Origin: Desulfuromonas sp.
GTDB taxonomy: Bacteria; Desulfobacterota; Desulfuromonadia; Desulfuromonadales; BM501
Direction of reading: 5' to 3'
DNA length: 44,107 nt
NCBI RefSeq assembly: GCF_002868845.1
Contig: NZ_PKUB01000016.1
Coordinates: 1 to 44,107 of the forward strand
Positions 1-44,107 of the stretch are shown here, piece by piece (the stretch's first letter is position 1; each line of letters begins with the position of its first letter). A model generated the notes under the pieces. It did not search any database, was not told the origin of the DNA, and was given only the letters and a program-made list of their open reading frames with translations. A program made the position numbers and the translations under genes.

Positions 1-1136
1 GGCTCGAACTGGCGGGCCAAGCCGAGGGCCAGGGTGCGGAAACGCTCGACCTTCTCAAAACTGGTGCCGAGCTTGGCCTGGTAGACCACGTTCTTGAGTG
101 CCTCGAGGCGGCTCTCCAGGGGAACCTTCTGGTCCTTCTCGTAGAAGAACATGGCGTCCGAAAGCCGGGGCCGGATGACCCGCTCGTTGCCCTGGACCAC
201 AACCGCCGGGTCGTCGACCCGGTTGTTGGAGACGGTGATGAAGCGCGGCAGCAGCTTGCCTTTTGCGTCAACCAGGCTGAAGTAGCGCTGGTGCTCGCGC
301 ATGGTGGTGATCAGCAGCTCGCGCGGCAGTTCCAGGTACTTCTCTTCGAAGGAGCCGGCCAAGGCCACCGGATACTCGACAAGGTTGGTGACCTCCTCGA
401 GGAGTTCCTCATCCTCAAGGAGTTCGCCCTTCTCCTCGGCAGCAATGCGGGCGACCTGCTCGGCGATCATCGCCTTGCGCCGCCCGGCATCGGCGATGAC
501 ATAGGCCTTCTCTGTTTGAGCCAGGTAGTCGTCAAGGCCGCCGACGGTGAAGGGACCGGGGGCCAGGAAGCGGTGCCCGTAGGAGGTATTGCCGCTGGCC
601 AGGCTGCCGAAGCCGAAGGGGACGGTCTGGCCGCCGTAGAGGGCGACGATCCAGTGCATGGGGCGGGCGAAGCGTACGTCGAGGTCTTTCCAGCGCATCG
701 ACTTCTGGAAGGGGATGGCGCCGATCACCCTGGGGAGCATCTCGGGCAGCAGCTCGGCGGTGGGACGCCCTTCGAGGACCTGGGAGATGAAGAGATACTC
801 CCCCTTGTCCGTGGTGATGCGCTGCAGCTGGTCGACCTCAACGCCGTTCTTCTTGGCGAAGCCGATCGCAGCCTTGGTCGGGTTGCCGTCGCCGTCGAAG
901 GCGGCGCTGACCGGGGGGCCGGAGAGGGTGACTTCCTGCCGTTCCTGGTGGTCGGCCACGTCGGCGATGGCGATGGCGATGCGCCGGGGGGTGGCGAAGG
1001 TGCGCATCTCGCCATGGGGAAGGCGGGCACCATTCAGCTCCTTGCCGAGCAGCCGCTTCAGGTCGGCGGTGGCCCGGGGGAGAAAACCGGCAGGGATCTC
1101 TTCGGTGCCTATTTCCAAAAACAGTTCAGCGGACAT
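1..1136 (-). CDS. glyS: Glycyl-tRNA synthetase beta subunit (partial, runs off left edge)
   Basis: Beta chain of the bacterial alpha2-beta2 glycyl-tRNA synthetase, which charges tRNA-Gly; the beta chain supplies tRNA recognition. The translation starts MSAELFLEIGTEEIPAGFLP, the hallmark GlyS N-terminus (xxELxxEIGTEEIP), and continues with typical blocks such as MHWIVALYGG, LPRELLITTMREHQRYF and FITVSNN. The ATG at 1136 follows a GGAG 5-6 bases upstream. About 378 codons are present, with no internal stop up to the window edge, where roughly the C-terminal 45% is missing (family length about 690 residues). It lies 80 nt downstream of glyQ in the same direction, the usual glyQS order, and is presumably cotranscribed from the promoter ahead of glyQ. 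The intervening gap holds short heptad-phased repeats. Confidence 0.97.
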   Translation of the reverse strand, partial: MSAELFLEIGTEEIPAGFLPRATADLKRLLGKELNGARLPHGEMRTFATPRRIAIAIADVADHQERQEVTLSGPPVSAAFDGDGNPTKAAIGFAKKNGVEVDQLQRITTDKGEYLFISQVLEGRPTAELLPEMLPRVIGAIPFQKSMRWKDLDVRFARPMHWIVALYGGQTVPFGFGSLASGNTSYGHRFLAPGPFTVGGLDDYLAQTEKAYVIADAGRRKAMIAEQVARIAAEEKGELLEDEELLEEVTNLVEYPVALAGSFEEKYLELPRELLITTMREHQRYFSLVDAKGKLLPRFITVSNNRVDDPAVVVQGNERVIRPRLSDAMFFYEKDQKVPLESRLEALKNVVYQAKLGTSFEKVERFRTLALGLARQFE

Positions 1137-1146
1137 AACAATCTCC

Positions 1147-1216
1147 AGAATTCAGAACCCAGAATTCAGAACCCGGAAGAGACAAGCCTCCACGGCTCCT
1201 GACTTCCGGCTCCTGA

Positions 1217-1218
<2 letters not shown>
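1147..1218. repeat. Heptad-phased short tandem repeats between glyQ and glyS
   Basis: Two adjacent copies of the 14-mer AGAATTCAGAACCC lie at 1147-1160 and 1161-1174. A second pair, GGCTCCTGACT, lies at 1194-1204 and 1208-1218, again with a 14-base (2 x 7) period. The second pair overlaps the TAG stop of glyQ (1217-1219). The motif resembles the heptanucleotide repeat families seen between genes in some bacteria. No function can be assigned. Confidence 0.75.
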
Positions 1219-2089
<871 letters not shown>

Positions 2090-2143
2090 GTTGCCTCCGC
2101 GAAAAAAGAGAACGCCGCACCCGCCTGGATGGCCGGACACAGC

Positions 2144-2156
2144 GTATACTGTATAC
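2144..2156. promoter_or_regulatory. GTATAC-T-GTATAC palindrome in glyQ leader
   Basis: Two GTATAC hexamers separated by one base form a near-perfect 13-base palindrome between the predicted start point (about 2166) and the glyQ start. It could be an operator in the 5' leader or an alternative -10-like element. No regulator can be named. Confidence 0.3.
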
Positions 2157-2172
2157 AAATTGAGGGGATCAA

Positions 2173-2201
2173 AGTCTACCGTCTCGCCGCCGGGGTGTCA
2201 A
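2173..2201 (-). promoter_or_regulatory. Sigma-70-type promoter for glyQS
   Basis: On the minus strand a consensus -35 TTGACA (2201-2196) is followed after exactly 17 bases by a -10-like TAGACT (2178-2173). Transcription would start near 2166 and give a leader of about 77 nt, too short for a T-box. Confidence 0.55.
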
Positions 2202-2237
2202 GGTCAAATCGCCGGAAACAGAGCGGCCCCAGGGCTG

Positions 2238-2999
2238 TCACCGGGGCGCTTCCCCGGCCAGGATCCGTTCCAGAAAAGGAAGGGTTTTCAGCGGACGGGG
2301 CAGGTGGGGCTGCAGGGCGTTGGCCAGGATCTTCCCCCCCTCCTCCTGGGTCCGGGCGCTGAGGCGGAAACCCTCGAAGCGGTCCACCGGGACTTTCAGA
2401 GAACGGGCCAGGGTGCCCAGGGTCCGCAGGTCGACCCTCACCCCCCCCCCTCCGGTCCGGCAGGCGGCGCACAGGCTTCCGCCCCGGGCGGCCTCGAAGT
2501 CGACCGGTCCGCCCTCGAGGGACGCTCCGCATTCGGAGCAATGCAGGAAATGAGGAACGTACCCGGCCAAGGCCAGGACCCTCAATTCGATGAGCAGGCG
2601 GGCCTGGCGCGACCCGCCGCTGCGATCGAGGTGGTCGAGAAAAGCTCCCAGCAGCCCGAACGCCTCGCCGTGTCCCTGCCCCTCCCCGCAGAATGTTTCG
2701 ACCAGCTCGCAGCCGTAGCCGGCCAGGGCCAGGGCGACAAGGTCGCTGCGCAAGCCCGCGTGCAGATCGATCAGTTCGGCCTCCCGCAGGGCGGCTAGGC
2801 CGCCGCGGGACTGCGCCCAGTGCAGGCGGATGCGGGCGAAAGGCTCCAGGGCGGCGCCGAAGCGCCTGCGGCTCTTGCGGGCTCCGCGGGCGAACCCTTT
2901 AAGGAGACCCTGGTCGGGAGTGTAGAAGGTCACGATACGATCCGCCTCGCCGTAATCGAGGTGGCCGAGCACGATCGCTTCCGATCTTTGTTCCTGCAT
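2238..2999 (-). CDS. recO: DNA repair protein RecO
   Basis: Recombination mediator that works with RecR (and RecF) to load RecA on SSB-coated single-stranded DNA and anneal complementary strands. The 253-residue product begins with the typical OB-fold segment (EAIVLGHLDYGEADRIVTFYTPDQGLLKGFARGARKS, residues about 6-43). A helical region follows, then a zinc-binding pair of CxxC motifs (CSEC near residue 152 and CAAC near 175). Length and layout match the family. There is no clear Shine-Dalgarno site before the ATG at 2999, which lies only 36 nt after the mgtE stop, so it is probably translated from an mgtE-recO transcript. It ends with TGA. Confidence 0.93.
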   Translation of the reverse strand: MQEQRSEAIVLGHLDYGEADRIVTFYTPDQGLLKGFARGARKSRRRFGAALEPFARIRLHWAQSRGGLAALREAELIDLHAGLRSDLVALALAGYGCELVETFCGEGQGHGEAFGLLGAFLDHLDRSGGSRQARLLIELRVLALAGYVPHFLHCSECGASLEGGPVDFEAARGGSLCAACRTGGGGVRVDLRTLGTLARSLKVPVDRFEGFRLSARTQEEGGKILANALQPHLPRPLKTLPFLERILAGEAPR

Positions 3000-3035
3000 A
3001 GATGGGTTTGTTCAGCCGGAGTGCGAGGCGGCGAC

Positions 3036-4391
3036 TCAGCGCAGGTTGCTGAGGAAGAGGGTCGCAGTGCCGAAATAGATCAGGATGCCGGTGATGTCGT
3101 TGGCGGTCTGGACGAAGGGGGTGGAGGCGATGGCCGGGTCGATGCCGAGGCGCTTGAAGAAGGTCGGGGCCAGAACCCCCATGGTCGCCGCGACGGTCAT
3201 GGCGGTGACCATCGCCAGGCCGACCACCAGCCCGAGATAGGGATTATGATGCCAGCCGTAGGCGATCACCCCGATGGTCAGGCCGCACACGGTCCCCATG
3301 ATGAGCCCGACCCGCAGCTCCTTGAGAAAGACCTGACGCATGGTTGAGATATCGATGCGCCCGGTGGCAAAGCCCCGGACCACGATGGTCGCCGACTGCC
3401 CTCCGACGTTGCCCCCCATGCCGGTGATGACGGGGATGAAGGAGATCAGGGCGATGACCTCCTTGAGGGTCACCTTGAACAGCCACATGAGGTAGCCGGT
3501 GATCACCCCCCCGAACAGGTTGGTAATCAGCCAGGGCAGGCGCAGCCGGGCGATTTTGAAGGATTTGTAGCCGTAGAGGAGCTCTTCCTCGCTCGCCCCG
3601 GCCATCTTGAAGATATCCTCGGTGGCTTCCTCGCGCAGAACGTCGATGACGTCATCGACAGTGATGATCCCCATCAGCTTGTTGCCCTCATCGACAACGG
3701 GAATTGCCAGGATGTTGTACTTGGCCACCTGGTGGGCCACCTCCTCCTGGTCCATGTCGGTGCGGACGCTGATCACGTCGGTGGCCATGATGTCCTGAAG
3801 CCGGGTCGCCGGAGGCACGGTAAGGAGCTGGCGCAGCGAGAGGACCCCGACCAGGTGGCCATGGTCGTCGGTGACGTAGAGATAAAAGACCATCTCCACG
3901 TCCTGGGCCTCCTGCAGAGCGGCGATGGCCTCCTGGACGGTCAGCTCCTCACGAAGGGAGAAGAATTCGGTCGCCATGATGCCGCCGGCGGTATCCTCCC
4001 CGTACTTGAGGAGCTCCTCGATCTCCTCCGAGTGCTCGTCCTCCATGGTCAGGAGGACCTCCTCGGCGAGCTCCTCGGGCATGTTGCGGATGATGTCGAC
4101 CGCGTCGTCGTAGGGCATCTCCTGGAGGACCTCGATGATCCTCTCCTTCTCGAGCTGCTCCAGAAGCTGGGCGCCGGTGGCGTGCTCGAGCTCGGCCAGA
4201 ACGGAGGCCGCCATCTCCCGATCCCCGATCAGGTTGAAGAGGATGCGCTGCTGCTTCAGGTCGAGGTAGCGGAAGAGATGGGCGATATCGGCGGGATGGG
4301 ACTTGGAGAGGACCTTGGTGAGGTTGGGGTAGGCGCCCCGGCGGAGGAGCTTTTTGACCGTATCGAGGAGAATCTGTAGTTTTTGTTCCAT
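3036..4391 (-). CDS. mgtE: MgtE-type magnesium transporter
   Basis: Inner-membrane Mg2+ channel gated by its own cytoplasmic Mg2+ sensor. The 451-residue protein has the family layout: an N-terminal superhelical MgtE_N domain (residues about 1-130, including HPADIAHLFRYL and MPYDDAVDIIRNMPEE), two CBS domains (about 135-260, with DHGHLVGVLSLRQLL and DEGNKLMGIITVDDVIDVL), then a five-helix membrane domain (about 285-450). The membrane part carries the conserved GMGGNVGGQSAT stretch and the DPAIAS...TANDITG segment whose Asp lines the pore in studied MgtE proteins. The ATG at 4391 follows a GAGGAG site. A promoter lies about 50 nt upstream with no room for a long Mg2+-sensing leader. recO follows closely. 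Confidence 0.96.
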   Translation of the reverse strand: MEQKLQILLDTVKKLLRRGAYPNLTKVLSKSHPADIAHLFRYLDLKQQRILFNLIGDREMAASVLAELEHATGAQLLEQLEKERIIEVLQEMPYDDAVDIIRNMPEELAEEVLLTMEDEHSEEIEELLKYGEDTAGGIMATEFFSLREELTVQEAIAALQEAQDVEMVFYLYVTDDHGHLVGVLSLRQLLTVPPATRLQDIMATDVISVRTDMDQEEVAHQVAKYNILAIPVVDEGNKLMGIITVDDVIDVLREEATEDIFKMAGASEEELLYGYKSFKIARLRLPWLITNLFGGVITGYLMWLFKVTLKEVIALISFIPVITGMGGNVGGQSATIVVRGFATGRIDISTMRQVFLKELRVGLIMGTVCGLTIGVIAYGWHHNPYLGLVVGLAMVTAMTVAATMGVLAPTFFKRLGIDPAIASTPFVQTANDITGILIYFGTATLFLSNLR

Positions 4392-4438
4392 GGTGCACTC
4401 CTCGCAGGGTCGCCTTGCCGAAGTTCAAAAAACGCGGA

Positions 4439-4468
4439 AGCGTACCACCGCCACAACGGGACTGTCAA
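4439..4468 (-). promoter_or_regulatory. Sigma-70-type promoter for mgtE-recO
   Basis: Minus-strand TTGACA (4468-4463) is followed after 18 bases by TACGCT (4444-4439). The expected start point is near 4432, giving a leader of roughly 40 nt before the mgtE ATG. Confidence 0.45.
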
Positions 4469-4488
4469 TGCCGGCTGAGGGAAAGGCC

Positions 4489-4516
4489 AAAAGCAAACCC
4501 CCGCCGGCGGCGGGGG
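4489..4516 (-). terminator. Rho-independent terminator after the pseudopilin gene
   Basis: An 8-bp GC-only stem (4498-4505 paired with 4509-4516, 3-nt loop) is followed on the minus strand by TTTGCTTTT. It lies about 60 nt past the stop of the pseudopilin gene and just before the mgtE promoter, so it separates the two transcription units. Confidence 0.6.
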
Positions 4517-4574
4517 CCACGGTGCCCGGCTGACAGGGTGTCTGCCGGAACTGCCGCAATGCGCTTCCTCCTCC

Positions 4575-5129
4575 CTAGGTCCCCTTCGCCTTGGGGAGGA
4601 GAGGCTGCGCCGGCGTCTTCTTCTTTGGCCGGAAGACGAACTCCCACTCGCTGTAACTCGACGACTGGGCGAAGCCTTCGAACTCCTCCGAAAAGCCGTC
4701 CTTCTTGAAAGGCTTCAGGTCGCTGGAGCTGCGCACCCCGATGATCCCTCCGATACCGATCGTCGGCCCGGGCACCCCGGTGATGGTGCCGCCCTGGCGA
4801 ATCGGGATCCATTCCCCCCCTGTCATGGGGTCGGGGAAGAGCTTGCGCAGGTGCCGCGTGGTCTCACCGAAGCGGGGATCCTCGACCAGGTCTTCGAGGG
4901 ACGTGGGATACTGCTGCGCCTTCCCACCAGCCTTTCCGTTGTAGTAGCTCTCGATGGCGCTGCGGTACTGGCCGCCGCGAAAGAGGAGCTCCTCCTCCTT
5001 GGCCTGCTGCACGACGGTGCGCCAGGTCGAACCGGCCATACCCGCCGCAAGGCCCATGACCACGACCATGACCAGGACCGTCAGAAGGGTTACGCCGCGC
5101 TGGCTGGTGAGAATCGGCAAAGGGTTCAT
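4575..5129 (-). CDS. Lone type II/IV pseudopilin-like protein
   Basis: A 184-residue protein with a prepilin-type N-terminus: short basic leader MNPLPILTSQRG, then a hydrophobic helix (VTLLTVLVMVVVMGLAAGMA) ending near residue 33. Cleavage would fall after Gly12. The +5 Glu found in most pilins is replaced (VTLLT), as in some minor or divergent pseudopilins. The rest is a periplasmic domain (ELLFRGGQYRSAIESYYNG, then DLVEDPRFGETTRHLRKLFPDPMTGGEW and an FVFRPKKK tail). The ATG at 5129 was chosen because it begins the prepilin leader; its ribosome site is weak. It lies 37 nt after the DUF1318 gene and is not part of the gsp operon 14 kb away, although it may be processed by the same prepilin peptidase. 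The exact role is unknown. Confidence 0.8.
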   Translation of the reverse strand: MNPLPILTSQRGVTLLTVLVMVVVMGLAAGMAGSTWRTVVQQAKEEELLFRGGQYRSAIESYYNGKAGGKAQQYPTSLEDLVEDPRFGETTRHLRKLFPDPMTGGEWIPIRQGGTITGVPGPTIGIGGIIGVRSSSDLKPFKKDGFSEEFEGFAQSSSYSEWEFVFRPKKKTPAQPLLPKAKGT

Positions 5130-5166
5130 TGGGGTTTTCCCTGCATCAAGACCGGCGGTCCGTCCC

Positions 5167-5757
5167 TTATTGTCTGCGGCTCCAGGCGCCGTCCGGCCCC
5201 TCCAGGTACCATCCGGAAGCCGCCTTCTCCCGCCACGATTCAGCAAAGACGGCCTGAACCTCGGCCACCTGTTCCGGGAAACCGTTGGCCCGGGCGATCT
5301 CATCGTAGAGCCGCAGCCGGTCGGCGTTCTCCGCGGAGACCAGGCGACTGGCCTCCCCCCGGCCCTTGAGCCCCAGCCCCTCGGTACTGCGGATCTTGAG
5401 CAGGCCGTCGGAGCCGATCCCCACGTGACCGGAACCGAGAAAGGCGAAGAGCGCATTCGAGCGTTCCTTGATCGACGACTTGATGGCCCTGATCTCAGGA
5501 GTGCTGACTTCGATGTCCTGGGCGGCATGGGCCGCACCGGGCTGTAGAAGCAGGCGCAGGGAACTGCCGGGGCCGACCCCCTCGGCCGCGGGGGGAAGTT
5601 CCTCTCCGGCCGGGCCCGGGCGATCGCCCCAGACCTCGTCAACGATCTGATCCGCGGCATCGCGCACATCTTCGGCGGGGAAGTAGATGTTGATCGTAAC
5701 ACAGGAGATTACCGCCAGCACGGAAAAAACGCCAATGATGCGGACAAGCCTTTTCAT
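5167..5757 (-). CDS. DUF1318 (YdbL-like) lipoprotein with YnbE-like N-terminal segment
   Basis: A 196-residue lipoprotein. A signal peptide (MKRLVRIIGVFSVLAVIS) ends in lipobox V-I-S-Cys19. Immediately after the Cys comes VTINIYFPAEDVRDAADQIVDEV, then a low-complexity Pro/Gly linker, then the DUF1318 domain (residues about 85-196: STPEIRAIKSSIKERSNALFAFLGSG...GSDGLLKIRS...SGWYLEGPDGAW). In E. coli, ydbL (DUF1318) is the third gene of ydbH-ynbE-ydbL, an envelope operon whose YdbH is an AsmA-like lipid transport protein. Here it follows the ydbH-like gene, and no separate ynbE is present. The segment after the Cys resembles the short strand-forming tail of YnbE, suggesting that the two functions are joined (inference). 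The ATG at 5757 has GGGAGGA upstream. Confidence 0.85.
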   Translation of the reverse strand: MKRLVRIIGVFSVLAVISCVTINIYFPAEDVRDAADQIVDEVWGDRPGPAGEELPPAAEGVGPGSSLRLLLQPGAAHAAQDIEVSTPEIRAIKSSIKERSNALFAFLGSGHVGIGSDGLLKIRSTEGLGLKGRGEASRLVSAENADRLRLYDEIARANGFPEQVAEVQAVFAESWREKAASGWYLEGPDGAWSRRQ

Positions 5758-5876
5758 ACTAGGTCCTCCCATCGTGAGCTGTCAAACGGACCGATCCGGT
5801 CGCCTCTTTCCGGGTGCCGCCCCGGCGCACCCGGCCGGGCCGCACTATCACTATACTACCGGCGCCTTGCCCGAAA

Positions 5877-8800
5877 TCAATCGCCGCCGAGCTTGGCGCC
5901 CGACCCGGTGCGGTCGATCCGCCCCAGCCGCTTCAGCATCTCCTTGAAGGAGATGGGATGGGCAGGAGCGATGATGTTGATCCTCGGGGGCAGGAGGCCG
6001 CCGTAGACCAGGTGCCGGTCGGAGCCGGGCAGAGCGCTCCCCTCGAGACGGAACCAGTACTTCTCGAGGGTGCAGCGCAGGCCGATCTCGCGGTAGCGAT
6101 AAAAGTCGATGAACCGGTACAGGCCACGGGACAGGGCCGCCGAAAGAGAGCCCTGGCTGAGCAGGGACAGGTTATTGAGGGCCTTGACGCTGATGTTTCG
6201 CTTGCCCCGGGGGCGGCTCTTCAGAAGTGCGCTGAAGCGCGAGGGGACGAGGCGAAACAGGCGCAGGCCGTGAACGTGACCGTCGACGATGCCGTTCATC
6301 TCCCCGAAGGCAAAGGAGCGGGTGACCTGGTGAAGGTCCAGGCCGGAGAAATCGAGGTCGGCGAAAGCCGTGGCGTATGGCGAGAGGGGCTCCTCCCAGC
6401 GGATGTTCCTGATCAGGACCCTGCCTCCGAAGGCGTCGATGTGTGCCACCCCCGGAAAGGTCAGGACCCCGCCGGCGTAGCGGATCCGTCCGAGATCTGC
6501 GGCCAGCCGCCCGCTCAGCCTGACCGTTCCGAACTGGCGGGTCAGGCGCCCGAGATCGACGCCGGCGATGCGGACCCCGGCCTCCAGGTCCGGACCCTCC
6601 TCCGTCCAGGCGGCCGCGACCCGATCCACCTCGAAGGACCCTCCGGCCAGTTCGAACAGGAGAGGGGTGCCGACCTCCATGCGATTCGGTCCGGAAACCA
6701 GCCGCACCGCGGCCGGCTCCAGGCTGGCCGGGCCGACACTCAGGCCGGCAAAGGAGATGGCCCCAGTGCGCCTGACCACATCATGGTCTTCAAACCCCTC
6801 CCGGCGCAGATCGAAGGGAATCCGCCCCGCAAGCCCCCGGATGCTGACCCCGGACTGCTCGTGATAGAGATCCAGGTCGGCGGGTCGAAGCTCCCCGCCC
6901 AGGCTCCAACCCCGGCGGCCCCGGGCAAGATCGGCGTCGATCCGGACCCCCCCTCCGAGCCGCACCCCCTCCACCGCCGGATAAGGCTCTGAAAGGAGGC
7001 CCTTGAAATAGCGGGAAAAAGCGCCATCCAGGCGCGGGACCTCCAAGGCTGCCTCGGCGCGAAGCTCCCCCGGGAGAAGGACCCCCCGCAGGCTCAAGGT
7101 GCCGAGGTCCGCCGCCGTGAGCGTTAAACTGTCCACCTGCAGGCGGCGCGAAACCGGACGATATTCGCCGTGGAAGGCCAGCTCCCCCTTCAGGCCCGAC
7201 AGGTCGGCGTAGTAGGGGCCCCACAGAGCCTCCGCGGCGTCCAGGTAGGCGGCGGCGTCCACCGTCAGCACCTTCCCCGGCCGCCCGGCGGCCCTGCCCG
7301 AGGCCCGCACCTCTCCGCCGGCGATCCCCGCGAGCCCGTCGGCGGAGAGGTATTCCACCCCCTCGACGACCAGAGACTCGACTTCGAGGGCCACCCCGCT
7401 GCCCTTTATCCGCCCCGACCCGGCGGCCCGCAGCGCTCCGGAGAACACCCCGCCGCCGTCGAGCCGGCCGGCCGCGCGCCCGTCCCGCAGTTCCACGCCC
7501 CCCGAAAGGCGCAGCAGTCGGCCGCTGAAGAGAAGATCGACGATCGCGCCCCGGGAAAAATCGAGGCGCTTCGCCGCGCCCGTTATCGACGCTTCGATCC
7601 GGCCCCGGGACCCGGGAGATATTTGACCCGAGGCGGAGACCGCTTCCGCCCCCAGGAGGACCTCCGGAAGGAGATCTCCTGGGGCCAGCGAACGAATTTC
7701 TGGCAGGGAAAGAGGCTGGAGTTGAAAGTCGAGCCGCGCGCCATCCCCGGAGAAAGTCAGGATCCGCCGCTTGTCCAGCCACACATCGCCCGACAGAGAA
7801 AGCCCGCCGGCCTGGCTGCGCAGACTCAGCTGACCTCCGAACCTGGCCAGATCCAGGCCGGTGCCGGGCGGCTTTCGGCCTGCGTCAGCGCCCTGCCAGT
7901 CGGCGTCCAGGGCCAGCCCCCCCTCCCGGATCTCGAAATCCGCCTCCACGCCGACCCCGCCCGCCGGGGCCACCCCCGTTTCGACCCCGACCCGCCTCGC
8001 CCATTCCGCCGGGTCGGAAATCTTCAGGGAGGCCGCACCCTTTACGGCCCCATCCACGATGCGCCCCCGAAGCGTCCCGGAAGCCCCCCCGGGCATCGCG
8101 AACCGTCCCCGCCCCGACAGCAAACCCGCCGGCCCGTCCAGCTCCAGGACCGGCCGTTCCAGGGGAATGCTCCACCCGGCCGTGCCGACCTCCGCCCCGG
8201 CCGCCTCCAGCTGCAGATGGAGGCGGCCGGAATCGACGCGAAAACCGGCCCGAGGAGATGTCACACGAAGGTGCCAGCCGTCGGGGAGGGGGAAATTCAC
8301 TCCCATGGCGGCGGCCAGCCGCCCCATCTCCTCCCCGTCGAGGCGCTCGGCGCCGAGGGAGCCGGCCAGGACCGCTTCGCCCTTCGGGGTGATGTCGAGG
8401 TTCGCCGGAGAGAGGATCAAGTCCTTCCCATCCAGGCGCAGCTCGTTTATAACCAGTGAAAGACCGTCCTCCCAGCGCCCCTCCCCCCGCAGGCGGAGGG
8501 GAATGCCGCCCTCGCCCAGGGCGGCGGCAAGCCGCACCCCGTACCGCTCCCCCCCGGCGAGCTCGGCCGCTATCTCCCGCAGCAGGAATTGGCGCCCCAA
8601 GGCGAGGACCTCCAGCTCGCCCCCCTACACCGTCAGCCTCTCCAACGGCAGAGACAGGCGAAGGGGAAAGCCTCCCGGCGCGCCCCCCCCTTTGTGCTCG
8701 ATTGTCACCCGGGGGGAGTCCAGGTGCACGGAACCGAGGCGCCCCTGCAGAAGCCCCGCCAAAGTCAGCCCGACGGTGGCCCGGGGGATGACGACCGTGT

Positions 8801-9029
8801 AGGTGTCCTTGCGTGCGGCCCGAAAGCCTCTCAGGACAATGACGCCGTCGTCGAGCCCGACCCCTCCGATGCCGACCTCGGCCGAAATCCCGGCGGCGGC
8901 CGCCCTCTCCAGTAGGGGCCGCAGGGCGCGGTCGATGAGCCTCTCCCTGCAGAGATACCCCGAAGCCAGCACAAAGGCCGCCAGCAGCAGCACACCCAAC
9001 AGCAGGTATTTCAGGCGCGCTCTTCTCAA
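5877..9029 (-). pseudogene. YdbH-like (AsmA-type) envelope lipid transport protein, interrupted by one in-frame TAG
   Basis: If read through, this encodes about 1050 residues: an N-terminal membrane anchor (LKYLLLGVLLLAAFVLASGYL), then a very long run of beta-strand-rich, Gly/Leu/Arg-rich repeats. The C-terminus is typical of the YdbH 'dicarboxylate transport' domain (GEMNGIVDGHVHGLRLF, FSALLKSRPRGKRNISVKALNNL). Family members bridge the inner and outer membranes and help move phospholipids. A TAG at 8627-8625 (about residue 135) splits the frame as LERLTV-stop-GGELEVLALG; both sides are in the same frame and continuous in homology. The TTG at 9029, with GGAAGGGCAGG upstream, is the likely start: the more upstream ATG (9143) overlaps the terminator of the preceding gene. 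The DUF1318 lipoprotein gene follows. It is either a recent nonsense mutation, a sequence error or amber read-through. Confidence 0.8.
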
Positions 9030-9104
9030 AGCCTGCCCTTCCACCCTCGATGAAACACGCGTGACGAGCCGGGGATCCGCCCGGCCGACTCTCCAAAAAG
9101 ATAA

Positions 9105-9137
9105 CAGAAAAGGGCGCCCCAAACGGGAGCGCCCTTT
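9105..9137 (-). terminator. Rho-independent terminator after the dehydrogenase gene
   Basis: The 9-bp stem AAAGGGCGC / GCGCCCTTT (9129-9137 paired with 9109-9117) is followed on the minus strand by TTTTCTGTT. It lies 32 nt past the stop of the beta-hydroxyacid dehydrogenase gene. Confidence 0.75.
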
Positions 9138-9168
9138 ATACAATCGATTTCCGCAGAAGAGGCGGCAG

Positions 9169-10035
9169 TTATTCCCGCAGCACCTTCACCACCGCCGAGA
9201 AGTCCTCTTCCCCCCGGCCACTCTCAACCGCCCGTGCATAAACCAGGCTCGCCGCGTCGGCCCCCGGCAGATCAAGGTCCGCCTCCCGGGCCACGCCCTT
9301 GGCCTGCTGCAATCCCTCGAAGACGTACTTCAGAGCCAGATTGCGCGAGAAGTCGCCCCGGGAGATGGAGCGCCCCTTCGCGGTGAACAGGGGCGAGGCG
9401 ACCCCGCCCGACTCGAGCACTTCCAGAACCTTCTCGGCACTGAACCCGAGCTTGTTGCCGAGCACGAGACCCTCGGCGAGGGCCTCCATCAGCTCCGCCT
9501 GAACGAGGTTGACCACGTACTTCATGCGGGTCCCGTCGCCCAAGTTGCCGACGTTGATAATGTTGAGAGCGAAATGGGAGAATGCTTCCCGGCAACGGCC
9601 CAAAAGAGCGGGATCGCCACCGACCAGAAGGGTGACCAGGCCGTCGGCGGCATGCTCCCGGGTACCCCAAACCGGGGCTTCGAGGAACATCACCCGGCGC
9701 CGGGCGGCCTCCTCGGCGAGTTTCAGGGTGGCCTCCAGGGAATGAGTGCCCATATCGACGAGGATAGTGTCGGCGGCAATCCCTTTCAGGATTCCCTTTT
9801 CGCCATAGATCGCGGCCTGCATTTGCTCTTTTTCGGACAGAATAACGATCACCATGTCCCTGTCCCGGGCCGCCTCCGCGGGGTCGGAAGCCCCCTTGGC
9901 GCCCCGGTTTTCCAGGGCCCGCATCTCCTCGGGATTGGAATCGAAAACCGTGAGGTCGTAATGCCCCTTCATCAGGTTGGTCGCCAGATACCTGCCGACC
10001 GTTCCGAGCCCGACAAAACCGATCTTCTTGATCAT
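9169..10035 (-). CDS. NAD(P)-dependent beta-hydroxyacid dehydrogenase (3-hydroxyisobutyrate dehydrogenase family)
   Basis: A 288-residue soluble oxidoreductase of the 6-phosphogluconate/3-hydroxyisobutyrate dehydrogenase superfamily, a group that reduces or oxidises short beta-hydroxyacids or semialdehydes. The Rossmann motif GFVGLGTVG lies at residues 6-14, the substrate-loop motif is APVWGT (usually APVSGG), and the catalytic Lys sits in GDGTRMKYVVN near residue 170. The C-terminal all-helical domain is complete. The ATG at 10035 is preferred because it has GGAGG 8 bases upstream and starts MIKKIGFVGLG; an in-frame ATG at 10092 would add 19 residues rich in Lys and has no good ribosome site. 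It is a single-gene unit with its own terminator. The substrate cannot be told from the sequence; the Trp in the substrate loop hints at non-standard specificity. Confidence 0.88.
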   Translation of the reverse strand: MIKKIGFVGLGTVGRYLATNLMKGHYDLTVFDSNPEEMRALENRGAKGASDPAEAARDRDMVIVILSEKEQMQAAIYGEKGILKGIAADTILVDMGTHSLEATLKLAEEAARRRVMFLEAPVWGTREHAADGLVTLLVGGDPALLGRCREAFSHFALNIINVGNLGDGTRMKYVVNLVQAELMEALAEGLVLGNKLGFSAEKVLEVLESGGVASPLFTAKGRSISRGDFSRNLALKYVFEGLQQAKGVAREADLDLPGADAASLVYARAVESGRGEEDFSAVVKVLRE

Positions 10036-10137
10036 GTGCAGCCTCCGCTTTAGGGAAAACAAATTGTATTTTTTTACTTTAATTCCTTTCATTCTTCAAA
10101 TCAACACAAATAACCGGAGAATCCCGTCGTGTCCAAT

Positions 10138-10163
10138 GAAAAAAGGCGGCACATCGCCGCCTT
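10138..10163 (-). terminator. Rho-independent terminator downstream of the protease gene
   Basis: The 8-bp stem AAGGCGGC / GCCGCCTT (10143-10150 with 10156-10163, loop ACATC) is followed on the minus strand by six T. It lies about 230 nt past the protease stop. Its core is nearly identical to the terminator after polA at 16444-16473. Confidence 0.65.
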
Positions 10164-10396
10164 CTTGCGTCAGCCCCCGGAAGGGGCAAACAGACCCCCC
10201 TGCCGAATCGGGAAGGACATCTCAGGTGGTGCACTTACGAGTAGAATCTCCCCCCCCCACCAAAAAGGACAGGAACAGGGCAGAAAAACCCATCACTATT
10301 CGACCAGCAACTGCGGGGAAGCACAATGTCCAAAAAGGGCGGTTGCGAATAAATATCCGTCCTTAGCAGAAGCGAAAATGATCCTTGGCTATCAGC
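10164..10396. other. Non-coding gap after the protease, lower GC, with a C9 tract
   Basis: About 230 nt between the protease stop and its likely terminator. It is visibly less GC-rich than the surroundings and contains a run of nine or more C near 10250. Small open frames on the plus strand here have no ribosome site and no recognisable product. No RNA gene was recognised. Confidence 0.4.
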
Positions 10397-13300
10397 CTAA
10401 CGGATTCGTAGACGGTCCAACTTAAGAGAACCTCCTCTGACTTTCAAACTGCCATTGAGGGTCGACTCGCTGCCGGGAGGCTCATCGAAACCACAGCCGT
10501 ACCCTCCGCGCAGGGTAACAAAGTCCCCCGAGGAGTCGAAAACAACGTCCCCGTCAAAGACCTGATCCAGGAGCATTACCGTGTCTCCGTCGAGGGCGGC
10601 GGAGAGGGCCGAGGGGATGTCGGCATAGTCGCCCCCCGCCGAGAGGCGGACCGGGCCGCTGCCGCAGGCCTGGACGCTGATCAGGTCGGTCAGGGTGACA
10701 GTGTCGGCGGCCCCCCCGGCGGTAGCGGTGAGGGAGACGCTGTAGACCCCGGGAGCGGCGTAGACGTGGACGGGGTTCTGTTCGCTGCTGCTGCCGCCGT
10801 CCCCGAAGTCCCAGATCCAGGCGGTCGGGCCGCCGAGGCTGGCGTCGGTGAAGCTGACCGGCAGGGAGGCCTCCCCGGCCAGGGGCGCCGCCGTGAAGTC
10901 GGCGTCCGGGGCGACCTCGAGGGTATAGCTCCCCGTCGCCTGCTGGTCGTCGGCGTCGGTGGCCTGCAAGGTGAAGGCATAGCTGCCCGCCTGCTCCGGG
11001 GTGCCGGCGAGGCTGCCGGCGGTGTCGGCGGACAGCCCGGCCGGCAGCGCCACGGCGACCAATTCCCAGGCGATGGGCGGCCAGCCCCCGGCGACCAGCT
11101 CCGCCGTGTAGGGGGTTCCGGCCCGGGCCGCGGCCAAGGCCGGGCCGGTCGCCTCCAGGGGGGGGGCGTAAGCGAGGTACTTGCGGGTCCTGATATCCCA
11201 GCCGTGGCCGTTATACTCGCTGCCGGCGGTGTAGAAGTTGTCCTGCCCATCGACGGCAATCGCCTTGCAGAAGCGCCGGTCAGGGGAGAGCTCGGTCCAC
11301 AGCTCGTTGCCGTCGGGATCGTACAGGGCGATGCCGCAGTGGTCGTCCCGGTCCTGCGCGACGTAGATATGCCCCTCGCTCCCCAGGGCGAGGCCGTAGC
11401 CCTGGCCTGATCCCGGCAGGCTCCGGGACCAGCGCAGGCTCCCGCCGCCACTGTACTTGTAGAGCCTGGAATAGCCGATGACGAAGACGTTGCCGTCGGC
11501 GTCGACGGTCAGGTGCTCGCCGCTGGTGGAGGGCAGGTTCCGCCACCACCGCATCTCCCAGGAGGGGCCGTAGCGTGCGATCAGAGGGCCCCCGCCGACC
11601 AGCTTGCCAGTGAGGTAGATGTCCCCGCCGGTGTCGGTGGCAATGCCGTAGTAGTAGAATTCCGTTAAGACCTCCTCGCCGAGAGGGGTGCCGGCGGCGG
11701 CGAAGGTGACAACGAAAGAAGGGGAACTCGCGTAGCGGCCGACGCCGAGGACGTAGACCTGCCCCTGCGGGCCGAGAGCGACCCCCCGCGCCTCGACGTT
11801 GTTGCCATGGTGGCGGAGCCAGAGCTGGCCGCCGGCGGAGTCGTACTTGGCGAGGATCAGGTCTTGGGGAGTCTGGATGTTGTTCCCGGCCACGTAGACG
11901 CTGCCATCGGCGGCCACGGTCAGCCGTGCGCCCTCACAGGCCTCCCAGGACGCGCTCCAGAGCAGGACGCCGGCGGCGGTGTACTTAAGCAGGGTGTACT
12001 CGCCGAGGACGTAAATGTTGCCAGCGGGGCCGAGGGCGAGACGTTCCCCCCACCCCGAATAGGCCTGGACCCAGTCCAGATGGGGGGGGCCGCGCACCTC
12101 GAGGCTCAATTCCCGGCTGGAGGAGAACTGGCCGTCGGCGACCGCCGCGGTGAAGGCGAACGGCCCCCGCTCAGCGGGGGTGCCGGCGAGCTCGCCACTG
12201 GTGGCGTCGAGGGCGAGGCCGGTGGGCAGGCTCCCGCCGATAAGCGTCCAGGCGTATGGGGGCGTCCCCCCGGCCGCCTCGAGGGTCTGGGCATAGGGCG
12301 CGACGGCGATGCCCCAGGGCAGTGAGGCGGTTTGGATCACCGGCTCGCTGGAAACGGTGATGCTCAGGGCGCATGTAGCAGTGACGGCCCGGGCGTCGGC
12401 GACCTCGACGGTGAAGGCATAGGTGCCGAGCTCGCTGGCGGTCCCGGCGATCACCCCGCTGACGCCGTCGAGGGCCAGGCCCGCCGGCAGGGCACCGCCG
12501 GTCAGCGTCCAGGCGTATGGGGGCAGGCCGCCGCTGGCGGCGAGGGGTTCGCTGTAGCTCGCCCCCTGCGGGGCGGGCGGCGGGGCAGAGGTCGTCACCG
12601 ACAGGGGGGCGTAGCCGACGGGCAGGGAAAAGGCCCGCGCGGCCGTAAAGCCGTTGACGTCGGTCAGCCGCACGGTAAAGTCGAAGCTCCCCGTCTCGAG
12701 GGGGACGCCACCGAGCTCGCCGCTGGCGGCGTCGAGGAGCAGCCCCTCGGGGAGGACGCCGGCCGCGATCGTCCAGGCGTAGGGGGGCAGGCCGCCGCTG
12801 CCGGCCAGGGTCTGCTGGTAGGAGGCCTGGTAGAAGGCGGATGGGAGGGAGGCGGTGACGATCTGCAGCCCCTGGTAGACGCTGATGGTGTAGGCGCGGC
12901 TGGCGGTGGCCGCGGCGGCATCGGTGGCCTGCAGGGTGAAGGTGAAGTCGCCCTGCTCGGTCGGCACCCCGGTGATGGTCGCGCCGGCGCCGTCCAGGGA
13001 CAGGCCGGGGGGGAGGCTGCCGGCGGCCAGGCTCCAGGTGTAGGGGGGTACGCCCTGGGCGGCGACCAGCTCCTGCGCATAGGGGACGCCCTGCTGGCCG
13101 TTGGCGACCTGCAGGGTGCCGATTCCGAAGGCGTCGAGGTACTTGACGGTGAGCACGCTGTCGTCGGCGGCACGGCCGGTCACGACGATGCCGCCCAGGC
13201 CGTCGGCGGCGACGGCGTACCCATAATCATAACCCTCGCCGCCGTAGCCGTTGACCCCCAGCCGGTTGCCGGCGGCGTCGTAGCTGATGGTCAGCACGTC

Positions 13301-16060
13301 GTGGTCGGCGCCGTTCCAGACCACCCCGGTCACGTGCACCCTGCCGCGGGGGTCGACCCCCACGCCCTCGGCGTACTCGTCGGAAAGGTGGTCGTAGCCC
13401 CTGGCCCAGAGCTGGTTGCCACCGGCGCCGATCTTGACGACCAGAAAGTCGCTCGATCCCGGCCCCAGGCGACACTCGCCGGCGAGATAGAGGTTGCCGC
13501 CCCCGTCGAGCTCCAGGTCGGAGCCGAAGCTGCCGTAACCGGCAAGGCCGTAGCTGCCGGACCAGAGCAGGTTGCCCTCCAGGTCGTACTTGCGGACCAC
13601 GGTGCCGTTGCCGAGGTCCTGGGTGGAGATGAAGACGGTGCCGGCGACATAGACTCCGCTGGCATCCGCCGCCACCGCCACCGCCTCGTCCTCCGCACCG
13701 CTGTCGTAGCTGCGGGCCCAGAGCTGATTGCCGTCTTCATCGTACTTAACCGTCAGAAAGTCGTACTGCCCCCAGTCACCGCTGGGGCCGGTGACGTAGA
13801 CCCCACCCTCCCCGTCGAGGGCGATCCCCACCCCCTCCTCTGCCGCGCCACCGTCGTAGGTGCGCTGCCAGAGCAACTCCCCCTGCGGGTCGAACTTGAC
13901 GGTGGAAAAATCATTGTCCTGGGTGCCGTAGACCCTTGCCGCGACGTAGATCGCCCCGGCGGCGTCGACCGCCAGGTCGTTGGCCCCACCGCCGAGGCTG
14001 CGGTCGAAGGTCCGCGACCAGAGGAGGTTGCCGTCCCCGTCGTACTTGAGCAACAGGATGTTGCCGCTGGCCTTCCCCGCCACCACGATGCTGCCATCGG
14101 GCAGGACGGCGACCCCGGCGCCGAAGTTCTCGTACCCCTCGGCGTGGTGCCGGCTCCAGAGCTCGAATTCGCTGTTGACGACCAGGCTCAGGTCGGCGCC
14201 GGCGGTCGCGCCGAGGGTGTCGCCGGCCTGGACCGAGAAAGCGTAGACGCCGCTCGCCTCCGGGGTACCGGCGATCTCGCCGCTGGCGCCGTCGAGGACC
14301 AGGCCGGGGGGCAGGGACCCCCAGGTCAGCGACCAGGCGTAGGGGGGCTGTCCGCCCTCGGCCTGCAGGAAGACGCTGAAGGGCTTCTCTACCGAGCCGT
14401 GGTAGAGGGCGACGGGGACCATCTCCAGGGGGGGCAGGTCGAAGGTCTCGCTGCCCGCCGGCGATGAGAAGGTCAGCCGGTCGCTGCCGCTGGTGGGAGT
14501 CCAGGTCCCGACAAAGACCCCGTCGCCGGCGGCCTGGTCGGGGGCGACGCCGTCATCGGCCAGCTGGACCATCCCGCCGTGGGCGTCGTCGACCGAGACC
14601 GGGCCGACGGCCGCACCGCAGTTGATGCTGATCGCCTCGAGGGTCTCCGGCACCCCGACGACCAGCTCCCCCGGGTACTGGACGACCGCGAGCAGAGGGC
14701 TGTCGGTGCAGCCAAGGGCGCCGGCGGCGTTGAGGCGCCGGCCGGTGATCGTCACCCCCTCCATGGCGGCGGTCCCATCGGCGCCGGCGAGCATCAGATT
14801 GCGTAGCGCCCGCCAGTCCCGCCCGGCGTCCTGGGCCGCGAGCAGGGCGGCCAGGCCGGAGACGTGGGGGGTAGCCATGGAGGTCCCCGAGTAGAGCTCG
14901 TAGTTGTTCCCGGGGGTCGAGCTGAGGATGTCCACCCCCGGCGCCCCCAGGTGCACCGTCTGCCGGCCGTAGTTGCTGAACCAGGCCAACCCGTCTTCGT
15001 GGTCGGTGGCGGCGACGGCGAGGATGCTGGGCAGGTCGTAGCCGTCGGGGTAGGAGGGGGTGACGTCGTTGTTCCGACCGTCGTTGCCCGCGGCGGCCAC
15101 GAACAGGATCTCCCGCTGGGCGTCGATGGCCGCGGCCAGGGCCGGGTTGTTCCCCCCGCCGCCCCAGCTGTTGCTGGTGACGACGATGTTCTCCCCCCGG
15201 TCCCGGAGAGCCTTGACGTAGTCGAGGCACCCGATGGCGCCGGCGTCGTCCCCGTAGCCGTCGGCATCGAGGAACTTGCAGGCGACCATGCTCACGTTCC
15301 AGTTCACCCCCGCCACGCCGACGCCGTTGCCGCCGACGGCGCCGATGGTCCCCGCCACGTGCTAGCCGTGCCCGGCATCGTCCATCGGGTCGCTGTCGCC
15401 GTTGCAAGTGTCGATGCCGTGGACGTCGTCCACGTAGCCGTTGCCGTCGTCGTCGACGCCGTTACCGGCGATCTCCCCCGGGTTGGTCCAGACGTTGCCG
15501 GCCAGGTCCTGGTGGTTGTAGTCGATTCCCGTGTCAATGATCGCCAACACCACGCCATCGTCGCCGGTGGCGATGTCCCAGGCCGCCGGGGCGTCGATGT
15601 CGGCGTCGGCAGTGCCACCGGTCTGGCCGGTGTTATGCATCCCCCAGAGTTCATTGAATCGAGGGTCGGAAGAAAGCAGGCGGGCTCGACGACGGTAGTT
15701 TGGCGCAACGTACTCCACGTCCGGGTCGGCCCCATAGAGGCTGACGGCCTCCTCGACACTGAGCCCCTTTTTTAGTTTGACCCATTCGACCTTGTCCGAC
15801 CTGAACTCCTTAATTATTTTGGAGCCGTGCTTTTTGTGAAACTTATCCTTCCTGCCCGAGGCCACTCCCTTCTTAAACTTGAGCAGGATCTCACCCTCTT
15901 TGAATTCTTCAGCGGATGGTTCCCCCCCCTTGGCCTTAGCATGCGTTTTCTGGTCCTTGGACAGCTTGCCTCCTGGGGGCACGGTCGCAACTTGCAACGC
16001 GGAAAAAGCCGAACTGGAGATCAGGAAAAGGAAGAGGATCAGGCAGGCTACTCTGAGCAT
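10397..16060 (-). pseudogene. Large secreted subtilisin-type (S8) protease with beta-propeller, Ig-like and PKD domains, interrupted by one in-frame TAG
   Basis: Read through, this is a 1887-residue exported protein. A signal peptide (MLRVACLILFLFLISSSAFSA) precedes a pro-domain (about 50-125, GEILLKFKKG...VEYVAPNY) and the S8 catalytic domain: Asp176 in AIIDTGID, His231 in GHG, Asn326 in AAGND and Ser394 in YSGTSMATPH. Then come a putative Ig (He_PIG) repeat, about seven SBBP propeller repeats (LLKYDGDGNLLW type), four more He_PIG repeats (PPYAWTL..G.LP.GL.LD), a second seven-bladed region, a sixth He_PIG, a PKD domain (WIWDFGDGGSSSEQNPVHVY) and a short beta-rich tail. TAG at 15364-15362 replaces the residue between HG and HVAGT of the active-site motif (usually HGTHVAGT or HGSHVAGT). 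The ATG at 16060 is placed six bases after GGAGG. The nearby T2SS is a plausible exporter. Confidence 0.85.
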
Positions 16061-16202
16061 CATTGGCCTCCGGGGAAAAGATTCAGCGACGAGACATGCC
16101 GCCTCTCCCAATGACCGGCAAGGGCTGGACATGCTATCGCTGGCCACCTGGATGTCTAATCGAAACCCACACACTTAAGGCTTTATAGTTAATTTAAGCT
16201 AA

Positions 16203-16218
16203 TGCAAAAAACAGTCCA
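16203..16218 (-). promoter_or_regulatory. Possible sigma-54 promoter for the protease gene
   Basis: On the minus strand TGGAC (16218-16214) and TTGCA (16207-16203) place GG and GC exactly 10 bases apart, the spacing required by sigma-54. The rest of the -24 element is poor (TGGACTG against TGGCACG). The start would be near 16192, leaving a leader of about 130 nt. Confidence 0.35.
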
Positions 16219-16440
16219 GCCCCCTCCTCTTTTTCAAGCCCCTTGTTTTTCATCGTATTGACGGCCACTTAGCCACCCGCAGGTCAATTTCCGCGTGAGT
16301 TCATTCGCCCGGACAGGGGGATATCCCCTCGGGCAGGAGGCCGTCTGGGGCAAAAGCCCCAAACAACCAGGCAGAGGCGAGGGCGATCGCGCTTCTACCA
16401 TGCCGCATGGGGCCAATCTAAAACCAGCCGCCCCCCTTTG
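16219..16440. other. Structured intergenic region upstream of the protease
   Basis: No gene is visible. The stretch contains several inverted repeats: GGGGATATCCCC (near 16318-16329), GGGGCAAAAGCCCC (near 16348-16361), and ACGGCC (about 16261) complementary to GGCCGT about 80 nt further on. It may hold activator sites for the possible sigma-54 promoter or an unrecognised RNA. It does not match the c-di-GMP riboswitch core. Confidence 0.35.
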
Positions 16441-16443
16441 ACC

Positions 16444-16473
16444 AAAAAAAAGGGCGGCAAATCGCCGCCCTTT
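16444..16473 (-). terminator. Rho-independent terminator after polA
   Basis: A perfect 10-bp stem AAAGGGCGGC / GCCGCCCTTT (16449-16458 with 16464-16473, loop AAATC) is followed on the minus strand by eight T in total. It lies 64 nt past the polA stop. Confidence 0.85.
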
Positions 16474-16536
16474 GAGTCTCTGTTTTTCCCCATGCAAACA
16501 AGGCCCCCAAGCCAAAGCCCAGGTCTCCACGCGTCC

Positions 16537-19212
16537 CTAATGCGCTTCGCGCCAGTTCGCCCCCACCCCCATATCCACCACCAGGGGCACATCGAGGGGC
16601 ACCGCCCCCTCCATCTCCTTCCGGACCAGCTTTTCAACCCTCTCCAGCTCTTTCTTCGGCACGTCGAAGACGAGTTCGTCGTGCACCTGGATCACCATCT
16701 TCGCCCCCAGGCCCTCCCGCTCCAGCCGCTCGTGGATGTGCACCATGGCGACCTTGATGATGTCGGCCGCCGAGCCCTGAATGGGATAGTTGATGGCGTT
16801 GCGCTCGGCGTAGCCGCGAATCGCGCCGTTCCTGGAATGGATCTCGGGAACGGCGCAGCGCCGCCCGAGCATGGTCGTGACGTAAAGCTTCTCGCGGGCC
16901 TCCTGGCGCTTGCTCTCCATGAAGTCGAGGATGCCGGGATAGCGGGCAAAGTAACTATCGATAAATATTTTCGCCTCCTTGTTGCTGATACCGAGGTCCT
17001 TGGCGAGACTGAAGGCTCCCATGCCGTAGAGGACGCCGAAGTTGATCGTCTTGGCCTGGCGGCGCATCTCCGACGTCACGGTCTCGGGGAAAACGCCGAA
17101 GATCTCGCTGGCGGTGCGCGCGTGAATGTCCTCGCCCGCCAGGAAAGCCTCTTTGAGAGCGGGCTCGGCGGCCATGTGAGCGAGAATGCGCAGCTCGACC
17201 TGGGAGTAGTCGGCGGCGAGCAGGACGTTCCCCTCTGCGGGAATGAACGCCTCGCGGATGCGCCCGCCCTCCTCTGTGCGGATGGGGATGTTCTGCAGGT
17301 TCGGGTTGCTCGAAGAGAGGCGGCCGGTGGCGGTCACCGCCTGGTTGAAACTGGTGTGGATGCGCCCGGTCTCGGGGTGGACGAGCTTCGGCAACGCCTC
17401 GGTGTAGGTCCCCTTGAGCTTGGCCAGGGAACGGAAGTCGAGGATCTTGGCGGCAATCGGCTGCTCCTCGGCGAGCTTGGAAAGGACCTCGACGTTGGTG
17501 GACCAGCCGGTCTTGGTCTTTTTTCCCTTCGGCAGCTCAAGGCGCTCGAAGAGAACCTCGCCGAGCTGCTTCGGCGAGGCAACGTTAAAGGGGCCGCCGG
17601 CGAGCCGATGGATCTCCGTCTCGAGGGCATCGAGCTTGATCTCCATCTCGCGGGTCAACCCATGAAGGAAGTCGGCATCGATGCGCACCCCGGCCGTCTC
17701 CATGTCGGTGAGCACTTTGACGAGGGGCATCTCGACCTCGGCGAAGAGCTTCTCCTGATCGGTCTCGGCGAGCTTCGGCAGCAGCACCCCTGCGAGGCGC
17801 AGGGTGATGTCGGCGTCCTCGGCGGCGTAGGGGACCGCCCGCTCGATTTCGACCTCGTCGAAACAGACCTGGTTCTTGCCGCTGCCTGCGACCTCGCTGT
17901 AGCTGATCGTCTTGTAGCCGAGAAGATCGCTGGCGAGGGCGTCCATGCCGTGAGAGGTCGCCGCCGGGTTGGCGAGGTAGGAGGCGACCATGGTGTCGGC
18001 CGCAAGCCCCGCCACCTCGATCCCTGCGCGGCGCAGCACCAGCAGGTCGTACTTGGCGTTCTGGGCGACCTTCGGGCGCTTCGGGTCCTCGAGAATCGGC
18101 CGCAGCCGCTCGAGGACCGCGGTGCGGTCGAGCTGCGCGGGGGCCCCGAGGTAGCGGTGGGCGAGGGGAATGTACCAGGCCTCGCCGGCCTTGACGGCGA
18201 AGGAGATGCCGACCAGGTCGGCGCGGGTAGCGTCGAGGCTCGTCGTCTCGGTGTCGAAGGCGATGCGCCCCGCCGTCTCGAGCTTCTCGATCAGCGCCGC
18301 GAAGTCCTCTTCGGTCAGCACGCCCCGGTAGCCTTCGCCGCTCGAACGCTCCTCGACGGAGAACTCCTGGATCAGTCGGTGGAACTCCATCTCCTTGAAG
18401 ATCGCGGTAAGGGCCCCGCGGTTCGGCTCCGAAAGGGCGAAGGCGTCGTAGTCCGCCTCTATCGGGACGTCGTCGAGGAGGGTCACGAGCCGGTGAGAGA
18501 GGCGCGCCTGCTCGGCGAACTCGATCAGGTTCTCCCGGCGCTTCGGCTGCTTGATCTCGTCGACCCGGGCGAGGAGGGTCTCGAGATCGCCGTACTCCTT
18601 GATCAGGACCACGGCGGTCTTCTCCCCGATCCCCGGCACCCCGGGGACGTTGTCGGAGGAGTCGCCGGCCAGCGCCTGCACCTCGACGACCTTGTCCGGG
18701 GAACCGCCGAAACGCTCGGCGACCTCGGCGGGTCCGGAGACGACGTCCTTCATGGTGTCGAGCAGGCGCACCTTATCGGAGACGATCTGCATCAGGTCCT
18801 TGTCGCCGGTGACGACGGTAACGTCCATCCCCTCCTTCTCGAAGCGCCGCGCCAGGGTGGCGATGATGTCGTCGGCCTCGTACCCGTCCAACTCCAGCGC
18901 CGGCATGTTGAAGGCCTCGACGGTCTTCTTGATGATCGGGATCTGCGGCACCAGGTCCTCGGGCATCGCCGAACGGTTGGCCTTGTACTCGGGGTAGATC
19001 TCCTTGCGGAAGGTCGGCCCCTTGGCGTCGAAGATCACCGCCAGGTGGTCGGGGGCGTGCTCGCGCACAACCTTGAGGAGCATGTTGGTAAAGCCGTAGA
19101 CGGCGTTGGTGGCGAAGCCCTTGCTGTTGGAGAGGTGGCGGATAGCATAATAGGCCCGGTAGATATAGCTGGACCCGTCGATGAGATAGAGCCTCTGGGG
19201 CTGGTCGGACAT
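16537..19212 (-). CDS. polA: DNA polymerase I
   Basis: An 891-residue polymerase for Okazaki-fragment maturation and repair synthesis. It has three domains. The 5'-3' exonuclease starts LYLIDGSSYIYRAYYAIRHL and includes YEADDIIATLA and GDKDLMQIV. The 3'-5' proofreading domain has its Asp-x-Glu intact in AFDTETTS near residue 320. The polymerase domain has motif A ADYSQVELRILAH (about 666), motif B RRQAKTINFGVLYGMG (about 714) and motif C QVHDELVFD (about 841). The ATG at 19212 is chosen over the one at 19254 because GAGGTGA lies just upstream and the homologous start is MSDQPQRLYLIDGS. It ends GVGANWREAH followed by TAG, the normal family C-terminus, showing that TAG works as a stop here. It is divergent from gspC and followed by a strong terminator. 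Confidence 0.98.
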   Translation of the reverse strand: MSDQPQRLYLIDGSSYIYRAYYAIRHLSNSKGFATNAVYGFTNMLLKVVREHAPDHLAVIFDAKGPTFRKEIYPEYKANRSAMPEDLVPQIPIIKKTVEAFNMPALELDGYEADDIIATLARRFEKEGMDVTVVTGDKDLMQIVSDKVRLLDTMKDVVSGPAEVAERFGGSPDKVVEVQALAGDSSDNVPGVPGIGEKTAVVLIKEYGDLETLLARVDEIKQPKRRENLIEFAEQARLSHRLVTLLDDVPIEADYDAFALSEPNRGALTAIFKEMEFHRLIQEFSVEERSSGEGYRGVLTEEDFAALIEKLETAGRIAFDTETTSLDATRADLVGISFAVKAGEAWYIPLAHRYLGAPAQLDRTAVLERLRPILEDPKRPKVAQNAKYDLLVLRRAGIEVAGLAADTMVASYLANPAATSHGMDALASDLLGYKTISYSEVAGSGKNQVCFDEVEIERAVPYAAEDADITLRLAGVLLPKLAETDQEKLFAEVEMPLVKVLTDMETAGVRIDADFLHGLTREMEIKLDALETEIHRLAGGPFNVASPKQLGEVLFERLELPKGKKTKTGWSTNVEVLSKLAEEQPIAAKILDFRSLAKLKGTYTEALPKLVHPETGRIHTSFNQAVTATGRLSSSNPNLQNIPIRTEEGGRIREAFIPAEGNVLLAADYSQVELRILAHMAAEPALKEAFLAGEDIHARTASEIFGVFPETVTSEMRRQAKTINFGVLYGMGAFSLAKDLGISNKEAKIFIDSYFARYPGILDFMESKRQEAREKLYVTTMLGRRCAVPEIHSRNGAIRGYAERNAINYPIQGSAADIIKVAMVHIHERLEREGLGAKMVIQVHDELVFDVPKKELERVEKLVRKEMEGAVPLDVPLVVDMGVGANWREAH

Positions 19213-19338
19213 CTGGTCACCTCGGCTTGGAATGGGTGGATTGAGCGTTGGCAATTATTCCACAGGACAGGTCAAAGCAAAAGGACAAAGGGGGATTTTT
19301 TCAATGATTTCAGACTCCCGCTGCGCCCCCCAAGATCC

Positions 19339-19367
19339 TTGATTTTTGAAAAAATACCCTGTAGGCT
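19339..19367 (+). promoter_or_regulatory. Candidate promoter for the gsp operon
   Basis: TTGATT (19339-19344) and TAGGCT (19362-19367) are spaced by 17 bases in an AT-rich stretch upstream of gspC, the only sizeable gap before the operon. The -10 match is moderate. Confidence 0.4.
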
Positions 19368-19414
19368 ATGCTTTTAATTTTCCGGACATCCCTCTGACCC
19401 GACCCGAGACCTCG

Positions 19415-20329
19415 ATGTTGCCATTTTTACAGAGATATTCGACCTGGTTCTACCTCCTGCTGGCCGGCCTTCTCGGCATCTGCCTGGGGCACCTGGCCGC
19501 GACCGTCCTCGGCACCTATCTCACCCCTCCCCTGCTCTCGGGCGAGGAAACGGCCCAGGTCCGCACGGCGCCGGAGCGCAAGCCCGCCCTGGCGGAATAC
19601 GAAGTGGTCCTGCAGCGCAACATTTTCGACTCCACCGCCCGCCCAAACCGCACCCTGGCCACCGAGCAAAAGCCGAAACAAAAGGCGGCCAAACCGGCAC
19701 AGGCCCGCGTCGACCTGAAACTGGTCGGCACCGTGGCTGCGGGGGAAAATTCCCTGGCCCTGCTCATGGGTAACCGGGAGACGGCCTCCTACCGCCTGAG
19801 GGACAAGCTCCCCGGGGGAGGGAAGCTCGAAGAAATCACCCGCAGCCTGGTCAGGATAAAGAACAGCGACGGCACCGAGGAGACCCTTCACCTCTACGAG
19901 GAAGAGTCGCCGGAGGCCCCTGCGGCGACCGCCCGACCCGGCCGACCGGGCTCCTCCTCCAAGGCGGCCACGACCACGACCGGGGGCTACAAGATCATAC
20001 CGGCCGGCGAGAACCGCTGGATCATCCCCAAGGAAGAGGCCGAGAAGGCCCGCACCAACATCGGGGAACTTCTCAAGCAGGCCCGCATGGAGCCGAACAT
20101 CATCAACGGCCAGACCGAGGGATTCACTGTGCGCATGCTCCGGCCGCGCTACCTGCTTGCGGGGCTCGGCATCAAGAGGGGGGACATCCTCAAGCAGATC
20201 AACGGGGTGGAGCTGAACAGCCCCGAAAAGGCCCTGCAGATCTTCCAGCAGTTGCGTGAGGCCAAACACCTCAGCATCGGCCTGCAGCGCAGCGGCCAGA
20301 ACCTGAATTTCGAATACGATGTCCAATAG
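19415..20329 (+). CDS. gspC: Type II secretion system protein GspC
   Basis: Inner-membrane clamp protein that links the T2SS inner-membrane platform to the secretin and takes part in substrate selection. The 304-residue protein has one N-terminal membrane helix (WFYLLLAGLLGICLGHLAATVL, about 11-32), the homology-region domain (about 60-160, EVVLQRNIF...LKLVGTV...ASYRLRDKLPGGGKLEEI), a Pro/Thr-rich linker and a C-terminal PDZ domain (about 215-300, AGLGIKRGDILKQINGVELNSPE). The ATG at 19415 begins the expected short cytoplasmic tail; an in-frame ATG at 19346 would overlap the candidate promoter. It is the first gene of gspC-N and ends in TAG, whose AG lies inside the AGGAGG ribosome site of gspD. 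Confidence 0.9.
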   Translation: MLPFLQRYSTWFYLLLAGLLGICLGHLAATVLGTYLTPPLLSGEETAQVRTAPERKPALAEYEVVLQRNIFDSTARPNRTLATEQKPKQKAAKPAQARVDLKLVGTVAAGENSLALLMGNRETASYRLRDKLPGGGKLEEITRSLVRIKNSDGTEETLHLYEEESPEAPAATARPGRPGSSSKAATTTTGGYKIIPAGENRWIIPKEEAEKARTNIGELLKQARMEPNIINGQTEGFTVRMLRPRYLLAGLGIKRGDILKQINGVELNSPEKALQIFQQLREAKHLSIGLQRSGQNLNFEYDVQ

Positions 20330-20345
20330 GAGGTTTTCCCAGGTG

Positions 20346-22415
20346 ATGAGCATTAGGAAACTGAACATCATAGCCCTCGCCGCCCTGCTGATCATGGTCG
20401 TGGCGACGGGAGTCCTCGCCGAGACAAAGGGCTCCGCCAGGAAAGTCCCCGGCAGCGACAAGGTGACTCTCGACTTCAAGGATATCACCCTGCCCGACCT
20501 GATCCAGACGGTTTCGGAACTGACCGGGAAGAACTTCCTCTACGACGAGTCGGTCAAGGGCAAGGTCACCGTCATCTCCCCCGACGAGATGACCATGGAC
20601 GAGGCCTACCAGCTCTTCCTGACCGTGCTCAACGTCAAGGGCTACACGCTTATCCCCTCGGGCAAAGTGAACAAGATCATCCCGACACGCGAGGCCAAGG
20701 AAAACAACCTGCCCACCGTGATCGACGGCAGCGGGAAGAGGGCTTCGGAGCAGTTCGTGACCCGGCTGGTCCGCCTCAAGAACATCGAGGCCGACGTCAT
20801 GGCGAGCACGGTGCTGGCCCCCCTGATCCCCAAGACGAGCAACATCGTCGCCTACCCGCCGACCAATACGCTGATCATCACCGACAGCGGAACCAACATC
20901 GAGCGCCTGGTCAGGATCGTCCGCGAACTCGACGAGCCGAGCTCCCTCGACCTCCTGGAGGTCATCCCCCTTCAACACGCCTCCGCCGAAGAGGTGGCCA
21001 AGATCGCCAGCCAGGTTATCAGCCAGGGAGCCACCACCGCCAAGAGCTCGCGGAGTACCCGGGCCAAGAACGTCAAGACCGCCGGCGAGAAGGAGGTCAG
21101 CAAGGTCATCCCCTTCTCCCGGACCAACGTCCTGATAGTCATCGGCAACTCCGACGACATCGCCGCGGTCAAGGACCTGGTCGCGGAACTCGACCAGCAG
21201 CCGACCCGGGAGCGCTCCAACATCAACGTCTACTACCTGGAGAACGCCGACGCCGAATCCCTCGCCAAGACCCTCAACGAGATCCTGACCGGCATCCGCA
21301 CCCAGGCCAAATCGACCCGCACGGCCCAGCCCAACCAGGCCGCCGCTCTGACCACCGAGGCGCTCAGCATCACCGCCGACAAGCCGACCAACTCCCTGAT
21401 CATCAACTCCAACACGGAGGACTACGAGGTCATCAAGGGCATCGTCAGGCAGCTCGACATCAAGCGCAAACAGGTCTTCGTCGAGGCCCTGATCCTGGAA
21501 CTGTCCATGGACGCCACCAAGAGACTCGGCGCCTCCCTGCAGGGGGCGGTGGCCACATCCTCGGACAGCGTGGTCTTCGGCAGCAGCAACCTCAACAGCG
21601 GGGCGACGGGCCTGGGCAGCCTCGCGCCGACCGGAGACGCCGGATTCCCCTCCCTGCTGACCCAGACCATCGACGGCATCCTTCTGGGCGGCCTGTTCAG
21701 CCCCATCACCACCACCCTGAACGGCGAGGAAATCACCATTCCGGCCCTGTCGGCCCTTATCGACATTTCCAAGACCGACACCGACGTCAACATCCTCTCC
21801 GCCCCGCGCCTGCTGACCTCGGACAACGAGGAGGCGGAGATCGTCGTCGGGCAGAACGTACCGATCATCACCGAGCGCCTGACCGACACGACCAACGTCG
21901 GCGCCCAGAGCGTCTCGGTGGAGCGCAAGGACGTCGCCCTGACCCTGCGCTTCACCCCCCAGGTCACCGAGGGGGACCTGGTGCGGCTCAACATCTACCA
22001 GGAGATCACCAACCTCGCCCAGTCCAGCGTCGGGGACGTGGACGAGGTCGGACCGACCTTCACCAAACGCCTGCTGCGCAACACGGTCCTTGCCGAGAAC
22101 GGCAAGACGGTTGTTCTCGGCGGGCTCATCGACACCAACATCCAGGAGACGATCACCAAGACGCCTCTGCTCGGGGACATCCCCTTCCTGGGCTGGCTCT
22201 TCAAGCGCAAGCTCAAGCAGGAGACAAAGACCAACCTGCTGATCTTCATCACCCCGACCATCATTCGAAACCCCGAGGATCTGACCGAGATCACCCTGCG
22301 CAGCAAGAACGTGATGAGCCAGATGCAGGTCGACAAGGTGCGCTCGTCCCTTCCCGCGGCGGCCCTGCCCGCCGGCACATGGTCGGGATACCGATCGGTC
22401 GATGGGGGGCAATAA
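20346..22415 (+). CDS. gspD: Type II secretion system secretin GspD
   Basis: Outer-membrane channel of the T2SS, a multimeric secretin. The 689-residue precursor has a signal peptide (IRKLNIIALAALLIMVVATGVLA), the N0 domain (about 40-110, VTLDFKDITLPDLIQTVSELTGKNFLYD), repeated N1-N3 domains (IIPLQHASAEEVAKIAS, NVYYLENADAESLAKTLNEIL), and the secretin core with VGQNVPIITERLTDTTNVGAQSVSVERKDV and PLLGDIPFLGWLFK. AGGAGG at 20328-20333 could serve the GTG at 20343 or the ATG at 20346, which differ by one residue. The gene follows gspC directly and precedes gspE by 4 nt. A long acidic or S-domain tail is not evident. Confidence 0.96.
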   Translation: MSIRKLNIIALAALLIMVVATGVLAETKGSARKVPGSDKVTLDFKDITLPDLIQTVSELTGKNFLYDESVKGKVTVISPDEMTMDEAYQLFLTVLNVKGYTLIPSGKVNKIIPTREAKENNLPTVIDGSGKRASEQFVTRLVRLKNIEADVMASTVLAPLIPKTSNIVAYPPTNTLIITDSGTNIERLVRIVRELDEPSSLDLLEVIPLQHASAEEVAKIASQVISQGATTAKSSRSTRAKNVKTAGEKEVSKVIPFSRTNVLIVIGNSDDIAAVKDLVAELDQQPTRERSNINVYYLENADAESLAKTLNEILTGIRTQAKSTRTAQPNQAAALTTEALSITADKPTNSLIINSNTEDYEVIKGIVRQLDIKRKQVFVEALILELSMDATKRLGASLQGAVATSSDSVVFGSSNLNSGATGLGSLAPTGDAGFPSLLTQTIDGILLGGLFSPITTTLNGEEITIPALSALIDISKTDTDVNILSAPRLLTSDNEEAEIVVGQNVPIITERLTDTTNVGAQSVSVERKDVALTLRFTPQVTEGDLVRLNIYQEITNLAQSSVGDVDEVGPTFTKRLLRNTVLAENGKTVVLGGLIDTNIQETITKTPLLGDIPFLGWLFKRKLKQETKTNLLIFITPTIIRNPEDLTEITLRSKNVMSQMQVDKVRSSLPAAALPAGTWSGYRSVDGGQ

Positions 22416-22419
22416 CCCC

Positions 22420-24120
22420 ATGACGCGCTGGAGGCTTCTGGGCGAGATTCTGCAAGAGCAGTGCGGGATCGGCCGGGATACCATCGAAAACGCCCTCGAG
22501 GCTCAACGGGAGAAGAGCCAACGGCTGGGCGAGATCCTGATGGGGATGAAGGCCCTTTCGGCCGCAGACCTCGCCCGGGCCCTCGCCGTACAGCAGGACC
22601 TGCCCTTCCTCGAGACCATCCCCGCCGATGCAGTCAACAGCGAACTGCTGGACCTCGTGCCGATCGGCTTCGCCAAGGAATACCGCATCCTCCCCCTGGA
22701 GCGCCGGGACGGCGCGATACGGGTGGCGATGGCCGACCCTCTCGACGGCCGCCCCCTCAACGACCTGGCCGCCCTCACCAAGGCGCCGTTGGAGGTCGCG
22801 GTGGCGCCGCCCGAGGAGATCCTGAGCGCCATCAACCGCGCCTTCGAGACCCGCGCCGGCGGAGCCCAGGAATTCGTGGAGGACATCTCCGGAGAGAGCG
22901 CCGGGGAGCTGGCCGGGGGGTTCGAACCCGAGGACCTGCTCGACGTCTCCGACGAAGCCCCGATCATCCGCTTCGTCAACAGCCTCATCCCCCAGGCCTA
23001 CAAGCAGCGCGCCAGCGACATACACATCGAGCCCTTCGAGTCCGAGTTCATCGCCCGCTACCGCATCGACGGCATTCTTTACGAGGTGCTGCGCCCGCCC
23101 CACAAGGCCCAGGCGAGCATCACCTCGCGCATCAAGATCATGGCCAACCTCAACATCGCCGAAAAGCGCCTGCCCCAGGATGGCCGGTTCAGCGTACGCA
23201 TCGCCGGCAAGGACGTGGACGTACGCGTCTCGACCCTGCCGACCGCCTTCGGCGAGCGGGTGGTCATGCGCCTGCTCGACAAATCCTCCAACGTCATCTC
23301 CCTGGAGGAGATCGGGATGGACCCCGACCTGCTCCAGCAGACCCTGGGAATGATCGGCAAGAGCCACGGCATCTTCCTGGTGACGGGCCCGACCGGATCG
23401 GGAAAAACCACCACCCTGTACGCGGCCCTCTCCCGGCTCAACAGCCGGGAGAAGAACATCATCACCGTCGAGGACCCCATCGAGTACCAGCTGGCCGGAG
23501 TCGGCCAGATCCAGGTCAACCCCAAGATCGACCTGACCTTCGCCGCCGGCCTGCGCTCGATCCTTCGCCAGGACCCGGACATCATCATGGTCGGCGAGAT
23601 CCGCGACGGCGAGACGGCGGAGATCGCAGTGCAGTCCGCCCTCACCGGCCACATGGTCTTCTCCACGTTGCACACCAACGACGCCGCCAGCGCCCTGACC
23701 CGCCTGGTGGAGATGGGTATCGAACCGTTCCTGGCCGCCTCCTCCATCGTCGGCATCATGGCCCAGCGCCTGGTGCGCAAGATCTGCCCCGCCTGCAAGG
23801 AAGCCTATCGCCCCACCGCCGAGATGATGCGGGAGATGGGCCTGGAGAAGGCTGTTCCCGGCGAAGCCACATTCTACCGCGGCAAAGGCTGCGCCCAGTG
23901 CATGGACATCGGCTACCGCGGCCGGGCCGGGATCTACGAACTGCTTCCCGTGGACGAGCAGGTCCGCGACCTGCTGCTGCAGAACAAGGATTCGGCCAGC
24001 ATCAAGGCCGCGGCGACCAAGAAGTGGATGAAGACCCTGCGCGACGCCGGCCTGGCCAAGGCGCTTGCCGGCGAGACGACCATCGAGGAGGTTCTTCGCG
24101 TGACCCAGGAGGAGATCTAG
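22420..24120 (+). CDS. gspE: Type II secretion ATPase GspE
   Basis: Cytoplasmic hexameric ATPase that powers pseudopilus assembly. The 566-residue protein has the N1/N2 domains (LGEILQEQCGIGRDTIENAL; LAVQQDLPFLE), Walker A GPTGSGKTTT (about residue 322), an Asp box (ITVEDPIEYQL), Walker B (ILRQDPDIIMVGEIRD), a His box (ALTGHMVFSTLHTNDA) and the tetracysteine zinc motif typical of GspE/PilB (CPAC...CAQC). The ATG at 22420 (MTRWRLLGE) was preferred; an in-frame ATG at 22402 would overlap gspD by 14 nt and lacks a ribosome site, while a G-rich run at 22404-22409 serves 22420. It ends in TAG one base before the gspF GTG. Confidence 0.97.
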   Translation: MTRWRLLGEILQEQCGIGRDTIENALEAQREKSQRLGEILMGMKALSAADLARALAVQQDLPFLETIPADAVNSELLDLVPIGFAKEYRILPLERRDGAIRVAMADPLDGRPLNDLAALTKAPLEVAVAPPEEILSAINRAFETRAGGAQEFVEDISGESAGELAGGFEPEDLLDVSDEAPIIRFVNSLIPQAYKQRASDIHIEPFESEFIARYRIDGILYEVLRPPHKAQASITSRIKIMANLNIAEKRLPQDGRFSVRIAGKDVDVRVSTLPTAFGERVVMRLLDKSSNVISLEEIGMDPDLLQQTLGMIGKSHGIFLVTGPTGSGKTTTLYAALSRLNSREKNIITVEDPIEYQLAGVGQIQVNPKIDLTFAAGLRSILRQDPDIIMVGEIRDGETAEIAVQSALTGHMVFSTLHTNDAASALTRLVEMGIEPFLAASSIVGIMAQRLVRKICPACKEAYRPTAEMMREMGLEKAVPGEATFYRGKGCAQCMDIGYRGRAGIYELLPVDEQVRDLLLQNKDSASIKAAATKKWMKTLRDAGLAKALAGETTIEEVLRVTQEEI

Positions 24121-24121
24121 G

Positions 24122-25342
24122 GTGGCCCTCTTCGAATATTCCGGCCTCAACGCCGGCGGCAAAAAGGTCTCGGGAGTCGTCGAGGCGACGGGCAAACGCG
24201 CGGTCCTTCAAAAGCTGCGCGGCCAGGGGATCTACCCGACCGAACTGCGGGAGCAGAACGCCGCGGCGGCCGGCAAGCCCTCCCTGTCGGGCCTGAGCCT
24301 CACCAGGAAGGTGCCGACCGCCGAACTCGCCGCCGCCACCCGCCAGCTCTCCACCCTGCTCGGGGCGGGCCTTCCCCTTGACGAGGCGCTGGCCACGGTC
24401 GGCGGGCAACTCGAGAACGCCGCCCTCGCCCACGCCATCGGCCAGGTCCGCGAGGACGTGGTCCAGGGCGAGTCGTTCAACGCCGCACTCGCCAAGTTCC
24501 CCCGCATCTTCGCCCCCCTGTATGTGAACATGGTCCAGGTCGGCGAGAACAGCGGGACTCTCGACCAGGTCCTGCAGCGACTGGCCGACTTCCAGGAGGA
24601 GCAGGCGCGGATGAAGAGCCGCATCCGGGCCGCCACCGCCTACCCGATCCTAATGGCGGTGGTCGGGGTCGGAGTCCTCTTCTTCATGTTCGCCTTCGTC
24701 GTCCCCAAAGTGACGCGCATGCTGGAAGACCTCGGCCAGGCCCTGCCCCTGCCAACCCGGCTGCTGATCGGCGCCAGCGATCTGCTCATGTCCACCTGGT
24801 GGGTGCTGGTCCTGCTCCTGGCGGCCGCGGCGATCGCCACGCTCCGCTACGTGCGCACCGAGCGGGGCCGGGAGAAGCTCGACCGGCTGGCCCTGCGCCT
24901 TCCCCTGTTCGGCAAGCTCAACCTGCTGATCGCCACCTCGCGCTTCGCCCGCACACTCGGGACCCTGCTCCAGAGCGGGGTGCCCCTGCTCGGGGCCTTG
25001 GACATCGCCAAGAACCTGCTCCAGAACCGGGTGCTGTTCAACGCCATCGAGGAGACGGCGGTCTGCGTCCGCGAGGGCGAGGGGCTGGCCGCTCCGCTCA
25101 AGCGCTCGGGGGTCTTCCCTCCGATGGTGGCCCAGATGGCCGCGGTAGGAGAGAAGAGCGGGGAGATGGAGCAGATGCTGTTCCGGGTCGCCGAGTCGTA
25201 CGAGCACCAGGTCGATCTCTCGATCACCGCCATGCTCTCGCTGCTCGAACCCCTGATGATCCTGCTCATGGGCAGCGTCGTCGGCTTCATCGTGATGGCG
25301 ATCCTTCTGCCGATCTTCCAGGCCAGCCAGGGGATGGGGTAA
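24122..25342 (+). CDS. gspF: Type II secretion inner-membrane platform protein GspF
   Basis: Polytopic platform protein around which the pseudopilus is assembled. The 406-residue protein has two repeats of the T2SSF domain (about 70-190 and 273-395) and three hydrophobic helices (YPILMAVVGVGVLFFMFAFVV, WWVLVLLLAAAAIATL, LLEPLMILLMGSVVGFIVMAI). The N-terminus (MALFEYSGLNAGGKKVSGVVEA) is typical. It starts with GTG at 24122, next to the gspE stop, with GAGGAG about 10 bases upstream, so it is translationally coupled. Confidence 0.96.
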   Translation: MALFEYSGLNAGGKKVSGVVEATGKRAVLQKLRGQGIYPTELREQNAAAAGKPSLSGLSLTRKVPTAELAAATRQLSTLLGAGLPLDEALATVGGQLENAALAHAIGQVREDVVQGESFNAALAKFPRIFAPLYVNMVQVGENSGTLDQVLQRLADFQEEQARMKSRIRAATAYPILMAVVGVGVLFFMFAFVVPKVTRMLEDLGQALPLPTRLLIGASDLLMSTWWVLVLLLAAAAIATLRYVRTERGREKLDRLALRLPLFGKLNLLIATSRFARTLGTLLQSGVPLLGALDIAKNLLQNRVLFNAIEETAVCVREGEGLAAPLKRSGVFPPMVAQMAAVGEKSGEMEQMLFRVAESYEHQVDLSITAMLSLLEPLMILLMGSVVGFIVMAILLPIFQASQGMG

Positions 25343-25402
25343 CTGCAGCTGACAGCTGGTTTCAATTCTAAGACACATCGAGATAGCAAGGAGCGAAGAA
25401 GA

Positions 25403-25843
25403 ATGAAAAAATCGGTACTGAGCAATTCCCGCGGCTTCACCCTGATCGAGATCATGGTTGTGGTGGTCATCCTCGGCATTCTCGCCGGGATCGTCGTCCC
25501 CCGGTTGCTGGACCGCCCGGAGGAGGCCCGCCGCACAAAGGCCGCGGTGCAGATCAAGAGCCTCGAGGAGGCCCTGGGGCTCTACAAGCTCGACAACGGC
25601 TCCTACCCTTCCACGGAACAGGGCCTTCAGGCGCTGGCCAGCAAGCCGACCGTCGGCCGCATCCCGGCCAAGTACCGGGACGGGGGCTACCTGAAGAAGG
25701 TCCCCCTCGACCCCTGGAGCAGCGAGTACGTCTTCCTTTCGCCGGGCATCCACGGGGATTTCGACATCATCTCCTACGGCGCCGACGGCGAGCAGGGAGG
25801 CGAGGGAAAGAATGCCGACATTGAAAGCTGGAACCTGGAATAG
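25403..25843 (+). CDS. gspG: Major pseudopilin GspG
   Basis: Main subunit of the T2SS pseudopilus. The 146-residue prepilin has the leader MKKSVLSNSRG, then FTLIEIMVVVVILGILAGIVVP with the canonical +1 Phe and +5 Glu. The C-terminal domain has the family calcium-site region (DPWSSEYVFLSPGIHGDFDIISYGADGEQGGEGKNADI). AAGGAG lies 10 bases before the ATG. The 60-nt gap after gspF, larger than elsewhere in the operon, contains a CAGCTG-A-CAGCTG repeat. It overlaps gspH by 32 nt and ends in TAG. Confidence 0.97.
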   Translation: MKKSVLSNSRGFTLIEIMVVVVILGILAGIVVPRLLDRPEEARRTKAAVQIKSLEEALGLYKLDNGSYPSTEQGLQALASKPTVGRIPAKYRDGGYLKKVPLDPWSSEYVFLSPGIHGDFDIISYGADGEQGGEGKNADIESWNLE

Positions 25844-26327
25844 GGCCGGCTTCACCCTGGTCGAACTGGCGCTGGTCGTCCTGCTGGTCAGCCTTTTTTC
25901 CATGCTGACCCTGCCGACCCTTACCGGCCTCGGCCAGAACGAGCTCTCCGGCTCTGCCCGCCGCATTGCAGGAACGGTCAAGTACCTGTTCAACGAGTCG
26001 GCCCTGGACCGCCTGGAGTACCGGCTGACCTACGACCTCGACCGTGACACCTTCGGCGCCAAGAAGCTCGAGAGCAACGGGGAGTTGGTCGCGGTCACCG
26101 GCACCGGCCGCCAGCAGCGGCTCAAGGGGGGCGTTCGATTCAAGGACGTCCAGGTGACGGGGAGAGGGAAATTCAGCACCGGGGAAGTTACCACCTCCAT
26201 CCACCCGGTGGGCTGGCTGGACGAGACGGTGGTCCACCTGGAAAACGACCGGGGCAAGGCCCTGACCCTGAGGATCAACCCGTTCACCGGGTCGACGGAG
26301 GTCCATGAAGGCTACCTCGAGTTCTAA
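25812..26327 (+). CDS. gspH: Minor pseudopilin GspH
   Basis: A 171-residue minor pseudopilin. The leader MPTLKAGTWNRAG is followed by FTLVELALVVLLVSLFSML, a standard prepilin cleavage site (Gly-Phe, +5 Glu). The remaining periplasmic domain is beta-rich. Assignment to GspH rests on its place between gspG and gspI and on its length. The start overlaps the end of gspG by 32 nt, with GGGAGGCGAGGG upstream. Confidence 0.85.
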   Translation: MPTLKAGTWNRAGFTLVELALVVLLVSLFSMLTLPTLTGLGQNELSGSARRIAGTVKYLFNESALDRLEYRLTYDLDRDTFGAKKLESNGELVAVTGTGRQQRLKGGVRFKDVQVTGRGKFSTGEVTTSIHPVGWLDETVVHLENDRGKALTLRINPFTGSTEVHEGYLEF

Positions 26328-26703
26328 GGCCGGCGGCTTCACTCTGCTCGAAGCCATGATCGCCCTGGCTATCATCAGCATCGCCCTGGTCACTCTCCTG
26401 GGGCTGGGCAACCGCTCTATCGGCGTCAACGCCCGCCTGCAGAAGATCACCCAGGCCACCCTCCTGGCCCAGGAGAAGATGACCGAGATCGAGTTCGAAG
26501 CCGAGCTGGGCCGTCTCGACTTTCTGGAAAAGGAGGACGGCTTCGAGGCCCCCTTCGACGGATACCGCTGGCGGACCCGATACGAGGGCACCCCCCTGAC
26601 GGACGTCAAGATGGTCACCGTGACCGTCCTGTGGGGGGAGGAGAAGAAAAACGAGGCGGTGGACCTCAATTCATTCCTCCTTTCCGGCCCGCCGGGCTCC
26701 TGA
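26305..26703 (+). CDS. gspI: Minor pseudopilin GspI
   Basis: A 132-residue minor pseudopilin of the pseudopilus tip. The leader MKATSSSKAGG is followed by FTLLEAMIALAIISIALVTLLGLGNRSI, with Glu at +5. A segment like ITQATLLAQEKMTEIEFE is typical of GspI. It overlaps gspH by 23 nt and precedes gspJ by 7 nt. Confidence 0.88.
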   Translation: MKATSSSKAGGFTLLEAMIALAIISIALVTLLGLGNRSIGVNARLQKITQATLLAQEKMTEIEFEAELGRLDFLEKEDGFEAPFDGYRWRTRYEGTPLTDVKMVTVTVLWGEEKKNEAVDLNSFLLSGPPGS

Positions 26704-26710
26704 GGACTCG

Positions 26711-27358
26711 ATGCCGGACCGCAATTTCGCACCCGCTTCGGCCACGGCACGAAGCGAAAAGGGTTTTACCCTGCTGGAGGTCATGCTCGCGGTGACCATC
26801 ACCACCGTCGTGCTGCTGACCATCTACGGGGTCTTCACCTCGGTGAGCCGGGCCAAGGACCGCATGGAGTCCGAGGGCGAGGGCTACCACCAGGCCAGGG
26901 TCCTGTTCGACCGCATCGGCCGGGAAATCCGGGGCACATTCTACAACAATCGCGACCCCCGGACCCGCTTCGAGGGCGGGGTGGACGCGGACGGCGACCC
27001 CTTTCTGATCCTCTCCACCACCGCGGTCAGCCCGCAGAGCGGGCCGGGTGCCGGCATCGTTGTCGTGCGCTATCGCCTTGAAGGGGATCCCGGGCGGGAC
27101 GAGGGCAAAAAGGTCCTGCTGCGCAGCGAATACCCCCTGTTCGATACCGACGGCGAGGACCGGCCGACCTACCGCCTGGCGACGGGCATCACCGGGATGA
27201 GGGTGCGCTTCTACCGCAACGACGTATGGTACGAGGAGTGGGACGCCGAGGAGGAGAGGCTCCCGCAGATGATGGAGGTCCTGCTCGAACTGGCTGCCGG
27301 AGAGCAGAGCGTCCCCTTTCGCTCGACCTTCGAAGTGCCGGCGATCGGGGTGCAGTGA
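26711..27358 (+). CDS. gspJ: Minor pseudopilin GspJ
   Basis: A 215-residue minor pseudopilin. It has a longer leader (MPDRNFAPASATARSEKG) than its neighbours, then FTLLEVMLAVTITTVVLLTIYG with +5 Glu. The family-typical stretch HQARVLFDRIGREIRGTFYNN follows, then a beta-rich domain. Its TGA shares one base with the gspK ATG. GspJ joins GspI and GspK at the pseudopilus tip. Confidence 0.9.
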   Translation: MPDRNFAPASATARSEKGFTLLEVMLAVTITTVVLLTIYGVFTSVSRAKDRMESEGEGYHQARVLFDRIGREIRGTFYNNRDPRTRFEGGVDADGDPFLILSTTAVSPQSGPGAGIVVVRYRLEGDPGRDEGKKVLLRSEYPLFDTDGEDRPTYRLATGITGMRVRFYRNDVWYEEWDAEEERLPQMMEVLLELAAGEQSVPFRSTFEVPAIGVQ

Positions 27359-28299
27359 TGAAAGCTCTGCGCAATGAAGAAGGCACGGTTTTGCTGCTGG
27401 TCCTCGTGGTGGTGGCCCTGCTGACATCCCTGCTGACCGAGTTCGCCTTCTCCACCCTGGTGGACCTGCGGCTCACCGAAACCTTTCGGGACAGCACCAA
27501 GGCCTACTACCTCGCCAAGGGGGGGGTGCGGGCCGGGCGCATCATCCTCCAGAACGACCGCAACGGCTACGACGCCCGCAACGACCCGGAGGAGCTGTGG
27601 AGCCAGGGAATGGGCACCTTCCCGGTGGGCGGCGGCTCGGTCTCGGTCACCATCGAGGACCTCGGGGGCCGGCTGGACCTCAACCGCCTCGTGCTGAGCG
27701 ACGGGATCAACCCCAACCCCGCCGCCATCGACCGCCTGCTGCGCCTTTTCGAGATCCTGGAAATCGAGGAGGGAGAGGATCTGACCGCGGCCCTCATCGA
27801 CTGGATCGACGAGGACGAAGAGATCTACGACCTGCGCGGCTACGGCGCCGAGGACGAACACTATTTGCGCCTCGACCCGCCATACCCGACCAAGAACGGC
27901 AGTCTGAGCACCCTCGGCGAACTCGCCAGGGTGCGGGGCTTCACCCCGGAGGTCATCGGCCTGGTCACGCCGCACATCACGGTCTACGGCGGGGAGAAGA
28001 TCAACGTCAACACCGCCAGCGCCCAGGTGCTGATGTCCCTGTCGGAAGACCCGCTCATCGACGAGGCGGCGGCCGAGGCCATTATCGAACTCCGCGAATC
28101 GAAACCTTTCCGGAGCAGCCAGGACCTGAAGGGGCTGAACAGCCTGCCGGGGCTTGAAAACCTGCTTCGGGACCCCTTCACGGTGAAGAGCGACACCTAC
28201 CGGATCACGACGGAGGCCTGGGTAAACGACGGCAGCCGGGAGGTGGACGCGATCGTCACCAAGGACGGCGACAAACTCCTCTTTGTGAAAGTGAACTGA
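27358..28299 (+). CDS. gspK: Minor pseudopilin GspK
   Basis: A 313-residue tip pseudopilin, the largest minor subunit. The N-terminus MKALRNEEG-TVLLLVLVVVALLTSLL lacks the +5 Glu, as is normal for GspK. The family pattern follows: YYLAKGGVRAGRIIL, DLGGRLDLNRL, LIDWIDEDEE and KINVNTASAQVLMSL, with a helix-hairpin-helix-like alpha domain. The ATG at 27358 overlaps the gspJ stop; the frame is open upstream but only inside gspJ. gspL follows after 6 nt. Confidence 0.93.
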   Translation: MKALRNEEGTVLLLVLVVVALLTSLLTEFAFSTLVDLRLTETFRDSTKAYYLAKGGVRAGRIILQNDRNGYDARNDPEELWSQGMGTFPVGGGSVSVTIEDLGGRLDLNRLVLSDGINPNPAAIDRLLRLFEILEIEEGEDLTAALIDWIDEDEEIYDLRGYGAEDEHYLRLDPPYPTKNGSLSTLGELARVRGFTPEVIGLVTPHITVYGGEKINVNTASAQVLMSLSEDPLIDEAAAEAIIELRESKPFRSSQDLKGLNSLPGLENLLRDPFTVKSDTYRITTEAWVNDGSREVDAIVTKDGDKLLFVKVN

Positions 28300-28305
28300 C
28301 CAGTC

Positions 28306-29706
28306 ATGGCCAAACGCTTTATCGGAATCGACATCGACAGCCGGCACCTGCGGGTCGCCATTGCCGCCAGCGACAAGGGGCAGGCCACCCTGGTCTCGGC
28401 TACGAGCCAGCCCTACGCAGACCGGGAAGAACTGCTGCAGAAACTGCGCAAGGCAGTCGGCGGACCGCCGCGCTACGGAGACCGCCTCGCCGCCGCCCTG
28501 CCCGCCGGGGAGGGCTTCGCACGCTGGCTGTCCTTTCCCTTCGCCGACCTGAAGAAGATCGAGGCCGCCCTCAGCTTCGAACTCTCCGCCCAGTTGCCCG
28601 TCCCCGAAGAGGATTGCACCGCCGACTTCCAGAAACCGCTGGCCGCCGGGGGGGCCTTCACCGTCGCCGCAGCCGCGGGCCGAAACGAGGCCATCCGCCC
28701 CCTCGTGGAAACCTTCGAAGAGGCCGGCCTGCCGCTGCAGGTGCTCGACCTCGCCCCCTTCGCCTATGCCGCGGGTCTGCGCGGCGCTCTTGCCGACGGC
28801 CTTCTGGTCAGCCTCACCGAGGCCGAGACCACCCTCGCCCTGGTCCTCGAAGGGCGCCCGAGCAGCTACCGGCTCCTTCCGGCCGCGAGCGGCGGGACCG
28901 AACAGGGCCTGGTCCCCTCGCTGCTGCGGGAGGCCTCGGCCCTTCAAAGGGCCGCGGGGCGGGACGGGTTGCCCTTTCACCTGATCGGCTCCGGCGCCGC
29001 CCCAGCCCTGGTCGAGGCCCTGCGAGCCGAGGGCGTCGAGGCCGCAATCCCCGACCTCTCCCTCGAAGGGCGGCCCCTCGAGCCGGAGATGCTCCCCGTT
29101 GCGGCCCTCGCCCTGCGCGCCGCGATCCCGGAGAAGGAGCGGGAATTCAACTTCCGCAAGGGGGCCTTCGCCCTGAGCAGCGAGTGGTCTGCCCTCAAGA
29201 ACGGACTCATCGCGGCGGCCGTCCTCCTGACCCTCTCCGCGGCGAGCCTGGCCGGCGCCGCCTATCTCAACTATTCCCACAAGGCCGACCGCACCGAGGG
29301 CCTGAAGCAGGAGATGGTCCGGGTCTACAAAAAGGTCTTTCCCAAGGCCAAGACCATCGTCGACGTTCCCCTGCAGATGCAGAGCGGCATCAGCGAACTG
29401 CGCAAGCGCAGCCGCACCATCGGCGCCGCCGCCCAGTCCTCCCCCCTGGCGATTCTCCAGGAGATCTCCAGAAAACTTCCCGAGGAGATCACCATCGACA
29501 TCCGGGACTGGAACTACAGCCCGGAGACGGTCCGCATGGAGGGTCACACCACCTCCTTTGACGCCATCAACCAGATATCCAAGAGCCTCGAACAGTCCCC
29601 CCTCTTCCACGAGGCTCAGATCTCCGACGCCAAAATGAGCCTCGACGGCCGCCGGGTCGATTTTCGCATCACCCTGGCCCTGATCAAGGAGAAGGCCGAA
29701 CAATGA
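28306..29706 (+). CDS. gspL: Type II secretion protein GspL
   Basis: A 466-residue bitopic inner-membrane protein that couples GspE to the platform. It has an actin-like cytoplasmic part (about 1-290, beginning KRFIGIDIDSRHLRVAIAASDKG), a single membrane helix (LIAAAVLLTLSAASLAGAAYL, about 303-323) and a periplasmic ferredoxin-like domain (PEEITIDIRDWNYSPETVRMEG...). The start resembles PilM-type proteins. It overlaps gspM by 4 nt (ATGA). Confidence 0.88.
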   Translation: MAKRFIGIDIDSRHLRVAIAASDKGQATLVSATSQPYADREELLQKLRKAVGGPPRYGDRLAAALPAGEGFARWLSFPFADLKKIEAALSFELSAQLPVPEEDCTADFQKPLAAGGAFTVAAAAGRNEAIRPLVETFEEAGLPLQVLDLAPFAYAAGLRGALADGLLVSLTEAETTLALVLEGRPSSYRLLPAASGGTEQGLVPSLLREASALQRAAGRDGLPFHLIGSGAAPALVEALRAEGVEAAIPDLSLEGRPLEPEMLPVAALALRAAIPEKEREFNFRKGAFALSSEWSALKNGLIAAAVLLTLSAASLAGAAYLNYSHKADRTEGLKQEMVRVYKKVFPKAKTIVDVPLQMQSGISELRKRSRTIGAAAQSSPLAILQEISRKLPEEITIDIRDWNYSPETVRMEGHTTSFDAINQISKSLEQSPLFHEAQISDAKMSLDGRRVDFRITLALIKEKAEQ

Positions 29707-30230
29707 TATCCCAACTCAGTCAGCGCGACCGTATCGCCTTGGCGGCGGGCGGCCTGGTGGTCCTGGCCACCGTCCTCTACCTGGCGGTGTTCGAGCCCTA
29801 CCGCGAAGGAACAGCCCGCCTCGACGCCCAGATCGCCACCCGCCAGCGGCAGCTGCAGGAGGTTCAGGCCATGCGCCAGGACTACCTCCAACTCCAGCAG
29901 CGGGTGGCCGAGGCGGAAAAACGCCTCGACAGCGGCCAGGCATTTTCCCTCTTCTCCTTCGTCGAGGGCCTGACCGCCGAGGTGGCGGCCAAGGGGAATC
30001 TGGTCTACATGCGCCCCCAGCCCGCCGGCGTCCAGGACGACTTCAAAGAGGAGTCGGTGGAGATCAAGCTGGAGAAGATCCGCCTCGACCAGGTGGTCAA
30101 CCTGCTCTACCGCATCGACACCGCCAAAGCCTACCTCAAGGTGAAGAACCTGCGCCTTAAGCCCCGCTTCGACGACCGCACCGAGCTCGACGCGGTGCTG
30201 ACCATTTCGTCCTTCCGGAGAAACGCATGA
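29703..30230 (+). CDS. gspM: Type II secretion protein GspM
   Basis: A 175-residue inner-membrane partner of GspL. A short cytoplasmic start (MISQLSQRDR) precedes a membrane helix (IALAAGGLVVLATVLYLAVF), a coiled-coil-prone stretch rich in Gln/Arg/Glu (about 35-80) and a small periplasmic domain. Both ends overlap their neighbours by 4 nt (ATGA), indicating tight coupling of gspL-M-N. Confidence 0.85.
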   Translation: MISQLSQRDRIALAAGGLVVLATVLYLAVFEPYREGTARLDAQIATRQRQLQEVQAMRQDYLQLQQRVAEAEKRLDSGQAFSLFSFVEGLTAEVAAKGNLVYMRPQPAGVQDDFKEESVEIKLEKIRLDQVVNLLYRIDTAKAYLKVKNLRLKPRFDDRTELDAVLTISSFRRNA

Positions 30231-31120
30231 GAATTTTTCCCCGCCTGCGCGGCGCCAACCAAACTGCGGATTCACCCTCCGCCGCCGGCTCCTCCGTCCG
30301 GCGCCACCTCCTCGCAGCCTGCGTCCTGCTGATGGCCCTGGTGGCGAGCTTTTACATGCTCTTCCCCGAATCAGCCCTTGAAGAGCGCATCGAATACGAG
30401 GTCGCTCGGGGAACCGGCGTCGAGCTCGACCTGAGCGGCCTTCGCCTGCTCTTTCCCCCCGGGCTCTCGGCCCGCAAGGCGGTTCTGCAGGACGAGGCCC
30501 TCCCCGTCTCCGCGCCTGAGCTCAGCGCCCTTCGGGTCAAGCCCCTTTGGAGCACCCTCATGGGGGACGACCCCGGGATCGCCTTCGACGCCCGGCTCCT
30601 GGGAGGGACCGTGGGCGGGACCGCGCTCCGCAACGGCGAGGTCGAGGCACAGTTGGAGCAGGTCAGCTATTCCGCGCCCCTGATGGCGGGGTCCTCCCTG
30701 GCCGTCGCCGCGACCCTGAGCAAAGGCTCTTTCCGCGGCCGCCTCCCCCTGCACCAGGCCAAGAACTCCAGGCTCGAACTCAATCTGGAGCGGGCAGAGA
30801 TCTCGGGGCTCGGGTCCGTCGGCTCCCCCCAGGACAGCCTCTCCCTCGGCAGCGTCCAACTCCTCGGGACGGGCAAAGGCAAGACCTTCAAGATCGAGAA
30901 GCTCGAATCGAGCGGCGGGGACCTCGACGCCTCGGGCACGGGGACCGTCATCCTCACCGAACCGCTGGGCCGCAGCCGCCTTTCCCTGAACCTCGCCCTG
31001 CGCCCGGGCCAGGCCCTCGACAAGGGGCTTGCAGACCTGCTGGGACTCTTCGCCAAGAAAAACCGGGACGGATCCTACCGGCTGCGGGTCGGCGGCACAT
31101 TGGCCAAACCCCGCATATAA
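30227..31120 (+). CDS. gspN: Type II secretion protein GspN
   Basis: A 297-residue protein with one N-terminal membrane helix (HLLAACVLLMALVASFYMLF) and a periplasmic beta-rich domain (VARGTGVELDLSGLRLLFPPGLSARKAVL...). The layout fits the GspN family found at the end of delta-proteobacterial gsp operons. Its role in secretion is accessory or unclear. It overlaps gspM by 4 nt; an 8-nt gap separates it from the next gene. Confidence 0.8.
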   Translation: MRIFPRLRGANQTADSPSAAGSSVRRHLLAACVLLMALVASFYMLFPESALEERIEYEVARGTGVELDLSGLRLLFPPGLSARKAVLQDEALPVSAPELSALRVKPLWSTLMGDDPGIAFDARLLGGTVGGTALRNGEVEAQLEQVSYSAPLMAGSSLAVAATLSKGSFRGRLPLHQAKNSRLELNLERAEISGLGSVGSPQDSLSLGSVQLLGTGKGKTFKIEKLESSGGDLDASGTGTVILTEPLGRSRLSLNLALRPGQALDKGLADLLGLFAKKNRDGSYRLRVGGTLAKPRI

Positions 31121-31128
31121 AGGTTTTC

Positions 31129-32136
31129 ATGACAGGGATTCGATCCGCCCTCTTGCTCCTGGCCGGCCTGACCCTGCTCCTCGGACCGGCGCGCGCCTGG
31201 CCCCTGGAGCTCACGCCCTTCCAAACCGCCAACCGCAGCCCCCTCGTTCTGGGCTACGGGCTGCCTCCCCTGCCCGATGCGAAGCGACTGCCCGCAGGCC
31301 GCACTTCCGCCCTGCTGACCGTCGACCTCGCCAGCAACTACACCGAAAGCACCAGGGACCGGGAGCAGATCGTGCTCGACGGGGAGACCTACCGCTTCGA
31401 CCTCGCCCTGCGCTGCGGCCTTTCCCCGACCCTGGAAGTGCGGGCCGACATCCCCTACATCAGCCACCGCGGAGGCTTTCTCGACGGCTTCATCGAAGAC
31501 TTCCACGACCTGTTCGGCCTGCCCCAGGGAGGCCGGGACAAGGCCCCCCGCAACCGGCTCCTGTACAGCTACGTCCGAGACGGCCGGCAGGAGATCGCCC
31601 TGGAGGAGAACGCCGAAGGCCTCGGGGACGTGCGCCTGTCGGGCGCCTGGCAACTTTACGAGGAGGAGGGCGGACTGCGCTCGGCCACCGTCTTCGGAAG
31701 CCTCAAGCTGCCCACCGGGGACAGCGACCGCCTGCTCGGCAGCGGCAGCACCGACCTGGCCTTCGGTCTGAGCGGCAGCCTCGCCACCCTGTCGTCCTGG
31801 GGACCGATCCGGGCCTGGGGCGGGGGCGGCCTGCTCCTGATGACCGAAGGCGACCTGCTGCCGCAGCAGCAGAACCAGGCCGCCGGGTTCGGCGCTCTGG
31901 GCGCGGGCTGGGCCCCCCTGCCCTGGCTGGCCTTCAAGCTCCAGCTGGACGGCCACACCTCCTTCTACGGCGGCAGCGACTTCGAGGAGGTCGACTTCCC
32001 CTCCATGCAGGTCGTCATGGGCGGCACCCTGGGACTGGCGCCGGAGACGGCACTGGACATCGCCGTCGTTGAGGACATCGCTGTCAACACCGCCCCGGAC
32101 GCGGTTTTCCACTTCGCCCTGCGCCACAATTTCTAG
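31129..32136 (+). CDS. DUF3187 outer-membrane-type protein
   Basis: A 335-residue protein with a signal peptide (MTGIRSALLLLAGLTLLLGPARAWP). The beta-rich body has alternating short strands and an aromatic C-terminus ending HFALRHNF, as in outer-membrane barrels. Motifs such as RADIPYISHRGGFLDGFIEDFHDLFGLP and GSLKLPTGD match the DUF3187 family. The function is unknown. The ATG at 31129 follows AAAGG; it lies 8 nt after gspN, so it is cotranscribed with the T2SS and could be an accessory envelope factor (inference). The reading frame extends further upstream but only inside gspN. It ends with TAG. Confidence 0.8.
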   Translation: MTGIRSALLLLAGLTLLLGPARAWPLELTPFQTANRSPLVLGYGLPPLPDAKRLPAGRTSALLTVDLASNYTESTRDREQIVLDGETYRFDLALRCGLSPTLEVRADIPYISHRGGFLDGFIEDFHDLFGLPQGGRDKAPRNRLLYSYVRDGRQEIALEENAEGLGDVRLSGAWQLYEEEGGLRSATVFGSLKLPTGDSDRLLGSGSTDLAFGLSGSLATLSSWGPIRAWGGGGLLLMTEGDLLPQQQNQAAGFGALGAGWAPLPWLAFKLQLDGHTSFYGGSDFEEVDFPSMQVVMGGTLGLAPETALDIAVVEDIAVNTAPDAVFHFALRHNF

Positions 32137-32142
32137 AGACGG

Positions 32143-32171
32143 TTGACAACCGGCTCACGGATTACTAGTTT
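32143..32171 (+). promoter_or_regulatory. Promoter for lon
   Basis: TTGACA (32143-32148) and TAGTTT (32166-32171) with a 17-base spacer lie directly after the gsp operon. The start would be near 32178. No sigma-32 consensus was seen. Confidence 0.5.
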
Positions 32172-32209
32172 TTGGGACAACAGCGCACTGCCCCAAGGAG
32201 CCCCGCCCC

Positions 32210-34657
32210 ATGAGTGAAGAGCAAGACCCGATGATCGACGCCGAACTGAACGGGGTCGAGCCCGGAGAGGACGAGTCCGAAGGCAGCCTGGTGGTCGCCG
32301 CCGAGATGCTCCCCTCCGGCCTGCCCATCGTCCCCCTGCGGCCCCGGCCCGCCTTTCCCGGCATCCTCATCCCCATGGCTCTCGCCGGCAAGGAGCAGAT
32401 GGCGCCGGTCAAGCGGGCCCTCGACACCCCCTCCCAGGCCATCGGCCTGGTCCTGGTCATGGACCTGGAGGCCGAGGACGGCCCCGAAAACCTGCACACG
32501 GTCGGGGTGGCCGGCAAGATCCTCAAGGTGATCCACGCCGACGAGGAGAGCATCCACATCCTCGTCAACTGCCTCCAGCGCTTCTCTCTCGAAGAGGTGA
32601 CCGAGACCGACCAGGGACTCTTCGCCCTGGCCCACCACCACCCCGAGGCCGAGCTTTCGGTCAACCCGGAGCTCAAGGCCTACTCCATGGCCATTCTCAG
32701 CACCCTGAAGGAGTTGGTACAGATCAACCCCCTCTACTCGGAGGAGATCAAGCTCTTTCTCAACCGCTCCAGCATGGACGACCCCGGGCGCCTGGCCGAC
32801 TTCGCGGCCAACCTGACCAGCGCTGACGGCCAGGAACTGCAGGGCATCCTCGAGACCTTCGACGTGCGCAAGCGCATCGACCGGGTCCTGGTCCTGCTCA
32901 AGAAGGAACTCGAAGTCTCGCGCCTGCAGACCAAGATCAGCAGACAGATCGAGGAGAAGGTCTCCGCCCACCAGAGGGAGTTCTTTCTCAAGGAGCAGCT
33001 CAAGGCGATCAAAAAAGAGCTCGGCCTGGAGAAAGAGGGCAAAACCACCGAGATCGAAAAGTTCCGGGAGCGCCTCAAGGGGCTGACCCTCGACGCCGAG
33101 GCCCAGAAGACCGTCGAAGAGGAACTCGAGAAGCTGCAGCTCATCGAACCCTCCTCGCCCGAATACAACGTCAGCCGCAACTACCTCGACTGGCTCACCA
33201 TCCTGCCCTGGGGCAAATTCAGCAAGGATTCCTACAACATCGACCGGGCCCGCCGGGTCCTCGACCGGGACCATTACGGCCTGGAGGACGTCAAGGAGCG
33301 CATCCTCGAGTTCATTGCCGTGGGCAAGATGAAGGGGGACATCTCCGGCTCCATCCTCTGCCTTGTGGGACCGCCCGGGGTCGGCAAGACGAGCGTCGGA
33401 CGCTCCATCGCAGACGCCCTCGGCCGCACCTTTTTCCGCTTCTCCCTCGGAGGGATGCGCGACGAGGCCGAGATCAAGGGCCACCGCCGCACCTATATCG
33501 GCGCCATGCCCGGCAAATTCATCCAGTCGATGAAGAGCGCCGGTACCGCCAACCCGGTCCTCATGCTCGACGAGATCGACAAGATCGGCGCCTCCTTCCA
33601 GGGCGACCCCGCCTCGGCCCTGCTCGAGGTCCTCGACCCGGAGCAGAACGCGGCCTTCCGCGACCACTACCTCGACGTCCCCTTCGACCTCTCCAACGTC
33701 ATGTTCGTGGCCACCGCCAACCAGCTCGACACCATTCCCGCTCCCCTGCTCGACCGCATGGAGATCATCCGGCTCTCCGGCTACATCCTCGAGGAGAAGG
33801 TGGAGATCGCCCGCCGCTACCTGATCCCCAAGGCGACAAAAAACCACGGCCTCGAGAAGGGACGGGTCACGATCCGCAAGGACGCCCTCCGTGCGATCAT
33901 CGACGGCTGGGCCCGCGAGGCAGGCGTGCGCGGCCTGGAGAACCACATCAAGAAAATCATGCGCAAGGCGGCCATGGCGTTCGCCAAGGGACGCGAAGAG
34001 AAGATCGTCATCGCCCGGCGGGACCTTGTGGAATACCTCGGACAGCCGCTCTTCGCCGGAGAAGACCTCTTCGAAGAGGCCCCCGGGATCGTTACCGGCC
34101 TGGCCTGGACGAGCCTCGGGGGGGCGACCCTCCAGATCGAGGCGACCGCGGTGCCGAGTAAGGCCAAGGGGTTCAAGCAGACCGGACAGCTCGGCGACGT
34201 CATGGTGGAGAGCTCGGAGATCGCCTACTCCTACGTCATGGCCCATCTCCAGGGGTACGGGGCCGAAGCCGACTTCTTCGACACCCACTTCGTACACCTT
34301 CACGTCCCTGCCGGGGCCACCCCCACGGACGGCCCCTCCGCCGGGGTCACCATGACCACCGCGCTGGTCTCCATGATCACCGGCAAGCCGGTGCGCAAAA
34401 AACTCGGCATGACCGGCGAGCTGAGCCTCACCGGGCGGGTGCTGCCCATCGGCGGGGTCAAGGAAAAGACCATCGCCGCCCGCCGCGCCGGCCTTTCGAC
34501 CCTGATCTTTCCCGAGGCCAACCGCAAGGACTTCGACGAGCTTCCCGATTACCTTCGCGAGGGGATCGAGATCCACTATGCCCGTGAATACAGGGATGTC
34601 CAACGGGTTGCATTCGGTGCACCCCGCCGCACAGGCGCCCGCAAACCCAAGCCTTAA
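32210..34657 (+). CDS. lon: ATP-dependent protease Lon
   Basis: An 815-residue cytoplasmic AAA+ serine protease for quality control and regulated proteolysis. It has an N-terminal substrate-binding LON domain (about 35-230, LPIVPLRPRPAFPGILIPM), a coiled-coil and helical part (REFFLKEQLKAIKKELG), the AAA+ module with Walker A GPPGVGKTS (about 386), Walker B VLMLDEIDKIG and a sensor region (ATANQLDTIP), and the peptidase domain with catalytic Ser in DGPSAGV (about 710) and Lys in GGVKEKTIAA (about 751). AAGGAG lies about 10 bases before the ATG. The acidic N-terminal extension (EEQDPMIDAELNGVEPGEDESEG) is typical of this lineage. Two small genes follow in the same direction. Confidence 0.97.
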   Translation: MSEEQDPMIDAELNGVEPGEDESEGSLVVAAEMLPSGLPIVPLRPRPAFPGILIPMALAGKEQMAPVKRALDTPSQAIGLVLVMDLEAEDGPENLHTVGVAGKILKVIHADEESIHILVNCLQRFSLEEVTETDQGLFALAHHHPEAELSVNPELKAYSMAILSTLKELVQINPLYSEEIKLFLNRSSMDDPGRLADFAANLTSADGQELQGILETFDVRKRIDRVLVLLKKELEVSRLQTKISRQIEEKVSAHQREFFLKEQLKAIKKELGLEKEGKTTEIEKFRERLKGLTLDAEAQKTVEEELEKLQLIEPSSPEYNVSRNYLDWLTILPWGKFSKDSYNIDRARRVLDRDHYGLEDVKERILEFIAVGKMKGDISGSILCLVGPPGVGKTSVGRSIADALGRTFFRFSLGGMRDEAEIKGHRRTYIGAMPGKFIQSMKSAGTANPVLMLDEIDKIGASFQGDPASALLEVLDPEQNAAFRDHYLDVPFDLSNVMFVATANQLDTIPAPLLDRMEIIRLSGYILEEKVEIARRYLIPKATKNHGLEKGRVTIRKDALRAIIDGWAREAGVRGLENHIKKIMRKAAMAFAKGREEKIVIARRDLVEYLGQPLFAGEDLFEEAPGIVTGLAWTSLGGATLQIEATAVPSKAKGFKQTGQLGDVMVESSEIAYSYVMAHLQGYGAEADFFDTHFVHLHVPAGATPTDGPSAGVTMTTALVSMITGKPVRKKLGMTGELSLTGRVLPIGGVKEKTIAARRAGLSTLIFPEANRKDFDELPDYLREGIEIHYAREYRDVQRVAFGAPRRTGARKPKP

Positions 34658-34678
34658 ACACAGGAGCAGGACAGCGAC

Positions 34679-34915
34679 ATGACTATCGACGAATTGAAGG
34701 GGGCGGTTCTGGCCCTCGGCGCGGATGAGAAAAAAGCCTTTATCTTGGAAACCCTGCCCGAACTGGCCAAAGACGCCATGCAGGACCCAGGCTTTCTGAC
34801 CCAGCTTTTGCCCGTCTTTCTCGGCATCCTCAAGGACAGCGGCATGGACCTGCAGCAACTGCTGCAACTGGCCAGCATGATGAGCGGCGCCCCGGCCGGG
34901 GGAAACCAGGGCTGA
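34679..34915 (+). CDS. Small helical protein of unknown function
   Basis: A 78-residue, Leu/Asp/Glu-rich protein (MTIDELKGAVLALGADEKKA...) predicted almost wholly helical, with Met- and Gly-rich ends and no membrane segment or cysteine. AGGAGCAGG lies upstream of the ATG. It sits 21 nt after lon and 63 nt before the SUMF1-fold gene, so it is probably cotranscribed with lon. No family was recognised; helix-rich small proteins next to lon could be adaptors or substrates, but this is speculation. Confidence 0.7.
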   Translation: MTIDELKGAVLALGADEKKAFILETLPELAKDAMQDPGFLTQLLPVFLGILKDSGMDLQQLLQLASMMSGAPAGGNQG

Positions 34916-34978
34916 TTCGACAACCCGGAGCTCGCCCCACTGGCCCCTCAGCCTGCATCACCGGGAAAGGAAGGAACA

Positions 34979-35764
34979 ATGGCAGCAAAACCTCTGTGGA
35001 TATGGATCGGGATCGTGGCGGCACTTCTGGCCGCCGGCTGCGCCGGCAACAAGCAACAGATGGCGCCCGCGAACTACGCCAGGGACCTCACCACCGGAAT
35101 GGAGTTCGTGCTGGCCCCAGCGGGGTGCTTTCCCATGGGGGACCTGTGGGAGAGCGGAAGCAAAAGTGAAGGGCCGGTGCACGAGGTGTGCCTCGACGCC
35201 TTCTACATGGGCAAGTACGAGGTCACCCAGGGGCAGTGGAAAGCGGTGATGGGCGAGAACCCGGCCTATTTCCAGAAGGGCGACGACCATCCCGTGGAGC
35301 AGGTCTCCATCGACGACGCCCGGGAGTTCATCGAGAGACTGAATCGCAAAAGCGGCAGGGGCTACCGCCTGCCGACCGAGGCCGAGTGGGAATACGCCTG
35401 CCGCAGCGGGGGAAAAAGGGAGCCTTTCTGCGGCAGCGACCAGCCGTCGGAGGTGGCCTGGTTCGACCGCACCGGAGGGGGAAGCACCCAACCGGTCGGG
35501 CAGAAACGCCCGAACGGGCTGGGGTTGTTCGACATGAGCGGCAATGTGTGGGAATTCAGCTCCGACCTGTACGGGGAAGACTACTATGCAACCAGTCCCC
35601 GCAACAACCCCCAGGGCCCAGTTGAAGGTACCTACAGCGTCAAGCGCGGCGGAAGCTGGAGCATCAACCCCCGGTTCCTGCGCTCGACCGTCCGCGGCAG
35701 GACTGATTTCGACACCCGCCACTACTCCACCGGGTTCCGGATCGCCTTTCCCGCCGTCCCCTGA
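34979..35764 (+). CDS. SUMF1/FGE-fold lipoprotein
   Basis: A 261-residue lipoprotein. The signal peptide ends in LAAGC with the lipidated Cys at residue 21. A single SUMF1 (formylglycine-generating-enzyme-like) domain follows: GMEFVLAPAGCFPMGD, YEVTQGQW, HPVEQVSIDDA, YRLPTEAEWEYACR, GLFDMSGNVWE and VKRGGSW. The C-terminal core after RGGSW (SINPRFLRSTVRGRTDF) lacks the paired cysteines that true formylglycine-generating enzymes use, so sulfatase maturation is unlikely. Periplasm-facing binding or structural roles are known for this fold. GGAAAGGA lies before the ATG. Confidence 0.88.
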   Translation: MAAKPLWIWIGIVAALLAAGCAGNKQQMAPANYARDLTTGMEFVLAPAGCFPMGDLWESGSKSEGPVHEVCLDAFYMGKYEVTQGQWKAVMGENPAYFQKGDDHPVEQVSIDDAREFIERLNRKSGRGYRLPTEAEWEYACRSGGKREPFCGSDQPSEVAWFDRTGGGSTQPVGQKRPNGLGLFDMSGNVWEFSSDLYGEDYYATSPRNNPQGPVEGTYSVKRGGSWSINPRFLRSTVRGRTDFDTRHYSTGFRIAFPAVP

Positions 35765-35787
35765 GCCTTCACCCTGTGGACGGACCG

Positions 35788-35820
35788 CTCCTTGTCCCGA
35801 CACTGCAACGAGACAAGGAG
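35788..35820 (+). terminator. Hairpin downstream of the SUMF1 gene (weak terminator candidate)
   Basis: A perfect 9-bp stem CTCCTTGTC / GACAAGGAG with a 15-nt loop lies 23 nt past the stop. There is no U-tract, so it may be a Rho-assisted or processing site instead of an intrinsic terminator. Confidence 0.35.
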
Positions 35821-35842
35821 TGGCCTCCCAGCCCGTTTCCCG

Positions 35843-35871
35843 TTGACGGAACCGTTCAAAATTGCTAGCGT
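35843..35871 (+). promoter_or_regulatory. Promoter for the trpS leader and trpS
   Basis: TTGACG (35843-35848) and TAGCGT (35866-35871) have a 17-base spacer. The expected start is near 35878, only a few bases before the leader-peptide ATG at 35881, so the leader message would be almost leaderless. Confidence 0.5.
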
Positions 35872-35880
35872 ACCGAGGTT

Positions 35881-35937
35881 ATGAACATTTCTTACCGCAA
35901 CATTGAACCCCGCTGGTGGCGCTGGACCGATACATAA
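35881..35937 (+). CDS. Tryptophan-rich leader peptide of trpS
   Basis: An 18-codon frame, MNISYRNIEPRWWRWTDT then TAA, with Trp codons at 35914, 35917 and 35923 (W-W-R-W). Three Trp in 18 residues is far above chance and sits directly upstream of a tryptophanyl-tRNA synthetase gene and its attenuator. CGAGG lies just before the ATG, close for a ribosome site; if transcription starts near 35878 it may be translated as a leaderless message. When charged tRNA-Trp is scarce, the ribosome should stall on these codons and change the folding of the RNA behind it. Confidence 0.7.
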   Translation: MNISYRNIEPRWWRWTDT

Positions 35938-36006
35938 TCTGGTCCGGGCCCTCGCATTGATTGAGCCGCCACGGACCGCCCGGTCCGCGGTCCTGATAAA
36001 ATGACA
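35924..36006 (+). promoter_or_regulatory. Attenuator of trpS: alternative pairing segments
   Basis: Segment 1, GGACCG (35924-35929, over the last Trp codon), pairs perfectly with CGGTCC (35981-35986). Segment 2, GGTCCGCGG (35982-35990), can instead pair with CCGCGGCCC (36011-36019), 8 of 9 bases, which is the 5' arm of the terminator. A further hairpin, GGTCCG (35941-35946) with CGGACC (35972-35977), can form in between. A ribosome stalled on the Trp codons covers segment 1, frees segment 2 and so breaks the terminator. Pairings were found by eye; no energies were computed. Confidence 0.65.
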
Positions 36007-36035
36007 AAAGCCGCGGCCCTTGACCGCGGCTTTTT
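36007..36035 (+). terminator. Intrinsic terminator of the trpS attenuator
   Basis: The 10-bp stem AAAGCCGCGG / CCGCGGCTTT (36007-36016 with 36024-36033) with a 7-nt loop is followed by a T-run. It lies 32 nt before the trpS start, i.e. in the leader, where a terminator only makes sense as a regulated one. Confidence 0.8.
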
Positions 36036-36066
36036 CGTATCCAATTACTGACAAAAGGAATCCGAC

Positions 36067-37032
36067 ATGCGCGTACTCTCGGGAATTCAACCTTCCGGCT
36101 CCCTGCACCTGGGCAACTACTTCGGCATGATGAAGAAGATGATCGAATACCAGGAGAAGGAGGAGCTCTTCTGCTTCATCGCCAACTACCACGCCCAGAC
36201 GAGTCTCTCCGACGGCAAAAAGCTGGCCGTGGGGACCCTGGAGGCGGCGGCCAACTTCCTCGCCCTCGGCATGGACCCCGAGAAGAGCACTTTCTGGGTG
36301 CAGTCGGACGTGCCGGAGGTGCAGGAGCTGGCCTGGGTCCTCTCCAACTTCACCCCCATGGGGCTGCTCGAGCGCTGCCACAGCTACAAGGACAAGGTCG
36401 CCAACAAGATAAAGCCGAACCACGGCCTCTTCGCCTATCCGGTGCTGATGACCGCCGACATCCTGATGTTCCATAGCGACAAGGTCCCCGTCGGCAAGGA
36501 CCAGAAGCAGCACGTGGAGGTGGCCCGGGACGTCGCCATCAAGTTCAACAACGAATACGGCGAAATCTTCACCCTCCCCGAGCCGGAGATCGACCAGGAC
36601 GTGGCCACCGTCCCCGGCCTCGACGGCAGAAAAATGAGCAAGAGCTACGGCAACACCATCGACCTCTTCCTCGAGGAGAAGGCCCTGCGCAAGCAGATCA
36701 TGCGCATCGTCACCGACCCGACCCCGGTGGAGGACCCCAAGGACCCGGACACCTGCAACGTCTTCCAGATCTACCGCCTGTTCGTGGACAAGGAGCAGGA
36801 GGCCGCCCTGCGCAGTCACTACGAGGCGGGTGGCCTGGGCTACGGAGAGGTGAAGCAGGAGCTGTTCGAGACCGTGCGCGACTTCTTCGCCCCCTATACC
36901 GAGCGGCGGAACGAACTGATCGCCGACAAGGACGGGTTGCGCAAGACCCTGGCGGCCGGCGCCGAGAAGGCCCGCTGGGCGGCGGCCAAGACCCTGCGCA
37001 AAGTGAGGAAGAAAACGGGGTTGACCTACTAA
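36067..37032 (+). CDS. trpS: Tryptophanyl-tRNA synthetase
   Basis: A 321-residue class I synthetase that charges tRNA-Trp. The HIGH-type signature is SLHLGNY (GIQPSGSLHLGNYFG, residues 6-20) and the KMSKS motif is intact (GRKMSKSYGN, about 190). Length and block order match bacterial TrpS (FIANYHAQTSL, NHGLFAYPVLMTADIL, VGKDQKQHVEVARDVA). AAAGGA lies before the ATG at 36067. It is transcribed alone, from a promoter about 200 nt upstream through a leader peptide and attenuator, and ends in a very strong terminator. Confidence 0.98.
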   Translation: MRVLSGIQPSGSLHLGNYFGMMKKMIEYQEKEELFCFIANYHAQTSLSDGKKLAVGTLEAAANFLALGMDPEKSTFWVQSDVPEVQELAWVLSNFTPMGLLERCHSYKDKVANKIKPNHGLFAYPVLMTADILMFHSDKVPVGKDQKQHVEVARDVAIKFNNEYGEIFTLPEPEIDQDVATVPGLDGRKMSKSYGNTIDLFLEEKALRKQIMRIVTDPTPVEDPKDPDTCNVFQIYRLFVDKEQEAALRSHYEAGGLGYGEVKQELFETVRDFFAPYTERRNELIADKDGLRKTLAAGAEKARWAAAKTLRKVRKKTGLTY

Positions 37033-37048
37033 ACACCTATTCGCCAAA

Positions 37049-37093
37049 CCAAAGGAAAACGGGGAGCCCGGCGGGCTCCCCGTTTTCCTTTGG
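37049..37093 (+). terminator. Strong terminator after trpS
   Basis: A perfect 21-bp inverted repeat (37049-37069 with 37073-37093) with a GGC loop. The outer part is A/T-rich (CCAAAGGAAAAC / GTTTTCCTTTGG), so it can act in both directions. It lies 16 nt past the trpS stop. Confidence 0.85.
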
Positions 37094-37102
37094 CTCTCCA
37101 GC

Positions 37103-37130
37103 TTGCACCCCCCGCCATCCCTGTCATAAT
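37103..37130 (+). promoter_or_regulatory. Promoter for the small zinc-ribbon gene
   Basis: TTGCAC (37103-37108) and CATAAT (37125-37130) with a 16-base spacer lie between the trpS terminator and the gene at 37174. Confidence 0.4.
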
Positions 37131-37173
37131 TTCACTAGGCAGCAGGTCATTCACCTACGTCCCGGGAGGGTCT

Positions 37174-37353
37174 ATGAGCGTTTATCGCAAGTGGTACTGC
37201 ACCTGTGTCGGCAGTCCTGTCGAGCTCGACTACCAGGAGAAAATCGACGAGGAGGGGGACACCCAGCCCTCCTGCCGACGCTGCGGCGCCACCCCCTCCT
37301 CCGACCCGCGCAAGACCGTCATCTACCGTGACATCGAGGACTGGGAGGACTGA
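37174..37353 (+). CDS. Small zinc-ribbon-like protein
   Basis: A 59-residue protein, MSVYRKWYCTCVGSPVELDY..., with cysteines arranged as CxC (residues 9 and 11) and CxxC (SCRRCGATP, about 34-37), suggesting a single metal-binding ribbon. The body is acidic. GGGAGGG lies 3-4 bases before the ATG at 37174. The stop is 6 nt from the stop of the convergent DUF4177 gene. The function is unknown. Confidence 0.75.
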   Translation: MSVYRKWYCTCVGSPVELDYQEKIDEEGDTQPSCRRCGATPSSDPRKTVIYRDIEDWED

Positions 37354-37359
37354 CCCGGC

Positions 37360-37536
37360 TCACTCGTCGGAGGACCGGGTGAAAAGAACAAAAGCCATGG
37401 CAGGCCGCTTGCTCGCCTCGCGCATGGCTAACTGAACCCCTTCGAAGGTCCAGCCCTGCCCGGCCCACTCGTTGAGAATGTCCTCCAGGGTCTCATCGGT
37501 TACCAGGCTCGTTTCCACGACTTTGTAGCGTACCAT
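37360..37536 (-). CDS. DUF4177-type small protein
   Basis: A 58-residue protein, MVRYKVVETSLVTDETLEDI..., then LNEWAGQGWTFEGVQLAMREASKRPAMAFVLFTR. The pattern 'YKVVE ... ILNEW...GW ... F' is that of DUF4177 proteins, small alpha/beta proteins of unknown role. The ATG at 37536 is chosen because GGAGGG lies upstream and the family begins at this point; an ATG at 37581 would add 15 residues without a ribosome site. The next gene upstream in the same direction ends 49 nt away. Confidence 0.8.
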   Translation of the reverse strand: MVRYKVVETSLVTDETLEDILNEWAGQGWTFEGVQLAMREASKRPAMAFVLFTRSSDE

Positions 37537-37585
37537 CTGTCGCCCTCCCCCTCTTGCCGGCCCCGCAATCGGCCGATTCACTCCC

Positions 37586-38446
37586 CTATTCCCGATAGTC
37601 CACCGAACACATCCCCGCCACCGGGCACGCCACGCACCACTCTCCCCGTCTCCCCGTACACCCCTCGCTGATCCCCAGATGGGCCAGGGCGAAGTCGTAG
37701 CGGACGGGGTCGGTCGGATCGAGGCGGCGCAGGCTCTCGGTCACCTCCAGGGCCATTTTCCAGCCTGGGCCTTTGCGCCGGCTCAGGCCGAGCAGGCGGG
37801 AGATCCGCGCGGTGTGGGTGTCGAGGGGAACGACGAGGCGCGAAGGCGCGACCCCCGTCCACAACCCCAAATCGAGGCCGTCGTCCGGACGACAGACCCA
37901 GCGCAGGAACATGCACAGGCGTTTGCAGGCGCTGCCCCCCTGCGGACTGGGGAAAAAGTAGCGCACCCCGGCCTCGACCGGCAGGTCGGGACGGCCGTAG
38001 AGCGGGGAGACGTCGAGGGCCAGGGCGCGGCGGCAGAAAGCGGCCAGGCCCGGCCCGATATCGGGAGACCCGGGATCGTCCCCGGCCCGGAAGAACCCCT
38101 CAAGGCTCCCCGCCTCCTCCAGCATGCCCCGCAGCAGCCAGCAGAGGCAGGCGATGTCCCGGCCGGTGTTGAAGCGGTGCTTGAAACCGGCCAGCCGGGC
38201 CCCGTCGCGCCGGGGGTCGAAATCGGCCACGAACCGGGCCGGACTGCTCCCCATGAGGGCAAAGAGGGTTTCAAGGCTGTTGCGGATGGACGCCACCCGG
38301 CCGTAGGCCAGGGCGGCGGAGATGAAGGCCGCCACCTCGCGGTCCCGGGGGTGACTGTAGCGGCGAGGGTATTCGAGGGGATCGTTGGCGAGAAACCCCG
38401 CCCCGCGCCTGATCGTCACCTCCTCCAGTACCTCCCGCAGTTCCAT
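37586..38446 (-). CDS. TIGR02757/DUF2400 family protein
   Basis: A 286-residue protein of the DUF2400/TIGR02757 family, which is related to HhH-GPD DNA glycosylases. Family blocks are visible: DPLEYPRRYSHPRDREVAAFISAALAYGRVASI near the N-terminus, FKHRFNTGRDIACL, CKRLCMFLRWVCRPDDGLDLGLW and VVPLDTHTARISRLLGL. The C-terminal cluster C-x7-C-x2-C-x5-C (CTGRRGEWCVACPVAGMC) resembles the endonuclease III iron-sulfur motif (C-x6-C-x2-C-x5-C). A role in DNA repair is inferred, not shown. The ribosome site is weak. It is divergent from DUF485, with a gap of over 500 nt. Confidence 0.88.
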   Translation of the reverse strand: MELREVLEEVTIRRGAGFLANDPLEYPRRYSHPRDREVAAFISAALAYGRVASIRNSLETLFALMGSSPARFVADFDPRRDGARLAGFKHRFNTGRDIACLCWLLRGMLEEAGSLEGFFRAGDDPGSPDIGPGLAAFCRRALALDVSPLYGRPDLPVEAGVRYFFPSPQGGSACKRLCMFLRWVCRPDDGLDLGLWTGVAPSRLVVPLDTHTARISRLLGLSRRKGPGWKMALEVTESLRRLDPTDPVRYDFALAHLGISEGCTGRRGEWCVACPVAGMCSVDYRE

Positions 38447-38665
38447 GCCGGCAAGTTAGCACAGGAGCGTCCCCGCCCCAAGGTCAAAACGGGCGCCCAC
38501 ATTGTCTTTCTGTCCCGTTTCCATATCGTGCAAGATTTACTCAATAAATAAAATCGTTTTTGGAAAACAATATAAGGGATTTTTTATCGTGGGGAAAAAC
38601 CACAAGTTCCCGTACACTTGAAGCGTTTCGCCCCACGAAACGCCCAGTTTAGCCACAGTTTAAGG
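38447..38665. other. AT-rich intergenic region upstream of the DUF485-symporter unit
   Basis: No gene is visible. It is far less GC-rich than the surroundings and precedes the main promoter at 38666. It holds a perfect inverted repeat at 38623-38643 and a GTGG...CCAC hairpin near 38588-38602. Binding sites for regulators are likely but cannot be named. Confidence 0.4.
38623..38643. promoter_or_regulatory. Perfect inverted repeat upstream of the symporter promoter
   Basis: The 8-bp arms GCGTTTCG and CGAAACGC are separated by CCCCA. It is centred about 33 bases upstream of the -35 element, a position suited to an activator, or it may be the remnant of a terminator. Confidence 0.4.
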
Positions 38666-38693
38666 TTGACTTGTTTTTAAAACATCGTATTAT
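38666..38693 (+). promoter_or_regulatory. Promoter for the DUF485-symporter unit
   Basis: TTGACT (38666-38671) and TATTAT (38688-38693) with a 16-base spacer in an AT-rich setting. The start would be near 38700, giving a leader of about 260 nt. Confidence 0.55.
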
Positions 38694-38699
38694 GTGGCG

Positions 38700-38960
38700 A
38701 AAATAAACCCCCACAATAGGACAATTATTACCATTCCCAATTTGACCATACCCTGTTTTTCAAAAAACGGTTAGCGATGTTCGCGGGCTCCGCCTCTTTC
38801 CTTCCCTCAGGAAAAGCGGACCTCTCGGAGAGGAGGTGAAGGCAAAAAGCATTTCCGGCCAATGAAGTCCGGATACGATGCGCCGATATCGGTGCCGTCT
38901 ATTTTTCCGTTTTATATCGCGCAGTTGCGGCAAAATTTCAAGCGAAAAGGAGTAACAACA
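38700..38960 (+). promoter_or_regulatory. Long structured 5' leader of the DUF485-symporter unit
   Basis: The leader contains three ordered hairpins visible by eye: TCCGC/GCGGA enclosing TTTCC/GGAAA (38789-38820), CCTC/GAGG (38821-38833) and TCCGG/CCGGA (38854-38873), plus CCGATATCGG (38883-38892). Purine-rich single strands (GAGGTGAAGGCAAAAAGC) join them. This looks like a cis-acting RNA. A sodium- or metabolite-sensing riboswitch would suit the downstream Na+ symporter, but no known class could be assigned. Confidence 0.4.
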
Positions 38961-39227
38961 ATGGGACACGGACCCGCAGTAAAGCTTGGTAAGGACAACG
39001 CGTCCGCCTACAAGACCAGGCTCGGCATCTGGATGTTCATCGCCTACACCCTCTTTTACGCCAGCTTCGTGGCCATCAACGCCATCAAGCCCGCGTTCAT
39101 GCAGCAGGTCGTCATGGGGCAGACCGTCGCCGTCGTCTACGGCTTCGCTCTGATCTTCGTCGCTTTCATCATGGCGCTCGTCTACAACAGTCTCTGCACC
39201 GCTGCAGAGACCCGCATGAACGGATAA
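38961..39227 (+). CDS. DUF485 membrane protein, symporter partner
   Basis: An 88-residue inner-membrane protein with two hydrophobic helices (WMFIAYTLFYASFVAINAI and VVYGFALIFVAFIMALVY). DUF485 proteins are typically encoded immediately before ActP-like sodium:solute symporters, as yjcH precedes actP in E. coli. AAGGAG lies 8 bases before the ATG at 38961; the frame is open upstream, but that part lies in the structured leader. The symporter starts 13 nt after the stop. Confidence 0.93.
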   Translation: MGHGPAVKLGKDNASAYKTRLGIWMFIAYTLFYASFVAINAIKPAFMQQVVMGQTVAVVYGFALIFVAFIMALVYNSLCTAAETRMNG

Positions 39228-39240
39228 GGAGGGTCGACCT

Positions 39241-41172
39241 ATTGTTTACACGCAATCACCTCTGGCCATCGGCCTTTTCATCACCTTCGTTCTTTTCGTC
39301 CTGGGCCTCTCCTTCTACCTGGCCCGGCGCACCACCTCCGCTGAAGGCTACTACGCCGCCGGCGGCAACATCCACTGGTTCACCAACGGCATCGCCTTCG
39401 CCGGCGACTACCTCTCGGCGGCCTCCTTCCTCGGCATCTGCGGCATGATCGCCACCGCCGGCTACGACGGCTGGATGTACTCCATCGGCTACCTCGCCGG
39501 CTGGATCGTCGCCCTGTTCCTGGTCGCCGAACCGATGAAGCGCCTCGGCAAATTCACCTTCACCGACGCCCTCGACAGCAAGTTCAACAGCAAGGCGATC
39601 CAGCTGACGGCCGCCATCTCGACCCTGCTCGTCTCGGTCTTCTACCTGATCCCGCAGATGGTCGGCGCCGGCGTGCTGGTCCAGCCCCTGCTCGGCCTTC
39701 CCCACTGGGTCGGGGTCTGCATCGTCGGCATCGTCGTCACCATCATCGTCGCCACCGCCGGCATGGCCTCCACCACCTACGTGCAGTTCTTCAAGGGCGC
39801 CCTGCTCCTGATCATGTCCACGGTCGTGGTCATCGCCGTACTGGTGCGCGGCCTCTCCACCGAACCGGTCAACAACGGCCAGCCCTACCACGACTTCAAG
39901 ACCCTGCAGGCCAGCGTCGCCGCCGACGGAAGCCTCCAGGTGGCCGGCTACGCCGCCGCCGCCGACTGGAAAACGAGCGAGTTCGGCAAGGCCGGCTTCG
40001 TCCAGCTCGAGAAAGACGGCGCCGAGTCGATCTGGCACCTCAACGAAGCGGCCGGCGGCGGCTACGCCCTCGAGGAAACCCTCTTCACCGCCGAACTCGC
40101 CAACGGCACCAAGCTCTACAACGGCGCCGAGAAGAGCGAAGGCAAGTTCTTCCCCGTCGGCCACATCAAGGAACTGCGCATGGACGGCGAGGAAGTGGCC
40201 GCCACCGGCGCCGTCGGGCCCCTGGCCTACCTCTCCGCCCTCAAGGACAGCACCATCGTCCTCTGGGGCAAGAAGTACGTCAAGGTCGGCGAGGCCAAGT
40301 ACACCGTCTACTACCAGAAGCCGACTCCCGGCGCCCGCGTGCTGCGCCCCGGCCTTAAGTTCAAGGTCGACAACGCCACCGGCACCCAGAAGTTCAACTT
40401 CATCTCCCTGATGCTGGCCCTGTTCTGCGGCACCGCGGCCCTGCCCCACATCCTGATCCGCTACTACACCGTGCCGAGCCAGGCCGCGGCCCGTAAGTCG
40501 ACCATCGTAGCCATCGCCTCCATCGGCTTCTTCTACGTGCTCACCCTCTTCCTCGGCATGGGCGCCATGACCAACGGCGTCATCAACATCACCGACAACA
40601 ACATGAGCGCCCCGCTACTCGCCCTCTCCTTCGGGGTTGTCTTGTTCGCGGTCATATCGTCCCTGGCCTTCGCCACCGTCCTGGGGACGGTCTCGGGCCT
40701 GATCGTCGCCGCGTCGGGCGCGGTGGCCCACGACCTGATGGACAACTTCCTCGGCCTGAAGATGACCGACGCGGGCAAGGTGCGCGCCGGCAAGATCGCC
40801 GCGATCGTCGTCGGCTGCATCGCCATCTACCTCGGCATCGTCTTCGAGGGGATGAACGTCTCCTTCCTCGTCGGCTGGGCCTTCGCCGTGGCGGCCTCGG
40901 CCAACCTGCCGGCGATCCTGATGCTCCTCTTCTGGAAGAAGACCACCGCCAAGGGCGTGGCCGCCTCGATCACGGTCGGCCTGGTCTCGGCCCTCGGCCT
41001 GATCCTCATCTCGCCCGACATGTGGGTGCGCTACGGCCTGCTGCCCCAGGACGCTCCGATCGCCATCAACAGCCCGGGCCTGATCTCCATCCCCCTCTCC
41101 TTCATCGCCCTGATCGTCGTCTCCCTGATGACCCAGAAGGACGCGATCGCTGTCGAGGGAGCGGAAGCCTAA
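39241..41172 (+). CDS. Sodium:solute symporter, acetate/monocarboxylate (ActP-like), with ATT start
   Basis: A 643-residue polytopic SSS-family transporter, probably Na+-coupled uptake of acetate or another short carboxylate. The N-terminus reads (M)VYTQSPLAIGLFITFVLFVLGLSFYLARR, then GYYAAGGNIHWFTNGIAFAGDYLSAASFLG and GYDGWMYSIGYLAGW, standard ActP blocks. About 13 helices are visible. Between two central helices is a soluble insert of about 150 residues (about 220-370, from STEPVNNGQPYHDF to LRPGLKFKVDN), which explains the length against 549 for E. coli ActP. No ATG, GTG or TTG precedes the first helix in frame: at the position expected from GGAGG (39228-39232) the codon is ATT (39241). 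Using the first ATG (39445) would delete the first helices. Confidence 0.88.
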   Translation: MVYTQSPLAIGLFITFVLFVLGLSFYLARRTTSAEGYYAAGGNIHWFTNGIAFAGDYLSAASFLGICGMIATAGYDGWMYSIGYLAGWIVALFLVAEPMKRLGKFTFTDALDSKFNSKAIQLTAAISTLLVSVFYLIPQMVGAGVLVQPLLGLPHWVGVCIVGIVVTIIVATAGMASTTYVQFFKGALLLIMSTVVVIAVLVRGLSTEPVNNGQPYHDFKTLQASVAADGSLQVAGYAAAADWKTSEFGKAGFVQLEKDGAESIWHLNEAAGGGYALEETLFTAELANGTKLYNGAEKSEGKFFPVGHIKELRMDGEEVAATGAVGPLAYLSALKDSTIVLWGKKYVKVGEAKYTVYYQKPTPGARVLRPGLKFKVDNATGTQKFNFISLMLALFCGTAALPHILIRYYTVPSQAAARKSTIVAIASIGFFYVLTLFLGMGAMTNGVINITDNNMSAPLLALSFGVVLFAVISSLAFATVLGTVSGLIVAASGAVAHDLMDNFLGLKMTDAGKVRAGKIAAIVVGCIAIYLGIVFEGMNVSFLVGWAFAVAASANLPAILMLLFWKKTTAKGVAASITVGLVSALGLILISPDMWVRYGLLPQDAPIAINSPGLISIPLSFIALIVVSLMTQKDAIAVEGAEA

Positions 41173-41178
41173 AGCGGC

Positions 41179-41206
41179 TTGCCATTTTCCGCATGATCTG
41201 TAATAT
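41179..41206 (+). promoter_or_regulatory. Possible promoter for the small membrane protein gene
   Basis: TTGCCA (41179-41184) and TAATAT (41201-41206) with a 16-base spacer. The start would fall at about 41213, right at the hairpin described next, so the promoter and the terminator compete as explanations of this gap. Confidence 0.35.
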
Positions 41207-41207
41207 G

Positions 41208-41239
41208 GTGGGGCCGTCATCCGACGGCACCTCTTTTTT
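41208..41239 (+). terminator. Terminator after the symporter
   Basis: The stem GCCGTC / GACGGC (41213-41218 with 41223-41228, loop ATCC), extended by GGTG/CACC with a bulge, is followed by ACCTCTTTTTT. It lies about 40 nt past the symporter stop. Confidence 0.7.
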
Positions 41240-41260
41240 CACCCTGACAAGGCCTGTACA

Positions 41261-41878
41261 ATGAAACGTTTTCGCTTCACCCTGCTCGCCGTCTGCCTGG
41301 TCCTGCTCTACCTGGGGGCAACCGACGTCTCCCTGTCTCTGCGCAACCGCGAACCGCTCCCGGCGACGGTCGAAGAACTCGAGCGCTCCGGAGCGCCGCG
41401 GGAATGGCTGACGGTCAGCGGGGGCCACCAGAACGTCCTCGACGCCATCAACATGACCGGAACCATCGAGATCGACGCCCTGCTCGTCCCCCTGACCCTC
41501 TCCCCGGAGGGCCGGTCCTACAGGGTGCTTTTCGAGACCCGCGACCCGCAGATCCTCGACACCTGGAAGACCTACTACTTCAAGCTCGACTCCCCCCTGG
41601 CGAAGGAGACCTACCTGGCCGAACACCGGGACGCCTTCTTTCCGCGCCGGGAACTGACCGGGATGGTCGTCGGCGGCCTTGTCGCCTCCGGCAACCGGGA
41701 CAAGCTTCTGAAGCTGGCCCGCGAGGTCGGCATGGATGTCGCCGATGACGCCATCTTCATCAGCGAAGGAAAGGAGCCGCCCCGCTATCGCGGCGGGTTC
41801 TTCCTGGTCATCGCCCTGCTCGGTCTGGTCAAGATCGTCGGCATGATGAAGAAGGCGCAGCAATCCCCCCCCGCCTGA
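41261..41878 (+). CDS. Membrane protein of unknown function
   Basis: A 205-residue protein with an N-terminal membrane helix (FTLLAVCLVLLYLGATDVSLSL), a soluble middle of about 140 residues (TVSGGHQNVLDAINMTGTIEIDALLVPL..., SYRVLFETRDPQIL) and a C-terminal helix (GGFFLVIALLGLVKIVGMM). No family was recognised. It probably sits in the inner membrane with the middle domain in the periplasm. AAGG lies about 9 bases before the ATG. It is flanked by terminators on both sides and so appears to be a single-gene unit. Confidence 0.8.
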   Translation: MKRFRFTLLAVCLVLLYLGATDVSLSLRNREPLPATVEELERSGAPREWLTVSGGHQNVLDAINMTGTIEIDALLVPLTLSPEGRSYRVLFETRDPQILDTWKTYYFKLDSPLAKETYLAEHRDAFFPRRELTGMVVGGLVASGNRDKLLKLAREVGMDVADDAIFISEGKEPPRYRGGFFLVIALLGLVKIVGMMKKAQQSPPA

Positions 41879-41902
41879 GCCTCCGCGCACAATCAAAAAT
41901 TC

Positions 41903-41931
41903 AGGCCGCCACCGGACAGGTGGCGGCCTTT
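41903..41931 (+). terminator. Terminator after the small membrane protein gene
   Basis: A perfect 11-bp stem AGGCCGCCACC / GGTGGCGGCCT (41903-41913 with 41919-41929, loop GGACA) is followed by TTTCCATTTT. It lies 24 nt past the stop. Confidence 0.8.
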
Positions 41932-41980
41932 CCATTTTCAATCTCTATCGAATCCGCCTCATGTATCGGTATTTTCAATT

Positions 41981-41993
41981 GGACATATTGTCC
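41981..41993. promoter_or_regulatory. GGACA-TAT-TGTCC palindrome upstream of the Fe-S/VTT gene
   Basis: A 13-base palindrome lies in the AT-rich stretch 45 nt before the gene start. TTGGACA also recurs near the window end (about 44095). It could be an operator overlapping the promoter; the regulator is unknown. Confidence 0.3.
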
Positions 41994-42037
41994 TTATTTA
42001 TCTAACCTTACTCCGAATTTATCGAAGGTAAGAAGCG

Positions 42038-43924
42038 ATGCCCCCTCAGCCCCTGAAAACATCACCGGTCCGCGAACTGCGCCCGGCCCTCCAGAAACAG
42101 ATCGACAGGGTCTGCAGGGACTGTTCCCAGTGCATGCGCTGCGTGGCCGAGTGCCGGTTCCTCAAGAGCCACGGCGATCCGAAGCAGATCGCCGAGTCCT
42201 ACGCCCCCGACGACAATCTTTTTCTCGGCCTGCCCTTCGAATGCAGCCTCTGCGGCCTGTGCGCCGCGGTCTGCCCGGAAAAGCTCGACCCGGTTCCGAT
42301 GTTGCTCGAGATGCGGCGAGAGACCCATGACCGCGGCGAAGGGGACTACCCGGAGCACAAGGGGCTTCGCGCCTACGAACGCAAGGGAACCTCGAAGCGC
42401 TTCACCTGGTACGCCCTGCCCGAGGGGTGCGACACGGTCTTCTTTCCCGGCTGCGCCCTGCCCGGCACCCGGCCCGAAACGACCCTGAAGGTCTTCTAGC
42501 ATCTCCGGCGGGAGATCCCCAGCGCCGGCATGGTGCTGGACTGCTGCACCAAGCCCTCCCACGACCTCGGCATGGAGGACTACTTCCACGCCATGTTCGG
42601 CGAGATGAAGGCCTTCCTCCTCGAGCACGGGGTCCGCAACGTCCTCGTCGCCTGCCCCAACTGCTACAAGGTCTTCACCGAATACGGACCGGAGTTCGCG
42701 ACCCGGACGGTCTACGAGGTCCTGGCCGAAGGCGAGCTGCCGGCCACCGGCGAGGTCTCCGGGTCGGTTACCGTCCACGATCCCTGCGTCTCCCGCTTCG
42801 CCGAACCGGTCCAGGGGGCGGTTCGGAAGGTTCTCGGCAGGAAGGGCCTCAGTACGAAGGAAACCCGACATTCCCGCGCCACCACCCTCTGCTGCGGCGA
42901 GGGGGGGGCGGTGGGATGCGTCTCCCCCGACCTGGCGGGGGGATGGACGAAGCAACAGGTCCGCGAGAGCGAGGGGAAACGCACCGTCACCTACTGCGCC
43001 GGCTGCGCCCACACCCTCGGGACGCACGGCCCGACCAGCCACATCCTCGACATCGTCTTCGAGCCGAAGGCCGCCATGGAGGGGCGGGAAAAGGTCTCGA
43101 AGGCCCCCTTCACCTACCTCAACCGGCTCAAGCTGAAAAAGCACCTGCGCCAGAAGGTCGCCGCCGCCGTCACCCGGGAGCGCGCCTTTACCGCCGGCGA
43201 AGAGGAAGGGGGAGCCCTTTTTAAAAAGCTGGCTGTGCTGGCATTCATCATCGGCGCCGTCCTTGCCGTCCGGGCCACCGGCGCCACACAATACCTGGAG
43301 CAGGAGAAGCTGAGAGCCCTCATCGAGGGATACGGGCTTCTGGCGCCGGTCATCTACATGGCTATCTACGCCGTGGCGCCCGCCCTCTTTCTGCCCGGAC
43401 TGCCGATATCGATTGTCGGCGGGATCCTCTTCGGCCCCTTCTGGGGAGTCATCTACACCATCGCCTCGGCCACCGTGGGGGCCTGCGGCGCGTTTCTCGT
43501 CTCCCGCTACCTGGCCCGGGACTGGATCGAGGCCAAGCTGAAGAGCCCCCGCTGGCGGCACCTCGACGCCCAGGTGGAGAAGCACGGCTGGAAGATGGTC
43601 GCCTTCACCCGGCTGATCCCCCTCTTTCCCTTCAACCTGCTCAACTACGCCTTCGGCCTGAGCCGGGTCAAATTCAGCCATTATGCCCTCGCCACTTTCG
43701 TCTTCATGCTGCCCGGGTGCATCGCCTTTATCGTCTTTTCCAGCTCTCTCCTCGACGTCCTCCGAGGCGAAATCTCGGTCACCTTCCTTGTGGGCCTGGC
43801 GCTGATGGTCCTGGTCTCCCTGATCCCGGTCCTTTTAAAAATCTACAAAGCCCGCAGGAAAGAAAAGGCCCCGGATCGCCCTCCCAGCCATGCGGCCATA
43901 GAGACGCCTTCCCGGGAAAGCTGA
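42038..43924 (+). pseudogene. Fe-S/CCG-domain protein fused to a VTT (TVP38/DedA-like) membrane domain, interrupted by one in-frame TAG
   Basis: Read through, 628 residues. An N-terminal bacterioferredoxin-like domain binds two 4Fe-4S clusters (C29SQCMRCVAEC39 and C69SLCGLCAAVCP). Two cysteine-rich CCG domains follow (FFPGCALPG...VLDCCTKPSHDLG; VHDPCVSRF...LCCGEGGAVG...YCAGCAHTLG), as in heterodisulfide reductase HdrB, GlpC and LldE. The C-terminal 230 residues form a VTT domain with several membrane helices and the signature FTRLIPLFPFNLLNYAFGLSR. A TAG at 42497-42499 (codon 154) interrupts TLKVF-stop-HLRREIPSAG inside the first CCG domain; the frame is the same on both sides and Glu (GAG) is the likely original. 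It may be a membrane-bound thiol/disulfide or quinone-linked redox protein (inference). Confidence 0.82.
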
Positions 43925-44014
43925 GGCCTTCTCCGTCCCCCCGCCTCCTCAGCGGCCTCCTTCTCGACCGCTTTTTCCGTCCGCCAGGACCTCCTTTCGA
44001 ACGCTGAGGCAACG

Positions 44015-44046
44015 AGGCAGCCCCGGGCTGGCGGCCCTGCCTTTTT
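44015..44046 (+). terminator. Terminator after the Fe-S/VTT gene
   Basis: The stem AGGCAG / CTGCCT (44015-44020 with 44037-44042), containing GC-rich inner pairs, is followed by TTTTT. It lies about 90 nt past the stop. The final 60 nt of the window are AT-rich and hold no gene. Confidence 0.65.
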
Positions 44047-44107
44047 AAGCATCGGACAAAACTATACAACCAACAAAACCTATCTATATTACTTGTTGGA
44101 CAAACCG

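Follow-up and report, generated by a model that had tools for sequence, protein, structure and literature searches.

In the trp operon of E. coli, a biosynthetic operon, attenuation involves four RNA segments and a leader peptide initiated at a Shine-Dalgarno sequence. A more elaborate wiring is found in the his attenuator of Salmonella, where six segments, A to F, pair either as A:B, C:D and E:F, the latter being the terminator, or as B:C and D:E; termination is the default when the leader is not translated (PMC4046918). Attenuators controlling trpS are known in Streptomyces. One with a Trp leader peptide has been predicted upstream of trpS2 in S. avermitilis (PMC1262725), that of S. lividans (trpL2) has been detected by RNA-seq, and trpL1, the trpE leader of the same species, is leaderless (PMC8079986). 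The attenuator of an auxiliary Streptomyces trpS is named in the title of Vecchione and Sello 2010, as cited in PMC4787780. In Sinorhizobium meliloti the trpLE(G) transcript starts at the leader ATG and the leader carries consecutive Trp codons; both the RNA (rnTrpL) and the peptide (peTrpL) have reported functions in trans (PMC7298713). A small leader CDS has been found by ribosome profiling in the trpS mRNA of Caulobacter crescentus (PMC4117421).

The DNA described in this work (the window) is a stretch of 44,107 nucleotides from Desulfuromonas sp. It includes trpS, encoding a tryptophanyl-tRNA synthetase of 321 aa (36067-37032, plus strand) and found in a sole copy in the genome. We consider it highly likely that the gene is controlled by a ribosome-mediated transcription attenuator with six-segment wiring of the his type and a near-leaderless leader peptide. 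The likeness to the Salmonella his attenuator resides in the wiring, as the same hairpin alternation is predicted for the trpS leader, and no sequence homology is claimed; the leader has Trp codons, the target is a synthetase and not a biosynthetic operon, and the start would be near-leaderless. As in the E. coli trp attenuator, Trp codons of a leader peptide would govern an intrinsic terminator but, unlike in E. coli, trpE of the same genome lacks a Trp leader. A Trp leader peptide followed by hairpins upstream of trpS is a trait shared with Streptomyces. Yet, TrpL2 of S. lividans (MMTRTCTQLWRAA), an actinobacterial leader, has one Trp, two hairpins and no U-rich tract (PMC8079986), whereas trpS leaders of Desulfuromonadales combine 2-4 Trp codons and three hairpins with a strong U-tract. 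The S. meliloti attenuator shares the consecutive Trp codons, and its leaderless start is akin to the near-leaderless one predicted here, but its target is trpE(G) and not trpS. The likeness to Caulobacter consists in a small CDS preceding trpS.

Attenuation of trpS is on record in Streptomyces, as are leaderless Trp leaders there and in Sinorhizobium, so the trpS attenuator described here belongs to a known type of system, as a new member. A first-pass annotation of the window regarded such control of trpS as little described in this lineage; this appears to hold as far as the open literature goes, but trpS control as such is not new in bacteria, being already known in Streptomyces. No report on leader-peptide control of Trp genes in Desulfuromonadales has been found in the open-access literature, a set to which the proteobacterial survey of Vitreschak et al. 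2004 does not belong.

The leader peptide and its promoter

The leader peptide ORF (MNISYRNIEPRWWRWTDT; 35881-35937, plus strand) consists of 18 codons, translates as M N I S Y R N I E P R W W R W T D T stop, and ends at a UAA codon at 35935. The Trp codons W12, W13 and W15 are located at 35914-35916, 35917-35919 and 35923-35925, respectively. Direct reading of the sequence bears out the earlier description of an 18-codon peptide with W-W-R-W in front of trpS. A short ORF rich in Trp codons precedes the cognate gene, and peptides containing WW recur at the equivalent place in orthologues. The Trp run is kept among orthologous leaders, while the rest of the peptide varies in sequence and length, N-termini included; typical orthologous peptides contain WWRWTDT, WWRWALI, WWRRTIV, WWWRSAFMD or WWRWTDSSFGSRACLR. 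Among ATG ORFs of 8-40 codons, just one other in the 44,107-nt window, at 27374, has 3 Trp in 4 codons. This ORF, the sole one comparable, has been set aside, being an out-of-frame reading within a pilin-like gene. The region 26305-29706 of the window hosts genes resembling, by eye, minor pseudopilins and a GspL-like protein, as in type II secretion or pilus clusters.

The promoter includes a -35 box TTGACG (35843-35848), a 17-nt spacer ending with TGC, and a -10 box TAGCGT (35866-35871, plus strand), assigned from the sequence and from the geometry of orthologues. It is located between the upstream gene, which ends at 35764, and the terminator hairpin, outside the region that the first-pass annotation had assigned to the attenuator. 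The -10 box matches TATAAT in 3/6 bases, below the threshold of a consensus scan, which for this reason missed the promoter. TTGACG-N17-TAGCGT has been taken as a promoter because it is conserved in orthologues. The composite promoter pattern has 3 matches in the 3.7-Mb genome, one of which is the trpS site, and 0 in a reversed control. In the leaders of Desulfuromonadales the sequence TTGAC[G/C]-N17-TAnnnT is followed, after 7-10 nt, by the ATG. The geometry is near-constant, with the exception of one 18-nt spacer, one TTGATT and one leader mis-parsed at the first -10 match; three distant leaders (L202, L204 and L206) differ in -10 sequence or spacing.

In the window the leader ATG lies 9 nt beyond the -10 box. 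Transcription would start at 35877-35880 on the plus strand, 1-4 nt 5' of the ATG; with initiation 6-8 nt past the -10 box, about 4 nt at most would precede the ATG. This geometry suggests a near-leaderless leader mRNA. The near-leaderless start of the peptide, called unusual in the first-pass annotation, agrees with the promoter geometry kept in orthologues, which gives the putative position of the start.

Six segments in predicted alternative pairings

An intrinsic terminator, conserved in orthologues, separates the leader ORF from the gene. It features an 11-bp stem (36006-36016/36024-36034) and a T-run (36031-36035). Since the T-run extends to 36035 and the trpS ATG, preceded by a Shine-Dalgarno-like AAGGA at 36055-36059 (plus strand), is at 36067, the distance of 32 nt previously reported between terminator and gene is correct. 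The stem 36006-36034 scores as a terminator also on the minus strand, because an A-run and a T-run flank it. The folding energy of the leader region is -63.6 kcal/mol, while shuffles average -51.8 +/- 4.2 (z -2.85; 0/200).

Six segments, all on the plus strand, can be delimited in the region. Segment 1 (GGCGCUGGACC; 35918-35928) overlaps the Trp codons and pairs with segment 2, as indicated by folds and by the covariation of helix 1:2. Segment 2 (GGUCCGGGCC; 35941-35950) comes right after the stop codon, and pairs with segment 1 or 3 according to folds, duplex tests and partition function. Segment 3 (GCCACGGACC; 35968-35977) pairs with 2 in the antiterminator or with 4 in the terminated state, and segment 4 (GGUCCGCGGU; 35982-35991) pairs with 3 or 5, as indicated by folds, duplex tests, partition function and, for 3:4, covariation. 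Segments 5 (AAAAGCCGCGGCC; 36006-36018) and 6 (36024-36035) are the 5' arm, and the 3' arm plus T-run, of the terminator, both identified by sequence, folds and covariation. In the window a separate middle hairpin is formed by about 35968-35977 with 35982-35991; the antiterminator pairs GGUCCGGGCC with GCCACGGACC (2:3) and GGUCCGCGGU with GCCGCGGCC (4:5). The wiring is therefore that of the Salmonella his design, with 1:2, 3:4 and 5:6 alternating with 2:3 and 4:5. The four-segment wiring initially proposed, in which 1:2 plus 3:4 alternate with 2:3, is incomplete, as the separate middle hairpin makes the segments six.

The structural analysis has been carried out on 35 orthologous leaders. Folded on its own, each leader that could be parsed (all but L206) forms a 1:2 hairpin holding the Trp codons, a middle 3:4 hairpin and the 5:6 terminator. 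Mean z-scores of duplexes between neighbouring segments, compared to shuffles, are -2.2 (1:2), -1.6 (2:3), -2.7 (3:4), -2.4 (4:5) and -5.5 (5:6), those of 1:2, 3:4 and 5:6 being favoured by the fact that the limits of these segments were set by the fold of each sequence. For the non-neighbour duplexes 1:3, 1:4, 2:4, 2:5, 2:6, 3:5 and 4:6, mean z-scores in the same leaders stay between 0.1 and -1.2. Neighbours thus beat shuffles, and non-neighbours mostly do not, as expected for a his-type alternation; own pairing of 2:3 is better than swapped pairing in just 21/35 leaders.

Covariation was monitored in an alignment of 21 leaders, from which the most diverged were omitted. In the helices of the terminated state, a change of both partners has been counted in 9 pairs and 19 cells, while shuffles give 4.6 and 7.1 (1/500 and 0/500, respectively). 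The pairs of the antiterminator persist in 88% of the cells, against 33-47% when the pairing is slid, and covariation in the antiterminator helices 2:3 and 4:5 is no greater than in shuffles of the same alignment. Support to the latter helices therefore comes from conserved complementarity and fold computation instead. The compensatory changes that the first-pass annotation had proposed to look for are found in the terminated-state helices, but those of the antiterminator stay at the level of shuffles.

Partition functions were computed at the decision point, on transcripts that stop right short of segment 6, in three settings: Trp codons left free, Trp codons blocked, and a ribosome placed on the stop codon. 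In the window, expected pairs in 2:3, 3:4 and 4:5 go from 0.1, 8.1 and 1.4 to 13.0, 0.1 and 9.8 once the Trp codons are blocked. Masking the Trp codons, a check suggested along with the original reading, flips the predicted pairing to 2:3 plus 4:5. The switch index of the window, calculated on segment pairs fixed beforehand from the results of the 35 leaders, is 29.4, compared to -0.1 +/- 5.2 in dinucleotide shuffles, and 0/300 shuffles are as strong. Mean values of the 35 leaders for 2:3, 3:4 and 4:5 are 1.7, 6.0 and 2.5 when codons are free, 6.4, 3.0 and 5.8 when leaders are blocked through the last Trp codon, and 0.5, 4.8 and 3.6 with the ribosome at the stop. Some leaders, for example L003, L015, L019, L053 and L174, switch weakly or not at all in the simulation. 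The computation predicts that an exclusive antiterminator would be favoured by a ribosome sitting on the regulatory codons. When the Trp codons are blocked in folds of the full-length leaders, the terminator persists in most of them; antitermination must hence be kinetic, and settled before segment 6 is made. The decision is likewise kinetic in other attenuators.

The distance between the first Trp codon and segment 2 is 20-31 nt (median 27), that between the last Trp codon and segment 2 is 8-25 nt (median 18), and nearly all leaders have the stop codon close to segment 2. Given the general size of a ribosome footprint, a ribosome on a Trp codon should spare segment 2 in most leaders because of the codon-to-segment distance, whereas one that terminates at the nearby stop codon would in most cases mask it.

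Distribution and decay among relatives

Upstream regions were fetched for the order Desulfuromonadales, and 107 trpS loci, distributed among 21 families, had enough upstream sequence. A leader was defined by a TTGA promoter, an ATG at a near-constant distance from it, and a short peptide whose Trp residues are adjacent or nearly so. Promoter, ATG and WW peptide precede trpS in 34 of the 107 loci, representing 11 of the 21 families, and two thirds of the sampled members of the order have no trpS leader. In the 11 families hairpins and terminator recur with promoter and WW peptide as one unit. By its trpS orthologues the window belongs in Desulfuromonadales or close to this order, the nearest named relative being an uncultured Desulfuromonadales MAG (88% identity). 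Leaders with WWWRW or WWWR have been identified also in L202, L204 and L206, more distant members of the phylum in which TrpS is 63-65% identical. Many trpS loci, with or without the leader, have in common an upstream gene which reads as lon, and can on this ground be regarded as orthologous; in the window we take the gene at 32210-34657, recognised from its sequence, to be lon. In a quick, weakly supported TrpS tree the leader is scattered, requires 12 changes, and is present in the outgroup. This distribution would fit an old element lost many times; multiple gains may also have occurred.

With a covariance model of the leader, the trpS site reaches 98.8 bits and the next site of the genome 36, and order-wide matches of at least 46 bits are all upstream of trpS. 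Matches below about 45 bits were not counted as evidence alone, because GC-rich hairpins dominate the model. A Trp leader was looked for and not found upstream of trpE in the genome hosting the window, and no convincing one precedes trpE in 30 relatives of the order. The trpE region of this genome (L220, 1370-1440) contains a promoter-like TTGACG-N17-TAGCCT sequence, which lacks both leader peptide and terminator. In other Desulfobacterota, Trp-rich leaders with hairpins upstream of trpE-like genes have been found with the model and inspected by eye (L272, L273, L274, L276, L277, L279, L280, L282 and L284). In these loci the Trp leader peptide is followed by two hairpins/terminators and next by a gene similar to trpE of the window genome or, in L274 and L277, by one resembling a DAHP synthase gene. 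By eye, these leaders appear to share the alternating-hairpin design.

Intact orthologous leaders have Trp codons, in line with the original reading, and the exceptions are two decayed copies, L004 and L039. In L004 promoter, hairpins and terminator are kept, but the peptide (MKSIHSIHRTYQGWR) has a single Trp; in L039 the WW is gone. In L059 hardly anything separates promoter and terminator, while L021 and L006 retain the promoter but no leader. These five loci can be read, from their sequences, as a decay series. In L026 (310-190 nt upstream of trpS) the reading frame of the leader ATG no longer matches that of the Trp codons past ATGAAAAAAG, possibly due to a sequencing or assembly error in the A-run, or because the leader is broken; L203 is masked by N. 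As far as sequence comparison goes, the exceptional loci show that the trpS leader is dispensable in evolution.

Alternative readings and the proposed mechanism

The same attenuation might be wired as in E. coli trp, with four segments and 1:2 plus a 3:4 terminator opposed to 2:3. Segment 2 (GGUCCGGGCC) is indeed partly complementary to the terminator 5' arm (GCGGCCC). In such a design the 3' strand of the antiterminator should be the terminator 5' arm, but segment 2 pairs with the middle hairpin, which is a separate structure in the folds of the leaders analysed and varies compatibly; moreover, 2:5 and 3:5 barely beat shuffles (z -0.7 and -1.0) compared to 4:5 (-2.4). The conservation of the middle hairpin and the weakness of 2:5 lead us to reject the four-segment wiring, to which we assign little likelihood. 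A different objection concerns the signal. The peptide could act as a TnaC-like arrest peptide, sensing free tryptophan in the ribosome and not Trp-tRNA charging, and Trp residues are in fact near the end of a short peptide. Yet, beyond the Trp run both sequence and length of the peptide vary, unlike in an arrest peptide, and repeated Trp codons would rather suit stalling on scarce charged tRNA. The arrest hypothesis is quite improbable, and we infer that charged tRNA is sensed instead of free tryptophan.

The hairpin might do no more than terminate the upstream gene or act as an insulator, with Trp codons occurring by chance, as could be argued from its score on the minus strand and from the end of the upstream gene at 35764. 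The two are, however, separated by a promoter; the latter recurs as a unit with WW peptide, segments and terminator in 11 families, and the switch index is above that of all 300 shuffles, which makes this reading highly improbable. Synthetase genes are controlled by T-boxes in Firmicutes (PMC1262725), and a T-box, or another riboswitch, might sense Trp-tRNA in place of a translated leader. This has a practically negligible likelihood, as Trp codons are in frame and at near-fixed spacing from segment 2, and no T-box or other plausible Rfam match at E <= 10 occurs in 35780-36080; at gathering score, Rfam finds nothing in the window and nothing but tRNAs in 20 orthologous loci.

Trp-codon leader-peptide attenuation of trpS is, by contrast with these rivals, strongly supported as a prediction by the comparison of the 35 orthologous leaders. 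Very probably, slow translation of the leader in Trp-tRNA shortage turns off a transcription stop signal. RNA polymerase would begin 1-4 nt 5' of the leader ATG, and a ribosome would load at the 5' end. As long as Trp-tRNA is ample, this ribosome would get to the UAA at 35935 and mask segment 2; 3:4 would pair, 5:6 would form next, and transcription would end without reaching trpS. If instead charged tRNA(Trp) is scarce, either because the cell is starved of Trp or because TrpRS is in short supply, the ribosome would stall on W12, W13 or W15, masking segment 1 and leaving segment 2 free. Helix 2:3 would then form, segment 4 would pair with 5, and the terminator would be too late to form, allowing the transcription of trpS. 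Without translation 1:2, 3:4 and 5:6 would all form, leading to termination.

The trpS attenuator is well conserved, and its combination of target, wiring and start is unusual. It is quite possible, though we do not lean towards it, that Trp attenuators with his-type wiring and a near-leaderless start form a class of their own throughout Desulfobacterota, placed in Desulfuromonadales on trpS and not on trpE, so that a shortage of Trp-tRNA would first raise the charging capacity; at trpS the class would be old, lost many times, and visible in stages of decay. The proposed attenuator adds a case of synthetase control spread over the order Desulfuromonadales, in which Trp attenuation is placed on trpS while trpE of the same genome is free of a Trp leader. 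The decaying leaders illustrate how attenuator switches get lost. The putative near-leaderless start and the six-segment wiring make the trpS leader a compact, testable model of leaderless translation coupled to attenuation.
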